Origin: Bacteroidota bacterium
Lineage (GTDB): Bacteria; Bacteroidota; Ignavibacteria; Ignavibacteriales; SURF-24
Assembly (NCBI GenBank): GCA_030706145.1
Contig: JAUZPB010000001.1
Coordinates: forward strand, 1-64,000
DNA length: 64,000 bases
Direction of reading: 5' to 3'
Positions 1 through 64,000 of the stretch are shown piece by piece; the stretch's first letter is position 1, and each line of letters starts with the position of its first letter. Both the position numbers and the translations under genes were made by a program. Under the pieces are notes generated by a model that had not been told where the DNA came from, searched no databases, and saw only the letters and a program-made list of their open reading frames with translations.

Positions 1-176
1 ACTGCTACAGCAGAGGCAATTGGTGTTACCGGAATGCTTTCTTTTTTTTCAGACTGAACTTCAATTGGGCCCAGATCAACTATTTTTTCTTTTTTCGTAA
101 AGCTGATCCCACCAAATGCAAAACCTAGAATTCCAAGAATAATGAGTATTATTCCAATAATCCTCGTTCCTTTCAT
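1..176 (-). CDS. Small membrane protein, N-terminal part (cut by window edge)
   Basis: An open reading frame starts at ATG 176-174 and runs off the left edge after about 58 codons. The protein begins MKGTRIIGIILIILGILGFA, a hydrophobic helix, followed by a short polar stretch (FTKKEKIVDLGPIEV) and then a small-residue segment that looks like the start of a second helix. This matches my memory of a common uncharacterised two-helix family with the motif KxxxVDLGPIE between its helices. I assign no function. The start is the first Met of the hydrophobic helix. It reads away from hemW and is separated from it by about 210 AT-rich bases with no other gene visible. Confidence 0.7.
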   Translation of the reverse strand, partial: MKGTRIIGIILIILGILGFAFGGISFTKKEKIVDLGPIEVQSEKKESIPVTPIASAVA

Positions 177-389
177 TTGGCATTCCTCTTATTTTACAAT
201 CCTTTTACATACCTATGGATCGGTTTAAGTCCAGAATTATTATATGTTACAATTTATTTTATTTTTTATCAACCGTTTTTAATAATTAAATTTTAAATTG
301 TTATATTTTAAATATTTAGAATTTAATTATACTTTAAGGAAGACAGGTAAGAAAGAAGGGGTAATTTACAATAGAAGTTAATCTTTAGA

Positions 390-1520
390 TCAAAGTATCT
401 TTTCCAGGATCTCATCACAAAGAGAGTATCCTTTACTTGTAAGCTGGATGAGGGAGTCTTCAAAATATAAAAGTCCACGCCTCTGCAGGGCCTTCAGATA
501 TTCAAATTTTTCGTTAATCCATTTATCGCCAAATTTTTCTTTAAGGGCAGTAATATTGAGTCCATTACTCCTTAAGGCCAGCATTACATATTCAGAGAGC
601 ATCTGTTCAGAGCTAAGGATCTCTGAATTTGCGATGGCTGATCTACCAGAATTTATTTCAGTAATATATTTTCGAAGGCTTGAATAATTCCACCAACGTT
701 TTCCATTTACAAACGAATGAGCCGAAGGGCCAAAGGAAAGGTAATCAACATAATGCCAGTAGGCCATATTATGCCGGCATTGAAAACCCTCTTTTGCATA
801 GTTCGAGACTTCATACTGCTTAAAGCCATGATCTTTAAGAAAAGAGATAGTCAGCTCATATATTTCAGCATCGTAATCAGCATCCTGCATTTTAACCTTG
901 CCATCGAGTACCATTTTATTAAGAATGGTTCCTTTTTCAAGTATAAGACTATAAGCTGAAATATGAGTTACAGGAAGGCTAATTGCCCGAGAGAGGTTTT
1001 CTCTCCATTTTTTTATGCTTTGTCCTGGAAGGTTGAATATAAGGTCAACATTAATATTATTAAAACCAATTTCCTTAGCTTCTTTAACTGTTCTAATGGC
1101 AGTATCACTATCATGAATTCTTGTTAAGAATTTCAATTCCTCATCGTGAAAAGTCTGTATGCCTACACTCAATCTATTAATTCCATATTTAAGAAAATCA
1201 CTAAGCTTCTTTTTATCGACTGTTCCTGGATTAGTTTCCAAAGTAATTTCTGCATCATCTGAAATCAAATAGTGATCCTTTAGAGAGGAAAGGATATAGT
1301 TAATGTACTCTGGTTTCATCAGTGAAGGTGTTCCACCGCCGAAGAAAATTGAAGTAAATAGTCTTCCGTTAGAGTGATTTTCCGAATGCAGGTTTATCTC
1401 TTTTGTTAGAGCATCAAGAAACTCATTTATATTTTCATGATTAATGATGGAGTAGAAATCACAGTATATACATTTGTGATCGCAAAATGGTACATGAATG
1501 TAAATAGCTGATTCTTTCAA
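390..1520 (-). CDS. hemW: HemW-type radical SAM heme chaperone (HemN-like)
   Basis: The 376-residue protein starts with IYIHVPFC and carries the radical-SAM cluster motif at Cys13, Cys17 and Cys20, followed by Asp-Phe. True oxygen-independent coproporphyrinogen oxidase (HemN) has a fourth Cys in that region, so the CxxxCxxCDF form favours HemW, a heme-binding chaperone that delivers heme to membrane enzymes. The GGGTPS SAM-binding motif is at residues 61-66, and a HemN C-terminal domain closes the protein. Length is normal for HemW. It is the last gene of a tight cluster with recN and a nudix gene: the nudix stop lies 5 bases upstream of this start. The enzyme/chaperone distinction is inferred from the motif. 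Confidence 0.88.
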   Translation of the reverse strand: MKESAIYIHVPFCDHKCIYCDFYSIINHENINEFLDALTKEINLHSENHSNGRLFTSIFFGGGTPSLMKPEYINYILSSLKDHYLISDDAEITLETNPGTVDKKKLSDFLKYGINRLSVGIQTFHDEELKFLTRIHDSDTAIRTVKEAKEIGFNNINVDLIFNLPGQSIKKWRENLSRAISLPVTHISAYSLILEKGTILNKMVLDGKVKMQDADYDAEIYELTISFLKDHGFKQYEVSNYAKEGFQCRHNMAYWHYVDYLSFGPSAHSFVNGKRWWNYSSLRKYITEINSGRSAIANSEILSSEQMLSEYVMLALRSNGLNITALKEKFGDKWINEKFEYLKALQRRGLLYFEDSLIQLTSKGYSLCDEILEKIL

Positions 1521-1525
1521 ACAAA

Positions 1526-2011
1526 TTATCCTTTAAGCTGAGAGAGATAATTCTCTAGCGTGTTAATTAATTCAACCTGAGCCATATTAATTTTTTGTTT
1601 TGCTAATGAAGTCTGCATAAATTCAGCCTTATCTACTTCGGGAAAACTTTGTTGTCTGCCCGAATTAGGCGGCCATTGCACGGTAAAGAAGCTTTTTGAA
1701 TTATCAAGCACGATATCTGATTCATATTTATGAGCCCAGGCATGCACTGTTTTGCCTCCCTTTTGCCTGACAGATCCAAGAGGAACAAATTCCTCATCCT
1801 TTTTTAGTATAAGACCAGTTTCCTCCTGAAGCTCGCGAATTGCACAGCTAAGATAATCCTCATCTTTGTCAATCTCCCCCTTTGGGATGCTCCAGAAGCC
1901 AATATCCTTTTTAGAAAAAAAAGGTCCACCAGGATGAACAAGGAATAACTCTAAAGTTCCGTTTTTAATTCTGTATAATAGAATACCTGCACTAATCCTT
2001 TGCTGAGCCAT
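1526..2011 (-). CDS. NUDIX hydrolase
   Basis: The 161-residue protein contains a full Nudix box: Gly45, Glu51, Arg59-Glu60, Glu63-Glu64 and Gly66 fit GX5EX7REUXEEXGU. This is the metal and pyrophosphate site that cleaves nucleoside diphosphates linked to another moiety. The N-terminal style (QRISAGILLYR, then FLVHPGGPFF and a WSIPKGE segment before the box) resembles small bacterial nudix proteins that sanitise or recycle nucleotides; the substrate cannot be read from sequence. It sits between recN and hemW with 2- and 5-base gaps, so the three are almost certainly co-transcribed. The link to recN would suit a nucleotide-pool or repair role, but this is inference. Confidence 0.88.
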   Translation of the reverse strand: MAQQRISAGILLYRIKNGTLELFLVHPGGPFFSKKDIGFWSIPKGEIDKDEDYLSCAIRELQEETGLILKKDEEFVPLGSVRQKGGKTVHAWAHKYESDIVLDNSKSFFTVQWPPNSGRQQSFPEVDKAEFMQTSLAKQKINMAQVELINTLENYLSQLKG

Positions 2012-2013
2012 TT

Positions 2014-3723
2014 TTATTTACCAATTCCCATTAGTTCTCTAGCACCTTTAAGACTTGCCTCTGTAACTTCCTCGCCGCTCATTAGCTTAGCAACTTCGCG
2101 GACCCTATCCTCATTATTTAATTTCCGAATAGAGCTTACTACTCTATCTGCACGCAAAGATTTTGCAACCACATAATGCTGATCGGCAAGTCCGGCAATC
2201 TGAGGCAGGTGTGTAATAGAGATGATCTGGTGAAAGCCGGCTAAGCTTTTCAAGGTTTGTCCAACCTTTTGTGCAATACGGCCACTAACACCTGTATCAA
2301 TCTCATCAAAAATCAAAAGAGGCAGTTTATCATTTTTGGCCAGAATTGTCTTTAATGCAAGCATAACCCTTGAAATTTCACCACCCGAGGCAACTTTGAC
2401 AAGAGGTTTAGGATCTTCACCCTTGTTTGTAGAAATGAAGAACTCAACACAATCGTATCCATTGTGGTCAAACCTATATGCTTTATTCTCAACGACAATA
2501 TGTGACTCTGACTTATTGTCTGCCTGCAGATGAGTTATTCTTACCTCAAAGACTGCATCAGAAATTCCAAGATAGCTAAGAGCACTAGCAACTTCTCTTT
2601 GAACAGTAAGTGCTATTTGTTCTCTTTTCTTTGATATTTTCAGAGCCATAGAACCGCATTTAGTTCTAGCTAATTCAATTTCTTGTTCAAGTTTGTGGAT
2701 ACTATCTTCAAAATTTTCAGCAAGGTCAAATTCTTCGCCTATTTTCTGTCTGTATTGAAGGACTAAGTCGAGTGAACCGCCATACTTTTTTTTCAGCATT
2801 ATAATGGCACCAATTCTATTTCGAATCTCCTCAAGGCGCTCGGGTTCAAGGTCAATCTTATTGCTATAGCTTCTAATAAACTCGGCCATATCGTTGATAA
2901 GAGCAAGTGCACTATGGCATTCTCCCTCGACATCGAGAAAAGATTTGTCTATTTTCGAAAGGTCATGAAGTTCATTTCTAATACTAACTAGCATATCATA
3001 GACAGCGTTTTCAGAATCATAGAGATTCTGATAGATACCGTTTGTAGATTCAAGGAGTTTCTCGGCATTTTCCAGAATAATTAGTTCCTGATTGAGTTTT
3101 TCGTCTTCACCTTGCTCTGGTGAAACACCATCAATCTCTCTTATTTGAAATGAATAAAGTTCTTTTTTCTCCTTTAGTATCTGTTCTTTTTGTCTAAGAG
3201 AGCTAAGTTGGTGAATCAAGGAATTTAATTTATGATACTCATTTCTATAGTCCTCTATTACCCCATCAAGGTTTCCAAATTCATCTAGCATCTCAATATG
3301 AGTTTCAGTTCTAAGGAGGGATTGATGTTCATGTTGTCCATGAAGATCGACAAGAAGATTACCGACTTCTTTTATCTGTGCTAATGAAACTGGTGTATCA
3401 TTAAGAAAGCATCTGTTAGATCCCTTCAGAGAAATCTCACGTCTCATAATAAGTTCGGGTTGATAATCTATTTCAGCAGCTTTTAGAGCCGACTTGACCT
3501 TCGTATTGTTTTCGACGTCAAAGATTCCTTCAATAACGGATTTCTGAGCACCTTTTCTTACTACCTCAACAGATGCCCTTTCGCCCAGAATAAGCCCCAT
3601 AGCATCTATTAATATAGATTTACCAGCACCTGTCTCACCGGTAATGATATTCAAGCCTTTATCGAATTCGACAAAGACCTGTTCAATCAGTGCATAATCC
3701 TTAATTTGGAGTGATTTTAGCAT
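2014..3723 (-). CDS. recN: DNA repair ATPase RecN
   Basis: This is an SMC-like protein of 569 residues, the usual RecN length. Walker A (GETGAGKS) is at residues 29-36, and 'LHGQHEH' follows near residue 130. The centre is a Glu/Lys/Leu-rich coiled coil. The C-terminal half has the ABC signature (ASGGEISRVMLALKTI) and Walker B (PLLIFDEIDTGVSG), then a 'SITHLPQIAGLADQHY' segment typical of RecN. RecN acts on double-strand breaks during recombinational repair. It is the first gene of the recN-nudix-hemW cluster. No LexA-like operator is evident upstream. Assignment is firm from motif order. Confidence 0.95.
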   Translation of the reverse strand: MLKSLQIKDYALIEQVFVEFDKGLNIITGETGAGKSILIDAMGLILGERASVEVVRKGAQKSVIEGIFDVENNTKVKSALKAAEIDYQPELIMRREISLKGSNRCFLNDTPVSLAQIKEVGNLLVDLHGQHEHQSLLRTETHIEMLDEFGNLDGVIEDYRNEYHKLNSLIHQLSSLRQKEQILKEKKELYSFQIREIDGVSPEQGEDEKLNQELIILENAEKLLESTNGIYQNLYDSENAVYDMLVSIRNELHDLSKIDKSFLDVEGECHSALALINDMAEFIRSYSNKIDLEPERLEEIRNRIGAIIMLKKKYGGSLDLVLQYRQKIGEEFDLAENFEDSIHKLEQEIELARTKCGSMALKISKKREQIALTVQREVASALSYLGISDAVFEVRITHLQADNKSESHIVVENKAYRFDHNGYDCVEFFISTNKGEDPKPLVKVASGGEISRVMLALKTILAKNDKLPLLIFDEIDTGVSGRIAQKVGQTLKSLAGFHQIISITHLPQIAGLADQHYVVAKSLRADRVVSSIRKLNNEDRVREVAKLMSGEEVTEASLKGARELMGIGK

Positions 3724-3760
3724 AATCCTTCGAAAATTATTTTCAGTAATTTACGGGAAA

Positions 3761-3793
3761 TTGAAGGAATTTGAAAGGAATTAATTCCTTCAA
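3761..3793. repeat. Perfect inverted repeat between ispD and recN
   Basis: An 11-base arm TTGAAGGAATT (3761-3771) is matched perfectly by AATTCCTTCAA (3783-3793) across an 11-base spacer. No clear T-run follows on either strand. It lies downstream of the ispD terminator and upstream of recN on the minus strand, so it could be an operator or leader hairpin for recN. Confidence 0.5.
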
Positions 3794-3892
3794 AAAGCAA
3801 AATAAATCAGGAGCAAATAAAATTAATTTGATATAAAGGCATATAGAGTTGGTTTGGAGACGGCTGATATTTTTAGCAGTATTATGACATAG

Positions 3893-3929
3893 GAAAAAAA
3901 GAATGCAGGGTCTTTAAAAAACCCCGCAT
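3893..3929 (-). terminator. Rho-independent terminator of ispD
   Basis: On the minus strand ATGCGGGGT (3929-3921) pairs with ACCCTGCAT (3911-3903) with one G-T wobble, and a T-rich run follows (rc of 3893-3902). The ispD stop codon lies in the loop. This is a standard intrinsic terminator that closes the queA-ispD unit. Confidence 0.75.
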
Positions 3930-4594
3930 AACTTTTCGAAAATTTCAAGATCCGGTTTTGTTGTTATCTTAAAATTCATGATAGATCCTTCAACAAGTTT
4001 AATCTCGTATCCTGCCCTTTTAACAAGCATTGATTCGTCAGTTCCGTAGAATCCTTCTTTGAATGCCAGATCCATTGACTCTTTTAGAATATTAAATCTA
4101 AAGATCTGAGGTGTCTGTGCATAGAATACTTTAGTTCTATCCAGATATGATTCAATATTATTCTGACCGACAACGAGTGTATCACGTGCATGAATACAGA
4201 CAAGAGCACTACCAAAGTTTTCTGCGGTCTCAAAAGCTTTAAGCAGAATATCCTGACTTAAAAGAGGTCTAGCGGCGTCATGGACAGCAACAAGATCATC
4301 ATTTTCAGCTGAAATAGCCTGAATGGCATTAAAGACAGAATCCTGTCTTTGTTTACCCCCTTCAACAATTTTCTTTAATTTGTCAAATCCATACTTGTCA
4401 GCTATTTTATATATTAAATCAAAGTACTCACTTTGTGCAGAGACAACAATTTCATCAATAAGATCACATTTTTGAAATACCTCAATTGAATAAGCAAGTA
4501 TTTCTTTATCTTTAACCTTATGATATTGCTTCGGCAAAGCCCCGTCACATCTTATACCGGATCCACCGGCTGGTATTACAACAATTCGTCTCAT
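3914..4594 (-). CDS. ispD: 2-C-methyl-D-erythritol 4-phosphate cytidylyltransferase (IspD)
   Basis: IspD joins CTP and MEP to give CDP-ME in the non-mevalonate isoprenoid pathway. The 226-residue protein has the N-terminal nucleotide-binding loop VIPAGGSGIR with LPKQY following, the conserved VHDAARPL segment near residue 105, and a late FKITTKPDLEIFE segment, all in family order and at family length. The first loop reads PAGGSGIRCDGALPKQY, slightly unlike the common AAGxGxRM form. It lies 12 bases downstream of queA and is probably co-transcribed with it; its stop is embedded in an intrinsic terminator. Confidence 0.93.
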   Translation of the reverse strand: MRRIVVIPAGGSGIRCDGALPKQYHKVKDKEILAYSIEVFQKCDLIDEIVVSAQSEYFDLIYKIADKYGFDKLKKIVEGGKQRQDSVFNAIQAISAENDDLVAVHDAARPLLSQDILLKAFETAENFGSALVCIHARDTLVVGQNNIESYLDRTKVFYAQTPQIFRFNILKESMDLAFKEGFYGTDESMLVKRAGYEIKLVEGSIMNFKITTKPDLEIFEKLCGVF

Positions 4595-4606
4595 AAAACT
4601 AAAGGA

Positions 4607-5641
4607 TCAAATGATCAACATTGCATCGCCATAGCTAAGGAAGCGATAATTTTCCTTCAATGCCTTCTTATATGCTTTCATTATCAGGTCATAGCCACAA
4701 AATGCAGCAGCCAGCATAATAAGAGTTGATTCAGGCATGTGCAAGTTTGTTATAAGCCTTTTAACAATCTTAAAATCGTAAGGTGGAAAGATGAACTTGT
4801 CTGTCCAACCACTGTTTGGTTTTACAAAGCCCTCAGCTGTTACGCTGCTTTCTAAAGCACGGGTTGAGCTAGTTCCTGTAACAAAAACCTTATGTTTTCC
4901 TTGAATTGCCTTATTAATAATCTCAGCAGAAGCTGGAGAAATTTCATAATACTCTGAATCCATCTTATGCTTTGTAAGATCCTCAACTTCAACAGGACGG
5001 AATGTTCCAAGTCCAATATGAAGAATGATAGGAGCAATTTTAATCCCTTTTTTCTTTATCTTTTCTAAAAGTTCTTCTGTAAAATGCAATCCTGCTGTAG
5101 GAGCAGCAACTGCACCGTCAACTTTAGCATAGACTGTCTGATAATTTTCCTTATCTTCAGGTACAGGGTCTCTTTTAATATAAGGCGGTAGCGGAGTCTC
5201 CCCAATTTTTTCAACAGCCTTAAAAATATTACCTGGCTGATTGAAGCGCACTGTTCTGCCCCTCGAGGTAGTATTATCAATCACTTCGCACCAGAGTTTA
5301 TCATTAAAATATATCCTATTTCCAATTCTAACCTTTCTAGCCGGATCAACAATAACATCCCAAATACATTCCTCTTTATTAAGTTCTCTTAACAAAAAGA
5401 CTTCAATTTTTGCATTTGTTCTTTCTTTTTTACCATATAGTCTGGCCTGGATTACTTTTGTCTCATTTACTACCAGGACATCGCCCTTTTCCATATAGTC
5501 AATAACATCACTAAAAACCTTTGTCTCGATCGATTGAGTTTCTCTATTTATGACCATCAATTTCGCCTGGTCTCTTGGTTCAACAGGGAATTTTGCAATC
5601 TGAGTCTTAGGTAAATTATATTTAAAATCCGATAGTTTCAT
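4607..5641 (-). CDS. queA: S-adenosylmethionine:tRNA ribosyltransferase-isomerase (QueA)
   Basis: QueA transfers and isomerises the ribosyl group of SAM onto 7-aminomethyl-7-deazaguanine in tRNA to form epoxyqueuosine. The 344-residue protein opens with MKLSDFKYNLPKTQIAKFP and contains VVNETKVIQARL, TPLPPYIKR, AAPTAGLHFT, HIGLGTFRPV and a C-terminal GDAMLII. These are all characteristic QueA segments at normal length. A TTCTCC/GGAGAA motif sits just upstream of the ATG as a ribosome-binding site. It leads the queA-ispD transcription unit. Confidence 0.96.
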   Translation of the reverse strand: MKLSDFKYNLPKTQIAKFPVEPRDQAKLMVINRETQSIETKVFSDVIDYMEKGDVLVVNETKVIQARLYGKKERTNAKIEVFLLRELNKEECIWDVIVDPARKVRIGNRIYFNDKLWCEVIDNTTSRGRTVRFNQPGNIFKAVEKIGETPLPPYIKRDPVPEDKENYQTVYAKVDGAVAAPTAGLHFTEELLEKIKKKGIKIAPIILHIGLGTFRPVEVEDLTKHKMDSEYYEISPASAEIINKAIQGKHKVFVTGTSSTRALESSVTAEGFVKPNSGWTDKFIFPPYDFKIVKRLITNLHMPESTLIMLAAAFCGYDLIMKAYKKALKENYRFLSYGDAMLII

Positions 5642-5678
5642 ATTTTCTCCTTACTATCTCAATTAAAATCAATTTAAT

Positions 5679-5706
5679 AGAGCAGTAAGTTACAGCTTAC
5701 TGCTCT
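5679..5706 (-). terminator. Hairpin terminator after the PPDK gene
   Basis: A perfect 11-bp stem, AGAGCAGTAAG (5679-5689) with CTTACTGCTCT (5696-5706), has a 6-base loop and lies 12 bases past the PPDK stop. On the minus strand it is followed by an AT-rich stretch rather than a pure T-run. Termination of PPDK transcription is the likely role. Confidence 0.65.
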
Positions 5707-5717
5707 AAGAGGTATAT

Positions 5718-8700
5718 TTATTTCTTTTTGTCAGCTTTTACAGCTTTTGTTGTTTTCCCTGCTTTTATAACAGATTTAGTAGCTTTTTTTGAAACCGGAG
5801 CAGCCTTTTTAGCGACAATTGCTTTTTTAGGAGCTACAGCTTTCTTTGCTGCTACAGCTTTTTTAGGAGCGGCAGCTTTTTTAGGAGCAGCAGCTTTCTT
5901 AGGAGCAGCAGCTTTCTTAGGAGCAGCTGCCTTTTTAGCAACAGTTACTTTCTTTGGAGCTACAGCCTTTTTTGTTGTAGTTGCAGCTTTTTTAGCAACA
6001 GTAGTCTTCTTAGCAGCAGTTGTTGCCTTTTTTGCTGCTACTGGAGCAGCTGCCTTTTTTGCGACAATTGCTTTCTTTGGAGCTACGGCTTTCTTTGCAG
6101 CAACAACTTTCTTTGGAGCTGCAGCTTTCTTAGGAGCAGCTGTCTTTTTAGCGACAGTTGCTTTCTTTGGAGCAGCCTTAGTTACGGCAACCTTCTTTGC
6201 AGCTGGGACGCTCTTCGAAGCAGTTTTTTTAGCAGGTTTTGCAGCTACTTTTTTTGCAGCTACTTTTTTAACACTTACTTTTTTAACAGTTACTTTTTTA
6301 GGAGCAACTTTAGCTTTACCATTTTTACGTGCATTACCATTTTTTGAAGCAGAAACTGTTTTAGCAGATTTCTTTGCTTCAGCATTAGCAATGTTTTCTT
6401 TTATGACGGCTCTTGCAGCAGCAAGTCTAGCAATTGGAACTCTGAATGGTGAACAGCTTACATAGTTCAGATTTGCCCTATGGCAGAACTCAACTGAAGC
6501 AGGTTCTCCACCGTGTTCGCCGCAGATACCGACTTTTAATTCAGGTCTAACAGATCTACCCTTCTGTGTACCGATTTCAACTAACTGACCAACGCCATCA
6601 ACATCAATTGAAACAAATGGATCTACAGGAAGGATTTCTCTTTCAACGTATAGAGGCAAGAATTTGCCAGCATCGTCTCTTGAAAGGCCGAATGTAGTTT
6701 GTGTAAGGTCATTGGTACCGAAACTAAAGAATTCAGCTACTTGAGCGATTTTATCAGCTGTAAGAGCAGCCCTGGGCAATTCGATCATTGTACCAACCAT
6801 GTAATTAACCTTAACGGCTTTTTCTTTCATTACTTCTGCAGCAACTTTTCTTACAATAGATTCCTGAAGCTTCAATTCTTCAATTGTACTTACAAGAGGG
6901 ATCATAATCTCAGGTTTAACTTTGATTTTCTTCTTAGCAACTTCGCAAGCAGCTTCAAAGATTGCTCTAGCCTGCATTTCAGTAATTTCAGGATAGCTAA
7001 TACCCAAGCGGCAGCCTCTGAAACCGAGCATTGGATTGAATTCTTTGAGAGATTCAATTTTTTCTCTAACTTTTTCAACTGAAATATTGAGGCTTTCAGC
7101 AACTTCTCTTGTCTCAGCGTCTTCATGAGGTAAGAACTCATGCAATGGAGGATCGAGAGTTCTTATTGTTACAGGTTTGCCTTCCATTGTTTCAAAAAGT
7201 CCGACGAAGTCAGCTTTCTGATATGGCAGAAGTTTTGCCAAAGCTGCTCTTCTTTCTTCGAGAGTATCGGCAAGAATCATTTCTCTTACTGCAAGGATTC
7301 TGTTTTCACCGAAGAACATATGTTCTGTGCGGCACAGGCCAATACCTTCGGCACCGAAGGCAACTGCATTCTGAGCCTGATCGGGCTGATCGGCATTTGT
7401 TCTAATACCCAAACGGCGCATTTGATCTGCCCATTTCATAAGATCATTATAGGTCTGGAAGATCTTTGATTCTTTAGGTTGCATTGTCTTAGTAATCAAT
7501 ACCTGAATAACCTCAGAAGGTTTTGTTTCAAGTTTACCAAGCAATACTTCGCCTGTTGAACCATCAATTGAGATATACTCACCTCTGTTAACTACTATAT
7601 CGTCTTTACCGGCAACTCTTATTGTACCTTCGACATAGTTAATATTCAAGGTACCACATCCAGCTACGCAAACCTTGCCCATCTGGCGTGCAACAAGAGC
7701 TGCATGAGATGTCATACCGCCTCTTGCAGTTAAGATACCTACGGCAGCATTCATACCTTTAATATCTTCCGGAGAAGTTTCAATTCTAACGAGAATTACT
7801 TTTTCTCCCTTAGCTGCTTCTTCTTCAGCTTCTTCGGCACTGAAGACAACCTTACCAGAAGCTGCGCCAGGACCAGCATTTAAGCCTTTTGCCAAGAGCT
7901 TACCTTCATCGACTGCTTTTTTCTTTTCCTTAGTATCGAATATAGGGCGAAGGAGCTGATTGAGCTGTTCAGGGTCAATCCTCATGAGTGCTTCTTCCTT
8001 TGTGATAAGTTTTTCTCTTACCATATCAACTGCTATTTTAACAGCTGCAAAGCCGGTTCTTTTACCAACGCGGCACTGAAGCATAAAGAGTTTGCCCTGC
8101 TGAATAGTGAATTCTACGTCAAGCATATCTTTATAATGCTTTTCAAGTTTCTTTCTTATATCATCGAGTTGTTTGTATATCTTAGGACTGTCCTTCTTTA
8201 AGTCAGCAATTGGAAGAGGAGTACGGACCCCGGCGACGACATCTTCACCTTGAGCATTAAAGAGGTATTCTCCATAGAATACATTTTCACCACTTGCAGC
8301 ATCTCTTGTAAATGCAACACCAGTACCTGAATCTTCGCCCATATTTCCAAATACCATTGTCTGGACGTTAACTGCAGTACCCCAATCAGCTGGGATATCA
8401 TTAAGTTTTCTATAAACTATTGCCCTGTCGTTCATCCATGAGCCAAATACAGCTCCGATTGCACCCCAAAGTTGTTCCATTGGATTATCAGGGAATTTCT
8501 TTCCAGTCTTATTAGCAATTTCTGCTTTGAATTCCTGAACAAGTTCTTTCAAGTGATCTGCTGTAAGGTCTGTATCTTTTTCGATACCGTTATCATGTTT
8601 CTTTTTATCAATTATAATTTCAAAAGGATCGATCTCATGTTTATCAACTGGTTTTAATCCTAAAACGACATCACCATACATCTGTACAAATCTTCTATAA

Positions 8701-9119
8701 GAGTCATAAACAAAGCGAGGGTTGTTTGTCTTAGCAATCATACCTTCGACAGTTGTATCATTCAAGCCTAAGTTTAAGATCGTATCCATCATACCAGGCA
8801 TAGAAGCTCTTGCGCCGCTTCTGACTGATACAAGCAGAGGATTTTTCGGATCACCGAATTTTGCACCCATTTCTCTTTCAACTTTTTTCAGTGCATCGAG
8901 TACCTGCTTTTCTAACTCTTTCGGATATTTCTTCTTATTGTCATAATAGTAAGTACATACTTCTGTAGTAATTGTAAACCCAGCAGGAACAGGCAGTCCG
9001 ATATTGACCATCTCAGCAAGGTTTGCACCTTTACCGCCGAGGAGGTTCTTCATATCTGCTTTTCCTTCGGCTTTAGGAGCACCGAAGAAATAAACATATT
9101 TTGGATTTTTTGGGGCCAT
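5718..9119 (-). CDS. ppdK: Pyruvate, phosphate dikinase with a histone H1-like C-terminal tail
   Basis: PPDK interconverts pyruvate, ATP and Pi with PEP, AMP and PPi. The core (residues 1 to about 910) is complete: N-terminal ATP-grasp domain ([10 protein letters not shown] near residue 28; VSVRSGA), swivelling domain with the phosphohistidine ([15 protein letters not shown], His472), and PEP/pyruvate barrel ([22 protein letters not shown], catalytic Cys866 in [11 protein letters not shown]). Normal PPDKs end here at about 880-910 residues. This one continues in frame for about 220 residues (roughly 914-1133, DNA 5718-6382) of almost pure Lys, Ala, Pro, Val and Thr with repeated AAPKKA and VAKKA units. 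The tail resembles histone H1 or bacterial H1-like proteins and is strongly basic. No stop or start separates it from the enzyme. The tail's role is unknown; binding to nucleic acid, polyphosphate or ribosomes are options. Spacing from lpxK suggests an independent promoter. Confidence 0.95.
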
Positions 9120-9186
9120 TAATTTTCCTCCATTTTGTTATTAACATAATCTGACTTATTGATTATCTTTTGTTTGTACATATATT

Positions 9187-9223
9187 AATGATGAGCAAAA
9201 CCGAGAAGAGTTTTCTCATCATT
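9187..9223. repeat. Inverted repeat in the PPDK upstream region
   Basis: AATGATGAG-C-AAAAC (9187-9201) pairs with GTTTTCTCATCATT (9210-9223) with one bulged base and an 8-base loop. It lies about 70-100 bases upstream of the PPDK start and downstream of lpxK. No T-run follows the stem in the minus direction, so a PPDK leader structure or operator is as likely as an lpxK terminator. Confidence 0.45.
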
Positions 9224-9305
9224 AAAGAAAAAAAATATTCAACTATGTAATTTAACACTACATTGGCCATTCCCCAAATTTTTCAGGCCCAGATTTTGAT
9301 AATTT

Positions 9306-10364
9306 TTAAGTTTTCTGCAAAGAAGCAATATGTTTTAGGATAAAATTCTCAAATTCAGCCATTTCATCGATTTGCAGATCAATCTTTAGATAATATATAT
9401 CAATATCGTCAAGTTCCTTGTTGAATTCCGAAAGTTTGACAGCATCCTTCTGCGTTGTAATAACAGAATGAGAATTTGTCGAATAAAATTTCTTTCTTAT
9501 CTCCTGAATTTCCTTCAAGCCATAATCTTTATGGTCAGTAAAAAGAAGCTGGTTATCCGTATTTATATTATACTGTTTTAGTACGTTTAAGAAAGATACT
9601 GGCCAGGCAATACCACTAACAACGAGGCTGTTTTGGCCTTCAAATTCACAGATCTCATAATGCTGATGGTTTTTAACATCAAAAATTCCGGCAACTTTAT
9701 AATGACCCGTAAAAATCTTTTTGCCTTCGAAATACTGTCTTAATTGCAAAGGAAGGAAAGCTATATCAGAAAACTTCCTATTGATGATAATAGCATCAGC
9801 CCTCTTGACTGAATTAAAAGGTTCTCTCATCAAACCAACGGGCAAAAGGTTCTGATCCATACCACCAGACTTACTAAGGAAGCTCTGATCAAAGATAAGT
9901 ATATCCAGATCCCTAGCAATCCACCTATGCTGAAAAGCATCATCTAAAACGATCAGATCGAGCGGCACATCCTTCAAAAATTTTTGCGCGCCAAGGACGC
10001 GATCCTCACAAACAGCTGCTGCTACCTTACACTCCAAAGCAGTAAGGCAGATCTCATCGCCCGAAATACTAACGGGTATTTTAATTTCCTTAGAATCAGA
10101 GACCAATTGATAGCCTTTTGATTTTCTTCCATATCCACGGCTAAGGACGCCAACTTTAATATCAGCTTTCTTAAGAATGTTTACAAGCAGATTAACAGCT
10201 GGTGTTTTACCTGAACCACCAACAGTAATGTTGCCAATTGAAATAACTTTTGCACCTACCTTTGTCGTTTTAAAAAGTCCGATATTAAAAAACAGATTTC
10301 TAAACCTGACAACCAGATTATATATTGGTGTAAAAGGGAATAATATTATCCTCAAAAATAACAT
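9306..10364 (-). CDS. lpxK: Tetraacyldisaccharide 4'-kinase (LpxK)
   Basis: LpxK phosphorylates the 4' position of the lipid A disaccharide at the inner membrane. The 352-residue protein has an N-terminal hydrophobic/amphipathic segment, the Walker A-type loop GGSGKT at residues 49-54 within the family-typical VISIGNITVGG context, then LSRGYGRK, GDEICL and VLDDAFQHRWIARDLDIL. Order and length fit LpxK. The start overlaps the stop of the upstream DUF374 gene by one base, so the two are translationally linked. Together with lpxB just upstream this is a lipid A block. Confidence 0.95.
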   Translation of the reverse strand: MLFLRIILFPFTPIYNLVVRFRNLFFNIGLFKTTKVGAKVISIGNITVGGSGKTPAVNLLVNILKKADIKVGVLSRGYGRKSKGYQLVSDSKEIKIPVSISGDEICLTALECKVAAAVCEDRVLGAQKFLKDVPLDLIVLDDAFQHRWIARDLDILIFDQSFLSKSGGMDQNLLPVGLMREPFNSVKRADAIIINRKFSDIAFLPLQLRQYFEGKKIFTGHYKVAGIFDVKNHQHYEICEFEGQNSLVVSGIAWPVSFLNVLKQYNINTDNQLLFTDHKDYGLKEIQEIRKKFYSTNSHSVITTQKDAVKLSEFNKELDDIDIYYLKIDLQIDEMAEFENFILKHIASLQKT

Positions 10365-11020
10365 TAGAAATTACTTGCCTCTTGCTGCAATTCGTTCAAT
10401 TTAATTTCACATTTTTCAATCAAAGCCGTCACTTCCTCAAATGAGTTAGTTTTATTTATGTAAATCGGTTCTGAATAAACAAGATTCACATTGCTAAAGA
10501 ACATAGGGATTTCGAATTTATCCCAGCTCTTCAGAGTCTTTTTTTTCCTATAGCCTACTCCAAGCAGAACAAGCGGAACATTAGCTCTTTTTGCTGCAAT
10601 GACAGCTCCAGGTTTTAGTTTTCTTTCAGGTCCTCTTGGGCCATCAGGTGTAATTGCAATGACTGTATTATTTCTTGCGTAGTCAACCATTATACCAAGA
10701 GCAATGCTTCCACCAATGTGGCTTGATCCTCTGATAACCTTATAGTTCCATTTGTTTAAGATTCTAAAGAGCAGCTCACCGTCTTTGCTTTTACTTATCA
10801 AAGCCCCCAAACTTTTATTGCGATGTACATACCAGGGAACAAGCATGGAGCCATGCCAGAAAGCCAGAATAAAGCTCTTCTTTTCATTTAACAACTTTTC
10901 AATGCAATGCTGATTTCGGACAGTAATTCTTAATGTCCTGCATAAAAGGCTCACTACATTAAAAAGGAAAATATTTCCCAAGGCTCTTAAAAGATTCTGC
11001 CTAAATTTTCTAATACTCAT
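10364..11020 (-). CDS. DUF374 lysophospholipid acyltransferase family protein
   Basis: The 218-residue protein has a hydrophobic N-terminal region, then AFWHGSMLVPW (His56), ISKSKDGELL (about 76-84) and ITPDGPRGPERK (about 123-133). These are the hallmarks of DUF374 proteins in the LPLAT acyltransferase superfamily. Such genes commonly sit in lipid A operons and may acylate or modify lipid A precursors; the exact substrate is not established from sequence. The usual HxxxxD acyltransferase motif appears only in the family-specific form HGSML. It lies between lpxB and lpxK, which supports an envelope lipid role. Confidence 0.85.
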   Translation of the reverse strand: MSIRKFRQNLLRALGNIFLFNVVSLLCRTLRITVRNQHCIEKLLNEKKSFILAFWHGSMLVPWYVHRNKSLGALISKSKDGELLFRILNKWNYKVIRGSSHIGGSIALGIMVDYARNNTVIAITPDGPRGPERKLKPGAVIAAKRANVPLVLLGVGYRKKKTLKSWDKFEIPMFFSNVNLVYSEPIYINKTNSFEEVTALIEKCEIKLNELQQEASNF

Positions 11021-11086
11021 TTGACAAAAATTAAAAGTTATAAAATTACCAGTTCTGTTTTTTCAAAGAGCAGGAGCATTAATGAA

Positions 11087-12244
11087 CTAGCATTTCCTTG
11101 TCAGTATCTCATAGACCAGAAGAGCACATCTTTTTGAAGCACCTTTCTGCCCGAGTCTTGCATGGATTGATCTAAGTTCACTGCGTTTACTTTCAAGTTT
11201 TCCCGGATCGGATAAGATTGCCATAGAAGTTTCGTAGATCTTATTTTCATTGACATCATCTTGTATTAACTCATCAACAATCTTTTTTCCTGCAACTATA
11301 TTAACCAGCCCAATTTTGTCTATTTTAATTACACTCTTTCCAATTAGATAAGTCAGTTGATTTGTAGCATAAACTAAAATCATCGGCAGACCAAATAAAG
11401 CAGCTTCAAGAGTAGATGTTCCCGATTTAATAATTCCGAAGCTTGCATATTTATAAAGGTCATAAGTATGTTCTTTAATAACCTTGAAATTTCTTTTATC
11501 TGTCATTTGAAAAAACATCTGTTCATCAATATCAGAAGAGCAAGCAACAACAAGCTGCATTTTCAAATCTTCAGCGAGCCTGCAAGCAGCCTTGATTGAT
11601 TCAGGAAATATTCTTTTTACCTCCTGAAGCCTGCTCCCAGGAAGAAGCAGTAGTATTTCACGTTCAATATCAAGAGAAAATTTTCTAAAGAAATCATCCC
11701 TACTCAAGTAATTATAATTTTCAATTTGTTCCAGAAGCGGATGTCCAACATATTCAACATTGACACCTGCATTGCGAAAAAATTCCTCCTCAAAGGGAAG
11801 AATTACCATCATTTTATCAACGAGCTTTTTAATTTTTTTAATTCTACCATGCCCCCAGGCCCAAATCTGTGGCGAAATGTAATAAATAACTTTAACATCA
11901 AGATTTTTTAGCTTTTTTGCAATGTTAAGATTGAAGCCCGGGTAGTCGATAAGAACAACTGTGTCTATTTTTCTACTTATAACTTCGCGGATAATAAGGT
12001 TTTGTACTTTTTTAATAAATGGAATATGCTTTAGGACTTCAGCAAATCCAAGGAAAGCCATCTGATTGATGTGAAACAAAAGCTCCATGCCCTGGGAACG
12101 CATTTTATTTCCACCAATACCAATAAATTTAACTGAAGGATCTATAGACTTCAATTCTCTGATAAGCGAAGCCCCATGCAGGTCGCCAGAAGCCTCTCCA
12201 GCAATAATTAAAAGCTCTTTATTCAAAATCTTCCTATGAACCAA
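11087..12244 (-). CDS. lpxB: Lipid-A-disaccharide synthase (LpxB)
   Basis: LpxB condenses lipid X with UDP-diacylglucosamine to make the lipid A disaccharide. The 385-residue protein starts its fold with LLIIAGEASGDLHGASLI, then GIGGNKM, LIDYPGFNLNIAKKLK, YYISPQIWAWGHGRIKKI and LLPGSRLQEVKRIFP, and ends with a SGTSTLEAALFGLPMILVY nucleotide-sugar site. All are classic GT19 segments. Its start overlaps the preceding ICMT-like gene by 22 bases. It shares a minus-strand block with DUF374 and lpxK. Confidence 0.96.
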   Translation of the reverse strand: MVHRKILNKELLIIAGEASGDLHGASLIRELKSIDPSVKFIGIGGNKMRSQGMELLFHINQMAFLGFAEVLKHIPFIKKVQNLIIREVISRKIDTVVLIDYPGFNLNIAKKLKNLDVKVIYYISPQIWAWGHGRIKKIKKLVDKMMVILPFEEEFFRNAGVNVEYVGHPLLEQIENYNYLSRDDFFRKFSLDIEREILLLLPGSRLQEVKRIFPESIKAACRLAEDLKMQLVVACSSDIDEQMFFQMTDKRNFKVIKEHTYDLYKYASFGIIKSGTSTLEAALFGLPMILVYATNQLTYLIGKSVIKIDKIGLVNIVAGKKIVDELIQDDVNENKIYETSMAILSDPGKLESKRSELRSIHARLGQKGASKRCALLVYEILTRKC

Positions 12245-12819
12245 ATTAATATTAAAGTGACTGACAAAAACACAAATGCCTTAATGTTTAGGCTCTCATG
12301 CAAAAGGCCATTGCGCAGACTAAAGGCAGCATTCTTTGGACCTATGCCGCCTTTTTGCTCGTTGCTAAAAGCAGAAATCCTTGGTAATAAAGCCGGGACA
12401 GATCTGAAATAATTTTCATCTACATTTGAAATATTGGCTTCTTCTTTTTTTATCAAATATGAATACTGCAAATAAAAAAATAGCGCTACAATAATCTGAA
12501 GAAAAGGAAACAGAGCAAATGACATAAGACTAAGGCCAAAATAAAGTAGAATATTTCCAAAATAAAGAGGATTTCTTGAATGAGCAAATGGACCTGCTGT
12601 AAGAATGGGGTAACTGTTTTGAGTCTTAAAAGTATCGGGTTGGATATGGACTTGTGAATATCCTGTACCCCAGAGCCTTATTATTTCTCCTAAGGAAGTA
12701 ATTAATAGACCAATGATGAGACTCCAAATATTAGGGGCCTTGAATAAAAACATCAAAGCAATGAACGGAAGTGGAGTATACTTATAGTTATTAAATATCT
12801 TTGCCTTAATGCTGCTCAT
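12223..12819 (-). CDS. Isoprenylcysteine carboxyl methyltransferase (ICMT/PEMT)-like membrane methyltransferase
   Basis: The 198-residue integral membrane protein has about four to five hydrophobic segments and the motif GPFAHSRNPLYFGNILLYFG in its centre. The RNPLY element and following helix are the signature of the ICMT/phospholipid methyltransferase superfamily, which uses SAM at the membrane. Bacterial members act on diverse small or lipid substrates; the substrate here is unknown. Its 3' end overlaps lpxB by 22 bases, which implies co-expression with the lipid A genes. The last 20-30 residues form another hydrophobic helix. Confidence 0.8.
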   Translation of the reverse strand: MSSIKAKIFNNYKYTPLPFIALMFLFKAPNIWSLIIGLLITSLGEIIRLWGTGYSQVHIQPDTFKTQNSYPILTAGPFAHSRNPLYFGNILLYFGLSLMSFALFPFLQIIVALFFYLQYSYLIKKEEANISNVDENYFRSVPALLPRISAFSNEQKGGIGPKNAAFSLRNGLLHESLNIKAFVFLSVTLILIWFIGRF

Positions 12820-12888
12820 TTTACTTAGTGATTCACCTTTTTCTTTCTTTTTCTTTTCCTTTTCAATTACAGTTTTGCTTAAAGATTC

Positions 12889-13611
12889 TTAGCCTTGTTT
12901 AAAGACTTCTTTTCTTTTAAGTTCAGCCTGATGTTTTTTCTTAAGATTTCTTTTTCTTCTCAATTGGTCAATGCGGCTTATAACATTGCTAAAGTCTTCA
13001 AAAGGGAAATATGATATTCTATTCATTTCACAGAAACGCAATAGACTTCCTTTTGCAAAAATGAAATCGCAATACTGTATAGGACACTTATCCGAATAGC
13101 CATCACCAATATAAACAATAAAATCCTCATCTGCCGAGTTTACAAGCAAATGATTTCTCTTGCAGTTTCCACAAAATTTACATTCCTCATCTCCATAAGG
13201 GAAGGAAGGGATCAGCATATTATCAGGATCAAGGGTTACTTTGTTCGAGTAAACCTCAAGATCTAAAAGCCCCTCGCGTCGGAGAATCCTATTAATATAA
13301 ATATCAAATCCGTCGCTAAGAACTCGCACCTGATAATTATTATTTTTGCAGTAGAGTACAAACTCATTAAAAAATGGGTCTACTGTGATGTCTTTAAGCA
13401 TCTCCTCAAGAGCTGCAATGCTAAAATTGCTCATAGTAGCTAGCATCTGTATCCAGGACTCGGGAGAAGTAATTTTTTCTTCCATCCAAAGGCGAATAAT
13501 TTCTTTTATCTGTTCAGACTTGCCAAAGGTATTTACAAGCAACTCACCCACATCTTGCTTTGTAATAGTTCCATCAAAATCTACAAATATCTTAAATGCT
13601 TTTTCATTCAT
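12889..13611 (-). CDS. HAD-IB phosphatase, MtnX-like
   Basis: The 240-residue protein carries HAD motif I (IFVDFDGTITKQDVG, nucleophile Asp in DFDGT), motif II in VRVLSDGFDIYI, and motif III/IV near IVYIGDGYSDKCP. A cysteine-rich CKFCGNCKRNH segment at about 168-178 matches the Cys cluster I recall in MtnX (2-hydroxy-3-keto-5-methylthiopentenyl-1-phosphate phosphatase) and relatives. MtnX acts in methionine salvage, but no other mtn gene lies nearby, so the substrate assignment is tentative. The C-terminal 20 residues are Lys/Arg-rich. It ends 70 bases before the ICMT-like gene. Confidence 0.78.
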   Translation of the reverse strand: MNEKAFKIFVDFDGTITKQDVGELLVNTFGKSEQIKEIIRLWMEEKITSPESWIQMLATMSNFSIAALEEMLKDITVDPFFNEFVLYCKNNNYQVRVLSDGFDIYINRILRREGLLDLEVYSNKVTLDPDNMLIPSFPYGDEECKFCGNCKRNHLLVNSADEDFIVYIGDGYSDKCPIQYCDFIFAKGSLLRFCEMNRISYFPFEDFSNVISRIDQLRRKRNLKKKHQAELKRKEVFKQG

Positions 13612-13646
13612 AAATTAACTTCAGTCCTAGTGCATTGCTTCACTAT

Positions 13647-15626
13647 TTATTTTGTGACAACCATCTTCTTAACAGAAACAAAGTCACCAGCTTTCAGTCT
13701 ATAAAAATAAACTCCATTTTTCAATTTTACTCTACTAGAGAGAGTATTAAAGGAAACAGAATATTCTCCTTTTTCCTGAACTTCATCAACTGGAATTGAA
13801 ACAGCTTCAAGTCTATCGTTATATATTCCAAGTGTTACTTTACATCTTTCAGGAAGAATGTATTTGATTGTAGTAGAATCACTAAAAGGATTCGGGAAAT
13901 TCTGGTCGAGGGCAAAGTTATCTGTATTTCTATTGCTAAAGTCATCCAGCTTCACAATATTGGATCTTTGCTGATTTCCATCTTCATCAATTTGAGAAAG
14001 TCTATAGAAGATGGTACCTTTTGCAGGTTTTACTTCAGAGAACTCATAGTTATTTGCACCTTTATTATTCTTACCAGGAATAAATTTCACTTGCTGCCAG
14101 TTTGAATCTGAGATAACTCTTTCGACATAAAATCCTTTATTACCGGACTCATTAATAGTTTCCCAGGAAGCTCTAACCGTTCCATTATCCAGAACAGCTC
14201 TAAAGCCGAGAATATCAAAATTAAACTTGCCATTGCCAAGTATTCTCTGCCCATAGATATTGCTCTGTTTAGCGCGATTCTCCTTAAAGATAGCTACTGC
14301 CCCATTGATCTTATTTGGAAGGAGAGATAAGTAACTTTTCTCTGAATTTAAGTTTGAGGCAATTTCAATTCCAGTTGAGTCCCAAAGTCTTCTGCCATCG
14401 TTTGAGATTCTCTGAGCAAATATATTTCCCTTCTGAGCTTTAACACGCATATCCAGCCAAGCGATAATAGCGCCCGAGTTCTGATCGGCGATCATTCTTT
14501 GGCTCATCTGGTTACCACGAAATCTGATTACAGCAATGCCATCTTTACTCCACTGTGGTTTACCCGATAAGTTGAATTTCTGCATAAAAATATCTTTATC
14601 GTTTGAAATTTCGTTTATCCAACTAACAATGATTCCTGAAGGAGTATAAATTTCCTGTGGACTAGTCTGGCTGCCATATTGATTAGTAAGTTTTTCCCCT
14701 TCTTTAGTCCAGAGGAACTTTCCATCGATTGAGATAAGCTGCTGGTAGATATCCTTTGTCCCATTTTTAACCTCCCAGTTTACGTAAGCTGAATTACCAG
14801 CTACACTTAGAACAGAGTAGTTAAGAATGTTCTCATGCGCCCTTGAGATCTGAACAGTTTTATTTGACCAGGTATTTTTACCATTAGCATCAATGTGCTG
14901 CACATATAATCGTGCTTTTCCCTCGACAGATTCAACCCAGAAGACAAACATACCACCTTTGTTATCTCCAGCAATCTTAGGATTAGATTTTATTCTTGCC
15001 GATTGAGCTACAAGCATTCCATTTGAAGTAAATGCAGTCTCTCCAGATGGTTTTATTTTTTGGACATAGACCTTGTAATTAGCAGGAGTACTAAAATCCC
15101 TATAAATATAAGTTACAAAGACATTACCCATATTATCTGAAGTAACATAAGGATACTGAGACTCCCCCTCATGGTCAGTAAGTTTAATACCATAGTTAGT
15201 CCATAATAGTTCTCCCTTAGATGAGACCCTCTGAGCATAGAGTTCTCCGTTCTTATCTCCCCCAAAGTCCTTATAAATAATAACAGCACTCAAAGGTGTA
15301 GAAGTTGCAGAGATTGGAGCCGTCTTGTGTGAAGAAGACTGACTTACGGGTTTTCCATATGATGGAAAATCTGTTGTACCATCAGCAGTAAAATGCTGAA
15401 AGTAAAGATTAGAAGTTGAAGAATCTACTTTATCTTCCCAGAAAACAAATCCCCCGCCATTTTGGTCTGAAACTGTAGTAATATTAATTGGATTTTTTGT
15501 ATCTGAAGCTAGCACTTTGTTTGCAAGAGGATCATTATTCCACTGAGCAAACACCCCTAAAGGAAGGGTAAACAAAGAGACAATTATAAAAAAGAAACTC
15601 AATTTAAATTTATCTAAGGTATGCAT
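13647..15626 (-). CDS. Secreted protein with Type IX secretion C-terminal domain
   Basis: I place the start at ATG 15626, preceded by GAGG at a 6-base spacing, although an earlier in-frame ATG exists at 15638. The N-terminus is a signal peptide (basic DKFK, then a long hydrophobic run ending GVFAQ). The body repeats a pattern of 'GKLLWTKEG', 'GEPxWSKDG' and 'VQxIxxxGxxxWxxxG' segments about every 45-60 residues, suggesting a beta-propeller-like array. The last 85 residues begin FALDQNFPNPFSDSTTIKY and end in a VYFYRLKAGDFVSVKKMVV strand, the Por/T9SS-type sorting domain. It is probably an exported or surface-anchored protein of unknown ligand. Its first codons overlap the smc stop. Confidence 0.88.
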   Translation of the reverse strand: MHTLDKFKLSFFFIIVSLFTLPLGVFAQWNNDPLANKVLASDTKNPINITTVSDQNGGGFVFWEDKVDSSTSNLYFQHFTADGTTDFPSYGKPVSQSSSHKTAPISATSTPLSAVIIYKDFGGDKNGELYAQRVSSKGELLWTNYGIKLTDHEGESQYPYVTSDNMGNVFVTYIYRDFSTPANYKVYVQKIKPSGETAFTSNGMLVAQSARIKSNPKIAGDNKGGMFVFWVESVEGKARLYVQHIDANGKNTWSNKTVQISRAHENILNYSVLSVAGNSAYVNWEVKNGTKDIYQQLISIDGKFLWTKEGEKLTNQYGSQTSPQEIYTPSGIIVSWINEISNDKDIFMQKFNLSGKPQWSKDGIAVIRFRGNQMSQRMIADQNSGAIIAWLDMRVKAQKGNIFAQRISNDGRRLWDSTGIEIASNLNSEKSYLSLLPNKINGAVAIFKENRAKQSNIYGQRILGNGKFNFDILGFRAVLDNGTVRASWETINESGNKGFYVERVISDSNWQQVKFIPGKNNKGANNYEFSEVKPAKGTIFYRLSQIDEDGNQQRSNIVKLDDFSNRNTDNFALDQNFPNPFSDSTTIKYILPERCKVTLGIYNDRLEAVSIPVDEVQEKGEYSVSFNTLSSRVKLKNGVYFYRLKAGDFVSVKKMVVTK

Positions 15627-18600
15627 CAAAATCCTCATTAAATCTTACACTGACAAGTTTAGAAATACCCTCTTCCTGGATGGTTACTCCATAGAGGGTT
15701 TCAGCAGCTTCCATTGTTCTTTTGTTATGAGTAACAATGATAAACTGAGTATTTTTACTGAACTCACGTATAATTTTCGTAAAACGGTCAACATTTGCAT
15801 CGTCAAGCGGTGCATCCACTTCATCTAAAATACAGAAGGGACTAGGTTTGACCAAATAAATAGCAAATAACAAAGCTGTAGCTGTTAAAGTTTTCTCACC
15901 ACCTGAAAGGAGTTCGATCGAAGTAGGCCTTTTCCCTTTTGGTTTTGCAATTATCTCGATTTTAGCTTCAAGAGGATCGACTCCCTCTTCAAGCTTTAGA
16001 TCGGCCTCATCACCAGGATTAAAGAGTGTTCTGAAGATGCTAATAAAGTTACTTCTGATCTGTTCAAAAGTCTCACTGAAAAGGTTCTGTGCAGTAAGGT
16101 TAATTTCTTCAATTGTTCTAACAAGATCCTTTTCTGATTCAACCAGATCACCTCTTTGTTTATGGAGAAATTCAAGTCTTTCTCTTTCCTGTTCATACTC
16201 GGAATAGGCAAGAAGATTAATTGGTCCCAGGTTTTTAAGCTGTTGCTTATAGGAATGGACTTCATTTGCCCTTTCCTCAAAATTAAAACTCTCCAGGTCG
16301 TCAAATTCTTTGATCTCAAGCGTTATAGCATAGTTCTCCTTAATATTAGCTATAAGATTATCAATCTTAAGATTAATTTCATTCATACGAATATCAGTCG
16401 AATGTATCTCATCTGAGACACGGTCCCGATCTTTGCGGAACTCCTGCAGTTTTTTCTCAAGTTCAAGAGCGCTTCTTCTTACAGCTTTTAAGTTATTGTC
16501 AATCTCGGTTTCAACAGCGACAATCTTTCTTCTATCGGCTTCAAGATCGTCGAGGTCAAGCTGTTTATCTTCAATATCATTAGTTAAAGAGACAATTTCT
16601 TCGGAACTAGAAGAAATATCATATTCTCTTTTCTCTATAGACTTTTTAATATTCTCCTTTGAGAGCTCTGCTCTTGAAATGCTGTTTTCAAGGTTTCTTC
16701 TTTCGCCAATTAGTCTTTCTAGTTCCAGTTTAGCCTGATTGTGTGCAGTAACAGCGCCATTAAACTCAGCTTCAGAGGCTTTGACCAGAAGTTCCAATTC
16801 TTTTAATGTTTCATCGGCCTTTTGTTTTTCAGAGATCTCAATTTCCAAGACTGCGATTTGCTGTTCAAGCTGTTTTTCAATCTGCGAAGATGAACCAGCA
16901 AGCTCATTTATTTCAGCTCTTAGCTTTTCAATTTCGTCAGATGACTTTTGCTTTTCAAAATCAAACTGTGCTATCTGCTTTTCAACATTAGCCAGATCAT
17001 TTACAAGTATCCTGTTCTGTTCTGAAAGCTCTTTAAGATCAATCTCTTCTAAGAAAGCCTCTGTGCTCTCAATTTCTTTTTTCAGTTCAAGAAGGCTTTT
17101 TTCATACTTTGGGAACTCACTCTTCAGGTTTTCGAGCAGTTGTCGTCTTCCAAAGAGAGTATCATCCAATTTAGGAGCAGATCCAGCATCAACAAGTCCA
17201 CTTTTATCTAAAAAGTCACCATTTAGAGTAGCGAAGTTAAAATCCGGATATTTACTGCAAAGCTCAAAGGCAGTATTAAGATCCTTTGCAAGTGCTGTCT
17301 TAAAGAGAATTTTCTTAAAAAATGGCTTCCATTTATCATCAGCTTGAATGAATGAATCGGCCCATCCCAGGAAATTTTCATCTTTTTCAATTTTTTTGTA
17401 CTTCTTCTTAAACTGGTAATCAACAATTTTATCCAGAAAGGTCTTCTTTTTATTCTGGTTTAATCCCAGCACATAAAATGAAGCCTTGCCCAAGTCATTT
17501 TCTCTTAAGTAGCTAATTGCTTTCTGAAGTTCTGGTAAGGATTCCACGAGAAGGTTGTTCAGTACATTTTTAAGTGCAGCTTCAAGAGCAAAGCGGTAGT
17601 CTTCCTCTGTATTGCCCACATCGGCAAGCAGGGTTTTTTCCTTTTCTGTCCAGCTATCGCTTTCAATAAGAACCTTTGCGCCCTTGGAAACGCCCTCAAA
17701 ATTATTAATAAGGCCCTGGAAAAAATCTATCTTATCCTTTAGACCATTAATAATACTTCTTTCTTCAAGCTCTTTTCCTTTTAAGGAAGTAAGTTTTTTT
17801 TCTAGCTCTTCTTTTTCATCCTGTTTTTGAAGGTAAACTTCTTCAGAATGAGCAAGTTTTTTTTCTGTCTCGTTTTTTTCCTGTTCCAGTTCTTCAAGAA
17901 ATCCAACAGTTTTAGCAAGAGTGTTCGTTATACTAAGGATTCTCTTATTAAGTTTCTCAATATTCTGGTTTGTAGTAGAAAGAGCTTTTTTAAGGTTGGA
18001 GATCTCGTTTTCTTTTGTAGTAATATCCTTAAACTTGCCGAAGATCGAGTCTCTGTGGTATTTCAATTCATTTCTTTTCTCTTCAAGAAGAGACTGCTTT
18101 TCATCAACTAAAGAAGCAGTATTTTCAATTTCTGATTCTTTAGTAGAAATAGAAGAACAAGTCCTGGAAATCTTATCTCTATTTTCAACAATTAGGTCTT
18201 CTGCATCTTCAAACTGGAAATGAAGTTCTTCTAATTCCTGCGTAAAACGAGTAATATTTCTATCAAGAGATTTTTTTCTTTCCTCTGAGACAGAAATACT
18301 ATTCTGCACGGAATGTATCTTTTCAGTTTGTAGGGATATTTCTCTTCTTTTGTCCTTAAGTTCATTTTCAATGCTAGTGATCTGTTCGCGGAAAACAGAG
18401 AGTTCATCTTCCAATTTTCTCAGTTCAGATTCAATATGAATCTTTCTTTCAAAAGCAGTTTCTTTCTGAACTTTAAGTGTAGAACGTTTTCCATTTAAGA
18501 GAGCATATTCTCTTTCAGAAAGATCGAGTTCCTGTTCCCTGAGTATGGAAGAGACCTTATTATATTTATCAGCCTTTTTAGCTTGTCTTTCCAGAGAGTT

Positions 18601-19206
18601 AACTTGTTTTTCAACCTCGGAGACAATATCATTGACACGAGTTAAATCTTTTCTTACTTCTTCAAGTTTTTTAAGTGAAAGGCGTCTGCGCAGCTTATAT
18701 TTATTAACACCCGCAGCCTCTTCGAACATATTTCTTCTTTCATCAGGTTTACTGCTAAGGATATTCTCAACCATTTTAAGCTCGATAACTGAATAGGCAT
18801 TTGTTGCCATACCAGTATCCATAAAAAGGTTAGTTATATCTTTAAGACGGCAGACATTCCTGTTAAGAAGATATTCACTTTCGCCTGATCGGAAGATTCG
18901 TCTAGTAATTGTTACTTCGGAATACTCAGTAGGAAGGACATTATTATCATTAACCAAAGTAAGAGAAACCTCAGCCATACCCATAGGTTTTTTATTCTGG
19001 GTACCGTTAAAGATAACATTCTCCATTTTATCACTTCTAAGTGTGCTGCTTTTCTGTTCGCCAAGGCTCCACCTAATAGCGTCAACGATGTTTGTTTTTC
19101 CGCAGCCGTTAGGACCAACAATTGATGTAACACCCTTGTTAAAATTAACAACGGTCTTATTAGCAAAAGACTTAAATCCGAACAACTCTAACTTAGAAAG
19201 ATACAA
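15610..19206 (-). CDS. smc: Chromosome segregation ATPase SMC
   Basis: The 1198-residue protein is a full-length bacterial SMC: Walker A GPNGCGKTN at residues 31-39, the AIRWSLGEQ Q-loop following, two long coiled coils around a hinge at about 500-680 (GVSKGAKVL at its start), then the signature LLSGGEKTLTATALLFAIY and Walker B CILDEVDAPLDDANV. SMC organises and segregates chromosomes. The start codon is TTG (19206-19204), with AAGGAG 10 bases upstream; no ATG fits the conserved N-terminus YLSKLELFGFKSFA. Its stop overlaps the T9SS cargo gene by 17 bases, an odd pairing of functions. Confidence 0.97.
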   Translation of the reverse strand: MYLSKLELFGFKSFANKTVVNFNKGVTSIVGPNGCGKTNIVDAIRWSLGEQKSSTLRSDKMENVIFNGTQNKKPMGMAEVSLTLVNDNNVLPTEYSEVTITRRIFRSGESEYLLNRNVCRLKDITNLFMDTGMATNAYSVIELKMVENILSSKPDERRNMFEEAAGVNKYKLRRRLSLKKLEEVRKDLTRVNDIVSEVEKQVNSLERQAKKADKYNKVSSILREQELDLSEREYALLNGKRSTLKVQKETAFERKIHIESELRKLEDELSVFREQITSIENELKDKRREISLQTEKIHSVQNSISVSEERKKSLDRNITRFTQELEELHFQFEDAEDLIVENRDKISRTCSSISTKESEIENTASLVDEKQSLLEEKRNELKYHRDSIFGKFKDITTKENEISNLKKALSTTNQNIEKLNKRILSITNTLAKTVGFLEELEQEKNETEKKLAHSEEVYLQKQDEKEELEKKLTSLKGKELEERSIINGLKDKIDFFQGLINNFEGVSKGAKVLIESDSWTEKEKTLLADVGNTEEDYRFALEAALKNVLNNLLVESLPELQKAISYLRENDLGKASFYVLGLNQNKKKTFLDKIVDYQFKKKYKKIEKDENFLGWADSFIQADDKWKPFFKKILFKTALAKDLNTAFELCSKYPDFNFATLNGDFLDKSGLVDAGSAPKLDDTLFGRRQLLENLKSEFPKYEKSLLELKKEIESTEAFLEEIDLKELSEQNRILVNDLANVEKQIAQFDFEKQKSSDEIEKLRAEINELAGSSSQIEKQLEQQIAVLEIEISEKQKADETLKELELLVKASEAEFNGAVTAHNQAKLELERLIGERRNLENSISRAELSKENIKKSIEKREYDISSSSEEIVSLTNDIEDKQLDLDDLEADRRKIVAVETEIDNNLKAVRRSALELEKKLQEFRKDRDRVSDEIHSTDIRMNEINLKIDNLIANIKENYAITLEIKEFDDLESFNFEERANEVHSYKQQLKNLGPINLLAYSEYEQERERLEFLHKQRGDLVESEKDLVRTIEEINLTAQNLFSETFEQIRSNFISIFRTLFNPGDEADLKLEEGVDPLEAKIEIIAKPKGKRPTSIELLSGGEKTLTATALLFAIYLVKPSPFCILDEVDAPLDDANVDRFTKIIREFSKNTQFIIVTHNKRTMEAAETLYGVTIQEEGISKLVSVRFNEDFDAYLR

Positions 19207-19309
19207 CTAAACTTAACTCCTTGAATTATTCCTAGCCTAAACGGGTATAACCTAACTCTTAGTGAATCGATTTTATTTATACAAGAACCAACGCGCAATC
19301 TTTGGTCAA

Positions 19310-21892
19310 TTACATAAGTTTATACTGGTTAATTGCATTTATTAAATAATAAACTGTTGACTCACTAAGCTGAAAATAAATAAGAATACCTCCGAATACA
19401 ACAAGAATTACAGCAATGCTGTAGAAATAAACCGGTGCCGGGTTGACATCAAAAATAACATATATACCCTTCATCAGGCGGTAGAAAATCCATATGCTAA
19501 AGAAGACCAAAGCAATAAATAAATATAATGTAAGTACATTAGCACTAAGGACCTTATAGAGCACTAAACCAAAAGGAAGCAGCAGTACCAATGGAAGGAA
19601 CGACCAGACAACAGTAAAATAAATACTTGTAAAGAAGACTTTATTTCTAATAAAAAATGAAGCAATCTTGACTACTATTGATGCAACAATAAAAAACAGG
19701 AGCGAAAGAAAAGTAGTCCATATCAAAGCCTGAGTTGGGTTCCAGGCAAGGTAAGAGACAAACTTAAGCCAAGCTGGATTACCAAAGGCCAGAACAATCT
19801 TCTCAAGGAGCACATTTGTTCTGAAGAAGTAAAGAAGATTAACCTGTAAAAGGGCTGAACATAGAGAAAGGACAAGCATAAGCGCAGTAGTATGAGCGCC
19901 TGACATAACTCTTAAGTCTCTAATATCAGCATAAAAATTATAAGGTCTTAGAAGAGCACGGGTAGCATCCTCTCTAAATTTTTTCCTTGAATTAACAAGG
20001 GCACCCATCAGCAGAGCCAATGCCAGACCAAATATAACAAATACAACAGGTGAATCATCTTTTTTACTACCAATTGGAATTGTGACATCCTCTCCATCGT
20101 TTAATTTCGACTGGATAACCTTCTGACTTAATCTATCCATCTGACGGTTTTCACCAAGTATTCCAATACTATAGAGATTAAAAGAACTATAGCCAGCGCT
20201 TAAAGAACTAAAGTCACCCCTAAAGTCAAAAGCCGAGTTAATGAAAAATCCAGGAGTCTGGTTTTTGTGTGTATAATCTATCAGATCAGAGAAAAACTTT
20301 GCCTGAGCTTCAAAGGAGAAAGGATTTGAATAACCGTTTGTACTGCCAAGGAAAGTAGCATAAGTAGCTTCGCTAATAAATACATGTCCTTTACCAAGAG
20401 AATTAGAGAGCTCCTCATACTTTTTGGTGTATTCATCCATTGGTTTATTAAAAAGTTCAACCCCATAGAGGTCGAGTCCCTCGATTGCTGGTATTTTAAA
20501 GCCAACAAAAGAAGCGTATGTAATTTTTCTAATAAGGTGTTTGGAAAGGTCAGCTAAGTTACTAATAAGGGAAATATGGTCAGCTGAATTTGGCAAATAA
20601 GAACTTCCGAGTCCAATTCCAGCAATAGCTGAATATTCCTTATAATTGTTTAAGAATTGTCCTAAATAACTTTTTATTCTATCTTTAAAAGAAATTTTTG
20701 CAGTAATCTGAGATGGAACAGAATTGATAGGCAATTCGATAAATGCCAGAAGTCCATACTGCTCGCATAGTCTAAGCAGATAAGGGTGTGGGGCATCCTT
20801 AGCAAATCTTATTGCATTAAACCCCATTGCTTTGATCAGTTTAATATCCTCTCTCATTTTTTCGAAAGAGGCCATGTTACCATAACCGTCATTTGAACAA
20901 TAATATGTTGTGCCATTTAGTATGAAAGGAGAAATAGAATTAAATGAAAGTGCATCGTTCAATGGTTCAAGTGAATAAAAAGAAATGGGTTTAATTACCT
21001 CATCTACTAGCTGCTCGCCTCTAAAGAGCTGGATCCTCATTGAATAAGAATAAGGAGTCTGTGGTGACCATAGCACAGGAGAAGAGAGGTCATAGGATTG
21101 GCTTAAAATCTTCTCTTTATGCAAAGGCAGGTCAAAACCATTTGCAGAGTTAAGAAATTCTTCGCCCTGAGGAGAAATAATTCTTGTTCTCAATGTAAAA
21201 GTGTTATTCTTTGAAGAATCTACCTGTCTTTCATCTTTTGGATGGTTATTAACCTTTGCGCTAACAAAAAGATTAAAGTGGCTTCCGCCTACAGCCCTAT
21301 AGGTAAAATCCAGATTTGAAATAGATGTAAGAGGCAAAATCTGAATATAAACATCCCTAAAAATTCCAGCATTATTTTGGGGAAATAAGAACCTCTGATT
21401 CATTGGTATAGTTGCATCGGACTGCAGACTATGAAAGATCTTTACAGCCAATATATTTCTTTTATTTGGTTTAAGAAGATCCTTTGGCAAGTCGACGTGG
21501 AAGGGAAAATTGCCACCTGGATGTTTATAAATAACAAGGTTGTTAACAATTATTTCAGCAGAATAACTTAAACCTAAAAACAGCAGTTGAAAGGTATTAT
21601 TATTTATCTGCTGAGACGAAAGTTTAATTTCTTTTTCAAAAGTCAGTTCATCCTGGCCTGTAAAGTTGCACGGAACGCCTACAGTCCTCATTTCATCCCG
21701 GGCATCTTTTTTATATACATTCCAGCCCCCATCTAAACTAAGAATGCTTCTGGTGTGTGTAACACCCAGGAAAATTGAATCCTGAGCAACAAGGTCATAA
21801 TGCGGGAGTGAATTTACTCTAATTTGACCTTCGGTTTGGCTCAAAGCAGCCATGCAAATCAATACAAAAAATACAATACTTCTATTTCTCAT
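19310..21892 (-). CDS. GH2-like protein fused to a polytopic membrane domain
   Basis: An upstream in-frame start exists at 21958, but ATG 21892 begins a clean signal peptide (MRNRSIVFFVLICMAALSQT), so I use it. Residues about 30-200 form a GH2 sugar-binding-like domain (ILSLDGGWNVYKKD; AGIFRDVYI), then an Ig-like domain, then a TIM barrel starting near FNSISPFILNG and FNAIRFAKDAPHPYLLRLCE. The nucleophile position is kept (VFISEATYA, Glu508). The acid/base position, normally Asn-Glu, reads GLGSSY, with Ser431 where Glu is expected; the 77-residue spacing matches LacZ. After about residue 610 come six or so transmembrane helices resembling Yip1-type domains. It is likely an envelope protein with a periplasmic GH2-like part. 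Activity is doubtful. Confidence 0.82.
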   Translation of the reverse strand: MRNRSIVFFVLICMAALSQTEGQIRVNSLPHYDLVAQDSIFLGVTHTRSILSLDGGWNVYKKDARDEMRTVGVPCNFTGQDELTFEKEIKLSSQQINNNTFQLLFLGLSYSAEIIVNNLVIYKHPGGNFPFHVDLPKDLLKPNKRNILAVKIFHSLQSDATIPMNQRFLFPQNNAGIFRDVYIQILPLTSISNLDFTYRAVGGSHFNLFVSAKVNNHPKDERQVDSSKNNTFTLRTRIISPQGEEFLNSANGFDLPLHKEKILSQSYDLSSPVLWSPQTPYSYSMRIQLFRGEQLVDEVIKPISFYSLEPLNDALSFNSISPFILNGTTYYCSNDGYGNMASFEKMREDIKLIKAMGFNAIRFAKDAPHPYLLRLCEQYGLLAFIELPINSVPSQITAKISFKDRIKSYLGQFLNNYKEYSAIAGIGLGSSYLPNSADHISLISNLADLSKHLIRKITYASFVGFKIPAIEGLDLYGVELFNKPMDEYTKKYEELSNSLGKGHVFISEATYATFLGSTNGYSNPFSFEAQAKFFSDLIDYTHKNQTPGFFINSAFDFRGDFSSLSAGYSSFNLYSIGILGENRQMDRLSQKVIQSKLNDGEDVTIPIGSKKDDSPVVFVIFGLALALLMGALVNSRKKFREDATRALLRPYNFYADIRDLRVMSGAHTTALMLVLSLCSALLQVNLLYFFRTNVLLEKIVLAFGNPAWLKFVSYLAWNPTQALIWTTFLSLLFFIVASIVVKIASFFIRNKVFFTSIYFTVVWSFLPLVLLLPFGLVLYKVLSANVLTLYLFIALVFFSIWIFYRLMKGIYVIFDVNPAPVYFYSIAVILVVFGGILIYFQLSESTVYYLINAINQYKLM

Positions 21893-22253
21893 AGCTCGGC
21901 AGAAAATGATTTCAAAAAAAAAGACACTTAAAATACAAAAATCAGGGGGTGAAAGCAATATAAAAGGGGTCCAATGGAAGTCTGAAGAATACTTAGTTGT
22001 CTTCAGAAATGCTTGTAATACAATGATTTAGCTAAAGGGATTCGCAAGCCAAAACCAAAAAGGAGACATCTTTATACCCTAAGCATCTCTCATATTTTCA
22101 GGGAAATTCAAGCCTGCGGCCTTAAAAATGGAATTCTTTTTAAGCCGCAGGAATAAAACAAAGTAAAAAAAAACAGGTAACTCTGATAAGATCAAATGCA
22201 GATGCACTAAAGAATATTATCAGATAGAAAAAAAACAGCTAATTAAATAATAC
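21893..22253. other. Intergenic region between tpiA and the GH2-like gene
   Basis: About 360 bases without a convincing gene. It holds the hairpin described separately at 22113-22151 and poly-A/T runs near 22164-22172 and 22228-22235. On the minus strand it would contain the tpiA 3' end signal and the promoter for the GH2-like gene; no motif is clear enough to call. Confidence 0.5.
22113..22151. repeat. GC-rich hairpin downstream of tpiA
   Basis: CCTGCGGCCTTAAAAA (22113-22128) pairs with TTTTTAAGCCGCAGG (22137-22151), with one bulged C and an 8-base loop. It is a strong stem but lacks a following T-run on either strand. It lies about 100 bases past the tpiA stop and may block 3' decay or terminate transcription. 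Confidence 0.55.
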
Positions 22254-23009
22254 TTAAGCTGCTTTAATAATACTAAAGAATGATTCAGCCTTCAGGCAAG
22301 CGCCGCCAACTAAAGCACCATCGACATCAGGTTGAGAAAGCAGTAAAGAAGCATTCTCTGGTTTTACACTGCCACCATACTGAATAATAATTTCATCAGC
22401 AGCTTCTTTGGAATAAAGTTTTTCGACCAAAGTTCTAATAAACTTATGTACTTCCTGAGCTTGATCTGGTGAAGCAGTTTTACCTGTTCCAATAGCCCAT
22501 ACAGGTTCATAAGCAATTATGATCTTCTTAAGGTCCTCAGCGCTAACGCCACTTAAGCCTTCAGTTACCTGAGTTTTGATAACAGATTCTGTAGTACCGG
22601 ACTCTCTTTGCTGAAGAGTTTCACCGACGCAAAAAATTGGTTTAAGAGCACTTGAAAGGGCTTTCTTTATCTTTTTATTAATGAGCTGATCGTTTTCTAA
22701 AAAGATAGTCCTTCTTTCAGAGTGTCCAAGTATGACAAATTCACAGCCAGCGCTTTTCAACATTGATGCAGAAATTTCGCCGGTGTAGGCACCGTTTTCT
22801 TCAAAATACATATTCTGAGCGCCAAGTTTTATTACAGAACCCTCAATAAGTGTTTTTGCAGTATCCAAAGAAGTAAAAGGAGGACAAATAATAACATCTG
22901 CTTTTATTTCCTGGCCTGATAAAGATTTCTTCAATTCCGAAATAAGGTTCACACTAGCCGGAATATCATTATACATTTTCCAATTACCGGCAATAACTTT
23001 TTTCCGCAT
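22254..23009 (-). CDS. tpiA: Triose-phosphate isomerase (TpiA)
   Basis: TpiA interconverts dihydroxyacetone phosphate and glyceraldehyde 3-phosphate. The 251-residue protein begins MRKKVIAGNWKMY with the catalytic Lys in GNWKM, has the catalytic His in FVILGHSERR and the catalytic Glu in IIAYEPVWAIGTGKTAS, with phosphate-binding loops IIQYGGSVKPEN and VDGALVGGACL. It is a complete normal-length enzyme. It is downstream of nfu and mrp on the same strand with a 120-base gap, so it probably has its own promoter. Confidence 0.97.
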   Translation of the reverse strand: MRKKVIAGNWKMYNDIPASVNLISELKKSLSGQEIKADVIICPPFTSLDTAKTLIEGSVIKLGAQNMYFEENGAYTGEISASMLKSAGCEFVILGHSERRTIFLENDQLINKKIKKALSSALKPIFCVGETLQQRESGTTESVIKTQVTEGLSGVSAEDLKKIIIAYEPVWAIGTGKTASPDQAQEVHKFIRTLVEKLYSKEAADEIIIQYGGSVKPENASLLLSQPDVDGALVGGACLKAESFFSIIKAA

Positions 23010-23130
23010 TTATTTCCTCGTTTATAGTAAGTTGTAGAATAAATATTGGGTCAAGAATTACATAAATCAAGACCTAAAGAATAATTCCAGAGAGAGCTAA
23101 GCTTTTTCCAGAGAAGCTATATAATTAGTA

Positions 23131-23367
23131 TCAGCTTACGGCTTCGACGCGTCTAATACCAGGGACCTCTCTTATCAAGGCTCTTTCGACACCAGCACGA
23201 AGAGTCATCTGTGACATTGGGCAATTACCGCAGGCACCGGTCAGTTTTACCTCGACAATACCTTCGTTTGTAACCCTAACCAATTCAACATCACCACCAT
23301 CAGCCTGAAGATATGGTCTTATGGTATCGAGTGCCTTTAGGACTTTTTCTTCCATTATATTACCCAT
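23131..23367 (-). CDS. NifU-like (Nfu) Fe-S scaffold or carrier domain protein
   Basis: This 78-residue single-domain protein carries the Nfu CxxC motif (CGNCPMSQ, Cys46 and Cys49) in the typical context LQADGGDVELV and VKLTGACGNCP. Nfu proteins hold or pass on a 4Fe-4S cluster to apo-enzymes. The start at 23367 follows AGGAG at an 8-base spacing. It lies 51 bases downstream of mrp, an ATPase also linked to Fe-S carriers, which supports a shared role in cluster delivery. Confidence 0.93.
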   Translation of the reverse strand: MGNIMEEKVLKALDTIRPYLQADGGDVELVRVTNEGIVEVKLTGACGNCPMSQMTLRAGVERALIREVPGIRRVEAVS

Positions 23368-23418
23368 TAAATTAACTCCTGTTTAATTTTCACAAAAACA
23401 GTGCTCAACTAAAGGGAA

Positions 23419-24525
23419 TCAGTTGTCACCAAGAATGATTTCAACCTTTTTAGCCGCTTGAGAAATAAGATTAATGCTTACCTGTGCTGCAAGGTTGCGT
23501 GATATTTGCTGAATGATCCCAGCATATTCAGTATCAGGCATATCATAAACAATCGGAATGCCTTTATCTCCTCCGATTCTAATTCTTGGGTCAATTGGGA
23601 TACCGCCCAGGAAAGGTACATTTGATTCGCTAGCTAATTTAGCTCCGCCCCCTGTTCCAAAAATATCATATTTTTTCCCAGTATCGGGAGCTATAAAATA
23701 ACTCATATTTTCGACAATACCAAGAAGAGGTACATTAACTCTAGAGAACATTGCAAGTCCTTTACGGGCATCGATAAGAGATACTTCCTGAGGAGTAGTA
23801 ACAATTACAGCACCAGTCAAAGGAATAGTCTGAACTAAAGTAAGCTGAATATCTCCTGTGCCCGGAGGCATATCAAAAATCAGATAATCAAGCTCTCCCC
23901 AATTAACATCAGACATAAACTGTTTAACAGCACCACTTGCCATAGGGCCTCTCCAGATAACAGGGGTCTGGTCATCAATTAAAAAGCCAATAGACATCAG
24001 TTTAATACCAAAGTTTTCCAATGGTATCATTTTAGCACTTTCCTGATCCTGAAAGATCTGCGGTTTTTCACTAATTCCAAGCATCAATGGAATACTAGGG
24101 CCATAAATATCGGCATCAAGCAATCCAACCTTAGCGCCCTCTTTTGCAAGAGCTACGGCAAGGTTAACTGCAACTGTGCTTTTTCCAACACCACCTTTAC
24201 CACTTGCTACAGCAATAGTGTTCTTAACGCCAGGAAGAATCAGATCCTTTTTAGCATCCGAATGAGCCCGCGTTCTGGAAGTCATATTAACAGATATATT
24301 TCCAACCGAAGGATTATCTTCTTTTATTGCTGCAATACAATCACTTTTTATTTTATCTTTTAGCGGACAAGCTGGAGTTGTAAGTTCAACATCAAAGTAT
24401 ACATCGCTACCATCTATTTTAAGGTTCTTTATCATATCAAGAGTCACAAGATCTCTTCGTAAATCCGGGTCATGAACTTTCTTTAAAGATTTCAGAATAC
24501 TATCGGGTGAAAGTTTAGACATCAA
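23419..24525 (-). CDS. mrp: Mrp/NBP35-family Fe-S carrier ATPase with N-terminal MIP18 domain
   Basis: The 368-residue protein has an N-terminal MIP18/DUF59 domain (about 1-90: HDPDLRRDLVTLDMI; ELTTPACPLKDKI) and a ParA/MinD-type ATPase domain with Walker A GKGGVGKS at residues 109-116, LLDADIYGPSIPLMLG and DYLIFDMPPGTGDIQLT. Mrp/ApbC proteins carry or transfer Fe-S clusters. Many relatives have a CxxC bridging a cluster after VENMSYF; here the segment reads VENMSYFIAPDTGKKYDIFG without cysteines, so cluster binding cannot be by the usual pair. The gene is the first of the mrp-nfu pair. Confidence 0.92.
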   Translation of the reverse strand: MMSKLSPDSILKSLKKVHDPDLRRDLVTLDMIKNLKIDGSDVYFDVELTTPACPLKDKIKSDCIAAIKEDNPSVGNISVNMTSRTRAHSDAKKDLILPGVKNTIAVASGKGGVGKSTVAVNLAVALAKEGAKVGLLDADIYGPSIPLMLGISEKPQIFQDQESAKMIPLENFGIKLMSIGFLIDDQTPVIWRGPMASGAVKQFMSDVNWGELDYLIFDMPPGTGDIQLTLVQTIPLTGAVIVTTPQEVSLIDARKGLAMFSRVNVPLLGIVENMSYFIAPDTGKKYDIFGTGGGAKLASESNVPFLGGIPIDPRIRIGGDKGIPIVYDMPDTEYAGIIQQISRNLAAQVSINLISQAAKKVEIILGDN

Positions 24526-24926
24526 TTTCCTCCATTAAATATTATATGCAAAATTAGATAAATTTAGATAAAAACGCATAACATAATAAAACTCAGTGCA
24601 AAAATTGAGAGAATAGGCCACTATTGCAACCCAATTAATGTGGTAGAATGCAAATATTCTGAATAAATTTCCATAATTTCTGGCCCTGAAGTAATTTTTT
24701 TTGCAATAAGCTCCTTATATTAATTCGAGTCATTTCACAGTGTAGTTTTGTTTTTCTAAGCAAATATCTAAACAATATAATATAGTTTGTAGTTCGAAAC
24801 CACCTAATTGTTTGTTGAAAATAATAATGATCTATTTAGATTTCCTTTTCGAATAATTGTTGTATTTTGAATTTAAACGATATATCCCAATAATATTCAT
24901 TTTTGATAAAATTCGAGGACTTTTGT
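24526..24926. other. Divergent intergenic region between mrp and the GNAT gene
   Basis: About 400 AT-rich bases separate the outward-facing mrp and acetyltransferase genes. It must hold both promoters. I see no tRNA, strong hairpin or gene in it. Confidence 0.5.
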
Positions 24927-25349
24927 ATGCCCGATTATGCAATTAGAGAGTTCACAATAGAATACTACGATGAAGCTTTTTCTTTATGGAAAGATCTTGA
25001 AGGAATAAGTTTAAGTGGAGCAGATTCATTTGAGGGTATTCAAAGCTATCTCTTAAGAAATCCCGGACTTAGCTTTATAGCTCTAAAAGATGAAAGGCTG
25101 ATTGGCACAATTCTGTGCGGGCACGATGGTAGACGAGGTTACATACATCATTTAGCTGTCAGCAAAGAATTTCAAAAAATGGGGATTGGAAGAGCTCTGG
25201 CTAAAAAATCCTTAGGTGCAATAAAAGCTATAGGAATTCAGAAATGCCATCTTTTTGTTGTAAGTGAAAATTTTCACGCTCAAAAGTTCTGGGAACAGAC
25301 TGGTTGGCTAAAGCGCGAGGATATAATCATTATGTCCTATAACTTATAA
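24927..25349 (+). CDS. GNAT-family N-acetyltransferase
   Basis: I choose ATG 24927, which has GAGGA 7 bases upstream, over a TTG 24 bases earlier. The roughly 140-residue protein has the GNAT fold: an N-terminal YAIREFTIEYYDEAFSLW, then LIGTILCGHDGRRGYIHHLAVSKEFQKMGIGRALAKKSL, which includes the acetyl-CoA pyrophosphate loop Q/RxxGxG/A as QKMGIGRA. The C-terminal segment CHLFVVSENFHAQKFWEQTGW is typical of YpeA/RimI-like members. Substrate unknown. It is the first gene after the divergent region and is followed by a small Cys-rich gene. Confidence 0.88.
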   Translation: MPDYAIREFTIEYYDEAFSLWKDLEGISLSGADSFEGIQSYLLRNPGLSFIALKDERLIGTILCGHDGRRGYIHHLAVSKEFQKMGIGRALAKKSLGAIKAIGIQKCHLFVVSENFHAQKFWEQTGWLKREDIIIMSYNL

Positions 25350-25509
25350 CTACTAGCTAAAACTACTATAAACTTAAATTTGATAATATTTTAATTGTAA
25401 GGGGAAAACAATAATCACTTAATTATTTTTTTTGGAATTCATGTAATTTCTTAATTGCACTTAATTTATATTTGCAAAAAACAAAGGCCAGAGAAAAAAA
25501 GAGAGATAA

Positions 25510-25692
25510 ATGAGTTCATTTTCATGTCCACATCTTAATGAAAAAGGAAACACCTGCCTAAGGCTCAAGACTGATTGTGTCCCAGGTAGAAAAGGATGTG
25601 TTTTAAGTAAAAAATTTCAATTTGCCGTTCCAGTTGAAGAAAGAATAAAAATGCAGAACTCTAAAGAAGAGAGTAAAAAAATACGGGAATAA
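25510..25692 (+). CDS. Small cysteine-rich protein of unknown function
   Basis: This 60-residue frame starts at an ATG preceded by AAGAGAGA and encodes MSSFSCPHLNEKGNTCLRLK followed by a second cysteine pair (DCVPGRKGCVLSKKF). The pattern CPHLxxxxxxCLRLKxxCxPGxxGC resembles small metal-binding or Fe-S knuckles that I have seen as conserved mini-proteins, but I do not recognise a named family. The second half is charged. It lies 36 bases upstream of the cytosine deaminase gene on the same strand, so the two may be co-transcribed. Confidence 0.6.
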   Translation: MSSFSCPHLNEKGNTCLRLKTDCVPGRKGCVLSKKFQFAVPVEERIKMQNSKEESKKIRE

Positions 25693-25728
25693 CAAAAATA
25701 TTATAGAAAAAAAAATTCAGAGGGGAAA

Positions 25729-26175
25729 ATGGATGAATTTATGATAGAAGCTATTAGAGAGGCAAAACTTGGCCTTGAAGAAGGTGGTATTCCTATTGGG
25801 TCTGTAATTGTCCACAATGGAAAGATCATCGGACGGGGTCACAATAGACGTGTCCAGAAAGGAAGTGCAATATTGCATGGAGAGATGGATGCTCTTGAAA
25901 ATTGCGGAAGACAACCAGCCAGTGTATATCGAGAGTCTGTGCTCTATACTACACTCTCTCCTTGCTCAATGTGTTCAGGAGCAATACTGCTTTATGGCAT
26001 TCCCAAAGTAGTTATAGGAGAAAACACAACATTTATGGGTGAAGAAGAATTGCTGAGGTCGCGTGGAGTGGATCTACAGATTTTGGACTCAAATGAATGC
26101 ATAGAAATGATGAACAGCTTTATTTCTAGATGCCCAGAGATTTGGAATGAGGATATTGGTGAAACAAATGAATAG
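25729..26175 (+). CDS. Cytosine deaminase, fungal Fcy1-type (CDA superfamily)
   Basis: The 148-residue protein has the zinc site HGE (in SAILHGEMDALENCGR) and PCxxC (in TTLSPCSMCSGAILLYGIP). The context is strikingly close to yeast cytosine deaminase: GGIPIGS, GRGHNRRVQKGSA, LENCGR, VYxxSxLYTTLSPC, YGIPKVVIGEN and a C-terminal WNEDIGE, including the Trp/Asp near the end that shape the yeast active site. Fungal Fcy1 converts cytosine to uracil. Related bacterial nucleoside or guanine deaminases lack this set of extra matches. A cytosine/pyrimidine salvage role is inferred. A GAGGGG lies just upstream of the start. Confidence 0.88.
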   Translation: MDEFMIEAIREAKLGLEEGGIPIGSVIVHNGKIIGRGHNRRVQKGSAILHGEMDALENCGRQPASVYRESVLYTTLSPCSMCSGAILLYGIPKVVIGENTTFMGEEELLRSRGVDLQILDSNECIEMMNSFISRCPEIWNEDIGETNE

Positions 26176-26541
26176 GTTGGTTCTATGGAGTTAATTTTCC
26201 CCTGTTGACGCCTAAAATGCACAGATGTAATAGAGACTACTTACAGAAATTCATAATATGCAAATGTCTGTCTTTCTGATTCAAATCAAGACAAGTAGTA
26301 AAAGAAATGCTAAGCTTTGTAAATTTACTAAGCTTAGCAAATATAATAGGACTTTATATCTGATTTTTTAAGTATTATTAGTTATCTTAGATGATAAGAG
26401 TTTTTATTATTTAGCAAATATCTATCTGGAAGATAAATCTTGAAGAAAAATGCAGTTGAGATTTTAAGCACGCAAAGAAATGCCAGCAATATAGATAATT
26501 ATTTAATAAACATAGAATTGAAAGGAGTCCTGTAGATAGAA
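26176..26541. other. Intergenic region after the deaminase gene
   Basis: About 365 bases without a credible gene, AT-rich. Its one clear element is the palindrome at 26308-26339, listed separately. AAAGGAG at 26520-26526 precedes the next ATG. Confidence 0.5.
26308..26339. repeat. 32-bp near-perfect palindrome
   Basis: Two 16-base arms, TGCTAAGCTTTGTAAA and TTTACTAAGCTTAGCA, are complementary at 15 of 16 positions, with no loop between them. It lies in the gap between the deaminase and phosphoesterase genes. No T-run follows, so an operator or end-protecting hairpin fits as well as a terminator. Confidence 0.6.
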
Positions 26542-27003
26542 ATGTCATTAATTGGAGTAATTTCAGATACACATGGTTTACTTAGGCCTGAGATTAAAGA
26601 GATCTTTGCAGAATGTGACCTAATAATCCACGCAGGAGATGTGGGTAAGGATTCAGTACTTAATGAGTTAGAAGAAATTACGAAAGTTATAGCTGTAAAG
26701 GGAAATATCGATTCTGGGGAGCTAGCTAACAAGTTAAAAGAGACAGTCAGAATAAGGGTAATGAATACTGATATTCTAATAATTCATGATATTAGCAAGC
26801 TAGATAGTAAGGTTCTTTCTGCAGGGAAAAATGTAATAATTTATGGGCACTCACATAAAGCTGCAATAAAGGAATTAGGAAACACCTTGTACTTTAACCC
26901 TGGAAGTGCAGGTCCGCGGCGCTTTAGGCTACCAATAACAATAGGGTTACTTAGAATTTCGGAAGACAATATTGAGCCATCAATAAAGGAATTAAATATA
27001 TAG
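26542..27003 (+). CDS. MJ0936/YfcE-type metallophosphoesterase
   Basis: The 153-residue protein is a compact calcineurin-like phosphoesterase: GVISDTHG at the N-terminus, LIIHAGDVG, VKGNID, IIHD and YGHSHKA, ending with YFNPGSAGPRRF. These residues form the two-metal site. Members hydrolyse phosphodiesters in vitro; the natural substrate here is unknown. The start follows a purine-rich GAAAGGAG region, though the spacing to ATG is about 15 bases. The gene is followed by a bidirectional terminator. Confidence 0.9.
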   Translation: MSLIGVISDTHGLLRPEIKEIFAECDLIIHAGDVGKDSVLNELEEITKVIAVKGNIDSGELANKLKETVRIRVMNTDILIIHDISKLDSKVLSAGKNVIIYGHSHKAAIKELGNTLYFNPGSAGPRRFRLPITIGLLRISEDNIEPSIKELNI

Positions 27004-27060
27004 AGAAAAAAAGATAATAGGAAATGAATACGCGAGTAAGAATTTGTATGATCAAATAAG

Positions 27061-27104
27061 AAAATCCCCCAGCTAAGTGTCTTTTTACTTCTCTGGGGGA
27101 TTTT
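27061..27104. terminator. Bidirectional intrinsic terminator
   Basis: AAAATCCCCCAG (27061-27072) pairs perfectly with CTGGGGGATTTT (27093-27104). The flanking A and T tracts give a U-run on either strand. It sits between two convergent genes, the phosphoesterase (plus) and the first SpoIIE-type phosphatase (minus), and can stop transcription from both sides. Confidence 0.88.
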
Positions 27105-27105
27105 C

Positions 27106-29679
27106 TTAAGTTTTGATCAAAACCATGGTAATATCGTCATTTTGTTCTCTTCCATCTCGAAAACTTTCGAGTGAATTCATAATAGAACCTATTATCATCT
27201 GGGAAGATTCAGTTTGGTTTTCTGAAATGACATGAGTTAACCTATCAACTCCAAAGAGTTCACTTTCTTTATTCATAGCTTCGCTAACACCATCTGAATA
27301 GAATGCATATGTTTGGCTTGTTTCCATGCCTATTTCAATTTCTTCTAAAGTATCGGAAAAGATCTTACCGACCTCTAGTCCAAGTCCAATTCCTTTTGGC
27401 TGGTATTCAGACATTTCATTTCCGCATAATAAAAGAAGCGGAGAATGGCCAGCCCTACAAAACTTAACTGTCTTACGTTCAGTATCGAACAAAGCAAGAT
27501 TTAGTGTTATGAACCAGTTTCTTTCAATGCTTTCATATATTCTACGGTTAACCTCTACTAAGACCTCCTTAGGTGATTTTCCATCCTGGCAGTAAAGCCG
27601 CATCATAGTTTGCAGCTTGGACATATACAAAGAAGCAGAAAGGCCTTTGCCAGAGACATCACCGACAAGAACAAAGACTCTTGAAGGAGATACTTTTATT
27701 ATGTCAAAATAATCACCACCTACCTGCATAGCAGGCGTCATAATGCCAGCAATATCCATCTGTGCAATCTCAGGGATAGATTTTGGAAGGAGGCTTTCCT
27801 GAATTTTTCTAGCATTCTCAAGATCTCTTTCGAAGGCAAGTTTTTGTGCTTCAGATTCATAAAGCCGTGCATTTTCAATTGATACTGCGGCCTGGTTAGC
27901 AGCTGCGCATAAGATTTCAAGATCTTTTCCAGAAAACTGAGAGCCTGAGCGCTTTAGACCAAAACAAAGTAAACCTATGACCTTAGATTTAATTATCATA
28001 GGTGTAATTGTAAAGATTTCTGAGTTTGATAGCTTTTCGTATTGCTCCGGAAAAGCAGTTGAAAATTCCTGCTGCTCTATTGATAAGGGCATTTTAAGTG
28101 TGATTTTTTCTCTTACAAAATGCGTCAAAGACATTTTTGAATCTGAAATGCAGAGATTATCATCGACACCTGTACCTCTTACAAGGTTAAACTTGCATTC
28201 CCCATTTTCTGTAGAAGCAGTCTTACTTTCGGCCATCAAAATTGCAAATTGTTTAAGATTAAGAGACTTTACAAAAGTCTCGTTCATCGAATCCAGGATA
28301 TTATCAAGTCCAACAATACTGACAACATCACTTCCAAACTTTAAGATAACGCGCTGATAGGCAAACTGTTCGGGATAGAATTTCCTTGTTAAAAGGTCCT
28401 GGAATTTATCCTTTGTAGATTGAAATACCATTGCAAAGACCACAAAAGATACAGCGGCAATTGCGTTTCTGTATTCAGTACCTATGAAGGATCCAATAGA
28501 CTGTCCAAGGCCATAGACCGTCAGAAAATAAATAGCTGCAATAGCAATAGTAGCTGTCCCATAAATAATTGTATTTTTTACAACTACGCTTACATCCATA
28601 AGCTGATACTTAAAAATTGAATAAGCAAAGGCAACCGGGATAATTGCAATAAGGATTATTGGAGTAAATAGTTCTGGTGAATTAAAGATTGTATCTGCAA
28701 TAACATTTACAATGGCAAGAGAATAAATAATTGCCAAGACCCCGAGGATATAACTTACAACGATCACAAATATAGGTTTTCTTTCCTTTGGATCTTTAAG
28801 TCGAATAAAACTAATAAGCAGAAGTATCAGGCCGAGGATATAGCCTATAATAGGGCTATAGCTAATGCTCTGAACGAACTTATTAAAAACTCCAGGGTTA
28901 GGATGAATAATAAGTAAATAGGCTTTCCCCAGGTAAGTCAATGCAAACAAAACAGATGGGACAGTATATATAAGGCGTTTTACCCATTTTTTCTCCATTA
29001 TTTTGTATGGTTTAGGAAACTCCAGGAAAAAATGCATTAAGAAAAATGGGAAAAAGATTGAGCCAAATGTCCAAAAGGTATCAAACACCTCAACTACGAT
29101 TATTCTTGACAGGCCAAGTGCTCTTGGATCCTTCATATTAGGTATAAACACAAAGCTCAGAAAAAGAATCATTGACATGCCAATACGGAAGAACAAACGT
29201 TGTACATATCCATTTGGTTTAGCCATAATAACAATAAAGCCAACAGCCAGCCAGATCAGCGCAAGCAGTGCAAAGGCTAGATTTCCATAGCTTACAAGTT
29301 TTTTTACATAGACCTCTGTTTCATATGTCCTCCCATTATGCTCATAAAGATATTTAGCATAATTACCGGCCCTTACTCTATTAAGGACAATTGTAGCAGT
29401 AGTGAGGTCTTTAATCCTAACGTTATTTATTTCGAGGAGATAATCGCCATTTCGAATTCCAGCATTCCAGCTTACGCCGCCGACCTTAACTTTATCGAAA
29501 TAAATAACCGTACTGTCAGGTTTTAACTCCTTTGCCAGCCATAGACATTCATCGTTAGATACGGGTCTTACTTCAACAATAAAGTACAGGGCTATAAATC
29601 CATAGACAGCAAGAATGGCAGTCAGTACAATGATTATTTTCTGTCTGTTCTTTTGTATATATGTTTTTAAAGAGGACAT
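27106..29679 (-). CDS. PDZ-containing membrane SpoIIE/PP2C phosphatase with GAF domain
   Basis: The 857-residue protein has a first transmembrane helix (about 14-35), a PDZ-like module (about 55-128: VKVGGVSWNAGIRNGDYLLE, consistent with a periplasmic position), about eight further helices to about residue 390, a GAF-like domain (about 430-600), a short coiled linker ending FERDLENARKIQESLLP, and a PP2C/SpoIIE domain. Phosphatase metal residues are present in VGGDYFDI, VGDVSGKG, FYSDGVSEA and NDDITMVLI. Such enzymes dephosphorylate STAS antagonists in partner-switch systems. It is the last of a run of four minus-strand genes whose products form such a switch. The PDZ may sense a periplasmic signal or bind peptide C-termini. 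Confidence 0.88.
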   Translation of the reverse strand: MSSLKTYIQKNRQKIIIVLTAILAVYGFIALYFIVEVRPVSNDECLWLAKELKPDSTVIYFDKVKVGGVSWNAGIRNGDYLLEINNVRIKDLTTATIVLNRVRAGNYAKYLYEHNGRTYETEVYVKKLVSYGNLAFALLALIWLAVGFIVIMAKPNGYVQRLFFRIGMSMILFLSFVFIPNMKDPRALGLSRIIVVEVFDTFWTFGSIFFPFFLMHFFLEFPKPYKIMEKKWVKRLIYTVPSVLFALTYLGKAYLLIIHPNPGVFNKFVQSISYSPIIGYILGLILLLISFIRLKDPKERKPIFVIVVSYILGVLAIIYSLAIVNVIADTIFNSPELFTPIILIAIIPVAFAYSIFKYQLMDVSVVVKNTIIYGTATIAIAAIYFLTVYGLGQSIGSFIGTEYRNAIAAVSFVVFAMVFQSTKDKFQDLLTRKFYPEQFAYQRVILKFGSDVVSIVGLDNILDSMNETFVKSLNLKQFAILMAESKTASTENGECKFNLVRGTGVDDNLCISDSKMSLTHFVREKITLKMPLSIEQQEFSTAFPEQYEKLSNSEIFTITPMIIKSKVIGLLCFGLKRSGSQFSGKDLEILCAAANQAAVSIENARLYESEAQKLAFERDLENARKIQESLLPKSIPEIAQMDIAGIMTPAMQVGGDYFDIIKVSPSRVFVLVGDVSGKGLSASLYMSKLQTMMRLYCQDGKSPKEVLVEVNRRIYESIERNWFITLNLALFDTERKTVKFCRAGHSPLLLLCGNEMSEYQPKGIGLGLEVGKIFSDTLEEIEIGMETSQTYAFYSDGVSEAMNKESELFGVDRLTHVISENQTESSQMIIGSIMNSLESFRDGREQNDDITMVLIKT

Positions 29680-29683
29680 AAAA

Positions 29684-31369
29684 TTACTTTACTTTAATAA
29701 TTAAAAGAGTAATATCATCGGATTGGTTAGCACCATCGACGAATCTTTCAACCTCAGCTTTTATATGGAAAAGGATGTCATTAGCAGACTTATTTTTAGC
29801 CTCAAGAACAATCTCTTCAAGCTTTTCATCTGAAAATTCTTCCATTTGCTTGTTCATTGCTTCTGTAACACCGTCAGTAAAAAGAATTAGTACATCGTCA
29901 GAATAAAGGGGCAATGTCTGAGAGACATAAGGGACAATAGTTTTCATTACGCCAAGGATCATTCCACCTTTGGTAAGTTTCAGAATTTCCCCATTTCTAA
30001 TTAGAAGTGGTGGATTATGACCCGCATTAACATAGGTCAGCATCTTTGTTTCATCGTTAATAATCCCCCAGAAGAAAGTAATAAAATTACCCATTACAGT
30101 ATTTTCTGAGATCAGGTCATTAATAACGTTAGTCGCCTGGTCAAGCTCCATTCCCTGCTTGCAAATACTTTTTAAGAAAGCCTGCAGGTTAGCCATAAGA
30201 AGAGAAGCAGGGACCCCCTTACCAGAAACATCACCAATTGCAAACAAGCAGGAATTATTAGCAAACTTCACCAGATCATAATAATCACCACCTACCTGTT
30301 TTGAAGAAATATTAACGGCAGCTATTTCAAAATTCTTCATTTTGGGGATTCTCTGTGGAAAGAGATTCTTTTGAATACCACGGGCAATCTCAAGATCCTC
30401 CTCCATTTTCTGTTTCTCTAAGGCTTCTTTAAATAGCTTTGCGTTTTCAATTGAAATAATAGCCAGGCTTCCTGTTGCATAGATAAACTCGACATCAGAT
30501 TCTGTAAAGTCCTGATTATTAAATCTTTTTCCAAGAAGCATTAGTCCCTTAGTTTCCCCCTGGATCTGCATTGGGATAATAAGTTCAACACCAAGTTGTT
30601 TGAGTCCCAGGAACTCATCTGGGAAGTTCCTACTAAATAAAGGGGAAGTTATCTTGGAAGTATCGCATTTTTTGAGGGCTTCCTGAAGAATTTTTTTCTG
30701 AATCTTTGCTTCAATAATTTGTGCTTCTTCTTTGCCACCGCAGAGAACAACAGCGTAGCTTGTAACCATTAGTTGTCCAATAACAGAATAGACAAGAAGT
30801 TTTCCAACTCTTGAAGCTTCAAGAACGCCGCTAAACTCTTTACTAAGCTCAAAAAGAGAAGTAAGCATCGCAACCTTGGAGTCAAGGTTTCTGTTTGCCT
30901 CTTTTAGTTTTTCGACTATAATTGAATTTTCTATTGCCGTAGCAGCAATATTAATAAGAGTATTTAGGAAATCCCTATCTTCCTGAAGATACTCTCCCTT
31001 GGTCAATCTTTCACCAAGGAAAATAATTCCTCTTAGTCCCTGAGAAGAGATAATATCCTGATAAAAGACAAATTTAAGTTTATCGCAGAATTCGGCTAAT
31101 AGTGCATTATCATAAGTCTTATCGCACAAGGGCACATTTGGAAATTGCCCGATTATTTCTTCAGAGATTCCTTTGGAAGCTTTAATCCTAAGTTTGTCAT
31201 CGCTATCGAAAAGAGCAACAAACCCCTTTGTAGTATGAAATTTTCCAAAGCAAGTTAAAAGGAGGTTATTTAAAATAAATTTAAGGTCCAGGCTGGAATT
31301 AATAAAATTACTAAAATCTACAAGAGCAGATAAATTTCTTTGTGCGCCAAAGGTATCTATTGTATTCAT
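29684..31369 (-). CDS. Cytosolic GAF-GAF-PP2C (SpoIIE-type) phosphatase
   Basis: The 561-residue protein has no transmembrane segment. Residues about 15-160 and 170-320 look like two GAF domains (FVALFDSDDKLRIKASKG; YAVVLCGGKEEAQ). A linker with DLEIARGIQKNLFP leads to the PP2C domain (about 340-561) with VGGDYYDL, IGDVSGKG, LFTDGVTEAMN and QSDDITLLI. It likely removes phosphate from a STAS protein upon a small-molecule or redox cue at the GAF domains. It starts 17 bases after the RsbW-like gene and ends 4 bases before the PDZ phosphatase gene, so all are in one operon. Confidence 0.88.
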   Translation of the reverse strand: MNTIDTFGAQRNLSALVDFSNFINSSLDLKFILNNLLLTCFGKFHTTKGFVALFDSDDKLRIKASKGISEEIIGQFPNVPLCDKTYDNALLAEFCDKLKFVFYQDIISSQGLRGIIFLGERLTKGEYLQEDRDFLNTLINIAATAIENSIIVEKLKEANRNLDSKVAMLTSLFELSKEFSGVLEASRVGKLLVYSVIGQLMVTSYAVVLCGGKEEAQIIEAKIQKKILQEALKKCDTSKITSPLFSRNFPDEFLGLKQLGVELIIPMQIQGETKGLMLLGKRFNNQDFTESDVEFIYATGSLAIISIENAKLFKEALEKQKMEEDLEIARGIQKNLFPQRIPKMKNFEIAAVNISSKQVGGDYYDLVKFANNSCLFAIGDVSGKGVPASLLMANLQAFLKSICKQGMELDQATNVINDLISENTVMGNFITFFWGIINDETKMLTYVNAGHNPPLLIRNGEILKLTKGGMILGVMKTIVPYVSQTLPLYSDDVLILFTDGVTEAMNKQMEEFSDEKLEEIVLEAKNKSANDILFHIKAEVERFVDGANQSDDITLLIIKVK

Positions 31370-31386
31370 ATAATTAGTTTCAAAGC

Positions 31387-31878
31387 TTATAAATATTTAA
31401 CTAATATAACCTGATTGCCATTTCCTGCGCCAGAGCTAAAATTCACCTCATCCATTAATTTCTTCATTAAATAAATACCTAGTCCGCCAACTTTATGCTG
31501 TCTGTAATACTTTCTTATATCTGGTTCTGGAACGGCAGTGGGATCAAAATTACTACCAAAGTCAGTAATAGCAACTTTCATCTTATTTTCAGAGACGCTT
31601 ATATTAACGATAATATCTCCCTCAGGAGAGTTTTGATATGCGTGTTTAATGACATTAGTACATGCCTCATCAACAGCAAGGGCAATCTTATCAATAGTCT
31701 CATCACTAAAGCCGCACGATTTAGCTGCAGCTTTTGTAAAGTCTCTGATAATCGCCAAATTATCGGTTGTGCTTTTGACAACCAATTCTTTATCAAATAA
31801 TTTATTTGCGGTATTCAAATTATTAACTCTTCTCGTTGAACTTTTTAATGGCTTCTTTTTCATCAGTATAAAACTCAT
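31387..31878 (-). CDS. RsbW-like anti-sigma factor serine kinase
   Basis: The 163-residue protein is a single GHKL ATPase domain: N-box VDEACTNVIKHAYQN, G1 VAITDFGSNFDP and G2 VGGLGIYLMKKLMDEV. RsbW/SpoIIAB-type proteins phosphorylate a STAS antagonist and, when free, hold a sigma factor or other target inactive. The frame overlaps the upstream STAS gene by about 55 bases. ATG starts at 31878 and 31863 and a TTG at 31821, directly after the STAS stop, are all possible; the conserved domain begins near FDKELVVKS, so the true start may be the TTG. No SigB-type sigma is adjacent. Confidence 0.87.
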   Translation of the reverse strand: MSFILMKKKPLKSSTRRVNNLNTANKLFDKELVVKSTTDNLAIIRDFTKAAAKSCGFSDETIDKIALAVDEACTNVIKHAYQNSPEGDIIVNISVSENKMKVAITDFGSNFDPTAVPEPDIRKYYRQHKVGGLGIYLMKKLMDEVNFSSGAGNGNQVILVKYL

Positions 31879-32176
31879 ATAAGAGAGGGAATCCCAGAAG
31901 GTCGAAAATATTATAGACTTTTGGGCTCATATTAGTAAACTTAATATCCCCATCATTTTCCCGCATAGTTTCAACATAAGCCATAAAGACTCCAAGTCCT
32001 GCGCTGCTTATGTAAGCTAGATTTTCAAAGTTAACGACGACCTTGAATCTTTTATCCTCAATGAGTTTTGTAAAAACATTCTCAAGTTCCGGAGCAGTAT
32101 GTGCGTCAAGATATCCACGTAAATCTACAATATCTACATGGCTGTCTTCACGCGTCTCCACATTAAAATCAACCAT
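31823..32176 (-). CDS. STAS-domain anti-sigma factor antagonist
   Basis: The 117-residue protein is a single STAS domain: DIVDLRGYLDAHTAPELENVF, VVVNFENLAYISSAGLGVFMAYV and a C-terminal helix. The Ser in ISSAGLG is at the position that is phosphorylated by RsbW-type kinases in SpoIIAA/RsbV. Its start overlaps the stop of the upstream phosphatase in the sequence TAATG, so translation is coupled, and its end overlaps the RsbW-like frame. Phosphatase, antagonist and kinase thus are produced together. Confidence 0.9.
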   Translation of the reverse strand: MVDFNVETREDSHVDIVDLRGYLDAHTAPELENVFTKLIEDKRFKVVVNFENLAYISSAGLGVFMAYVETMRENDGDIKFTNMSPKVYNIFDLLGFPLLYEFYTDEKEAIKKFNEKS

Positions 32177-34260
32177 TAAATCTCTCCCGCTTTATTATTT
32201 TTTTCTTTTGTCCATTTAAAAATAACTAAAGTTATATCATCATGCTGCGGATTTCCCTGCGAATAAGTGGTCACATCCTTCATAATCTGGTTAGAAAGTT
32301 CATTTATATCCCCCATGCAACTGTGCAGTATGGTCCTTTCGAATCTCTCATAGCCATAATCCTCCAGGCTGGCATTCTTCGCTTCCGGAATTCCGTCAGT
32401 GAACAGCACCAATATATCACTTTCTTTTAACTTAATCCTTACTTCTTCGAGAGAATTTAGAAAATTTGGCGAGAAATCTAAGCCAAGTCCCATTCCCGAG
32501 GGTTTAATTTCTTCAATTTGTCCATCTCTGACAAGCAATAATGGTGAATGCCCTGCTCTTGAGGTATACATTACTTCATTTTTTGTATCAATTATTCCAT
32601 AAATAACTGTAACAAAACTTTTTTTATCCAGACTTCCCCGCAAGATCTCATTAGCTTTAGTGAGGACTTCCCTTGGGCTAAGAATCAGTTTAGCCAGGGA
32701 CTCAAAAATTCCTTTAACTTCGGCCATAATAAATGCAGCTGAGATTCCCTTACCGGAGACATCAGCAATAACAAAGCCGAGTAAATTTTCCTCCAGGCGA
32801 AAGAAATCATAATAATCGCCACCAACTTCAAAGGCAGGAATAAAAAGAGCAGATATCTCAAGGCCCTTTATATCCGGGGTTTTATGGGGCAATATTTTAT
32901 ATTGAATCTCACGGGCAACATCGAGTTCCTTTTCAAGTCTTTCCTTCTCGAGAGATTCTTCGAGAAGTTTTGCGTTTTCTATAGCAACTGCAGCATAGTC
33001 AGCAAAAGCGCCAATTGCTTTTTGGTCATCATCGTCAAAAAGATCCTCATTTCTGCGCGCTGCAATAAGGTAGCCATTAATGAAATTATGTACCTTGAGT
33101 GGTGAAACAGCAAATGAACTAAAGTCGTTTGAAGGGAACCCTCCATTACCATTTAGGCTAGCCTGTTTCTTTGAGATAGTCTTTACTGTATTAATATTTT
33201 TCAAATCAAACTGATCAGTAAGAGCGTTAGTTATTTTATCAGCCTCAAGATAGCCAATATTTCTAACGGCACTTAAGGAAAGTTCACCCTTACTATTTGA
33301 GACCAGCCAGGCAGAATCCGATTTGCACACCTGAATAGTAATATCTGTTACAGTATCAGCCAGTTCCTTAAAGTCGAAGACCTGAGTAATAAGTCTGCTC
33401 AGATCCATAAGAGAAGATACTTCCATTGCCTTTCGGTCAAAAGCCTCAGCCGTTGGTAAATGGAATAGAGTTGTAAAAAACACTATTCCGAAAAATATTG
33501 ATCCATAGATCATCATCATTTCTAAGAACTGATGCAAGGCCGGAGAAAACTCGGTAAGTGTTTTATTGGTCAGACTTGGGTTTGAACTAAGGCCTGCATT
33601 TACACCAAATAATATAGATAGTATGATCGAAATAACCAGCAGGTATATTTTCTCTTTTTTTGTAAGAAATGCTATCCAAGAAATTCGAATCGAATTTAAT
33701 ATTATAAGTAGAATAGTTACTACTTTGAAAGCATTATTAATAAAATCAAAAGATGGGGTCAGGAAATTCAAAGTAGCCGAAGCAGAAGTAGCCAAAAGGA
33801 AGCCAATCATTGAATTAAAATACAAAATATTTCCCTTCTTCTGCTTAAGAAAGAAAAGTCTTTTGAAGACACTGAAGATGTAAGACAATGCGGCAATAAA
33901 AATCAGAGAATATAATATAGAAGCTATTGAATAAAAGAAATTAGCATAATTAGATTCGCTAAAAATTCCTGCAAACAATGCTGCAATAACAGCCAGAACA
34001 AAAAATATAAATGCATTTAGGATTCCTGCATTCAGGATTAAGGAAAGAGGTGGATATTTCTTTTCCTCAATGAATTCTGTAACATATAAAGTTATAACAT
34101 AAAACGTTAACACCACAAGCGCTTCATTAATTACAACCATTATAGGTGAAAAGCCCATATCATCTGGGAAGACCAGGCGAAAGAGGAACAAAATAATCGA
34201 AAATGATATAGCATTTTCTAATTTTCGGTTATTATCGAAGGAGAAAAAATTTAGTTTCAT
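32176..34260 (-). CDS. Membrane GAF-PP2C (SpoIIE-type) phosphatase
   Basis: I place the start at ATG 34260 (MKLNFFSFDNNRKLENAIS); a TTG 36 bases earlier is less likely. The N-terminal 280 or so residues have about eight hydrophobic helices. A GAF-like region (about 290-450) follows with LSRLITQVFDFKELADTVTDI, then a linker with LDVAREIQYKILP and a PP2C domain with VGGDYYDF, IADVSGKGISAAF, LFTDGIPEAKN and QHDDITLVI. It is the first gene of the switch operon, coupled to the STAS gene by TAATG. It probably senses a membrane or small-molecule cue and dephosphorylates the STAS protein. Confidence 0.88.
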   Translation of the reverse strand: MKLNFFSFDNNRKLENAISFSIILFLFRLVFPDDMGFSPIMVVINEALVVLTFYVITLYVTEFIEEKKYPPLSLILNAGILNAFIFFVLAVIAALFAGIFSESNYANFFYSIASILYSLIFIAALSYIFSVFKRLFFLKQKKGNILYFNSMIGFLLATSASATLNFLTPSFDFINNAFKVVTILLIILNSIRISWIAFLTKKEKIYLLVISIILSILFGVNAGLSSNPSLTNKTLTEFSPALHQFLEMMMIYGSIFFGIVFFTTLFHLPTAEAFDRKAMEVSSLMDLSRLITQVFDFKELADTVTDITIQVCKSDSAWLVSNSKGELSLSAVRNIGYLEADKITNALTDQFDLKNINTVKTISKKQASLNGNGGFPSNDFSSFAVSPLKVHNFINGYLIAARRNEDLFDDDDQKAIGAFADYAAVAIENAKLLEESLEKERLEKELDVAREIQYKILPHKTPDIKGLEISALFIPAFEVGGDYYDFFRLEENLLGFVIADVSGKGISAAFIMAEVKGIFESLAKLILSPREVLTKANEILRGSLDKKSFVTVIYGIIDTKNEVMYTSRAGHSPLLLVRDGQIEEIKPSGMGLGLDFSPNFLNSLEEVRIKLKESDILVLFTDGIPEAKNASLEDYGYERFERTILHSCMGDINELSNQIMKDVTTYSQGNPQHDDITLVIFKWTKEKNNKAGEI

Positions 34261-34355
34261 AAAATTAAGACAATAATTAAAAAAACAGCCAGTCAAGAAA
34301 ATGAATTCACTTTTAGATCATAATGAATTCATTTTTTTGCTGTCCAGATAAAATT

Positions 34356-35639
34356 TCATTTCTTTAGTTTTTTCAACTTAAGATTCTTCAATTTCTGCAT
34401 TTCGCCTTTTAGTTTAGCTTTATCTTTTTCACTTAGCATAGTGTCGTTATCTATTGCAGTTTGTATAGAATCCATATTAAATCTTACGTTCTTCATTGCT
34501 TCGATTGAAAAACTCATTGCTGCCTGCACAATAGAATCCACATTAGGCAGATCAATATTTATTTCGAAATCCTCAGAAGAGTTATTAGCCTGAGGTGGTA
34601 TAGGTACATCAGTTCTATTTGTGCCGGTTGTTCCCCTTTTAGCTTTAATACGAACAGGTGGAACAGGAGGAATAGGAGTATGAAACTTAATGGAGATATT
34701 CTTTAGCTCTTTTGCCGCCTTTTCAAGTTCAACATTCAATCTATGAATTTCACTCTCAACTGGCACTTCCGGAATATCAGGTATTTGGACCCTGCAAGAA
34801 TTAGAATCTATCGTAACGTCAAAAAGTCTTCTTCCAAAGCGTGTCTGTGAATGGGATTTAACAAGGTCCCTGTTTAATTTAATTCTAAGTCTTGAATCGA
34901 GTTGCTTTTCCTCACCAGATGGTGTAGTTCGAGGCTCAGTCTTATCAAAATTAAATTCTTTTGTAAAAATAGTATCAGAATGAACAAATATATACTTATT
35001 ATTATTGAAAGATTTTACATCAGAGACCATCTTGGAAATTGATGGAGCATTAGCACTATAGAATTCCTCCGGGAAGACTCTTTTGAACTTACTATTGTTA
35101 GCCTTTGATGCAAAAAGCAGCATATCGGCCATAAGTGCTTTATTTAGGTTCCAGAGATTTGAATTAATTGCAAGTGTATTCCTATCGTTTACGAGTACCT
35201 GTGTCTGAATTCTTCCCTGGTAAGAATTCAGTATAGAATCGAGTTGTCCTTTTTGCTTTGCATTTAGTTCCAGTACTTCTTTAAACTGTTCAAGGTTATT
35301 AGTCTTTGGGTTATACTTAGTATTACGGAATTCGAAATACTCTTTTCCATCATTTTCGCTGCCGAGTTGTAAGACCTGGTTATTCTGTTTATCGATAGGC
35401 AGTTCTTTATAGAAAGCAAAATTAAAAATATCCTCATTTGTCAGTTTATTAGCCGAAAAGAGGGGTTCAAGATTCTGGGCATAGAAGTCGGCCAAATTAG
35501 CCTTCTGCTTTTCAACATAGGACTTCAGATCCTGTTTCCTGAATAAAATCATCAGGCCTATTGTCAAGAGGATCAGACCTGAAATAAAGATACTTTTTTT
35601 ACTCAAGAAAAAAGTTTTCGAAAATTTTTGTCCAGCCAT
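34356..35639 (-). CDS. Single-pass membrane protein downstream of an ECF sigma gene
   Basis: The 427-residue protein has a short basic N-terminus, one transmembrane helix (IFISGLILLTIGLMILF, about 17-33) and a long polar region that would lie in the periplasm. Residues about 119-134 read LELNAKQKGQLDSILN, which resembles the LTxxQ helix of Spy/CpxP-like or heavy-metal-sensor proteins. A second part is rich in Pro/Val (HTPIPPVPPVRIKAK, IPPQANNS). The C-terminus is Lys/Leu-rich. I do not recognise the family. It lies about 160 bases downstream of the ECF sigma gene on the same strand, where an anti-sigma factor is often found, but it lacks an obvious zinc-finger anti-sigma motif in its short cytosolic part. 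Confidence 0.75.
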   Translation of the reverse strand: MAGQKFSKTFFLSKKSIFISGLILLTIGLMILFRKQDLKSYVEKQKANLADFYAQNLEPLFSANKLTNEDIFNFAFYKELPIDKQNNQVLQLGSENDGKEYFEFRNTKYNPKTNNLEQFKEVLELNAKQKGQLDSILNSYQGRIQTQVLVNDRNTLAINSNLWNLNKALMADMLLFASKANNSKFKRVFPEEFYSANAPSISKMVSDVKSFNNNKYIFVHSDTIFTKEFNFDKTEPRTTPSGEEKQLDSRLRIKLNRDLVKSHSQTRFGRRLFDVTIDSNSCRVQIPDIPEVPVESEIHRLNVELEKAAKELKNISIKFHTPIPPVPPVRIKAKRGTTGTNRTDVPIPPQANNSSEDFEINIDLPNVDSIVQAAMSFSIEAMKNVRFNMDSIQTAIDNDTMLSEKDKAKLKGEMQKLKNLKLKKLKK

Positions 35640-35800
35640 AAGGTTCTCTTTTCCTTAAAAGACAGAAATATGAATAGTTAAATTTTCAGGTATTACTCAC
35701 TAGAAAAAGTAATATGGGCGAAATGTTAAAAAGCGAACAAAAGACAGAATATATTTAAACCTAGAAGTCAATTTTCTAAAAAAGACAGAAGAAAAGTCTT

Positions 35801-36388
35801 TTAGGTCATCAGGTCCTTTTCAAAAGGTTGGAGTAGATATTTCAGGCTCTCACGTGCTCTGAAAATCCTGGATTTTACCGTACCGACCTCGCAATCCAGT
35901 GTATCGGCTATTTCCTTATAGCTCAATCCATCAACCTCTCGCATAATAAGTGGGACCCTCAGTTTCTCAGGGAGCTTGGAAATTGCATGTTGAACAATTT
36001 CAGTTGTATCAACGTATTCACTACTCATTCTAGAGCTTCCGTATTCCTCTTCGGAGTCTTTAATAGGAATAAAGATACTTCGAATCTTAATTTTTCTAAG
36101 GTGGTCTTTACACTTGTTTACAGTAATTCTGTAAAGCCATGTAGTAAACTGAGATTCAAAGCGGAAATACTTTAGTTTGTTGAAGACGCTAATAAATACA
36201 TCCTGAGAAATATCGTCTATCATTTCGCGATTACCCACAGTAATGTAAACAAGATTTCTGACTTTATCTTTATGTTTAAGAACGAGATCTCTAAAGGTAG
36301 ACTCATCCCCTTCTATAAATCTTTTGATTAAAGCAAAATCATCATCCTGATTTAATGCTTGCTGGTAATTTAGGTCCAAATCGCTCAT
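35801..36388 (-). CDS. ECF-type RNA polymerase sigma factor
   Basis: The 195-residue protein has sigma region 2 (ALIKRFIEGDESTFRDLVLK; IDDISQDVFISVFNKL; WLYRITVNKCKDHLRK) and region 4 (LPEKLRVPLIMREVDGLSYKEIADTLDCEVGTVKSRIFRARESL), with no region 1 or 3. It is thus an extracytoplasmic-function sigma factor of the RpoE/SigW style. It is divergently oriented from the lone STAS gene, and the putative membrane partner is downstream. ECF factors are usually held by membrane anti-sigma proteins rather than by RsbW kinases, so its link to the switch operon is uncertain. Confidence 0.93.
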   Translation of the reverse strand: MSDLDLNYQQALNQDDDFALIKRFIEGDESTFRDLVLKHKDKVRNLVYITVGNREMIDDISQDVFISVFNKLKYFRFESQFTTWLYRITVNKCKDHLRKIKIRSIFIPIKDSEEEYGSSRMSSEYVDTTEIVQHAISKLPEKLRVPLIMREVDGLSYKEIADTLDCEVGTVKSRIFRARESLKYLLQPFEKDLMT

Positions 36389-36717
36389 ATTAAGATATAT
36401 TTATTAGACGAAATTGATTTTGCATAGTTCCCTATATACATTCCGGAATTCCATAAAACTGCTGTCAAAATAAAGAGTGGTAAGCGATTAAAGCATAATA
36501 TGGGAGCAACAAAGCCAAAATTAAAGTTAACAAAGTATAGTCTAAAGACAACAGTTATTTGTAAATTTGCAATGAAAAAGTTTCGCCGGAATATAATTTT
36601 TACTATTTTGCGAAAAAATAATATGAAATATATAAAAATAATAATAAATTCCTTTAATCTGCTTGCAAAAAATGGCATATGTAAGTAAATTTATCCCAGT
36701 AAATAAAAGGAGCATCC
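36389..36717. other. Divergent intergenic region between ECF sigma and STAS genes
   Basis: About 330 AT-rich bases with overlapping possible promoters in both directions. AAAGGAG at 36707-36713 is the ribosome-binding site of the STAS gene. I see no RNA gene or strong inverted repeat. Confidence 0.5.
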
Positions 36718-37062
36718 ATGAAAATTAAAACTACGGAAAAATACGGAGCAGTGGTTGTTGAACTTAAAGGCAACGTTATGGGCGGACCTGAGGCTCAGGA
36801 ACTAAGTGACCTTCTGCACAAATTGATAGAAGAGAAGAAACTTCATATTGTAATAGATCTTGCAGAAGTTAAGTTTATGAATAGCTCCGGTCTTGGTATG
36901 CTAATAAGTGCATACACGACCATGAAAAACGGGGGCGGTAACCTAAAGCTGGCAAATGCTACAGAGAAGATAAACAGTCTTCTTATAATAACAAAGCTGG
37001 TTTCAATATTTGAAAATTACGATTCAATAGATGAAGCCGTAAAAAGCTATGGCATGGCCTAA
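36718..37062 (+). CDS. STAS-domain anti-sigma factor antagonist (second copy)
   Basis: The 114-residue protein is a single STAS domain: AVVVELKGNVMGGPEAQELSD, IVIDLAEVKFMNSSGLGMLI and a C-terminal helix. The NSSGLG segment contains the candidate phospho-Ser. It has a good ribosome-binding site (AAAGGAG, short spacing) and its own terminator, so it is expressed alone. It faces away from the ECF sigma gene. It may be a further substrate of the RsbW-like kinase encoded 5 kb away or answer to a different kinase. Confidence 0.92.
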   Translation: MKIKTTEKYGAVVVELKGNVMGGPEAQELSDLLHKLIEEKKLHIVIDLAEVKFMNSSGLGMLISAYTTMKNGGGNLKLANATEKINSLLIITKLVSIFENYDSIDEAVKSYGMA

Positions 37063-37127
37063 TAGTTTAGAAGAGAACTAATAAACTGATTGACAGTAAA
37101 TTTACATCGAGTTTTTCTTTATTACAG

Positions 37128-37157
37128 ACTCCGGATAATGGTTATTCGGAGTTTTTT
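37128..37157 (+). terminator. Terminator of the lone STAS gene
   Basis: ACTCCGGATAA (37128-37138) pairs with TTATTCGGAGT (37142-37152) with one G-T pair and a 3-base loop, followed by a T-run. It is a standard intrinsic terminator about 65 bases after the STAS stop. Confidence 0.85.
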
Positions 37158-37237
37158 ATTTTATTGAGAACTTAAAAGATAAATAAATAAAATATTAATA
37201 TTAAAGTTATATTGATAGATATTCGGGAGTCCAAAAA

Positions 37238-38509
37238 ATGAGTGTTTCAATTCTAGTCGGCAGCCAATGGGGTGATGAAGGCAAGGGGAAAATAGTAGAT
37301 ATACTAAGTGAGAAATATAATATTGTAGCAAGGTACCAGGGAGGTGCTAATGCTGGTCATACAGTTGAAATAGGGGATCAGAAATATATACTTCACCTTA
37401 TTCCATCTGGGATCTTAAGAGAAGATGTTATTTGTGTGATAGGTAATGGTGTAGTAATTGATCCTAAAGCTCTTCTAGATGAGATAGCAATTTTAGAAAA
37501 AAATAATATAAAGATCGATGGAAGACTCTTTATTAGCCACAATGCTCACCTTATTATGCCCTATCACAAGCTACTCGATTCGATAAGCGAAAGCGGGCAA
37601 AACAAGATTGGCACCACAGGAAGAGGTATTGGTCCTTGCTATATTGACAAATATGCAAGAAAAGGCATAAGAATAGTTGACCTTCTAGACAAAGAAAGGC
37701 TTGCAAAAAAGATCAGAGAGAACCTTGTCGAAAAGAATACACTATTAAAGAAAGTTTATGAGCACAGCGAGCTTGATGTTGAAGAAATAATAAAAGAATA
37801 CACCGAATTTGACAAAATAATTGACAAATACATAAAAGACACCCCATTATACCTAAATCATGCAATTAGCGAAGGTAAATCAATATTACTTGAAGGAGCA
37901 CAAGGAGCTTTACTTGATATTGATCATGGCACATATCCTTTTGTTACATCTTCAAGTCCTACTTCCGGTGGAGCTTGCACAGGAAGCGGTATTTCACCTA
38001 ACAAAATTGATTCTGTAGTTGGAATTGTTAAAGCTTATACGACAAGAGTAGGAAATGGTCCATTCCCTACTGAACTGCTTGATGAAGATGGAGAAACTTT
38101 AAGAAAGGTTGGAGCTGAATTTGGGGCTACAACAGGCAGACCAAGAAGATGCGGCTGGTTTGATGCTTTCCTGACAAAGTATTCCACAATGATAAATGGT
38201 ATTGATTATGCGGCCATTACAAAGCTTGATGTACTAAGTGGCTTTGACAATATAAAAGTATGTGTCGGTTACGAATATAATGGAAAGGCCTTAAAAGCAT
38301 TCCCTAATGATGTAAATCAGTTAGAATGCGTAAAACCTATCTACGAAACTCTCCCAGGATGGAAACAGGACATCTCCGGAGCAAGAAACTATGATGAACT
38401 TCCATCTGAGACAAGGGATTATTTAGACTTTATGGCTAAGTATTGCGGCTTTGAAATAAGTATAGTTTCAGTAGGACCAAAACGTTCTGAAACAATAGTC
38501 TTAAAGTAA
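37238..38509 (+). CDS. purA: Adenylosuccinate synthetase (PurA)
   Basis: PurA makes adenylosuccinate from IMP, Asp and GTP in AMP synthesis. The 423-residue protein begins SILVGSQWGDEGKGKIVDIL (phosphate loop with catalytic Asp), has ARYQGGANAGHTV, TTGRGIGPCYIDKYARKGIR, LLEGAQGALLDIDHGTYPFVTSS and TTGRPRRCGWFD, all in family order at normal length. GGGAG precedes the ATG by 9 bases. It stands alone between a terminator and a hairpin. Confidence 0.97.
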   Translation: MSVSILVGSQWGDEGKGKIVDILSEKYNIVARYQGGANAGHTVEIGDQKYILHLIPSGILREDVICVIGNGVVIDPKALLDEIAILEKNNIKIDGRLFISHNAHLIMPYHKLLDSISESGQNKIGTTGRGIGPCYIDKYARKGIRIVDLLDKERLAKKIRENLVEKNTLLKKVYEHSELDVEEIIKEYTEFDKIIDKYIKDTPLYLNHAISEGKSILLEGAQGALLDIDHGTYPFVTSSSPTSGGACTGSGISPNKIDSVVGIVKAYTTRVGNGPFPTELLDEDGETLRKVGAEFGATTGRPRRCGWFDAFLTKYSTMINGIDYAAITKLDVLSGFDNIKVCVGYEYNGKALKAFPNDVNQLECVKPIYETLPGWKQDISGARNYDELPSETRDYLDFMAKYCGFEISIVSVGPKRSETIVLK

Positions 38510-38530
38510 TATTTCAATATAATTTCCAGG

Positions 38531-38600
38531 CTTTTTAGAGAAAGAGAGACAGATATTAAAATCCTTTCTTTTATAACGATTCTCTCTTTCTCTCTAAAGG
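38531..38600 (+). terminator. Long imperfect hairpin downstream of purA
   Basis: A left arm beginning at about 38531 (TTTTTAGAGAAAGAGAGA) pairs with TCTCTCTTTCTCTCTAAA (38581-38598), with a two-base bulge and a 30-odd-base loop; flanking GGC/GGCC bases extend it. No T-run follows. It lies 20-90 bases after the purA stop and may terminate or stabilise its mRNA. Confidence 0.5.
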
Positions 38601-38735
38601 CCGGTAAAAAACAAAAAAATTAGCCTGCAGCAGGAATTCATTATATAGCTTTAATATTATACTATAATGTAGCTATAATTATAATCACTCCCCTAAAAAA
38701 GAATAATAGCAATTGTTTGTTAAGGAATAGTTCCT

Positions 38736-40610
38736 ATGAAGCTCTCTTTCAGCATCTTTTTCGCTTTATCACTTTCTTTGTTACTCTCTTTATTAAATGA
38801 AAATTCTCTTGCACAAGAGAAATTAAGTCTTAAGATAAGCTCCCCTTCCGGAGGTAAATCCCCCATTGAACTAGCAGGATCCGGATTAACTGTCATGGGC
38901 AGCCTGTCACCAGCAGACTCAAAGTTAAGTATAAATGGTGCAGAAGCACTTGTTGATATTGACGGTACATTTATTTGTTTTACAAGGCTGAACCTTGAGA
39001 GTCAAAGCCCTGTAAGCGGAGAAACCAATGGGAAATTAACATTTTTACTCTCCCACAATGGTTCGACAAAAACAATAGAAAAGGTCTACAAGGTAAAGTT
39101 ACCAATAGTGACGTCAACCTCAGACAGTCTTGTAATTGACAAACAATGGCCGATGGAACCCTTAGAAAACACGTTTTTATCGAAAGGTGAAGCCTTGGAT
39201 ATTCTGTTTAAGGCTACACCTGGGTGCAAGTGTTTTTTATATGTTGAAGGATTAAAGGACAGCATTCCCCTTAGTGAGACGGTTTTCGTCAATTCCAATT
39301 ATTGGGGTGAAGAGGTTTTTGGCGCTGGTGCAAGTAACATAGGAGATACAATAAAAGGGATATACAAATGCTCATTTTATCCAAATCTTCCCTTGAAGTC
39401 AGCCTCACTAAAGGTTAAGCTTATAGATTCTGCTTTAGGTTCAAAGGAATTCGAATTACCAGGAAGAGTAACTACGCTAGATAAAGTGGTACATAGCATA
39501 GCAAGGCTTAAATATGACCCAAATCTTACAGTCGGCAGAAATTCACCTGGTGGTGGTTACAAGATTTTCCTGCCTGAAGGCGTAAATCTTGAAGTAATTG
39601 GGCAAAAAGGGGGTTGGCTGAAGACAAAGCTTTCTTCGAATGAATCCGTCTATATCCCCTCTTCTTCAGCTGAAATACTTCCTGAGGGGACACCGCTTCC
39701 ACAGAGCCATCCAAGAATAATTCGCTGCAAGGAAGGTGAGAAGTCTGCTTCAGTAGAAATAGCCTTAGGTATAAAACTCCCCTTTATAGTTAATCAGCTG
39801 GATAATCCAGAAAGAATTGAACTTTTAATTTATAATGTCACTTCTGATATTGACTGGGTGTTTTATGATAGAAAGAGTGAATTTATAAAAGAGATAAGGC
39901 ATTCGCAGTTATCAAATGATGTTCTAAAAGTTGAAATTCAACTTGAGCAGAAGACTCACTGGGGTTATAAAGCAGAGTATGATGGAAATATCTTAAAGCT
40001 TTCGATCAAAAAGCCTGCAAAGAGAAACAGCGGATTTTTATTTTGGAGCATCCAGTTAAAAGGACGAGTTATTTCGATTGACCCTGGTCATACTCCAGAG
40101 ACAGGAGCAATTGGCCCACGTGGGACAGAGGAAAAGGATGTAAATTTTGAAATTTCAGAAAAATTAAAGCAAATGCTAGAAGACTCGGGGGCTAAGGTTT
40201 TTCTTACACATGAAAAGGATCAGGCACTGCCTCTAAGGGAAAGAAAACAAATGGTCAATTCTTTTGCCCCAGAGATATCTGTTAGTATGCACAACAATGC
40301 AGTGCCAGGGGGAGTAAATCCAATTGAACATAATGGAACTTCTGTTTATTATTATTTCCCTCAGGCGCTTCCTTTAGCAAAACTAATTCACAAGAATTTA
40401 CTAGATGAGTTAAAGTTGAAGGATTTTGGGCTATTTTGGGATAATTTATATATGTGCCGGATTCCAGAGTCGATATCTTTACTTATAGAGCCGGCCTTTA
40501 TGATAATCCCAGAGCAGGAAAGGCTACTTAGGACAGACGAATTCCAGAGAAAGATAGCCCAGTGTGTTTATAATGCTTTAGAAAAATTTTATGAGGAATA
40601 TAGTCAATGA
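38736..40610 (+). CDS. Secreted N-acetylmuramoyl-L-alanine amidase (Amidase_3)
   Basis: The 624-residue protein has a signal peptide (MKLSFSIFFALSLSLLLSLL, cleavage near LAQ). The first 430 residues are beta-rich and include an SH3-like stretch (VNLEVIGQKGGWLKTKLSSNESVYIP) and probably AMIN-like strands. The C-terminal 190 residues are an AmiC-type zinc amidase: RVISIDPGHTPETGAIGPRGTEEKDVNFEI (His ligand and following Glu), LTHEKDQALPLRERK, SVSMHNNAVPGG (His) and LLIEPAFMI (catalytic Glu). It cleaves the amide bond between MurNAc and peptide. Its last four bases overlap the start of a histidine kinase gene, so the two are co-translated. Confidence 0.92.
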   Translation: MKLSFSIFFALSLSLLLSLLNENSLAQEKLSLKISSPSGGKSPIELAGSGLTVMGSLSPADSKLSINGAEALVDIDGTFICFTRLNLESQSPVSGETNGKLTFLLSHNGSTKTIEKVYKVKLPIVTSTSDSLVIDKQWPMEPLENTFLSKGEALDILFKATPGCKCFLYVEGLKDSIPLSETVFVNSNYWGEEVFGAGASNIGDTIKGIYKCSFYPNLPLKSASLKVKLIDSALGSKEFELPGRVTTLDKVVHSIARLKYDPNLTVGRNSPGGGYKIFLPEGVNLEVIGQKGGWLKTKLSSNESVYIPSSSAEILPEGTPLPQSHPRIIRCKEGEKSASVEIALGIKLPFIVNQLDNPERIELLIYNVTSDIDWVFYDRKSEFIKEIRHSQLSNDVLKVEIQLEQKTHWGYKAEYDGNILKLSIKKPAKRNSGFLFWSIQLKGRVISIDPGHTPETGAIGPRGTEEKDVNFEISEKLKQMLEDSGAKVFLTHEKDQALPLRERKQMVNSFAPEISVSMHNNAVPGGVNPIEHNGTSVYYYFPQALPLAKLIHKNLLDELKLKDFGLFWDNLYMCRIPESISLLIEPAFMIIPEQERLLRTDEFQRKIAQCVYNALEKFYEEYSQ

Positions 40611-41809
40611 AAATGACTGGTGGTCCGGCAACTAGGAACTTGAAAATAATACTACTTGTAGCTGCCCTAATAATTGCAGCAGGGACATTGTATTATACGC
40701 GAGGGTTGGTTGAAAAGCTACAAAAAAGAGAAAAACAGATTGCCGAGCTATATGCAAAAGGGATGGAATATATTGCTAATCCGGAGGACAACTCGACTAA
40801 TCTAACGTTTATATTTGAAAACATGATAAAGCCTATAGATTTTCCGCTAATTCTAACGGGAAGCGATGATTCATTCGACTTAAAGCTTAAGAATTCTTTC
40901 AGGAATTTCGCAATAGATTCGACTCTTTCTCTTAAAGAACAGACAGCATACGTAAAGAAAGAGATTGCCGAAATGGATGCAATTAATCCTCCAATTACAA
41001 TTGCCTATAACGATACAATAGTCCTTGGGAGGATCCATTACGGTAACTCTGAGTTAATAAAGCAATTAAGGAATTATCCATATTATCAGATAGCATTTGC
41101 CGCGGCTTTTATTCTAATTGGTTATGTAATTTTTAGTTACATAAAGAAAAACGAACAAAGTAGTATTTGGGTTGGAATGTCAAAAGAAACGGCTCATCAG
41201 CTTGGGACACCCTTATCAAGCTTAATGGGGTGGTCGGAAATATTAAAATTAAGCCACAAAGATCCTGACCGGGTGCTAGATATCTCAGAAGAAATAAACA
41301 ACGATCTGGCGCGCTTAAATAAAATAACGCAGAGGTTCTCAAAGATTGGCTCGCAACCAGAGTTAAAGGATGCGAATGTATATGAAGAGATAGAGAAAAC
41401 GATCAAATATTTTGAAAGAAGACTCCCACAGATCGGGAAGAATGTTGTCCTAAAGCTTGAGGGCGACGAAAATTTATGCACAAAGTTAAATCCCGAACTA
41501 TTTAGCTGGGTTCTTGAAAATCTGATAAAAAACGCTCTAGATGCAATAGAGGGGAAAAAAGGAAGTATAAGTTTTTATGTAACCAATCACCATAAGAATA
41601 TTGAGATAGAAGTGAAAGATACAGGTAAAGGAATAGACATGCGAAGGAAAAAAGATATATTCCGTCCTGGTTACAGTACAAAGCGGCGAGGCTGGGGTCT
41701 GGGTCTAAGTTTGACCAAAAGGATAATTGAGACTTACCACAAAGGAAAGATATTTGTAAAGAGTTCCAGTCCTGAAGGAACTACATTCAAGATCATACTG
41801 CACAAATAA
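40607..41809 (+). CDS. Membrane sensor histidine kinase, HQLGTP type
   Basis: The 400-residue protein has two transmembrane helices (about 10-28 and 150-173) flanking a periplasmic domain of about 120 residues. The phospho-acceptor region reads AHQLGTPLSSLMGW (His197), a variant H-box common in Bacteroidota-type kinases. The ATPase domain has N-box NLIKNALDAIEG, G1 VKDTGKGID and G2 GWGLGLSLTKRI. Its ATGA start overlaps the amidase stop, and no response regulator is adjacent. It may sense envelope state and act on a regulator encoded elsewhere. Confidence 0.93.
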   Translation: MKMTGGPATRNLKIILLVAALIIAAGTLYYTRGLVEKLQKREKQIAELYAKGMEYIANPEDNSTNLTFIFENMIKPIDFPLILTGSDDSFDLKLKNSFRNFAIDSTLSLKEQTAYVKKEIAEMDAINPPITIAYNDTIVLGRIHYGNSELIKQLRNYPYYQIAFAAAFILIGYVIFSYIKKNEQSSIWVGMSKETAHQLGTPLSSLMGWSEILKLSHKDPDRVLDISEEINNDLARLNKITQRFSKIGSQPELKDANVYEEIEKTIKYFERRLPQIGKNVVLKLEGDENLCTKLNPELFSWVLENLIKNALDAIEGKKGSISFYVTNHHKNIEIEVKDTGKGIDMRRKKDIFRPGYSTKRRGWGLGLSLTKRIIETYHKGKIFVKSSSPEGTTFKIILHK

Positions 41810-41826
41810 AGCATGGGAAAAAGAAA

Positions 41827-41872
41827 TGTTGAGTTCTGAGTGATTAAAGTACTCAGAGCTCAACAATTTTTT
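41827..41872 (+). terminator. Intrinsic terminator of the amidase-kinase operon
   Basis: A 15-bp stem, TGTTGAGTTCTGAGT (41827-41841) with ACTCAGAGCTCAACA (41851-41865), has a 9-base loop and one G-T pair and is followed by ATTTTTT. It lies 20 bases after the kinase stop. Confidence 0.92.
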
Positions 41873-41944
41873 AGGCTTCCCTGCTAACTCGTCTAAAGTT
41901 AGTTCAACTTAAGTTAGCTTATTTTCAAGTTAATTACTCTCAAG

Positions 41945-42883
41945 TTAACTCATCTCAAGCATTCTCTCAATTGGTTTCAGGGCTCTTAGCCTTAGAGGTT
42001 CATCCATAGTAAGCTTCGGATATTTATTTTTCATACAAAGGTAGAGCTTTTCCATTGTATTACGTTTCATATGTGGGCAATCATTGCATGAGCATGAAGT
42101 CTCAGGAGGTGCAGGAATATACAATTTTTCAGGCGCGGATTTCTGCATCTGGTGAATAATACCGGTTTCGGTAGCAACAATATAAGTTTTAGCGCTATCT
42201 TCCTGAACATATTTCAGCAATTTGCTTGTTGATCCAATATAATCAGCATGCCTAAGAACGACTTCTTCGCACTCTGGATGGGCAATTATTTTAGCTTCGG
42301 GATATTTTACTTTAAGTTGAATGATCTTCCTTTCGCTGAAAGTTTCGTGAACGATGCAAGCCCCTTGCCAGAGAAGCATATCCCTGCCTGTTTTTTTAAT
42401 CAGGTAACGGCCAAGGTTTCTATCCGGAGAAAACAAAATAGGTTTTTCAGGGGGAATTTGGTTAATAATTTTCTCAGCATTGCTTGATGTACAAATTATG
42501 TCACTTAGAGCTTTTACTTCTGCCGAACAATTTATATAGGTTATTGCAATATGATCGGGATGCTTTTCCCTAAAAGACTTAAATAAAGGAGCGGGGCAAC
42601 TATCTGCAAGCGAACATCCGGCCTGAAGGTCAGGCAAGAGAACAAGCTTTTCAGGGTTCAATATTTTAGCTGTTTCAGCCATAAAATGAACTCCCGCAAA
42701 AACAATCACGTCTGCCTGTGTCGATTTAGCCTTTCTTGATAGTTCCAGGCTATCGCCAATAAAGTCAGCTATATCCTGAATTTCCGATTCCTGGTAATAA
42801 TGAGCCAGAATAACGGCATTCAGTTCTTTTTTTAATTTTAATATTTCTTCTTCCAGGCTTATCTCAGCATCAATATTAAGCAT
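41945..42883 (-). CDS. nadA: Quinolinate synthase (NadA)
   Basis: NadA condenses iminoaspartate and dihydroxyacetone phosphate to quinolinate for NAD synthesis with a 4Fe-4S cluster. The 312-residue protein has [59 protein letters not shown] (first cluster Cys), [55 protein letters not shown] and a C-terminal [13 protein letters not shown]. All are typical. No nadB or nadC lies next to it in the window. An AT-rich leader of more than 600 bases separates it from the next gene on the right. Confidence 0.96.
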
Positions 42884-43551
42884 TATATTATTTCCTCTTT
42901 CAAATTCTAAGAATTATGAAAAGTATAAACATCTCATAATTTAGATAATAAAAAAATTTAACTTGAGTAAAAAAACTTGACAAAGTTCTATGAAAAACAT
43001 GTTGTTCAAATTTAGAGCGAAATGAGCTTTATATCAAGATCAAAAGAAAAAGTTGGGGAATTAAGCACATCTTGTCTTATTTTAAGACACTACTTTCCTA
43101 TGTTCAAGAATAATTAACTCCATGATTTTCAAAGTGGAGAAAAATCCGTGACCTAAATCTCCTAAGTATAAAAAAAGCAAAGGATAGTAGCTTTTGGCAC
43201 ATACTTTGTAAATTGTTAGGCACTGCTGTGAAGCAGTAGAAGAATAAACATAGTTTCTCATCCCTCCTTTAAATGACAAACTATCTGCCGTGGTTGTGCC
43301 CTCTTCCACGGCAGTTCTATTTTAAAGAGATCTGTAGACCTCAAAAAAATGCGATTATTTTATAATTATAAAGTTTTTAAATCCCCCATAAAAAAATGCC
43401 CCCAGTTAAAAATGGCTTAGTAGCCGATAACAATTTTGTTTTCAGGTTTTCGAACTTTCGAATTTTAAGTGTTGTTCTGAATAAAAAGTGAGGGCTAATA
43501 TTAGCCAGTTTTTCATAGTTACACAATGCAATAAAAAAGATACAAAGATAT
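42884..43551. other. Long intergenic region with several hairpins
   Basis: About 670 bases between the outward-facing nadA and PaaE-like genes. From 43074 to about 43320 it carries four perfect short stems, listed separately as a candidate structured RNA. The rest is AT-rich and holds the two promoters. A 75-codon minus-strand frame at 43082-43309 overlaps the hairpins and is not convincing as a gene. Confidence 0.5.
43074..43320 (+). ncRNA. Candidate structured RNA or hairpin element
   Basis: Four perfect stems follow each other: GTCTTA/TAAGAC (43074-43088), ACTGCT/AGCAGT with a 4-base loop (43222-43237), ATAGTTT/AAACTAT (43250-43284) and TGCCGTGG/CCACGGCA with a 12-base loop (43286-43313). 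The last is followed by GTTCTATTTTA, a weak terminator-like tail on the plus strand. The loop of the third stem contains CCCTCCTTT, complementary to a ribosome-binding site; on the minus strand the same loop shows AAAGGAGGG. I do not recognise a known RNA family. Strand and function are undecided; a MITE-like remnant is also possible. Confidence 0.35.
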
Positions 43552-44673
43552 ATGAAGGAATTTTCAGATAGTTTCGATAAAACAGGATTTGAAGTAAATG
43601 GTAAGACACAGGATAATTTATTATCTCTTAAAGTGACAAGAATAATCAGAGAGACAGAAGATGCAAAGACATTTCTCTTTACCGAAGTAGATCAAAAGCC
43701 AATTAGCTTTATACCGGGACAGTTTCTTACATTTCCTTTAATGATTAATGGAGAAGAAATAAGAAAGAGTTATTCAATTTGCACGGCTCCTTTTGAGCTA
43801 CCAGTTATTGGGATTACTATAAAAAAAACAGTCAAAGGTTATTCCTCTGATTTTTTGCTAGAGAATATTACTGAAGGCGAGATATTTAGAGCTTATCCTC
43901 CTGTTGGAGAATTTACGGTAAGGCCATCTCAAGAGAAGAAAAGCGAGTTATTTTTAATTGGAGCAGGAAGTGGAATAACCCCATTGATGTCGATCTTAAA
44001 GACAACTCTTTTTATTGAGCCAGAGAGCAAGGTGACTCTATATTATGGGAATAGAAATGAAAACACAATAATTTATAAGCAAGAGCTAAAAAAATTAGAA
44101 GAGCTTTACAAAGGAAGGTTAAAAGTAGTTCATTTCCTTTCTCAGCCAAAAGAGGAGGATCCATCAAATATAAAGGGAAGAATAACCAGAGAATCATTTA
44201 AGACACAACTAAAGGAGGACAATTTTAGCGGGAATGCACATTTCTATATTTGTGGTCCAGAAGCGATGATAGTTAGTGTAATAAACGCCTTAAGAGATCT
44301 AGCAATTAGTGCTGAAAGGATTCACACAGAGTACTATAAAATTACGATCTCTCAGGATTCACTTATTGATGAATCTGAGATCAAAACCAGAAAAGTCACA
44401 ATCATTTTTGAAGGGAAAGAGCACATTATAACTGTATCACCAAACGATAGTATACTTCAATCAGCATTAGAACAAGGGCTTGACCTTCCCAATTCATGTC
44501 AAATGGGACAATGCTCAAGCTGCAGGGCAAGGCTTATCTCTGGGAAAATTAATCTTGTTGAACAATCTGCCCTGGCTAATTGGGAAATAAAAGAAGGATA
44601 TTGTCTTACCTGCGTAGGTTACCCAATGAGCGATGATGTTGTAATTGACTATGATGCTACTTCACGGTTTTAA
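43552..44673 (+). CDS. PaaE-like FAD/NAD(P)H:ferredoxin-type oxidoreductase
   Basis: The 373-residue protein has three modules: an FAD-binding barrel (PGQFLTFPL; RKSYSICTAPFE), an NAD(P)-binding domain (LFLIGAGSGITPLMSILK; FYICGPEAMI) and a C-terminal plant-type 2Fe-2S ferredoxin with Cys316, Cys321, Cys324 and Cys354 (CQMGQCSSC then LTC). This order matches PaaE, the reductase of phenylacetyl-CoA epoxidase, and related reductases of oxygenases. No paaABCD-like genes are nearby, so the electron acceptor is unknown. The gene stands alone with a long upstream region. Confidence 0.9.
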   Translation: MKEFSDSFDKTGFEVNGKTQDNLLSLKVTRIIRETEDAKTFLFTEVDQKPISFIPGQFLTFPLMINGEEIRKSYSICTAPFELPVIGITIKKTVKGYSSDFLLENITEGEIFRAYPPVGEFTVRPSQEKKSELFLIGAGSGITPLMSILKTTLFIEPESKVTLYYGNRNENTIIYKQELKKLEELYKGRLKVVHFLSQPKEEDPSNIKGRITRESFKTQLKEDNFSGNAHFYICGPEAMIVSVINALRDLAISAERIHTEYYKITISQDSLIDESEIKTRKVTIIFEGKEHIITVSPNDSILQSALEQGLDLPNSCQMGQCSSCRARLISGKINLVEQSALANWEIKEGYCLTCVGYPMSDDVVIDYDATSRF

Positions 44674-44702
44674 CAAAAAAAAGAAAGCAGAAGAAATTAT
44701 TC

Positions 44703-46322
44703 CTACTTTCTTTCAAAAATTACTTCCCCATCAAAGATGGTCATATCGACTTTTACATCGCATATCTTCTCAGGCTCTATAGTCAGTATATCATCACTTA
44801 AGACCACCATATCGGCAAGTTTCCCCTTTTCTATGCTTCCTTTAATATTTTCCTCAAAGGAAGCATATGCATTATTAATAGTGTAGCATTTTATGGCCTG
44901 CTGGACGGTCAATTTTTGTTCAGGGATCCAGCCACCTGGATTTTTTTCATCAAGGGTACGTCTGGTTACAGCAGCGTATATTCCATAAATTGCATTTAAC
45001 GGAGCGACGCTCCAATCACTTCCAAAACAAAGTTTTACACCAGAGTCGAGAAAAGACTTAAAAGCATAGGTTTCCTTAAGTCTTCCTTTTCCAACTCTCT
45101 TTTCAGCCCAAACCCCGTCGTCAATAGCATGGTAAGGCTGGACAGAAGCAATAACTCCAAGGGAAGAGAATCTATTTATATCCTGTTTTATTACATGCTG
45201 TGCATGCTCAATTCGAAAGCGTCTATCCCAAATTGGATTAATGCGTGAAACCTCTTCAAAAATATCCAATACCAGACTATTAGCTTTGTCGCCAATTGCA
45301 TGGATCGAAAGCTGAAGCTTAGCTTTATCTGCCTCAATGGCCCAGTTTCTCATTTTGCCATCACGAAGAGTATCCATTTGAAGGCCGCAGTTTGTACTGT
45401 CTTGTGTGTAAGGTTCGAAGAAAAGTGCTGTACTAGAGCCAAGTGAACCATCAGCAAAGGCTTTTAATGCACCGAGCTTTAGTTTTTCACTGCCAAAACA
45501 GTTCTGAATGCCAAGTGTAATTAGGTTTTTGCATTCTGAGATAGGCAGTCTAGTATCTATCCTGCAAGTAAGTCTTCCCTGCCTTTCAAATCTTTGATAA
45601 GTCTTTAGATCATTAGGATAAGTAATATCCTGAACAGAAGTAAAGCCATTCACCTTAGCTTCCTTTAGTGCTGCTAAAAGAGCCCCATCATACTGTTTTT
45701 CTGAATGTTCCGGAATAACGCTTAATACAAGCGGCATTGCATTATCTTTAAGAATACCTGTAGGCTCGCCTGTTAAAGGGTCCCTTTCTATCTTGCCGCC
45801 ATCTGGATCAGGTGTATCTTTTGTAATACCTGCAAGTTTAAGGGCATATGAATTAGCAAGAGCCATATGGGCATCAAATCTATTTATAAAGACGGGTGTA
45901 GTTTGAGTAAAGCTATCGATCCATTCCTTTTTAGGGAGTTCTTTTATTTCCCAGGCCTCATGGTCCCAGTCACCGCCTGTAATCCATATCCCCTCGTGCA
46001 ATTTGACATAAGTCTTTAGAATATCCTTAAATTCCTGTGTAGTTTTAGCTTTTCTAAGATCAACCCCTAGCAAATAAAAACCGCCATTCATAAAGTGAAC
46101 GTGATTATCAATAAAGCCTGGAAGCATCAGCTTCCCATTTAGATCAATAACTATAGTATTTGCGTCTATCAGAGACTTTACCTGCTTTGTACTACCCACG
46201 AATACAATTTTATTTTCATTTGTAAGTACGGCCTCAGCAAAAGGTTGACTGTCGTTTACAGTAAAGATATTCCCATTTATAAATGCTTTTTTAGACTTTT
46301 CTGAATATGCTAATGTGTTCAT
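44703..46322 (-). CDS. YtcJ-like amidohydrolase (Amidohydro_3)
   Basis: The 539-residue protein is an amidohydrolase-superfamily enzyme: metal motif DNHVHFMNGG, then WITGGDWDHEAW, FINRFDAHMALANSYAL, SVQDITYPND, ALKAFADGSLGSSTALF, LSIHAIGDKANSL, RIEHAQHV, FGSDWSVAPLNAI and NPGGWIPEQKLTVQQAIKCYTINNAYASFEE. These are the hallmarks of YtcJ/NfdA-type hydrolases, which act on N-substituted amides or formamides. No signal peptide is visible, so it is likely cytoplasmic. The substrate is unknown. It is convergent with the PaaE-like gene, 29 bases apart. Confidence 0.9.
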   Translation of the reverse strand: MNTLAYSEKSKKAFINGNIFTVNDSQPFAEAVLTNENKIVFVGSTKQVKSLIDANTIVIDLNGKLMLPGFIDNHVHFMNGGFYLLGVDLRKAKTTQEFKDILKTYVKLHEGIWITGGDWDHEAWEIKELPKKEWIDSFTQTTPVFINRFDAHMALANSYALKLAGITKDTPDPDGGKIERDPLTGEPTGILKDNAMPLVLSVIPEHSEKQYDGALLAALKEAKVNGFTSVQDITYPNDLKTYQRFERQGRLTCRIDTRLPISECKNLITLGIQNCFGSEKLKLGALKAFADGSLGSSTALFFEPYTQDSTNCGLQMDTLRDGKMRNWAIEADKAKLQLSIHAIGDKANSLVLDIFEEVSRINPIWDRRFRIEHAQHVIKQDINRFSSLGVIASVQPYHAIDDGVWAEKRVGKGRLKETYAFKSFLDSGVKLCFGSDWSVAPLNAIYGIYAAVTRRTLDEKNPGGWIPEQKLTVQQAIKCYTINNAYASFEENIKGSIEKGKLADMVVLSDDILTIEPEKICDVKVDMTIFDGEVIFERK

Positions 46323-46694
46323 ATTAGTTACATTACGTGGAAAAGTGGATAAATCAAATCTTTCTTATTTTCTTTACTTACTAATCTATTCAAAAATATA
46401 GTTTTCTAAAAGTATATAGTCAAAAGAATGGACCAAAAGGCAGAATAAAACAAGAGAGTAAAACCACAGAAAGTACAAGACTTGAGAGTATAAAGGCCAA
46501 GAGGAGTGATTAAATTTTCAATGTAATTATATTTGCATAAAATAAATGTTTCAACTATTGGCCGATGAAGTTAAATTAAGTAAGATTTAAGCAAATTTTG
46601 CCCTTAAATTTGCATTTATAAATAACTAGTTGTAAATAAGGCAACTTTTACTTTTGTTTTGTAGTTTAATATTTGAATTCAAATAAATGTTTTG
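46323..46694. other. Divergent intergenic region upstream of the ABC exporter
   Basis: About 370 AT-rich bases between the amidohydrolase and the first ABC gene. No RNA gene or strong hairpin is seen. Promoters for both genes are expected here. Confidence 0.45.
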
Positions 46695-48449
46695 ATGCCA
46701 ATGAAAAGTCTTTTATCACTTAAGAAATATTTTTACAGATATAAAACAAAACTCCTTCTTGGAGTTTTATTCATTTTAATATCTAATCTTGGCAATGTAT
46801 ATCTTCCTTTGATACTTAAGGACAGTGTAAATGCGTTGCAGAAAAGAGCGGACTATTCGCAGCTCATTCGATATGGGGAACTGATAGCCTTAATATCACT
46901 TGTTTCAGGTGTATTTCTGTATCTAAAGAGGCAGACAATGATTGTTGCCTCCAGGGAAATAGAATATGACCTAAGGCAGGATTTCTGGCAGCACATTCAA
47001 AAACTCTCCCTCAGGTATTTCCAGAATCACTCAACCGGAGATATAATGGCTCATGCCACAAACGATCTAAATGCAGTTAGAACCTTTGTAGGTCCAGCCG
47101 TAATGTACTCTGTAGATACAATAGTCACACTTGTTCTGGTTCTTAGCATTATGCTTTCGCTCAATGTAAGTCTGACCATATATTCACTTCTACCCTTACC
47201 TCTTCTTTCATATCTGGTCTACAGACTTGGTGGACTAATACATATTAAATTTACGCGTATACAGGAAAAATTTTCAGAACTGACAACCAAGTCGCAGGAA
47301 AATTTTTCAGGAATAAGAGTGATAAAATCCTACGTAAGAGAAGAAAATGAGATAAAAGAATATAAAACCTTAAGCCATGATTATTTCAACAAAAATATGG
47401 ATAAGGTTAAGATAGAAGCACTTTTTCAACCTGTACTCTTTTTTGTCATTGGGATTTCTCTGATAGTTGTAATCTGGATAGGTGGCTTAAAAGTAATAAA
47501 TGGGACTATGGACTTAGGGGAGATTCTAGCTTTTGTGGTTTATTTAGGGTTACTTATCTGGCCTATGATAGCAGTTGGATGGGTAGTAAATCTAATTCAG
47601 CAGGCTTCTGCCAGCATGAAAAGACTTAACAAGATGTTTGAAGAAGACTATGAAATTCAGGATAATGAGCTTACGGACCATAAAATAAAAGAAATAAAAG
47701 GAAAGATTGAGTTTAAGAACGTCTCATTCAGATATGGCGAGAATCTTCCATATGTTTTAAGAAATATTAGTCTTGAGATCCCCCAGGGATGCACCGTAGC
47801 AATTATTGGGCATACTGGTGTAGGAAAGACATCTTTTATCAATTTAATACCAAGACTTTATGATGTTACTGAAGGAGAAGTATTAATTGATGGAAGAAAT
47901 ATAAAACATATGCCTCTTAATATATTAAGAAAGCATATTGGCATTGTACCTCAGGAGACCTTTCTTTTTTCCGATACTCTAGCCAACAATATTACTTATG
48001 GCTTAAGTGAAAATAAAATGGAAATAGTTGAAAGTGTTTCGGAAATATCCCAGTTAAAGAAAGATGTTGAGTCATTTCCAAAAGGATTTGAAACGATGCT
48101 TGGTGAGCGCGGTATTACACTCTCAGGAGGGCAGAAACAAAGGACATGCCTAGCAAGAGCACTTGCAATTGATCCAAACATACTCATTTTAGATGATTCA
48201 TTCTCAGCTGTTGATACTCATACTGAAGAAGAGATATTAAAGAGGCTAAAAGCCTATATGAAAGACAGGACAAGCATAATAATAAGTCACAGGATATCTA
48301 CTGTTAAAGATGCAGACAAAATTTTTGTACTTGATAAAGGAGTTATTGCTGAACAAGGCACCCATGATGAACTGGTACAAAAACAGGGAATTTATGCTGA
48401 TCTACACTATAAACAGTTACTGGAAAAAGAACTGGAAGAACTTAACTAA
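46695..48449 (+). CDS. ABC exporter half-transporter, subunit with degenerate Walker B
   Basis: I use ATG 46695; ATG 46701 is equally possible. The roughly 584-residue protein has six transmembrane helices (about 1-300) and a nucleotide-binding domain with Walker A GHTGVGKTS, Q-loop VPQETFLFSDTL, a normal LSGGQKQR signature (about 476-483) and Walker B ILILDDSFSAVD. The catalytic Glu after Walker B is replaced by Asp (DDS instead of DEA/DES), the hallmark of the degenerate half of heterodimeric exporters such as TM287/288. It pairs with the next gene, 46 bases downstream. The exported substrate is unknown; lipid and drug exporters share this form. Confidence 0.93.
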   Translation: MPMKSLLSLKKYFYRYKTKLLLGVLFILISNLGNVYLPLILKDSVNALQKRADYSQLIRYGELIALISLVSGVFLYLKRQTMIVASREIEYDLRQDFWQHIQKLSLRYFQNHSTGDIMAHATNDLNAVRTFVGPAVMYSVDTIVTLVLVLSIMLSLNVSLTIYSLLPLPLLSYLVYRLGGLIHIKFTRIQEKFSELTTKSQENFSGIRVIKSYVREENEIKEYKTLSHDYFNKNMDKVKIEALFQPVLFFVIGISLIVVIWIGGLKVINGTMDLGEILAFVVYLGLLIWPMIAVGWVVNLIQQASASMKRLNKMFEEDYEIQDNELTDHKIKEIKGKIEFKNVSFRYGENLPYVLRNISLEIPQGCTVAIIGHTGVGKTSFINLIPRLYDVTEGEVLIDGRNIKHMPLNILRKHIGIVPQETFLFSDTLANNITYGLSENKMEIVESVSEISQLKKDVESFPKGFETMLGERGITLSGGQKQRTCLARALAIDPNILILDDSFSAVDTHTEEEILKRLKAYMKDRTSIIISHRISTVKDADKIFVLDKGVIAEQGTHDELVQKQGIYADLHYKQLLEKELEELN

Positions 48450-48495
48450 AGTTTTCAAAAAATATTTAACAAAACAAATACTGAAATAAAAATTT

Positions 48496-50289
48496 ATGTC
48501 TCAGGATTATAAAACAGACGATGAAATACTAGGTAAGGCTTATGATGCCAAGCTAATGAAAAGGCTTATGGGTTATATAAGGCCATATAGGAAGTATGTG
48601 ATTCTGGCAATAGTACTTAATGTTGTGGTTGCAGCACTAGGGCCATTAAGACCTGTGCTAACAAAAATTGCAATTGATGAGAATATAAAAGGCAAAGACT
48701 ATCATGGTCTAATGATAACAGTACTTGCACTTTTGGGATCATTGCTTCTTCAGGCCTTAATACAATATTTTCTGACATATTATACAAACTACATGGGGCA
48801 GAAGATTATTTATGATATAAGGGTAAAGCTTTTTTCACACGTAGAAAGTCTCGCATTAAAATACTTTGATAAAACTCCCATAGGAAGAATTGTAACCAGA
48901 GTAACAAATGATGTTGAATCGCTAAATGAGCTCTTCTCCTCTGGCATAGTAATGGTCTTCAGCGATATATTTATTATAGTCTGGATCTTCGTATTCATGT
49001 TCCTAATGGACTGGAAGCTATCGTTTGTAACACTTTCTGTGCTTCCTGTTTTGATATATGGAACATTCCTGTTCAGAAAGAAAGTAAGAGATTCTTACCG
49101 TGACGTAAGGTTTCATCTTGCAAGGCTAAACAGTTATATGCAGGAGCATGTAACTGGAATGAATGTAGTACAGATATTTGGGAAAGAGACAGATGAGTTA
49201 AAAAGGTTTGCTTCAATAAATGATGATTATAAACAGGTAAATATTAAATCTATTTTTTACTATGCAGTTTTTTATCCATCTGTCGAGTTTTTAAGTTCAT
49301 TTGCAATTGCACTTATTGTATGGTATGGCGGAGGAGAGATTGTTCAGGGGAAATTATCAATTGGTGTACTCTTTGCTTTTACGCAATTTACAGAAATGTT
49401 TTTCCGTCCAATAAGGGACCTGTCGGAAAAGTATAACATTTTGCAGACAGCCATGGCATCATCAGAAAGGATCTTTAAGCTCTTTGATACAGACATTATA
49501 ATAAAAGAGCCGGAAAAGCCTATGGAACTTAAAGAGGTAAAAGGCGAAATTGAATTCAAGAATGTATGGTTTGCATATAATGACAATGATTATGTCTTAA
49601 AGAACATAAATTTTGATATTCATCCTGGGCAAACTGTTGCTATTGTAGGGGCAACGGGAGCAGGCAAGACAAGTCTGATAAATATCCTCACAAGGTTTTA
49701 TGATATAAACAAAGGAGAGATACTCCTAGATGGGGTGGACATCAGGAACTTCAGCAAGAAAGAGCTTCGGAAATACATCTCAATAGTTCTTCAGGATGTA
49801 TTTCTATTTTCAGGTACAATAAAGTCAAACATAAACCTAAACAACTCCGAGATATCAGAGGCCCAGATAATGGAGGCATCAAGGAGTGTTGGGGCACACA
49901 GGTTCATTAAAGCACTTCCTGAGAAATACGATGAAGTTGTAAAGGAAAAAGGAGCGACACTAAGTGTTGGGCAGAAGCAGCTTCTGTCGTTTGCCAGAGC
50001 TCTGGCCTATGATCCCCAGATCTTAATACTAGATGAAGCAACTTCAAGTGTAGATACGGAGACTGAAATTCTAATACAAAGGGCTATACAAAAACTCCTT
50101 GTAGGCAGAACGGCCATTGTAATTGCCCACAGGCTTTCAACCATCCAAAATGCTGATAAAATCCTTGTAATGCATAAAGGTGAGCTAAGAGAAATGGGAA
50201 CCCACCAGGAGTTACTTGCAAAGCGAGGAATTTACTACAAGTTATACCAACTGCAATACAAAGATCAGGAAGTCACAAAATCCGCATAA
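48496..50289 (+). CDS. ABC exporter half-transporter, subunit with degenerate signature
   Basis: The 597-residue protein has six transmembrane helices and an NBD with Walker A GATGAGKTS, Q-loop VLQDVFLFSGTI, Walker B ILILDEATSSVD with the catalytic Glu intact, and H-loop IAHRLSTI. Its signature motif reads LSVGQ (about 489-493) instead of LSGGQ. The first subunit has an intact signature but a mutated Walker B Glu, so the two altered motifs would come together in one ATP site and the other site would be fully active. This fits a heterodimeric exporter. Confidence 0.94.
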   Translation: MSQDYKTDDEILGKAYDAKLMKRLMGYIRPYRKYVILAIVLNVVVAALGPLRPVLTKIAIDENIKGKDYHGLMITVLALLGSLLLQALIQYFLTYYTNYMGQKIIYDIRVKLFSHVESLALKYFDKTPIGRIVTRVTNDVESLNELFSSGIVMVFSDIFIIVWIFVFMFLMDWKLSFVTLSVLPVLIYGTFLFRKKVRDSYRDVRFHLARLNSYMQEHVTGMNVVQIFGKETDELKRFASINDDYKQVNIKSIFYYAVFYPSVEFLSSFAIALIVWYGGGEIVQGKLSIGVLFAFTQFTEMFFRPIRDLSEKYNILQTAMASSERIFKLFDTDIIIKEPEKPMELKEVKGEIEFKNVWFAYNDNDYVLKNINFDIHPGQTVAIVGATGAGKTSLINILTRFYDINKGEILLDGVDIRNFSKKELRKYISIVLQDVFLFSGTIKSNINLNNSEISEAQIMEASRSVGAHRFIKALPEKYDEVVKEKGATLSVGQKQLLSFARALAYDPQILILDEATSSVDTETEILIQRAIQKLLVGRTAIVIAHRLSTIQNADKILVMHKGELREMGTHQELLAKRGIYYKLYQLQYKDQEVTKSA

Positions 50290-50630
50290 AAGCTTTAATA
50301 AAGCATTTTTTCCATTAGGTCAGTAAGGTTTTTAGTAAATCTTACTGACCTAATGGAAACTCACTTGATCACCCCCTAAAAAAATGCTCCAAATAAAGCT
50401 TTAAGTACAACTAATATTATCCTCTGCACACTCTTCTTCAATAATATTTTTTATCTTTTCTCTATAGGGCAGCGGTTCATTTATAGAAAGCCAAGAAAAT
50501 CCTAACCTAAGAAGATTCCGATTGAATTAATGGAATATTTAGTTGTAAATTTTATTAAACCTACCTTTAATGGCACAATAAAAAAGAGAGAATTGATCGA
50601 ATAATTTAATCATCATAAGGGAGAGCAATT
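50290..50630. other. Intergenic region between the ABC genes and FBPase
   Basis: About 340 bases. It carries the 17-bp hairpin listed at 50311-50357 and otherwise AT-rich sequence. AAGGGAGAG at 50618-50626 precedes the FBPase ATG. No other gene is seen. Confidence 0.5.
50311..50357. repeat. 17-bp perfect hairpin after the ABC exporter genes
   Basis: TCCATTAGGTCAGTAAG (50311-50327) pairs perfectly with CTTACTGACCTAATGGA (50341-50357) over a 13-base loop. It lies 22 bases past the second ABC stop. A T-run precedes rather than follows it on the plus strand, so it is not a classical intrinsic terminator, although a 3'-end role is likely. Confidence 0.65.
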
Positions 50631-51662
50631 ATGACAGCAGTTCAAAGATTTATGACAATTCAGCGTCACATTCTAGAGGGAGAAAAACAACATCCCGAGG
50701 CAACAGGCGAGCTTTCCTCCCTTCTTTCAGATCTAGTACTTGCAGCAAAGGTTATATCGCTTGAAGTAAATAAAGCCGGACTAGTTGACATACTAGGCTT
50801 TACTGGAGGTAGCAATGTACATGGCGAAGCGGTTAAAAAGCTTGACGTTTATGCAAGAGATATGATCTATAGGGCAATGGATCATGGGGGCCATCTTTGT
50901 GTTATGGCCTCAGAGGAAGATGACGGAATGGTTCATATTCCCCCACAGTTTAAGAAGGGTAAATATGTCCTAATTTTTGATCCACTGGATGGCTCTTCCA
51001 ATATTGATGTAAACATTAGCATTGGGACAATTTTTTCGATTTATAAAAGAATAACTCCTGATGATGGGAGTTCCGGAACAATGGAGGATCTTTTGCAGCC
51101 AGGATATAAACTTGAAGTAGCCGGATATGTTCTCTATGGTTCAAGTACGATATTTGTATATACCACAGGAGATGGAGTTTATGGTTTTACTTTAGATCCC
51201 GCTGTAGGGGAGTTTCTTTTGTCGCATGATGGTATGAGGATCCCAAAAGATTCAAAAATCTATAGCATTAACGAAGGGAACTATAAATATTGGGCCGAAG
51301 GCCTCAAAAGCTACATCAACTACTTAAAAGAGGAAGATAAGTCTACGCGCAGGCCTTATTCATCCCGTTATATAGGGTCGATGGTTGCCGACATACATCG
51401 CAATCTTATCTACGGTGGAATTTTTATGTATCCTGCAGATAAGAAAAATCCAAATGGGAAGCTTAGACTTATGTATGAATGTAACCCAATGGCCTTTATA
51501 GTTGAAGCAGCAGGAGGCAGAGCTTCAGATGGACAGAGAAGGATTCTTGAAATTGAACCTAAATCACTCCACCAAAAGACGCCAATATTTATAGGCAATG
51601 AAGTAGATGTAAAATTGGTAGAGAAATTTATGTCAGAAGAGCATGTAAAAATAACTCTTTAA
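50631..51662 (+). CDS. fbp: Class I fructose-1,6-bisphosphatase
   Basis: The 343-residue protein removes the 1-phosphate of fructose 1,6-bisphosphate, an irreversible gluconeogenic step. It contains the metal site ASEEDDGMVHI, the DPLDGSS core (LIFDPLDGSSNIDVNISIGTIF), SSTIFVYTTGDGVYGFTLDP, YIGSMVADIHRNLIYGGIFMYP and KLRLMYECNPMAFIVEAAGG, all typical of class I enzymes. A GGGAGAG ribosome-binding site precedes the ATG. Together with PPDK and PEPCK in this window it supports an active gluconeogenic route. Confidence 0.97.
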   Translation: MTAVQRFMTIQRHILEGEKQHPEATGELSSLLSDLVLAAKVISLEVNKAGLVDILGFTGGSNVHGEAVKKLDVYARDMIYRAMDHGGHLCVMASEEDDGMVHIPPQFKKGKYVLIFDPLDGSSNIDVNISIGTIFSIYKRITPDDGSSGTMEDLLQPGYKLEVAGYVLYGSSTIFVYTTGDGVYGFTLDPAVGEFLLSHDGMRIPKDSKIYSINEGNYKYWAEGLKSYINYLKEEDKSTRRPYSSRYIGSMVADIHRNLIYGGIFMYPADKKNPNGKLRLMYECNPMAFIVEAAGGRASDGQRRILEIEPKSLHQKTPIFIGNEVDVKLVEKFMSEEHVKITL

Positions 51663-51685
51663 AGAACAAAAAAAGGGAATGTGCA

Positions 51686-51735
51686 AGGGGCCATTAAAAA
51701 TAATATTGGGAACATAAAACAGAAAATTGGCCCCT
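51686..51735. repeat. Inverted repeat between FBPase and a small gene
   Basis: AGGGGCCA (51686-51693) pairs with TGGCCCCT (51728-51735) across 34 bases. On the plus strand a C/A-rich tail follows, so termination is possible but not clear. Just beyond, AAAAAATAAGTGYGCTAA occurs twice in tandem (about 51741-51777), the second copy running into the 3' end of the small minus-strand gene. Confidence 0.4.
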
Positions 51736-51773
51736 GCCCTAAAAAAATAAGTGTGCTAAAAAAAATAAGTGCG

Positions 51774-52049
51774 CTAAGAAATTATTTTTTTAAGATCTTT
51801 TAATTCAGAGTTTAATTTAGCTGCAAGGTCTTTTTCACTTATACCGACTATTTTTATTTTTGTGCTTTTAACCAGAATTTCAGGATTATCTCCCTCACCC
51901 ATTACGAATTTGAACAAACAGTAACCAAGTCTGTTCCTATCGTTTACTATTGGAATATTTTCTTTGTATTTATCAACAATGTTATATACCTGTTTTTCAA
52001 CTGAATCATCAGGGAATCCTTTAGTTGATGGAGGTGGTAAGGTTGTCAT
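51774..52049 (-). CDS. Small protein of unknown function (91 aa)
   Basis: The ATG at 52049 has AAGGA 7 bases upstream. The protein begins MTTLPPPSTKGFPDDSVEKQ, then an alpha helix-like VYNIVDKYKENIPIVNDRNR, a beta-rich LGYCLFKFVMGEG and KIKIVGISEKDLAAKL helix. Composition is that of a folded acidic cytosolic protein. I do not recognise a family. It is monocistronic and convergent with fbp. Confidence 0.65.
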   Translation of the reverse strand: MTTLPPPSTKGFPDDSVEKQVYNIVDKYKENIPIVNDRNRLGYCLFKFVMGEGDNPEILVKSTKIKIVGISEKDLAAKLNSELKDLKKIIS

Positions 52050-52261
52050 TACTAATTCCTTGTATTTTTTTATATCTTAAGGCAAAAATAACTAAGTCAT
52101 AGCAAAACCACAACGCGGAGGATCGCAATTGCCCCCGTTTTTGCTAAAAGCAAGTTATTTAATTAAATTTGTGACAGTCTTTTCCGGATCTTTTCTTGGG
52201 GAATCTGTCCGGAGTTAAGGTATTTTGATAATAATGACTAATATTTTATGTTGTTGGGTTT

Positions 52262-53245
52262 GTGGATTTAAGTAACGCAAATAGAATTATAATAATAAGA
52301 TTAAGCTCCCTCGGAGACATTCTCCTAACTACACCTTTGATCAGGTCAATTAAAAAGAATTTTGAGAATATAAAGATAGATTTCCTTTTACGTGAAGAAT
52401 ACAAAGATACATTATCATATAATCCTTACATTAACAAATCATATTTTTATCAAAGGAATGATAACTCCAAAGTTTTTGAGTCTTTAAGTTCATCAAAATA
52501 TGATTTGTGTATTGATCTGCAAAATAATCTTAGAAGTTCAAAGTTTGCTTCTTTACTAAATTGTTCAAAAGTTAAATTTCAAAAGCATACTATAGATAAA
52601 TTTCTTCTTGTTAATTTTAAGATAAACAGGTTAAGAGGTCTCCCTCCCATTCCAGTGCGTTACGCATCTTCACTTAAAGGTTTTCAGTTAGATGATGAAG
52701 GGCTTGATCTATTTTTGCCTGAAGGCCTAAAGACCAGCGTAAAAAAGCAGGGAAATACTATTGGTTTTTGTCCTGGTTCAAGACATCTGACAAAAATGTG
52801 GCCTGAAGAATATTTTATTGAATTAGGAAACATGCTTGTCTCAGAAGGCTTTAACATTGCACTTCTTGGCGGTAAGTCAGATAGAGAAGTATGTAAAAGG
52901 ATCTCCGAAAAGATCCCATTATCGGTTGATTTAAGCAACAATGATGATCTGCTTGGAATTGCCTCGGAGATGAAAAACTGCAAGCTCATAGTATGCAATG
53001 ATTCAGGAATGTTACATACAGCATGTGCTGTAAAAACTCCTGTAGCAGTATTTTTTGGATCAACAGTCGGTGAATTTGGATTTATCCCCTACAACAACAG
53101 GAATTTAATTTTACAGAACAATTGCTTATCTTGCAGACCTTGTTCCCATATTGGACGAGAAAAATGCCCCAAAGGTCATTTTAAATGTATGCTAGAGGTA
53201 ACTCCTCAGAAAGCACTAAACGAAATTTTAGGAATGTTAAAGTAA
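52262..53245 (+). CDS. Glycosyltransferase family 9 (ADP-heptose:LPS heptosyltransferase-like)
   Basis: The 327-residue protein has the GT9 hallmark at its start (RIIIIRLSSLGDILLTTPLIRSIKK) and the second-domain nucleotide-sugar region (GFCPGSRHLTKMWPEEYFIELG; LIVCNDSGMLHTACAVKTPVAVFFGST). A C-terminal Cys-rich stretch (NNCLSCRPCSHIGREKCPKGHFKCM) is typical of many GT9 enzymes. The start codon is GTG. It adds heptose or a similar sugar to the LPS core by family analogy. WaaA follows 4 bases later, so the two form an inner-core operon. Confidence 0.92.
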   Translation: MDLSNANRIIIIRLSSLGDILLTTPLIRSIKKNFENIKIDFLLREEYKDTLSYNPYINKSYFYQRNDNSKVFESLSSSKYDLCIDLQNNLRSSKFASLLNCSKVKFQKHTIDKFLLVNFKINRLRGLPPIPVRYASSLKGFQLDDEGLDLFLPEGLKTSVKKQGNTIGFCPGSRHLTKMWPEEYFIELGNMLVSEGFNIALLGGKSDREVCKRISEKIPLSVDLSNNDDLLGIASEMKNCKLIVCNDSGMLHTACAVKTPVAVFFGSTVGEFGFIPYNNRNLILQNNCLSCRPCSHIGREKCPKGHFKCMLEVTPQKALNEILGMLK

Positions 53246-53249
53246 TAAT

Positions 53250-54527
53250 ATGAATTTTTGGCTATTAATATATAATACTATTTTTGTCCCTCTTTTATAT
53301 GCTTTATTAAGCATAGCTGGGTTATTCAACGCAAAGATCAGAAAAGGGATACAAGACAGAGAGACTCTCTTTGAGGATCTGGAGAAGTCACTTAGTTCAT
53401 TAGATAGAAGTAAAAAGCTCATCTGGTTCCATTCCTCCTCTATGGGAGAATTTGAGCAAGCAAAACCAATAATACAAAAGTTAAAATCAGAAAGAAATGT
53501 TAATGTAATAACGACATTCTTTTCTCCATCTGGTTACCAGAACCAAAAAAAATATCCCTATTCAGACATAATAACTTACATTCCATTTGACTGGCCATCA
53601 AAAGCTAAAAAATTTCTTGAGATGGTAAAGCCAGATGCAGCAATAATGATGCGTTATGACATTTGGCCAAATTTTATTTGGCAGATGAAAGGAAAAAATA
53701 TTCCATGTTTTATTGTTGATGCTACGATGAGAGAAGACTCAAAGAGAATGCTTCCCATAGCAAAGAGTTTTCATAAGGTACTATTTAAGAATTTTGTTGA
53801 AATCCTGACAGTATCAGAATCGGATATGAAGAATTTCAGGAATTTCGATATTCAAAGCAAGCAGCTTATGTCTGTTGGCGATACGCGTTTTGACCGTGTA
53901 TATCAGAAAAGTCTTGAGGCAAAAGAAAAGAAACTCTTCAAGGATAATTTCTTCGAAGGGAAAAAGGTTTTTGTTGCAGGAAGTTCATGGGATGCAGATG
54001 AAGATGTGTTCCTTCCGGCTTTTTTAAAACTGTCGAAATATGATAAAGATATCGTACTGATACTTGTTCCGCATGAACCAACAGTCCAGCACCTTGAGAA
54101 GCTCGAAGGTGAACTAAGCGGTAAATGCAGTTCAATACGGTTTTCCTATCTAAATGAGTACAAAGGTGAGCGTATAATAATAATAGATTCTATTGGCATT
54201 CTTCTTACACTTTACTACTATGCAGATGTAGCATATGTAGGAGGCAGTTTCAAGCAAGGAATACATAATGTTTTAGAACCAGCCGTTTACGGCATTCCGG
54301 TAATTTTCGGGCCAAAGATTGAAAATTCTCAGGAAGCAATGAAGATGGTTCAGCTTGGAGCTTCAAAAGTTATAAGGAACAAAAAAGAAGCTTACCGTAC
54401 ACTTAGAAGTCTTTTCAGCAATGATACTTTAAGATGCCAGATGGGAAGGCTTTCATCAAGTTATGTCAATGAAAACATCGGGGCCACAGACAGAATATTA
54501 AAGGAATTATATAAAACAATAGCATAG
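53250..54527 (+). CDS. waaA: 3-deoxy-D-manno-octulosonic acid transferase (WaaA/KdtA)
   Basis: The 425-residue protein has an N-terminal membrane anchor (LLIYNTIFVPLLYALLSIAGLF), then LIWFHSSSMGEFEQAKPIIQKLK (with the catalytic Glu), ITYIPFDWPSKAKKFLEMVKPDAAIMMRYDIWPNFIWQMK, SVGDTRFDRVYQKS, VFVAGSSWDADEDVFLPAF and AYVGGSFKQGIHNVLEPAVYGIPVIFGP. These are the classic GT30 segments. It adds Kdo to lipid IVA. Four bases separate it from the GT9 gene. Confidence 0.96.
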   Translation: MNFWLLIYNTIFVPLLYALLSIAGLFNAKIRKGIQDRETLFEDLEKSLSSLDRSKKLIWFHSSSMGEFEQAKPIIQKLKSERNVNVITTFFSPSGYQNQKKYPYSDIITYIPFDWPSKAKKFLEMVKPDAAIMMRYDIWPNFIWQMKGKNIPCFIVDATMREDSKRMLPIAKSFHKVLFKNFVEILTVSESDMKNFRNFDIQSKQLMSVGDTRFDRVYQKSLEAKEKKLFKDNFFEGKKVFVAGSSWDADEDVFLPAFLKLSKYDKDIVLILVPHEPTVQHLEKLEGELSGKCSSIRFSYLNEYKGERIIIIDSIGILLTLYYYADVAYVGGSFKQGIHNVLEPAVYGIPVIFGPKIENSQEAMKMVQLGASKVIRNKKEAYRTLRSLFSNDTLRCQMGRLSSSYVNENIGATDRILKELYKTIA

Positions 54528-54622
54528 AGCCTAAATAAGCGCTGTAAATGCCAGGTAATAAGTGCCAGGGTAGCGGTATAGAAAATTGCAAGGCAATCTT
54601 AAGGGAAAGAAAGATTGAGGAA

Positions 54623-54664
54623 AAGTCAATCAAAGCCAGAAAATAGGTTCAAGTTGACTTTTTT
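54623..54664 (+). terminator. Weak terminator after waaA
   Basis: AAGTCAA (54623-54629) can pair with TTGACTT (54654-54660), which is followed by more T residues. The loop is 24 bases and the stem short, so this is a low-confidence terminator about 100 bases past waaA. Confidence 0.3.
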
Positions 54665-54716
54665 ATTGCACTAATTACAAGAAATCCTTAATATTGCTGT
54701 AATAAGTAAGAAGAAG

Positions 54717-55280
54717 ATGGTTGGAAGTCTTGTAAATAGCATTGAGTTTTACGCAAATCTCGGTTCTACAGGCTACATTGAAGGGGTCAGAAGAGCCGGG
54801 CCTGTGCGTCCTATAGCTTCATCTCAAGAAGATGGTGGGAACTCAAATGCCAAAGATATCAATCAGGTCAATATAAATCGTGTTGCTTCAGAGAACATAG
54901 GGCAAGGGACTGAAAATAGTTATAAAACAAGCGGTGTCTATGTAGATATACTTTATCCACAATATGCCAAACAGTCCCCCATTTCAAAGCCACAACAATC
55001 ATTTAAATCAGTTCTTGAAGTCCTTATAAACCGTCCAGATTACAACTCGAGGATATACTCCCGTCCTGAAGCAAAAAAGGCTGAAAGTTCTGTAAAGATG
55101 TCCTCAACTAATAGCGATCTTAATATAGAGGAAAAAGGATATGTTCTCACTGTTCCAGGTGAGCATATGGACAAATTAAATGAAAGTCGTTCTCCAGCAA
55201 CTCTAAAAGATAAACTTTACGAACTCTATAACAGTAATCCATATGATTATTCAGGGTCGCTAGTAAATGTTACTGCCTGA
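54717..55280 (+). CDS. Hypothetical protein, disordered-like (187 aa)
   Basis: The protein opens MVGSLVNSIEFYANLGSTGY, has a Ser/Asn/Gln-rich, probably flexible middle, and ends with GYVLTVPGEHMDKLNESRSP and KLYELYNSNPYDYSGSLVNV. No signal peptide, membrane helix or known motif is seen. The ATG is preceded by a weak GAAGAAG. Codon use looks like that of the neighbours. It is convergent with the next gene, which shows a similar flexible N-terminal half; both may belong to a lineage-specific pair. I assign no function. Confidence 0.6.
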   Translation: MVGSLVNSIEFYANLGSTGYIEGVRRAGPVRPIASSQEDGGNSNAKDINQVNINRVASENIGQGTENSYKTSGVYVDILYPQYAKQSPISKPQQSFKSVLEVLINRPDYNSRIYSRPEAKKAESSVKMSSTNSDLNIEEKGYVLTVPGEHMDKLNESRSPATLKDKLYELYNSNPYDYSGSLVNVTA

Positions 55281-55323
55281 TTAAGCCCCATCCTCAGCAT
55301 CACTCGCTTTACATTAGTTTTAC

Positions 55324-55731
55324 TTAGCTTTTATTTCCAGGCTCTAAATATCCATGTCTTCTGTAAAGCTTAGCCTTATAGAGCCTTTTATCCCCTATTT
55401 CATTGACGATATAATGTTTTTCAGGTTTACCATTAACCTCTAGTACTTCATAGCCAACAATACCCTCTTTCATCAAAGAGGAAAGTATTTTCATAAACTC
55501 CTTTTTTTCCTCAGGATTCAGGTCACTAATATCAAGCCTATCCGGTTTTCCCAGGTTAAGGAAATTATCAATCTTATTAAAGACCCTCGAAGTATTTGAT
55601 ATTTCAATTGAATCTGGTTTTTCAGATACAATTGATTCATTATCTAAAGTCTCATTCTGTTTTGAAGTTAAAGTAAAAGAGTCCTTATTAACTACATTCC
55701 ATATACTTTTGATTGGACCGGTTGAGAGCAT
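55324..55731 (-). CDS. Hypothetical protein (135 aa)
   Basis: The first 60 residues are polar and probably disordered (SKQNETLDNESIVSEKPDSI). The rest looks folded: ISDLNPEEKKEFMKILSSLMKEGIVGYEVLEVNGKPEKHYIVNEIGDKRLYKAKLYRRHGY, a helix followed by beta strands. There is no signal peptide. I do not recognise the family; the 'PDxxEISxxS' start and helical segment recall small flagellar or anti-sigma regulators only vaguely. It is convergent with the previous unknown gene, 43 bases apart. Confidence 0.62.
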   Translation of the reverse strand: MLSTGPIKSIWNVVNKDSFTLTSKQNETLDNESIVSEKPDSIEISNTSRVFNKIDNFLNLGKPDRLDISDLNPEEKKEFMKILSSLMKEGIVGYEVLEVNGKPEKHYIVNEIGDKRLYKAKLYRRHGYLEPGNKS

Positions 55732-56166
55732 ACTTATTCCTTGCGCAAATAAAACACGATATGGGAGGAAATAAAATTATTTATACTTAGTTTATTATCG
55801 TATAAAATATTAAAAATTAAAGCATGCCGAAGATAGTATAAAAGGCAGCTTTCTTTCATATATGGGCTGTAATTTTTCTTAAAAGGTGGAGGAAAGGCAA
55901 GTTCTCCTTACTTTCATTAAATTTTTCTGCCCTTTGCCTAAGTAATTAAGCATCGCGACGCCTAAATTTTTTGTTTTTTAAAGCCTATTGCGTTAATTTT
56001 GTTTTTCAAAATATTTAAAGTTGTGTAATAATCTAGATTTTTGTTGAATTGAGCGTATTTCGTGGGAATTGGATCTATCTTCAACTTTTTCCCAATTTCG
56101 TCCGACCAACCACACAGGCTCATTAATTGCATTTTTATATCAATCATTCAGGAGTAATCATTAATA
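55732..56166. other. Intergenic region between two unknown genes and the DUF5020 gene
   Basis: About 435 AT-rich bases. A 61-codon minus-strand frame (55962-56147) lacks a ribosome-binding site and is treated as doubtful. No RNA gene or strong repeat is seen. A CAGGAGTAA at 56151-56159 sits before the DUF5020 ATG. Confidence 0.45.
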
Positions 56167-56841
56167 ATGAAAAGACTTATTGTATTTATGTTTTTTATTT
56201 TAGCTAGCAGAGCTTTTTCACAGAACCTTCAGTTACACTATGATTTTGGTAAAGACAGGAAGTATTTTACATCAACAATTGAGATGTTCAAGCCCGATGA
56301 ATATGGTTCAACATTTTTTTTCGTAGATATGGATTATAATCGTGGAGGTAACAATAGTGTTTCTCTTGCATACTGGGAAATTTCAAGATATGTTAATTTA
56401 CCTTTTGTAAATGGATTATCGGCTACTGTTCAGTACAACGATGGTATGCTACACATAAAAGGGACAAATATGGATGTACCTTTAGGGCACATTTGGCTTG
56501 CAGGTTTAAGTTACCCGATCAATCTAGGATTTGTAACACTAAACACAGATTTCCTCTTTAGGAAGGATTATCTTTCTGAAAACAAAGCTGATGGGCAGTT
56601 AACAACCACATGGTTTGTACCATTTTTAAGTGGCAAGTTTCAGTTTGATGGATTCATGGATATCTGGTCTACAAAGCAATCTGGAGAAAACAAAGTAGTT
56701 CTCCTTACAGAGCCACAAATATGGTTTAATCTTACAAATCATCTTGCTGTAGGAAGCGAAGTTGAAATAAGTAACAATTTCATTCCTGGAGAAAACAGCC
56801 TACAGGTAAATCCGACTTTAGCAGCTAAGTGGAATTTTTAA
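56167..56841 (+). CDS. DUF5020 outer-membrane protein (Tsx-like)
   Basis: The 224-residue protein has a signal peptide (MKRLIVFMFFILASRAFSQ) and a mature part rich in alternating beta strands (LQLHYDFGKDRKYFTSTIEMFKPDEYGSTFFFVDMDYN at its start), ending in Phe, as outer-membrane barrels do. Content fits DUF5020, a Bacteroidota family I recall as resembling the nucleoside channel Tsx. The NCS2 purine permease gene starts 7 bases after its stop, so both are likely in one operon. A shared nucleobase or nucleoside uptake role is inferred. Confidence 0.82.
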   Translation: MKRLIVFMFFILASRAFSQNLQLHYDFGKDRKYFTSTIEMFKPDEYGSTFFFVDMDYNRGGNNSVSLAYWEISRYVNLPFVNGLSATVQYNDGMLHIKGTNMDVPLGHIWLAGLSYPINLGFVTLNTDFLFRKDYLSENKADGQLTTTWFVPFLSGKFQFDGFMDIWSTKQSGENKVVLLTEPQIWFNLTNHLAVGSEVEISNNFIPGENSLQVNPTLAAKWNF

Positions 56842-56848
56842 GGAATAA

Positions 56849-58198
56849 ATGTCCATGAGGGAATCAATGATAAGCACATATTTTGATTTTAAGAACAATA
56901 AAACCGATTTAAAGACAGAAATACTAGCTGGAATAACTACTTTTCTTGCAGCTATGTATATTATTGTTGTTAATCCGGCAATTCTCAGCAAAACCGGAAT
57001 GCCATTTAATGCAGTACTTACAGCTACTGTTTTAGTTTGCGCATTCTGTACATTGATGATGGGTATATATGCAAAGAATCCAATTTTAGTTGCTCCAGGC
57101 ATGGGTTTGAATGCATTCTTTACTTTTTCAGTTGTCCTTGGAATGGGAGTAAAATGGGAAACTGCCTTAGGCGCCGTCTTTTGGGCCGGAGTTGCATTTT
57201 TACTTCTTTCAATTTTCAATGTTCGTACATATATAGTAAAAGCGATCCCGAAGCAGATCCGTTATGCAGTATCAGTTGGCATTGGGTTATTCATAGCTTT
57301 AATTGGACTTGTCAATGCGAAGTTTATAATATCCAATCCTGCCACTATAGTTGGGATAGGACATCTTGATCCAATAACAATAACGTTTTTAATTGGGATA
57401 CTGATCACATCAGTACTAATAATAAAGCGTATAAAAGGAGCAATAATTTTAGGGATAATTTCTACGACAATACTTGCTCTTCCAATTGGACGGCTCTATG
57501 GTGATGCCTCTCTAATTAACTTTGGTGTACCGACTTTAGTTACCTGGAAAGGTATCTTTGCTGCGCCAGACTTTAGTCTTGTTGGAAGGCTTGATTTTAT
57601 TGGGTCTTTACAGATTGCCATTTGGCCAGTAATATTTGCTTTCTTATTTACAGATATGTTCGATAGCCTATCTACATTTGTAGGTGTGGCAGAAGCAGCT
57701 GATCTTATAGATGAAAATGGTGAACCAAGGAATGTAAAGCAATCGCTTATTGTAGATGCGATTGCAACTACCGGTGCAGGTCTTGTAGGGTCAAGTGCAG
57801 GTACAGCATATATTGAATCAGCAACAGGTGTAGAAGAAGGAGGAAGAACAGGTATGACGGCAGTAATGGCTGGACTACTATTTCTCCCCTTTATGTTTAT
57901 TTCACCACTTTTATCAATAGTTCCTTCAATTGCAACTTCACCTGCTTTGGTTTTAGTTGGTGTTTTCATGATGAAGCCAGTTCTAAAGATAAACTGGTCA
58001 GAGCTTGATGATGCAATACCAGCATTTCTTGCACTTATACTAATCCCATTTACATATTCAATTACAGAAGGAATTGTTTGGGGATTTTTAAGCTGGACAT
58101 TAATAAAGCTTATACTTGGAAAGACAAAAGAAGTATCGCCAATGCTAATCGTAATTGATATATTTGCAATTATAGCTTTAGTGTTAGCTCAAAAGTAG
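56849..58198 (+). CDS. NCS2-family purine permease (AzgA/PbuG type)
   Basis: The 449-residue protein has 12-14 hydrophobic helices. It begins TDLKTEILAGITTFLAAMYIIVVNP, with PGMGLNAFFTFSVVLGMG and KQIRYAVSVGIGLFIALIGL, then FLFTDMFDSLSTFVGVAEAADLIDENG, SAGTAYIESATGVEEGGRTGMTAV and FTYSITEGIVWGF. These are the signature segments of the guanine/hypoxanthine/adenine permeases of the AzgA-like branch. It imports purine bases with protons. Seven bases separate it from the DUF5020 gene. Confidence 0.94.
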   Translation: MSMRESMISTYFDFKNNKTDLKTEILAGITTFLAAMYIIVVNPAILSKTGMPFNAVLTATVLVCAFCTLMMGIYAKNPILVAPGMGLNAFFTFSVVLGMGVKWETALGAVFWAGVAFLLLSIFNVRTYIVKAIPKQIRYAVSVGIGLFIALIGLVNAKFIISNPATIVGIGHLDPITITFLIGILITSVLIIKRIKGAIILGIISTTILALPIGRLYGDASLINFGVPTLVTWKGIFAAPDFSLVGRLDFIGSLQIAIWPVIFAFLFTDMFDSLSTFVGVAEAADLIDENGEPRNVKQSLIVDAIATTGAGLVGSSAGTAYIESATGVEEGGRTGMTAVMAGLLFLPFMFISPLLSIVPSIATSPALVLVGVFMMKPVLKINWSELDDAIPAFLALILIPFTYSITEGIVWGFLSWTLIKLILGKTKEVSPMLIVIDIFAIIALVLAQK

Positions 58199-58218
58199 AG
58201 AGTGTAAATAAAAGACTA

Positions 58219-58257
58219 AAAATCCCGTTTTCAAGTTTATTCTAAACGGGATTTTTT
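58219..58257. terminator. Bidirectional terminator between permease and rhomboid genes
   Basis: AAAATCCCGTTT (58219-58230) pairs perfectly with AAACGGGATTTT (58244-58255), flanked by A and T runs. It overlaps the end of the rhomboid gene on the minus strand and serves both convergent genes. Confidence 0.88.
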
Positions 58258-58987
58258 ATGATCTTCCAATAGCAAATATTTTTATAAGAATTACGCCAGC
58301 GATAAAACCACCAATGTGAGCTGCATAAGCCACTCCCCCTTCGTGAGAACCCAGATAGCCAAGGCCACTTATAAGCTGAAAAGCGAACCATATACCTAAG
58401 GCAACAATCGCAGGCACAACGGTTAAGATATTAAATAATATTACCCGTACCCTTCTTCTTGGGAAAAGTAGTATATATGCGCCCAATACACCTGATATGG
58501 CTCCCGAAGCGCCAAGCGAGGGAATAAGCATATTGCCGCCAAGAGCCGATGTTGCAAATACATGTGAAAGAGAAGCCAGTACTCCACAAACGAGATAGAA
58601 AATTAAGTATCTAAAGTGGCCCAACTTATTTTCAATATTATCACCAAAGACCCACAGGAAAATCATATTTCCAAAGATATGAGCTATTCCTCCATGCATA
58701 AACATTGAGGTTATTAGTGTTATATATACGCTTCCTGGTGTGGGCTGCAGTCCTGGTACATTAAATCTCTGATCGCTCACAGGATCATAGAGGACCTTGT
58801 CGTCAGTAACTATGTCTTTACCTGAAATAATTTCCTGTGGAACAGTTGCATATGCATAAGTAAACCTGTCATTAGTACCAATTCCCTGAAGAAAGACAAA
58901 GACAAAAATATTCAAGATAATAATAAGATAATTTATCGCAGGGAATAATTGGCGGTCGCTGTTATCATCACCAATAGGGAAAAGCAT
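58256..58987 (-). CDS. Rhomboid-family intramembrane serine protease
   Basis: The 243-residue protein has about six transmembrane helices. It carries the GxSG active-site motif in SLGASGAISGVLGAYILLFPRRRV, a preceding HIFGNMIFLWVFGDNIE helix and the catalytic His in AAHIGGFIAGVILIKI, so both dyad residues are present. The N-terminal loop (about 33-75) before the GSVYITLITSMFMHGG helix is long. AAGGAAAC precedes the ATG. The substrate is unknown; it is monocistronic. Confidence 0.93.
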   Translation of the reverse strand: MLFPIGDDNSDRQLFPAINYLIIILNIFVFVFLQGIGTNDRFTYAYATVPQEIISGKDIVTDDKVLYDPVSDQRFNVPGLQPTPGSVYITLITSMFMHGGIAHIFGNMIFLWVFGDNIENKLGHFRYLIFYLVCGVLASLSHVFATSALGGNMLIPSLGASGAISGVLGAYILLFPRRRVRVILFNILTVVPAIVALGIWFAFQLISGLGYLGSHEGGVAYAAHIGGFIAGVILIKIFAIGRS

Positions 58988-59419
58988 ATGAGTTTCCTTA
59001 AAGAAAGTTAACTATAAAGTATATTAGCTATAAAGTATTTAATAACTGACAAATGAGTTTTAGTAATATTAACAATCCCAAAAGATATAAAACGGCTATT
59101 ATTTAATTTGTTCTTATTTCCCAAAATGCGCAAATATTTTTTGCCTATTATTCCTCCAAAATGAATAAGATTCTGTCACAAAAAAACATTACTGGAGCTG
59201 TAATATTTCTGCATAAAAAAATTAAGAATAATTTCAACGTTCATAGAAATTATCTATTAGTTTTTTCACTTTGATAATTGCACCTAAACTAATTGTGACG
59301 TAAATTTAGTGTCTTTACTTGAGATTTGGGGAAATTAACTATATTATTATGTCGAGATAAAATAAATAACGCCCCCAACTTTCAGGTAATCTTATTCAAA
59401 CAAAAAAAAGGAGCATAAA
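58988..59419. other. Long intergenic region upstream of pckA
   Basis: About 430 bases, AT-rich, between the divergently oriented rhomboid and PEPCK genes. AAAAAGGAGCA at 59405-59415 is the pckA ribosome-binding site. The 5' leader may hold regulatory sites for gluconeogenic control, but I see no strong inverted repeat. Confidence 0.45.
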
Positions 59420-61030
59420 ATGATCCCAAAGGATAGAGTTATCGACCAATTAAATGAATTAGGGTTGAAAAACTTAAATGATGCCTTTTATAATCTTTCT
59501 ACAGGTCAGCTGTATGAAAGAGCTATTTACAGACGTGAAGGCGTTCTATCTCATTATGGACCAATCGTAGTCCGTACCGGTCAGCATACAGGAAGAAGTC
59601 CTAACGATAAGTTCATCGTAAAGGAAGCAACTAGTGAGAAATTTGTAAATTGGGGAAAGATCAACACTTCTATTGATGAAAAGAAGTTTGATCAGATCTT
59701 TGAAAAGATGAAGATCTACATTCAGAACAAAGATGTATTTGTTCAGGATTGTTATGCAGGAGCAGATCCTCAGTATAAATTAAGACTGAGAGTAATAACT
59801 GAAACTGCATGGCACAATGTTTTTGCCCGTAATTTATTTAGACGCATTGCCAGCAAGGAAGAACTTGCAAAACATGTTCCTGATTTCACAATTATTGACA
59901 TGCCTAATTTCCATGCAAATCCAGCAACAGATGGAACAAATTCAGAAGTATTTGTTATCATCAACTTCGCAAAGAAGCTGGTATTAATTGGTGGAACACA
60001 TTACGCAGGAGAAATAAAGAAATCAGCTTTCACAGTTCTGAACTACTTATTACCTCTAAAGGGTGTAATGTCAATGCATTGCTCTGCAAATATTGGTAAA
60101 GAAGATGATTCAGCTGTATTATTCGGATTATCAGGTACAGGAAAGACAACTCTTTCTGCTGATCCAAAACGTAGACTCATAGGTGATGATGAGCACGGAT
60201 GGAGTGATAATGGAATATTCAACTATGAAGGTGGTTGCTACGCAAAGGTTATCAGATTATCAGAAGAAGCTGAACCAGATATCTTCAAAACAACACGTAC
60301 GTTCGGAACAGTATTAGAAAATGTTAAGATTGATGCTGATACACGTTTACTCGATTTAGATGATGATACTTTGACAGAAAATACACGTGCTGCTTATCCT
60401 ATAACATTCATTGAGAATATTGAGCCAACTGGTCAGGGTGGACACCCACGCAATATCATCATGCTTACAGCAGATGCATTTGGAGTACTTCCTCCTGTTG
60501 CAAAATTAACAAACCAGCAGGCAATGTATCACTTCCTCTCTGGCTATACAGCAAAGGTTGCAGGTACAGAGAAAGGCATTACCGAACCAAAGGCTACATT
60601 CAGCACATGCTTCGGTGCTCCTTTCATGGTTCTTAATCCATCAGTCTATGCTGATCTTCTTGGTAAAAAGATCAAAGAGCACAATGTTAATTGCTGGTTG
60701 CTCAACACAGGCTGGACAGGCGGACCATACGGTGTTGGAAAACGTATGAAGATAGCATATACACGTGCTATGTTGGATGCAATCTTAAGTGGTGAGTTAG
60801 CAAAGGTTGAGACAAAAGAAGATCCATATTTTGGTCTTAATGTCCCAGTATCATGCCCTAACGTTCCACAGGAAGTTTTAGATCCAAGAAATACATGGCA
60901 GAGCAAAGAAGAATACGATAAGACTGCAGTAAAATTAGCTAATATGTTCCATGAGAACTTCAAACAGTTCGAAAAGAATGTTGAAGCTGACGTTATTAAT
61001 GCAGGTCCAAAAGCTCTGACAAATGCATAA
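59420..61030 (+). CDS. pckA: ATP-type phosphoenolpyruvate carboxykinase
   Basis: PEPCK turns oxaloacetate and ATP into PEP, CO2 and ADP. The 536-residue protein has VVRTGQHTGRSPNDKF, the GGTHYAGEIKKSAFTVLNYLLP segment, the kinase P-loop LFGLSGTGKTTLSAD followed by IGDDEHGW, RTFGTVLENV and WLLNTGWTGGPYGVGKRM. All mark the ATP-dependent family at normal length. With FBPase and PPDK it completes key gluconeogenic nodes. It is monocistronic with a strong terminator. Confidence 0.97.
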   Translation: MIPKDRVIDQLNELGLKNLNDAFYNLSTGQLYERAIYRREGVLSHYGPIVVRTGQHTGRSPNDKFIVKEATSEKFVNWGKINTSIDEKKFDQIFEKMKIYIQNKDVFVQDCYAGADPQYKLRLRVITETAWHNVFARNLFRRIASKEELAKHVPDFTIIDMPNFHANPATDGTNSEVFVIINFAKKLVLIGGTHYAGEIKKSAFTVLNYLLPLKGVMSMHCSANIGKEDDSAVLFGLSGTGKTTLSADPKRRLIGDDEHGWSDNGIFNYEGGCYAKVIRLSEEAEPDIFKTTRTFGTVLENVKIDADTRLLDLDDDTLTENTRAAYPITFIENIEPTGQGGHPRNIIMLTADAFGVLPPVAKLTNQQAMYHFLSGYTAKVAGTEKGITEPKATFSTCFGAPFMVLNPSVYADLLGKKIKEHNVNCWLLNTGWTGGPYGVGKRMKIAYTRAMLDAILSGELAKVETKEDPYFGLNVPVSCPNVPQEVLDPRNTWQSKEEYDKTAVKLANMFHENFKQFEKNVEADVINAGPKALTNA

Positions 61031-61103
61031 AATTAAGGTAATTTATTAAAGCCTTAAAGAAAGGATCTCAGAAACTTAAAATTGCGAGAGTTATTCCTTT
61101 TAC

Positions 61104-61138
61104 AGTCCCAGGGAAATTCCCCTGGGACTTTCTTTTTT
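61104..61138 (+). terminator. Intrinsic terminator of pckA
   Basis: AGTCCCAGGG (61104-61113) pairs perfectly with CCCTGGGACT (61120-61129) over a 6-base loop and is followed by a T-rich run. It is a canonical Rho-independent terminator. Confidence 0.92.
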
Positions 61139-61210
61139 CCCCTTCTTACTCTTTCCTTACTTGCTTAATTTTCAACTTACATTTTTATACTTTACGAAAA
61201 GCCAGATCTC

Positions 61211-61256
61211 ACAAAGCTTAAGTACACACAAAGCTTAAGTACACACAAAGCTTAAG
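61211..61256. repeat. Short tandem repeat, 17-bp unit
   Basis: ACAAAGCTTAAGTACAC occurs at 61211-61227 and 61228-61244 exactly and is followed by a partial third copy (61245-61256). Each unit contains AAGCTT and CTTAAG palindromes. It lies between the pckA terminator and the promoter region of the ASKHA gene and could be a set of operator sites or a slipped-strand repeat. Confidence 0.75.
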
Positions 61257-61388
61257 CAATCAGTATTCAAACTTGCAGGTTCTTTCTGTCTGCATTATAT
61301 TTGCCTCTGTCTTGAATCAGAGACTTCATTTAACATTAAGTATAATATTTATAGTAATAGCAATAAAAGCATAAGCAAAGGCTTTTGT

Positions 61389-63287
61389 GTGGAAAAAAAG
61401 GCTATGTCAGGTAAACATAGAGTGACATTTCTTCCTGAGAATAAGACAGGTTATTTCGAGGATAATACTTCCCTGCACAGTGCTGCTCTGAGTCTGGGGA
61501 TTGCGATCAATTCCACTTGTGGCGGAATTGGCAAGTGTGGCAAGTGCCGCATAGTTGAATTAAATTGCAATGAAAAAGAATTTTATGCTAAAGAGTTTTC
61601 TAAAGAGTTTTATACTAAGGAATTTGATATTAAAAAATTTAATACTGATGAATTATCAAATATCAGTCAAACCTGTAGTACTCAACTATTTCTTTCCTGT
61701 CAGCAAAAAATATCTAAAGACATGGTATGTTATATACCCGAAAGTTCCGTTACAAAAAATGAGCAAATAATGACAGATGGGAAAAGCGAAAATATTAAAC
61801 TTGAGCCAGACATAAAGAAAATATTCATAGAGGTTCCGCTTCCTCAGCTTGGAATAAAGTATTTTGATATTGATTCGGTAATTTCAGCACTAAATGAAAC
61901 AGGACTTAAGGTTTCAGCTTATTCATACAAAGCATCCACAAATATTTCACAGCTTTTAAGAGAGAGCAGTTACAAGGTAAGCTGCATAATTGAAGGCGAA
62001 GAGTTAATTGCAGTAGAAAGTGGTAATACTACAGACAGGTTTTATGGAATTGCAATCGACATAGGCACGACAACAATTGCAGCAAAACTCTTAAATTTGA
62101 ACAATGGTAAAACTGAGGCTATTACATCTGCCCTAAACAGTCAGCACATATATGGAGCAGATGTCATTTCGAGAGTAAATTTCATTATTGAAAATAAAGA
62201 TGGTCTTGAAAGGCTTCACGAGATCATAATAAATCAGATTAACCATCTAATTTGCATACTTTGCAATTTAGCCCAGATCGAACCCTTTGACATATATAAG
62301 ATCGTCATTGCAGGCAATACGATAATGCAGCATATAACGTTAAAGCTAGATCCAAGAAATCTTGCCTTCAGCCCATATACGCCTGTGATGCAAGGGCCAT
62401 TAAGTCTAGAAGCAAAATCATTAAAGATAGAACTTAATCCATCTGCAATATTATATTCGATTCCAAGCCTGGGAGGTTTTGTTGGAAGTGATATAACCTC
62501 AGTTTTAACTATACTAGATCTTGATGAAAGCAATACGCCAAAACTTGTCATAGATATTGGGACAAATGGTGAAGTTGTACTTGGTTCCAAAGAAAGAATA
62601 CTCTGCGCATCAGCTCCTGCCGGACCAGCTTGGGAAGGGGCTTGCATAACCTGCGGTATGCGTGCAAGCGAAGGAGCAATTGAAGCAGTATTGCTTAAAG
62701 AGGGTGATATTGAGTTTAAGACAATTGGAGATGTTGCACCCAAAGGCATTTGTGGCAGCGGAATAATAGACCTGATAACAAAACTACTTCATTGTGGAAT
62801 AGTAGACAATTGGGGAAGAATACTTTCATCTGAAGAGTTACCAATTAAGACCAGCAACAAACTTAAAAACCGCATAAAGAAAAGCAGTTGCAATCTTTAC
62901 GAAATTGATCTTATTGAGGGCAAGATAATTCTTTCTCAGCAAGATATACGAGAGATTCAACTTGCAAAGGCTGCAATTTCATCTACTATTGAAATTCTAA
63001 TGAAGGAGTTAAATATTGGTAAAAATGAAATCTCAGAGGTATATATTGCAGGAGCCTTTGGGAATCATTTGAATAGTGAAGATGCAATAGAACTTGGCCT
63101 TATTCCCAGGATCAGTCAAGAGAAAATTAACTTTATAGGTAATGCTGCTTTATCCGGAGCAGAGGCAGTACTATTATCTTCTGCAATAAGACAAAAAGCA
63201 GAACACCTATCAAAACTAATCGAATATGTTGAACTTTCAGGAAGAGAAGATTTTCAGGAGATCTTTATTAATTCGATGTTTTTTTAA
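61389..63287 (+). CDS. Ferredoxin-ASKHA corrinoid-activating ATPase (RamA/RACE type, DUF4445)
   Basis: The start is GTG 61389 with AAAGG 8 bases upstream; an in-frame ATG at 61404 is an alternative. The 632-residue protein has an N-terminal 2Fe-2S domain with Cys44, Cys50, Cys53 and Cys104. Between the third and fourth Cys lies a repetitive Lys-Glu-Phe run (about 62-90). A linker follows, then an ASKHA ATPase (about 215-620: GIAIDIGTTTIAAKLL, AGNTIMQH, LVIDIGTNGEVVLG, APAGPAWEGACI, GICGSGIIDLI, VYIAGAFGNHL). Proteins of this build reduce inactive Co(II) corrinoids to Co(I) in ATP-dependent fashion for methyltransferases, including MetH forms lacking their own activation domain. The next gene supports this. 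Confidence 0.9.
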   Translation: MEKKAMSGKHRVTFLPENKTGYFEDNTSLHSAALSLGIAINSTCGGIGKCGKCRIVELNCNEKEFYAKEFSKEFYTKEFDIKKFNTDELSNISQTCSTQLFLSCQQKISKDMVCYIPESSVTKNEQIMTDGKSENIKLEPDIKKIFIEVPLPQLGIKYFDIDSVISALNETGLKVSAYSYKASTNISQLLRESSYKVSCIIEGEELIAVESGNTTDRFYGIAIDIGTTTIAAKLLNLNNGKTEAITSALNSQHIYGADVISRVNFIIENKDGLERLHEIIINQINHLICILCNLAQIEPFDIYKIVIAGNTIMQHITLKLDPRNLAFSPYTPVMQGPLSLEAKSLKIELNPSAILYSIPSLGGFVGSDITSVLTILDLDESNTPKLVIDIGTNGEVVLGSKERILCASAPAGPAWEGACITCGMRASEGAIEAVLLKEGDIEFKTIGDVAPKGICGSGIIDLITKLLHCGIVDNWGRILSSEELPIKTSNKLKNRIKKSSCNLYEIDLIEGKIILSQQDIREIQLAKAAISSTIEILMKELNIGKNEISEVYIAGAFGNHLNSEDAIELGLIPRISQEKINFIGNAALSGAEAVLLSSAIRQKAEHLSKLIEYVELSGREDFQEIFINSMFF

Positions 63288-63366
63288 TAAGTTTGAAAGT
63301 ATAGCAAATCATCTTTCAAAATCTTGTTTTCAAGAAATTATTGTTCCCTATTAAAAATATTTATAA

Positions 63367-64000
63367 ATGCATATATTAACATACAAGCCCGAGGATATTC
63401 CATTTCATTTAAGTTCGTTTGGTAAGTTTCTACGCACAGGCAGAAATTTTGAGAACCTAGAGCCTCATCTTGGCATGTGCCAGGCATTATATAGGAAGTA
63501 CATTCACCTTATCACCCCCAGGATTATATTTACCACATGTAAAATAACAAACATAGATCATGCTCTTATGCGAATAGATCTTGCAGGTAATATTTCATTT
63601 AAGGGTAAAGGTATCTATAAGCTTTTACGAGGATCCGAAAGTGTAATTGCATATTGTTTTACCCTTGGCCCTGCATTAGATGAAGAGATCTCTAAGGTGC
63701 AGAAAAGTAGCATTTATGAAGCATTTATATTAGATGCAATAGCTTCCACAATCATATCCGGAATTCAGGACCTATTCATAGAAGAAGTTGAAAAACTCCC
63801 GGAAGCAGGAAATACGTCTGTTACAAAGAGATTCTCACCTGGTTATGCAGGTTGGGAGCTTAAAGAACAAAGGCAATTATATGAACTTTTAGAGCCAGGG
63901 ACCATAGGTGTTGTTTTGACAGAAGATCATGTTTTGCTTCCTACAAAATCTGTTACAGGCGTCTATGGTATTTACAAGTCAAATATAGACTCGCCTTGGC
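63367..64000 (+). CDS. Protein with MetH-activation-like domain (cut by window edge)
   Basis: An open frame from ATG 63367 runs off the right edge after 211 codons. An in-frame TAA directly precedes the ATG, so this is the first possible start. The protein begins MHILTYKPEDIPFHLSSFGK and later has YCFTLGPALDEEIS, DAIASTIISGIQDLFIEEVE, RFSPGYAGWELKEQRQLYEL and VLLPTKSVTGVYG. The RFSPGYxxWxLxEQ and PxKSVxG elements are typical of the vitamin B12-dependent methionine synthase activation domain, which binds SAM. It stands here as a separate protein next to the ASKHA activator, 79 bases apart. The two probably serve a corrinoid methyltransferase encoded to the right. Confidence 0.85.
   Translation, partial: MHILTYKPEDIPFHLSSFGKFLRTGRNFENLEPHLGMCQALYRKYIHLITPRIIFTTCKITNIDHALMRIDLAGNISFKGKGIYKLLRGSESVIAYCFTLGPALDEEISKVQKSSIYEAFILDAIASTIISGIQDLFIEEVEKLPEAGNTSVTKRFSPGYAGWELKEQRQLYELLEPGTIGVVLTEDHVLLPTKSVTGVYGIYKSNIDSPW

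Follow-up and report, generated by a model that had tools for sequence, protein, structure and literature searches.

The stretch of DNA analysed here (the window, 64,000 nucleotides) comes from a genome of 5.3 Mb in 345 contigs, 98% complete, and carries on its minus strand a gene for pyruvate, phosphate dikinase (PPDK) whose product continues into a long C-terminal tail (Table 1). The gene is a single frame of 1133 codons without an internal stop, and it is flanked on the same strand by lpxK- and queA-like genes, as named from their translations. Residues 7 to 906 matched the TIGR01828 equivalog model with 1356 bits (cut-off 843), as a whole-length PPDK does. All three Pfam domains of PPDK were found in the core by profile search. 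His472 and Cys866 are confirmed exactly, and the motifs around them line up with their counterparts in a solved PPDK. The core ends at about residue 902, with ARLAAA as its final motif. By sequence, the protein would thus be an otherwise ordinary and complete PPDK, in agreement with the preliminary description, which had recognised both catalytic residues. The six closest named PPDKs are 72-80% identical to it; of the MAGs that contain them, one is labelled Bacteroidetes, one Ignavibacteriaceae, two Melioribacteraceae and two Ignavibacteria, which suggests an ignavibacterial origin for the window.

Table 1. Features of the ppdk locus in the window.
Feature	Position	Strand	Basis
ppdk gene: pyruvate, phosphate dikinase with C-terminal tail, 1133 aa	5718..9119	minus	ORF, TIGR01828
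PPDK conserved core, aa 1-902 (PPDK_N, mobile His domain, PEP-binding domain)	6414..9119	minus	profiles, solved-PPDK alignment, AlphaFold
Phospho-His codon His472, motif GGMTSHAA	7704..7706	minus	motif, solved-PPDK alignment
Catalytic Cys866 codon, motif GICGEHGG	6522..6524	minus	motif, solved-PPDK alignment
K/A-rich tail, predicted disordered, aa 903-1133, net charge +72	5721..6413	minus	composition, AlphaFold
Duplicated 43-codon block, first copy, aa 982-1024	6048..6176	minus	self-comparison
Duplicated 43-codon block, second copy, aa 1065-1107	5799..5927	minus	self-comparison
Hairpin, 12-bp stem, 6-nt loop, 10 nt past the ppdk stop	5678..5707	minus	possible transcript end

The hairpin is absent from the calls of the terminator scan. 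Promoter- and terminator-like sites between 5400 and 9600 were within the range of shuffled sequences, and a Rfam search of the whole window at gathering scores returned zero matches. Elsewhere in the window, a perfect 17-bp tandem repeat of 2.8 copies (61210-61256) lies between ORFs of at least 150 aa that end at 61030 and start at 61389. The same genome also has a pyruvate-kinase-like gene, and the gluconeogenic role named in the preliminary description is therefore only one possibility for this PPDK. The corresponding PF00224 match (positions 21265-22203 of contig C112) recurs in the related genomes G001 and G002 and is absent from G003 and G004, two genomes of the window's family; the open frames that contain it have 328-329 aa, and room for the usual C-terminal domain is therefore missing.

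The tail has 231 residues, including 73 K, 72 A, 28 V, 17 T, 15 P and 3 acidic ones, which corresponds to fractions of 0.32, 0.31 and 0.06 for K, A and P. A long Lys/Ala/Pro-rich tail had been described before, and this part stands; the 220 residues given for it become 231 when the boundary is set at residue 902. In a scan of 304 kb of the genome (4 kb counted twice), only three of 226 ORFs of at least 150 aa contained any 50-mer with at least 14 lysines, and the K/A/P/T/V/S content of these stretches was 100% in the tail versus 50% and 40% in the other two. The DNA pattern of the KK[AV]xxxKK[AV] type (period 6, A or V) has 18 matches genome-wide, 13 of them inside the tail. The composition of the tail is not chance within this genome. 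At the level of codon pairs, AAA AAA was found 10 times versus 14.0 expected (P = 0.015) and AAG AAA 11 times versus 6.6 (P = 0.04), both uncorrected for the four pairs tested; as a sign of translational selection, this bias is suggestive only. An antisense ORF of 245 aa, rich in Phe, Ala and Leu, runs over the tail on the plus strand (5728-6465) and is apparently a shadow of the Lys/Ala codons. The sole match to the tail in the window's genome apart from ppdk (E = 0.09) is the minus-strand frame at 1927-5265 of locus L105, a 1112-aa LysM-repeat protein with a K/E/D repeat region and, as read from its translation, the look of a lytic transglycosylase.

Neither the tail nor the 40 codons upstream of it contain a start-like codon (ATG, GTG or TTG), and the remaining two forward frames over the tail have 14 and 25 stops. 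A frameshift was rejected on the basis of these stops and of the uninterrupted ORF. A mis-joined H1-like gene was also rejected: the tail lacks a start codon, and the genome's Hc1 (PF07432) match is a separate 68-aa frame on another contig, so the tail is not that gene joined by mistake. Both origins are very unlikely. The same extremely low likelihood applies to any artefact of this kind, mis-assembly included; the fragmentation of the genome into 345 contigs speaks for it, but the same architecture in two other genomes, the basic tail at the same position across the order and the length of the longest exact repeat in the tail (29 bp, short for a read-length collapse) all speak against it. 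Relatives might have carried the tail as a separate gene, which had been put forward as a way to disprove the fusion; G001 and G002 instead have tails in frame with the core. The gene is therefore continuous from core to tail, and the tail is presumably translated in the cell.

AlphaFold2, run with a 26-row alignment, gave a mean pLDDT of 77 and a pTM of 0.74. Most ten-residue blocks of the core had pLDDT values of 78-97, except for a loop (293-298) below 50, whereas the tail stayed below 50 across residues 923-1133, with the last helix ending at 928 and no secondary structure beyond it. According to this model, the core is folded and the tail is intrinsically disordered. A disordered, K/A-rich segment with proline and little acid fits the composition of H1-type C-termini, and to this extent the earlier label of "histone H1-like" is appropriate. 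It does not extend to homology. Core and tail were searched separately, as had been suggested, and the tail alone matched zero Pfam families at E values up to 0.1, in contrast to the TIGR01828 match of the core; the motif typical of H1, [ST]PKK, occurs 0 times in the tail (APKK, 11 times), and the Hc1 match is the one on the other contig. KPAA repeats number 0 in the window's tail and 3 in that of locus L101 (genome G002). In the excerpted text of PMC12345225, a PASK motif is defined as 20 consecutive residues of which at least 75% are D, E, S or K, with a lysine among them; the maximum reached in the tail was 0.5.

PPDK length was also compared in relatives. Of 164 genomes of the order searched, 163 had a match, and among the matches listed 132 were full-length (spanning from query residue 8 or lower to 904 or higher, fragmentary matches being outside this count). 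Three of them, among the matches listed, have an open frame above 1000, namely the window's genome (1139), G001 (1041) and G002 (1035), and the other 129 lie at 913-967. In a phylum sample of 148 genomes, 127 of which had a match, the window's frame was the only one above 1000 among the matches listed. The long-frame PPDKs of the phylum that were read (L178-L181 and L184, with frames of 971-995; L182 and L183, with 966 and 962) extend only 4-16 aa past the core, and their extra length would be located upstream. The in-frame tails of G002 (L101) and G001 (L102) have 128 and 124 aa, and their cores are 88% and 87% identical to that of the window. Within the window's family, the tails of G003 and G004 have 27 and 34 aa; since the best PPDK of these two genomes is only 62-63% identical to the window's, it may belong to another PPDK lineage.

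The tail is not an isolated oddity, and in this respect the preliminary description needs correction: a lysine-rich C-terminus is found on most of the order PPDKs in the sample. At least 25% lysine in the last 20 aa was found in 36 of 37 order PPDKs versus 5 of 107 neighbouring ORFs, PPDKs and neighbours being told apart by blastp assignment; this set excludes the window's own PPDK, has six members placed by label or identity, and includes at least two duplicate pairs with identical tails (L003/L106 and L005/L118), apparently one sequence from two collections. For the other PPDKs, mostly from other phyla with a few loci labelled Melioribacter, Melioribacteraceae, Bacteroidota or Kapabacteria, the figures were 19 of 72 versus 13 of 266 neighbouring ORFs. 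Twenty further order PPDKs, taken stepwise down the listing, had tails of 7-44 aa (median 20.5), and 17 of them were lysine-rich; the remaining three end 7, 10 and 9 aa past the core. Among order relatives picked mainly for longer frames, the longest tail had 63 aa (L186), G001 and G002 apart. Tails in related genomes therefore form a series of 7-63, 124/128 and 231 aa, and the window's tail, the longest among the PPDKs sampled, seems to be the extreme of a short lysine-rich C-terminus common to most of those sampled in the order. The other relatives read manage with short tails, and the role of the basic end therefore does not depend on 231 residues; likewise, the short tails of G003 and G004 and the three ends that are not lysine-rich indicate that the long tail is dispensable for PPDK function. 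Lysine-rich ends also occur outside the order (L027, L030, L031, L048, L057, L058, L079 and others); the MAGs concerned bear the labels Spirochaetes, Verrucomicrobia, Bacteroidales and Clostridia, as if such an end had been gained repeatedly at one spot.

The tail DNA has an 18-bp (6-aa) periodicity, with TRF periods of 15, 18, 36 and 54 bp. Self-comparison revealed a 43-codon block present twice, the copies being offset by 83 codons and 83% identical in DNA (score 74 versus a maximum of 27 in 60 codon shuffles). The tail apparently grew by 18-bp repeats together with segmental duplication. The two copies differ by 15 synonymous and 5 nonsynonymous codons (dN 0.054, dS 0.85, dN/dS about 0.06); all five amino acid changes are among A, V, T and P, and 14 of 14 lysines are unchanged. 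Three further self-comparisons, which overlap and are not independent, gave dN of about 0.10 and dS of 0.80-0.95. Given that dN is far below dS and that every lysine of the block was kept, the composition of the tail looks selected. A neutral simulation, started from a perfect array and run until same-codon agreement equalled the observed 0.58 (about 250-300 mutations), produced 4-5 stops versus 0 in the tail, 13-15 acidic residues versus 3, and a K/A/P/V/T/S/I/G share of 0.76-0.78 versus 0.957. The simulation serves as supporting evidence only, since it assumes a perfect single-codon start and no later homogenisation. When the L101 tail was simulated from its own 12-bp unit the results went in the same direction, the absence of stops alone being non-significant (12.5-20% of runs at 100-150 mutations were stop-free).

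In G001 and G002 the repeat unit is TAAK/AAVK (12 bp), unlike the KKAAAP of the window. Composition is nevertheless similar between the genera, with K at 0.32 and 0.30 and P at 0.06 and 0.05. The tails of G001 and G002 are exactly one 12-bp unit apart with zero base differences, which bears out the earlier expectation that the repeat expands and contracts. Alignment of the window and L101 tails against shuffles gave p values of 0.06 for the whole, 0.07 for the first 30 and 0.17 for the last 22 residues; none is significant at the 5% level, and the long tails may accordingly go back either to one inherited long tail or to separate expansion. Over 9 kb, G001 and G002 share about 85% identity, but a stretch of about 1 kb, in which the final part of the PPDK core, the tail and the 3' hairpin lie (reverse complement of about 5390-6350 of L101), is 100% identical apart from the 12-bp unit. 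This identity reflects either recent recombination or a shared assembly chimera, and the two tails are accordingly not independent evidence.

We favour, with a probability of about 0.5, the reading that the tail, as a disordered polycation, tethers the enzyme to a polyanion such as nucleic acid, the ribosome or polyphosphate. The argument is that a disordered polycation whose composition looks selected has analogues in the tails of AlgP, PhaF and TopA, and that tails of this kind are commonly used to bind polyanions nonspecifically. According to this model, the short lysine-rich C-terminus of order PPDKs would have been enlarged in this lineage by 18-bp slippage and segmental duplication, and the tails of the oligomeric enzyme would act jointly as a sequence-nonspecific electrostatic tether, keeping PPDK on nucleoid DNA, on RNA and ribosomes, or on polyphosphate; the H1-like KPAA tails of AlgP and PhaF are thought to do likewise. 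Binding to a polyanion and the choice among these candidates are thus our proposal, and so would be any effect on metabolism. Against the tether it must be said that selection on composition alone is no proof of it. Each of the 5 family genomes has a polyphosphate kinase (PF02503), which makes polyphosphate a possible ligand in so far as presence of the kinase goes. The excerpts of PMC12345225 report that in E. coli lysine-rich stretches other than PASK mediate the binding of YihI and RNase R to polyphosphate, and that for YihI acidic residues were required besides lysines; the window's tail, with no PASK motif and nearly no acidic residues, differs in this from what YihI needed. A bolder version is that an H1-like tail, whose length evolves by repeat turnover, anchors PPDK, a producer or consumer of pyrophosphate and PEP, to the nucleoid or to polyphosphate granules, with a weaker version across the order. 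We regard it as rather doubtful, but if true, it would link central carbon metabolism in space with the chromosome or with the phosphate store.

The basic tail might instead serve the enzyme itself, through solubility, colloidal repulsion or protection of an Ala/Leu-rich end against C-terminal proteolysis, the long form being a tolerated excess with no specific partner. This is possible, although we consider it unlikely: tails of 7-63 aa in the order relatives read (G001 and G002 apart), a core that ends in an ARLAAA-type sequence and a charge that is kept while length varies would all be expected from it, but many PPDKs of other lineages end 0-4 residues past residue 906 without a basic tail, and 231 residues are far beyond what shielding needs. 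Neutral slippage, in which a low-complexity end expanded in replication and was merely tolerated, seems improbable to us. The repeat periods of 18 and 12 bp, the one-unit difference between G001 and G002 and the fact that, among the matches listed, just 3 of the 132 full-length ones of the order have a long tail are what slippage would produce; a dN/dS of about 0.06 in the duplicated block with zero lysines lost, the lack of stops and the few acidic residues relative to the simulation, and the frequency of lysine-rich ends across the order are not. The substrates and products of PPDK are polyanions, and the tail could act locally on catalysis, as a cloud of counter-ions around the dikinase in which ATP, pyrophosphate or short polyphosphate is concentrated or sensed, or it could alter aggregation in response to them. 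We give this idea little credit, because at physiological salt polymers should outcompete small anions.

To our knowledge, lysine-rich disordered tails in bacteria are known mainly from proteins that handle DNA or RNA. In its excerpted text, PMC6821194 states that low-complexity regions are enriched in lysine when they belong to DNA-binding proteins, and it refers to previous studies of eukaryotic proteomes in which metabolic proteins were depleted of such regions. The excerpts of the open-access literature searched, to which subscription journals and preprints do not belong, describe no lysine-rich PPDK tail and no PPDK case among metabolic enzymes with such extensions, in line with the earlier statement that no described dikinase was known to carry one. 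A core metabolic enzyme with an apparently selected polycationic tail, and a graded natural series of such tails, offers a ready comparison to ask whether polyanions serve as anchors for bacterial enzymes and by what steps such tails lengthen.

With the PPDKs of TIGR01828, the protein shares the complete core, the catalytic His and Cys and the three Pfam domains, but it has about 230 extra basic residues, whereas full-length solved chains have 873-913 aa. Short K-rich tails of PPDKs from other bacteria (L027, L030 and L031) occupy the same position, are K/A-rich and often end in KK or KKK; they extend 38, 64 and 65 aa past core residue 906, the last being the longest of 80 PPDK loci compared, versus 227 in the window by the same counting. 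The tail differs from histone H1/Hc1 (PF07432) in giving no profile match (Pfam, E up to 0.1). The tail is similar in kind to those of AlgP and PhaF of Pseudomonas; in the excerpts of PMC9239181 and PMC3574117, these proteins have a long disordered C-terminal K/A/P repeat tail of H1-like composition. The first of these sources reports that the KPAA tail of AlgP binds DNA, that AlgP is found on polyphosphate granules and that this tail is required to space them; the second describes PhaF, a protein of PHA storage granules, as mostly disordered, with its C-terminal domain modelled as wrapping DNA while bound to the granules. In contrast to these systems, the unit is KKAAAP in the window (TAAK/AAVK in L101 and L102) rather than KPAA, the carrier is a metabolic enzyme and binding is predicted only. 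Actinobacterial TopA also bears a C-terminal lysine-repeat tail on an enzyme (PMC7398561, excerpts), but TopA acts on DNA and PPDK does not. Chlamydial Hc2, as excerpted in PMC2848022, has lysine-rich repeats whose length shifts by duplication or deletion of units; unlike PPDK, it is a free-standing DNA-binding protein with no enzyme core. The window's protein therefore joins a known enzyme to a known kind of tail in a combination that was not found described, and the order-wide pattern makes it testable.

What the first reader, a model, noticed from the sequence alone, without database searches (positions are those of the whole stretch)
19310..21892. GH2-like enzyme fused to a multi-helix membrane domain, acid/base Glu lost
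A signal peptide, GH2 domains and a barrel with the nucleophile retained (Glu508) are followed by about six transmembrane helices. The acid/base position is Ser431 in GLGSSY instead of Asn-Glu. The 77-residue spacing to the nucleophile matches LacZ, so the alignment is credible. This suggests a sugar-binding sensor or altered catalysis anchored to the inner membrane, not a normal glycosidase.
Basis: partly seen in the sequence, partly recalled or inferred. Interest (0 to 1): 0.6.

Follow-up and report, generated by a model that had tools for sequence, protein, structure and literature searches.

The report
Membrane-anchored dead glycosidase beside smc
This bacterial protein is a sugar-cutting enzyme fold that has lost its cutting machinery and is fused to a Yip1-like membrane module; nearly every genome sampled from its bacterial class keeps one copy, usually right before the chromosome-organising gene smc, so it probably works as a cell-envelope receptor or scaffold rather than as an enzyme.

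Summary
The minus-strand gene 19310-21892 encodes 860 aa: signal peptide, three-domain GH2 ectodomain (closest PDB folds: Bacteroides/Tannerella GH2 beta-glucuronidases and beta-galactosidases) and a six-helix membrane region (AlphaFold2 pLDDT 92, pTM 0.90). Ser431 occupies the acid/base site and Glu508 the nucleophile site. (1) The gene belongs to a family found in 71 of 73 sampled genomes of its class and 14 of 223 from other classes of the phylum. (2) No aligned member (0 of 108 rows) has both catalytic Glu, and 55 of 87 non-redundant rows lack even the nucleophile, so this is an ancient pseudoglycosidase under strong purifying selection. (3) The membrane part is Yip1-like, with a near-invariant cytosolic motif RPYNFYADIRDxR; this is the most conserved stretch. 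(4) The gene lies directly upstream of smc, same strand, in 55 of 80 genomes checked; 24 of the 25 exceptions are in six families, mostly one Kapabacteria-type clade. One genome keeps only the Yip1 module, still beside smc. Best reading: a periplasmic pseudo-GH2 receptor or scaffold coupled through a Yip1 module to a cytosolic partner. Ligand and partner are unknown. I found no published description.

The parts
19310..21892 (-). Whole gene: signal peptide, pseudo-GH2 ectodomain, six-helix Yip1-like membrane domain (860 aa)
   Evidence: relatives
21824..21892 (-). Signal peptide (aa 1-23)
   Evidence: hydrophobic helix 2-20 in the model; relatives begin the same way
21329..21760 (-). GH2 sugar-binding-like jelly roll (aa 45-188)
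   Evidence: PF02837, strands in the model
20981..21328 (-). GH2 immunoglobulin-like domain (aa 189-304)
   Evidence: PF00703, model
20093..20980 (-). GH2-type TIM barrel (aa 305-600), catalytically degenerate
   Evidence: PF02836, Foldseek
20600..20602 (-). Codon of Ser431 at the acid/base position
   Evidence: alignment with the genome's own LacZ-type enzyme; family column G48/S19/E4 of 87
20369..20371 (-). Codon of Glu508 at the nucleophile position
   Evidence: family column E32/S21/N7/G6 of 87
19988..20047 (-). TM1 (aa 616-635), anchors the ectodomain
   Evidence: model helix, mean hydropathy 2.41
19901..19987 (-). Cytosolic linker (aa 636-664) with near-invariant F-x-E...R649-P-Y-N-F-Y-A-D-I-R-D-x-R661
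   Evidence: mean pairwise identity 68% against 22-30% elsewhere; strongly positive
19361..19900 (-). Five-helix Yip1-like module (aa 665-844)
   Evidence: PF04893 matches 46 of 51 relatives at E<=1; model pLDDT 92.4
15610..19206 (-). smc, directly downstream on the same strand, 103 bp gap
   Evidence: SMC_N and hinge; adjacency in 55 of 80 genomes
22254..23009 (-). tpiA, directly upstream; order conserved in many relatives

Best explanation
It is a core-genome membrane pseudoglycosidase. The protein is exported, and its GH2-type ectodomain stands in the periplasm, where the degenerate barrel cleft no longer performs retaining hydrolysis but serves as a binding surface for a glycan, glycan precursor or envelope protein. 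TM1 and a five-helix Yip1-like module hold it in the inner membrane and place the near-invariant RPYNFYADIRDxR segment at the cytosolic face, where it docks a conserved cytosolic partner. The protein thus acts as a receptor or scaffold linking envelope state to something inside. Likely co-transcription with smc in most lineages points to growth, division or chromosome/envelope coordination. Shown computationally: architecture, loss of catalytic residues, selection, distribution, smc adjacency. Inferred: topology (positive-inside rule and signal peptide), ligand binding, partner docking, role.
For: Fold. Catalytic pair never present together in 108 aligned rows. LacZ active-site equivalents Y503, H540 and H391 are not retained as conserved residues, while structural residues D474, G520, Q530 and D556 are. 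Purifying selection on both halves, dN/dS about 0.02-0.06 in pairs where it can be computed. Present in 71 of 73 sampled genomes of the class, single copy; one of the two without it (G014) also returns no smc match, probably an assembly gap. The cytosolic linker is the most conserved segment and strongly positive. Yip1 model PF04893 is collinear over 3-172 of 173 positions in relatives, above cut-off in L049 and L130. smc adjacency 55/80. One natural variant (G184/L130) retains only the Yip1 module, still beside smc.
Against: No ligand, partner or phenotype is known. The smc link is gene order only and is lost in six families (24 genomes); flanking genes (tpiA, lpxB, HAD phosphatase) suggest a mixed housekeeping operon. 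The window protein alone scores below the Pfam Yip1 cut-off (18.7 vs 28.6 bits). Glu508 is kept in 18 of 23 rows of the window's own clade, so residual chemistry there is not excluded.
Confidence: 0.55

Rival explanations
1. Altered catalysis: the window's clade is still an enzyme that uses Glu508 as nucleophile and lacks a protein acid/base, as plant myrosinases (GH1) do, acting on substrates with good leaving groups or transferring glycosyl groups.
For: Glu508 is kept in 18 of 23 rows of the Ignavibacteriales clade; barrel and Arg362 (LacZ R388 equivalent) are intact. Myrosinase precedent is from general knowledge.
Against: Clade members replace Glu508 by Q, D, S or G (L004, L010, L014, L144). 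The LacZ Y503, H391, H540 and W568 equivalents are Leu480, Lys365, Tyr511 and Asn552 in the window protein. Orthologues elsewhere do without the nucleophile.
Confidence: 0.12
2. Alternative acid/base: another Glu near the end of strand 4 (e.g. the E433/E434 seen in Kapabacteria-type GLSDGLEEG sequences) has taken over, so part of the family is still a retaining glycosidase.
For: E at column 434 in 46 of 72 rows; a few of these also keep the nucleophile, e.g. L071, L033.
Against: The window protein has no acidic residue from 429 to 437 (GSSYLPNSA). Most E434 rows lack the nucleophile.
Confidence: 0.05
3. The Yip1 module is a channel, transporter or membrane-shaping unit and the pseudo-GH2 domain is its heavy-chain-like chaperone or stabiliser, as 4F2hc/rBAT (inactive GH13-like) is for SLC7 transporters.
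For: Both halves kept together in nearly all members; the Yip1 module survives alone in G184. A review of YIPF proteins suggests a transporter, channel or receptor role (PMC6682643). The 4F2hc comparison is from general knowledge.
Against: No transport-site signature identified; no solved fold resembles the module (no hit at E<1).
Confidence: 0.2
4. Vestigial passenger: the gene is retained only because it is co-transcribed with smc.
For: Long-lasting adjacency to smc.
Against: Strong purifying selection, near-invariant motif, and retention in 24 genomes of six families where the smc linkage is lost.
Confidence: 0.04

Closest known systems
GH2 beta-glucuronidases/beta-galactosidases of Bacteroides/Tannerella type (PDB 3fn9, 6ed1, 8dhe, 5uj6, 3cmg)
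   Same: Same three N-terminal domains and barrel; about 18% identity over about 600 residues
   Different: Acid/base Glu lost, nucleophile variable, fused to a six-helix membrane domain
Yip1/YIPF family (PF04893)
   Same: Five helices after a cytosolic N-terminal segment with a conserved proline; Pfam model matches most relatives (PMC6682643)
   Different: Has its own near-invariant RPYNFYADIRDxR motif, an extra TM1 and a periplasmic ectodomain; the window copy is below the curated cut-off
Klotho / beta-Klotho (inactive GH1-like ectodomains, FGF co-receptors)
   Same: Works alike: a membrane-bound glycosidase fold missing catalytic Glu that acts as a receptor (PMC10628560)
   Different: GH1 not GH2, single TM, animals; no homology claimed
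RsgI anti-sigma factors with glycosidase-type sensor domains (Clostridium thermocellum)
   Same: Bacterial membrane protein with an extracytoplasmic carbohydrate-sensing or glycosidase domain (PMC12203970)
   Different: Single TM with an anti-sigma domain; different fold families

Membership tests
Glycoside hydrolase family 2 (as an active retaining glycosidase) | Jelly roll + Ig-like + TIM barrel architecture | tested here: met
   Pfam PF02837/PF00703/PF02836 above cut-off; Foldseek 3fn9 E 2.5e-37
Glycoside hydrolase family 2 (as an active retaining glycosidase) | General acid/base Glu after Asn at the end of strand 4 | tested here: not met
   Ser431; family column G48/S19/E4 of 87
Glycoside hydrolase family 2 (as an active retaining glycosidase) | Nucleophile Glu at the end of strand 7 | tested here: met
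   Glu508 in the window protein, but in only 32 of 87 relatives
Glycoside hydrolase family 2 (as an active retaining glycosidase) | Both catalytic Glu present together | tested here: not met
   0 of 108 aligned rows
Glycoside hydrolase family 2 (as an active retaining glycosidase) | Measured glycosidase activity | not testable with these tools
   needs biochemistry
Yip1 domain (PF04893) | Score above the curated cut-off of 28.6 bits | tested here: inconclusive
   window 18.7 bits, E 0.0016; relatives L049 38.1 and L130 33.3 bits pass
Yip1 domain (PF04893) | Five TM helices, cytosolic N-side, conserved proline before the first helix | tested here: met
   TM2-TM6 by model and hydropathy; positive cytosolic linker with P650; feature list from PMC6682643
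Yip1 domain (PF04893) | Profile-profile similarity to stand-alone Yip1 proteins of related genomes | tested here: inconclusive
   A2 vs A3/A4 null, but the two stand-alone Yip1 groups also fail against each other
Yip1 domain (PF04893) | Same fold as a solved Yip1 structure | not testable with these tools
   Foldseek against PDB gave no match at E<1

The most novel reading that the evidence does not exclude
A previously undescribed core envelope protein of the Chlorobi/Ignavibacteria/Kapabacteria branch that links a periplasmic pseudoglycosidase receptor to SMC-based chromosome organisation: the Yip1 module's invariant cytosolic motif recruits or regulates SMC (or a divisome/Lpx partner) according to envelope glycan state.
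Probability: 0.1. Interest if true: 0.85.

Novelty: new variant of a known kind. Interest (0 to 1): 0.6.

Why it matters
[quoted passage not shown] Here one is fused to an ectodomain of known ancestry, is near-universal and single-copy in a bacterial class, has a sharply defined invariant motif, and sits beside smc. That makes the question testable by deletion, pull-down with the cytosolic motif and ligand screening of the ectodomain. It also warns that automatic annotation as 'glycoside hydrolase family 2 / beta-galactosidase' is wrong for this core gene, which would inflate predicted carbohydrate-degrading capacity of these lineages.

Tried and rejected
Decaying pseudogene: rejected, dN/dS about 0.02-0.06 and presence in 71/73 genomes of the class. 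Alignment shift hiding a normal acid/base Glu: rejected for the window protein by alignment with the genome's own LacZ-type enzyme and the absence of acidic residues from 429 to 437. Profile-profile test against local Yip1 proteins: uninformative because its positive control also failed. Foldseek of the membrane module against PDB: no match. Anti-phage defence models: none. SMC acting without kleisin so that this protein replaces it: rejected, ScpA and ScpB are present in all 16 genomes tested. Promoter/terminator scan: promoter-like sites fewer than chance, no terminator-like site between the gene and smc; uninformative. Literature for a Yip1-glycosidase fusion: none found; signature-protein paper PMC9318685 does not mention it.

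Full report
OBSERVATION. The gene is on the minus strand, ATG at 21892, stop at 19310, 860 aa. Pfam places GH2 domains at 83-184, 221-301 and 322-394, all above cut-off. NCBIfam gives only sub-threshold matches to named GH2 enzymes, best LacZ4 beta-glucuronidase at 93.9 bits against a cut-off of 950. The AlphaFold2 model, built on 52 family sequences, has pLDDT 92.0 and pTM 0.90. Foldseek against the PDB returns GH2 beta-glucuronidases and beta-galactosidases with E about 1e-37 and TM-score on target 0.56-0.82. The genome's own normal LacZ-type gene (contig C179, 336 bits to PF02836) aligns SLGNEAG with GLGSSYL and LILCEYEHAM with VFISEATYAT, so Ser431 is at the acid/base site and Glu508 at the nucleophile site.

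THE FAMILY. The search for related loci over one genome per species gave 71 relatives, almost all labelled Ignavibacteria, Kapabacteria or related Bacteroidota/Chlorobiota. A scan of 296 genomes of the phylum with the membrane-domain profile found 85 positives: 71 of 73 in the class and 14 of 223 outside it, the latter in four families. Copy number is one (G077 shows two pieces of one broken gene). Of the two class genomes without it, G014 also returned no smc match, so its absence is probably an assembly gap; G225 has smc but no such gene. One unnamed positive outside the class (G043) is a single contig of 3,293,456 bases, which I recall as the size of Chloroherpeton thalassium; this identification is from memory.

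CATALYTIC RESIDUES. Over 108 aligned rows (some from the same genome in two collections), 6 have Glu at the acid/base column, 38 at the nucleophile column and none at both. In 87 non-redundant rows the acid/base column is G48, S19, E4 and the nucleophile column E32, S21, N7, G6. The LacZ Y503, H540 and H391 positions are not conserved and W568 is W in only 25, whereas the structural Asp474, Gly520, Gln530 and Asp556 are nearly invariant. On the tree the nucleophile state changed at least 9 times by well-supported branches, which fits a residue under no catalytic constraint. Synonymous change far exceeds replacement in close pairs (dN/dS about 0.02-0.06 where not saturated) for both the GH2 and the membrane half. 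This is a maintained pseudoenzyme. In the window's own clade Glu508 is kept in 18 of 23 rows, so a myrosinase-like residual chemistry remains a minor rival.

MEMBRANE DOMAIN. The model gives TM1 616-635, a charged linker 636-664 and helices at 665-692, 719-748, 766-783, 788-814 and 818-844. The linker carries 8 Lys/Arg in the window and 7.1 on average in the family, against 0.1-1.4 in the predicted periplasmic loops, so signal peptide and positive-inside rule agree on a periplasmic GH2 part and a cytosolic linker. Mean pairwise identity is 68% in the linker and 22-30% elsewhere. Positions R645, R649, D656, R658, D659, R661, W763 and R805 are near-invariant in 87 rows. PF04893 (Yip1) matches 46 of 51 relatives at E<=1, best 1.3e-9; the profile match starts at the linker and covers positions 3-172 of 173; L049 and L130 exceed the cut-off, the window copy does not. 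Profile-profile comparison with local stand-alone Yip1 proteins failed, but so did its positive control. No solved structure resembles the module. I call it Yip1-like, not a proven member. The YIPF review states that no function was reported for prokaryotic members and suggests transporter, channel or receptor roles (PMC6682643).

GENOME CONTEXT. In the window the order is tpiA, this gene, smc, on one strand, with HAD phosphatase, phospholipid methyltransferase-like and lpxB genes further on. smc follows directly in the 16 Ignavibacteriales-type loci (L017 included) in which an smc match was found. Of 80 phylum-scan genomes fetched and checked, 55 have smc immediately downstream on the same strand. 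Of the 25 others, 24 lie in six families (f6, f7, f9, f11, f17, f18), mostly one Kapabacteria-type clade, and one in f4. The arrangement spans several classes of the phylum and is therefore probably ancestral. In the Kapabacteria-type loci the neighbours are instead SprA and HrcA-GrpE-DnaJ, or MocA-like/PurC/RodA genes. In G184 (L130/L161) the GH2 part is gone and a 294-aa Yip1-only ORF sits upstream of smc: the membrane module, not the glycosidase fold, is the part that stays. ScpA and ScpB are present as usual, so this is not a kleisin substitute.

MECHANISM. I think it most likely that the degenerate GH2 ectodomain binds an envelope ligand and that the Yip1-like module relays or anchors this to a cytosolic partner through the RPYNFYADIRDxR linker. 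Shown: architecture, catalytic loss, selection, distribution, gene order. Inferred: topology, ligand, partner, signalling. Precedents for 'dead glycosidase as receptor' are Klotho/beta-Klotho (PMC10628560) and, for glycosidase-type sensor domains in bacteria, RsgI factors (PMC12203970); neither is homologous. A coupling to SMC itself is possible but rests on gene order only.

VERDICT. Observation confirmed; interpretation partly supported and extended. New variant of a known kind: a pseudoglycosidase-Yip1 fusion conserved as a core gene. I found no published description in the library searched, which does not hold most subscription papers.

Noticed in passing
L130/L161 (G184), ORF at L130:4321-5202: Natural domain loss: a Yip1-only 294-aa ORF without any GH2 part lies directly upstream of smc.
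   Followed up: partly
L131/L241 (G077): The family gene is broken into several frames in a single-contig genome; real pseudogenisation or assembly error not distinguished.
   Followed up: no
L066: MAG labelled Bradyrhizobiaceae carries a copy nested among Kapabacteria-type sequences; probably a mislabelled or mixed bin.
   Followed up: no
L068, L069: MAGs labelled Chloroherpeton thalassium hold copies that group with Kapabacteria-type sequences and far from G043/G114; labels probably wrong.
   Followed up: no
window 13647-15638: Protein ending in a Por-secretion-type C-terminal tail (PF18962, below cut-off) lying between smc and the HAD phosphatase; present at this place in only 3 of the named relatives.
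   Followed up: no
L060, L029 membrane domains: Weak similarity of the membrane module to DUF4271 (PF14093, E about 0.002-0.003), perhaps a further relative of the fold.
   Followed up: no
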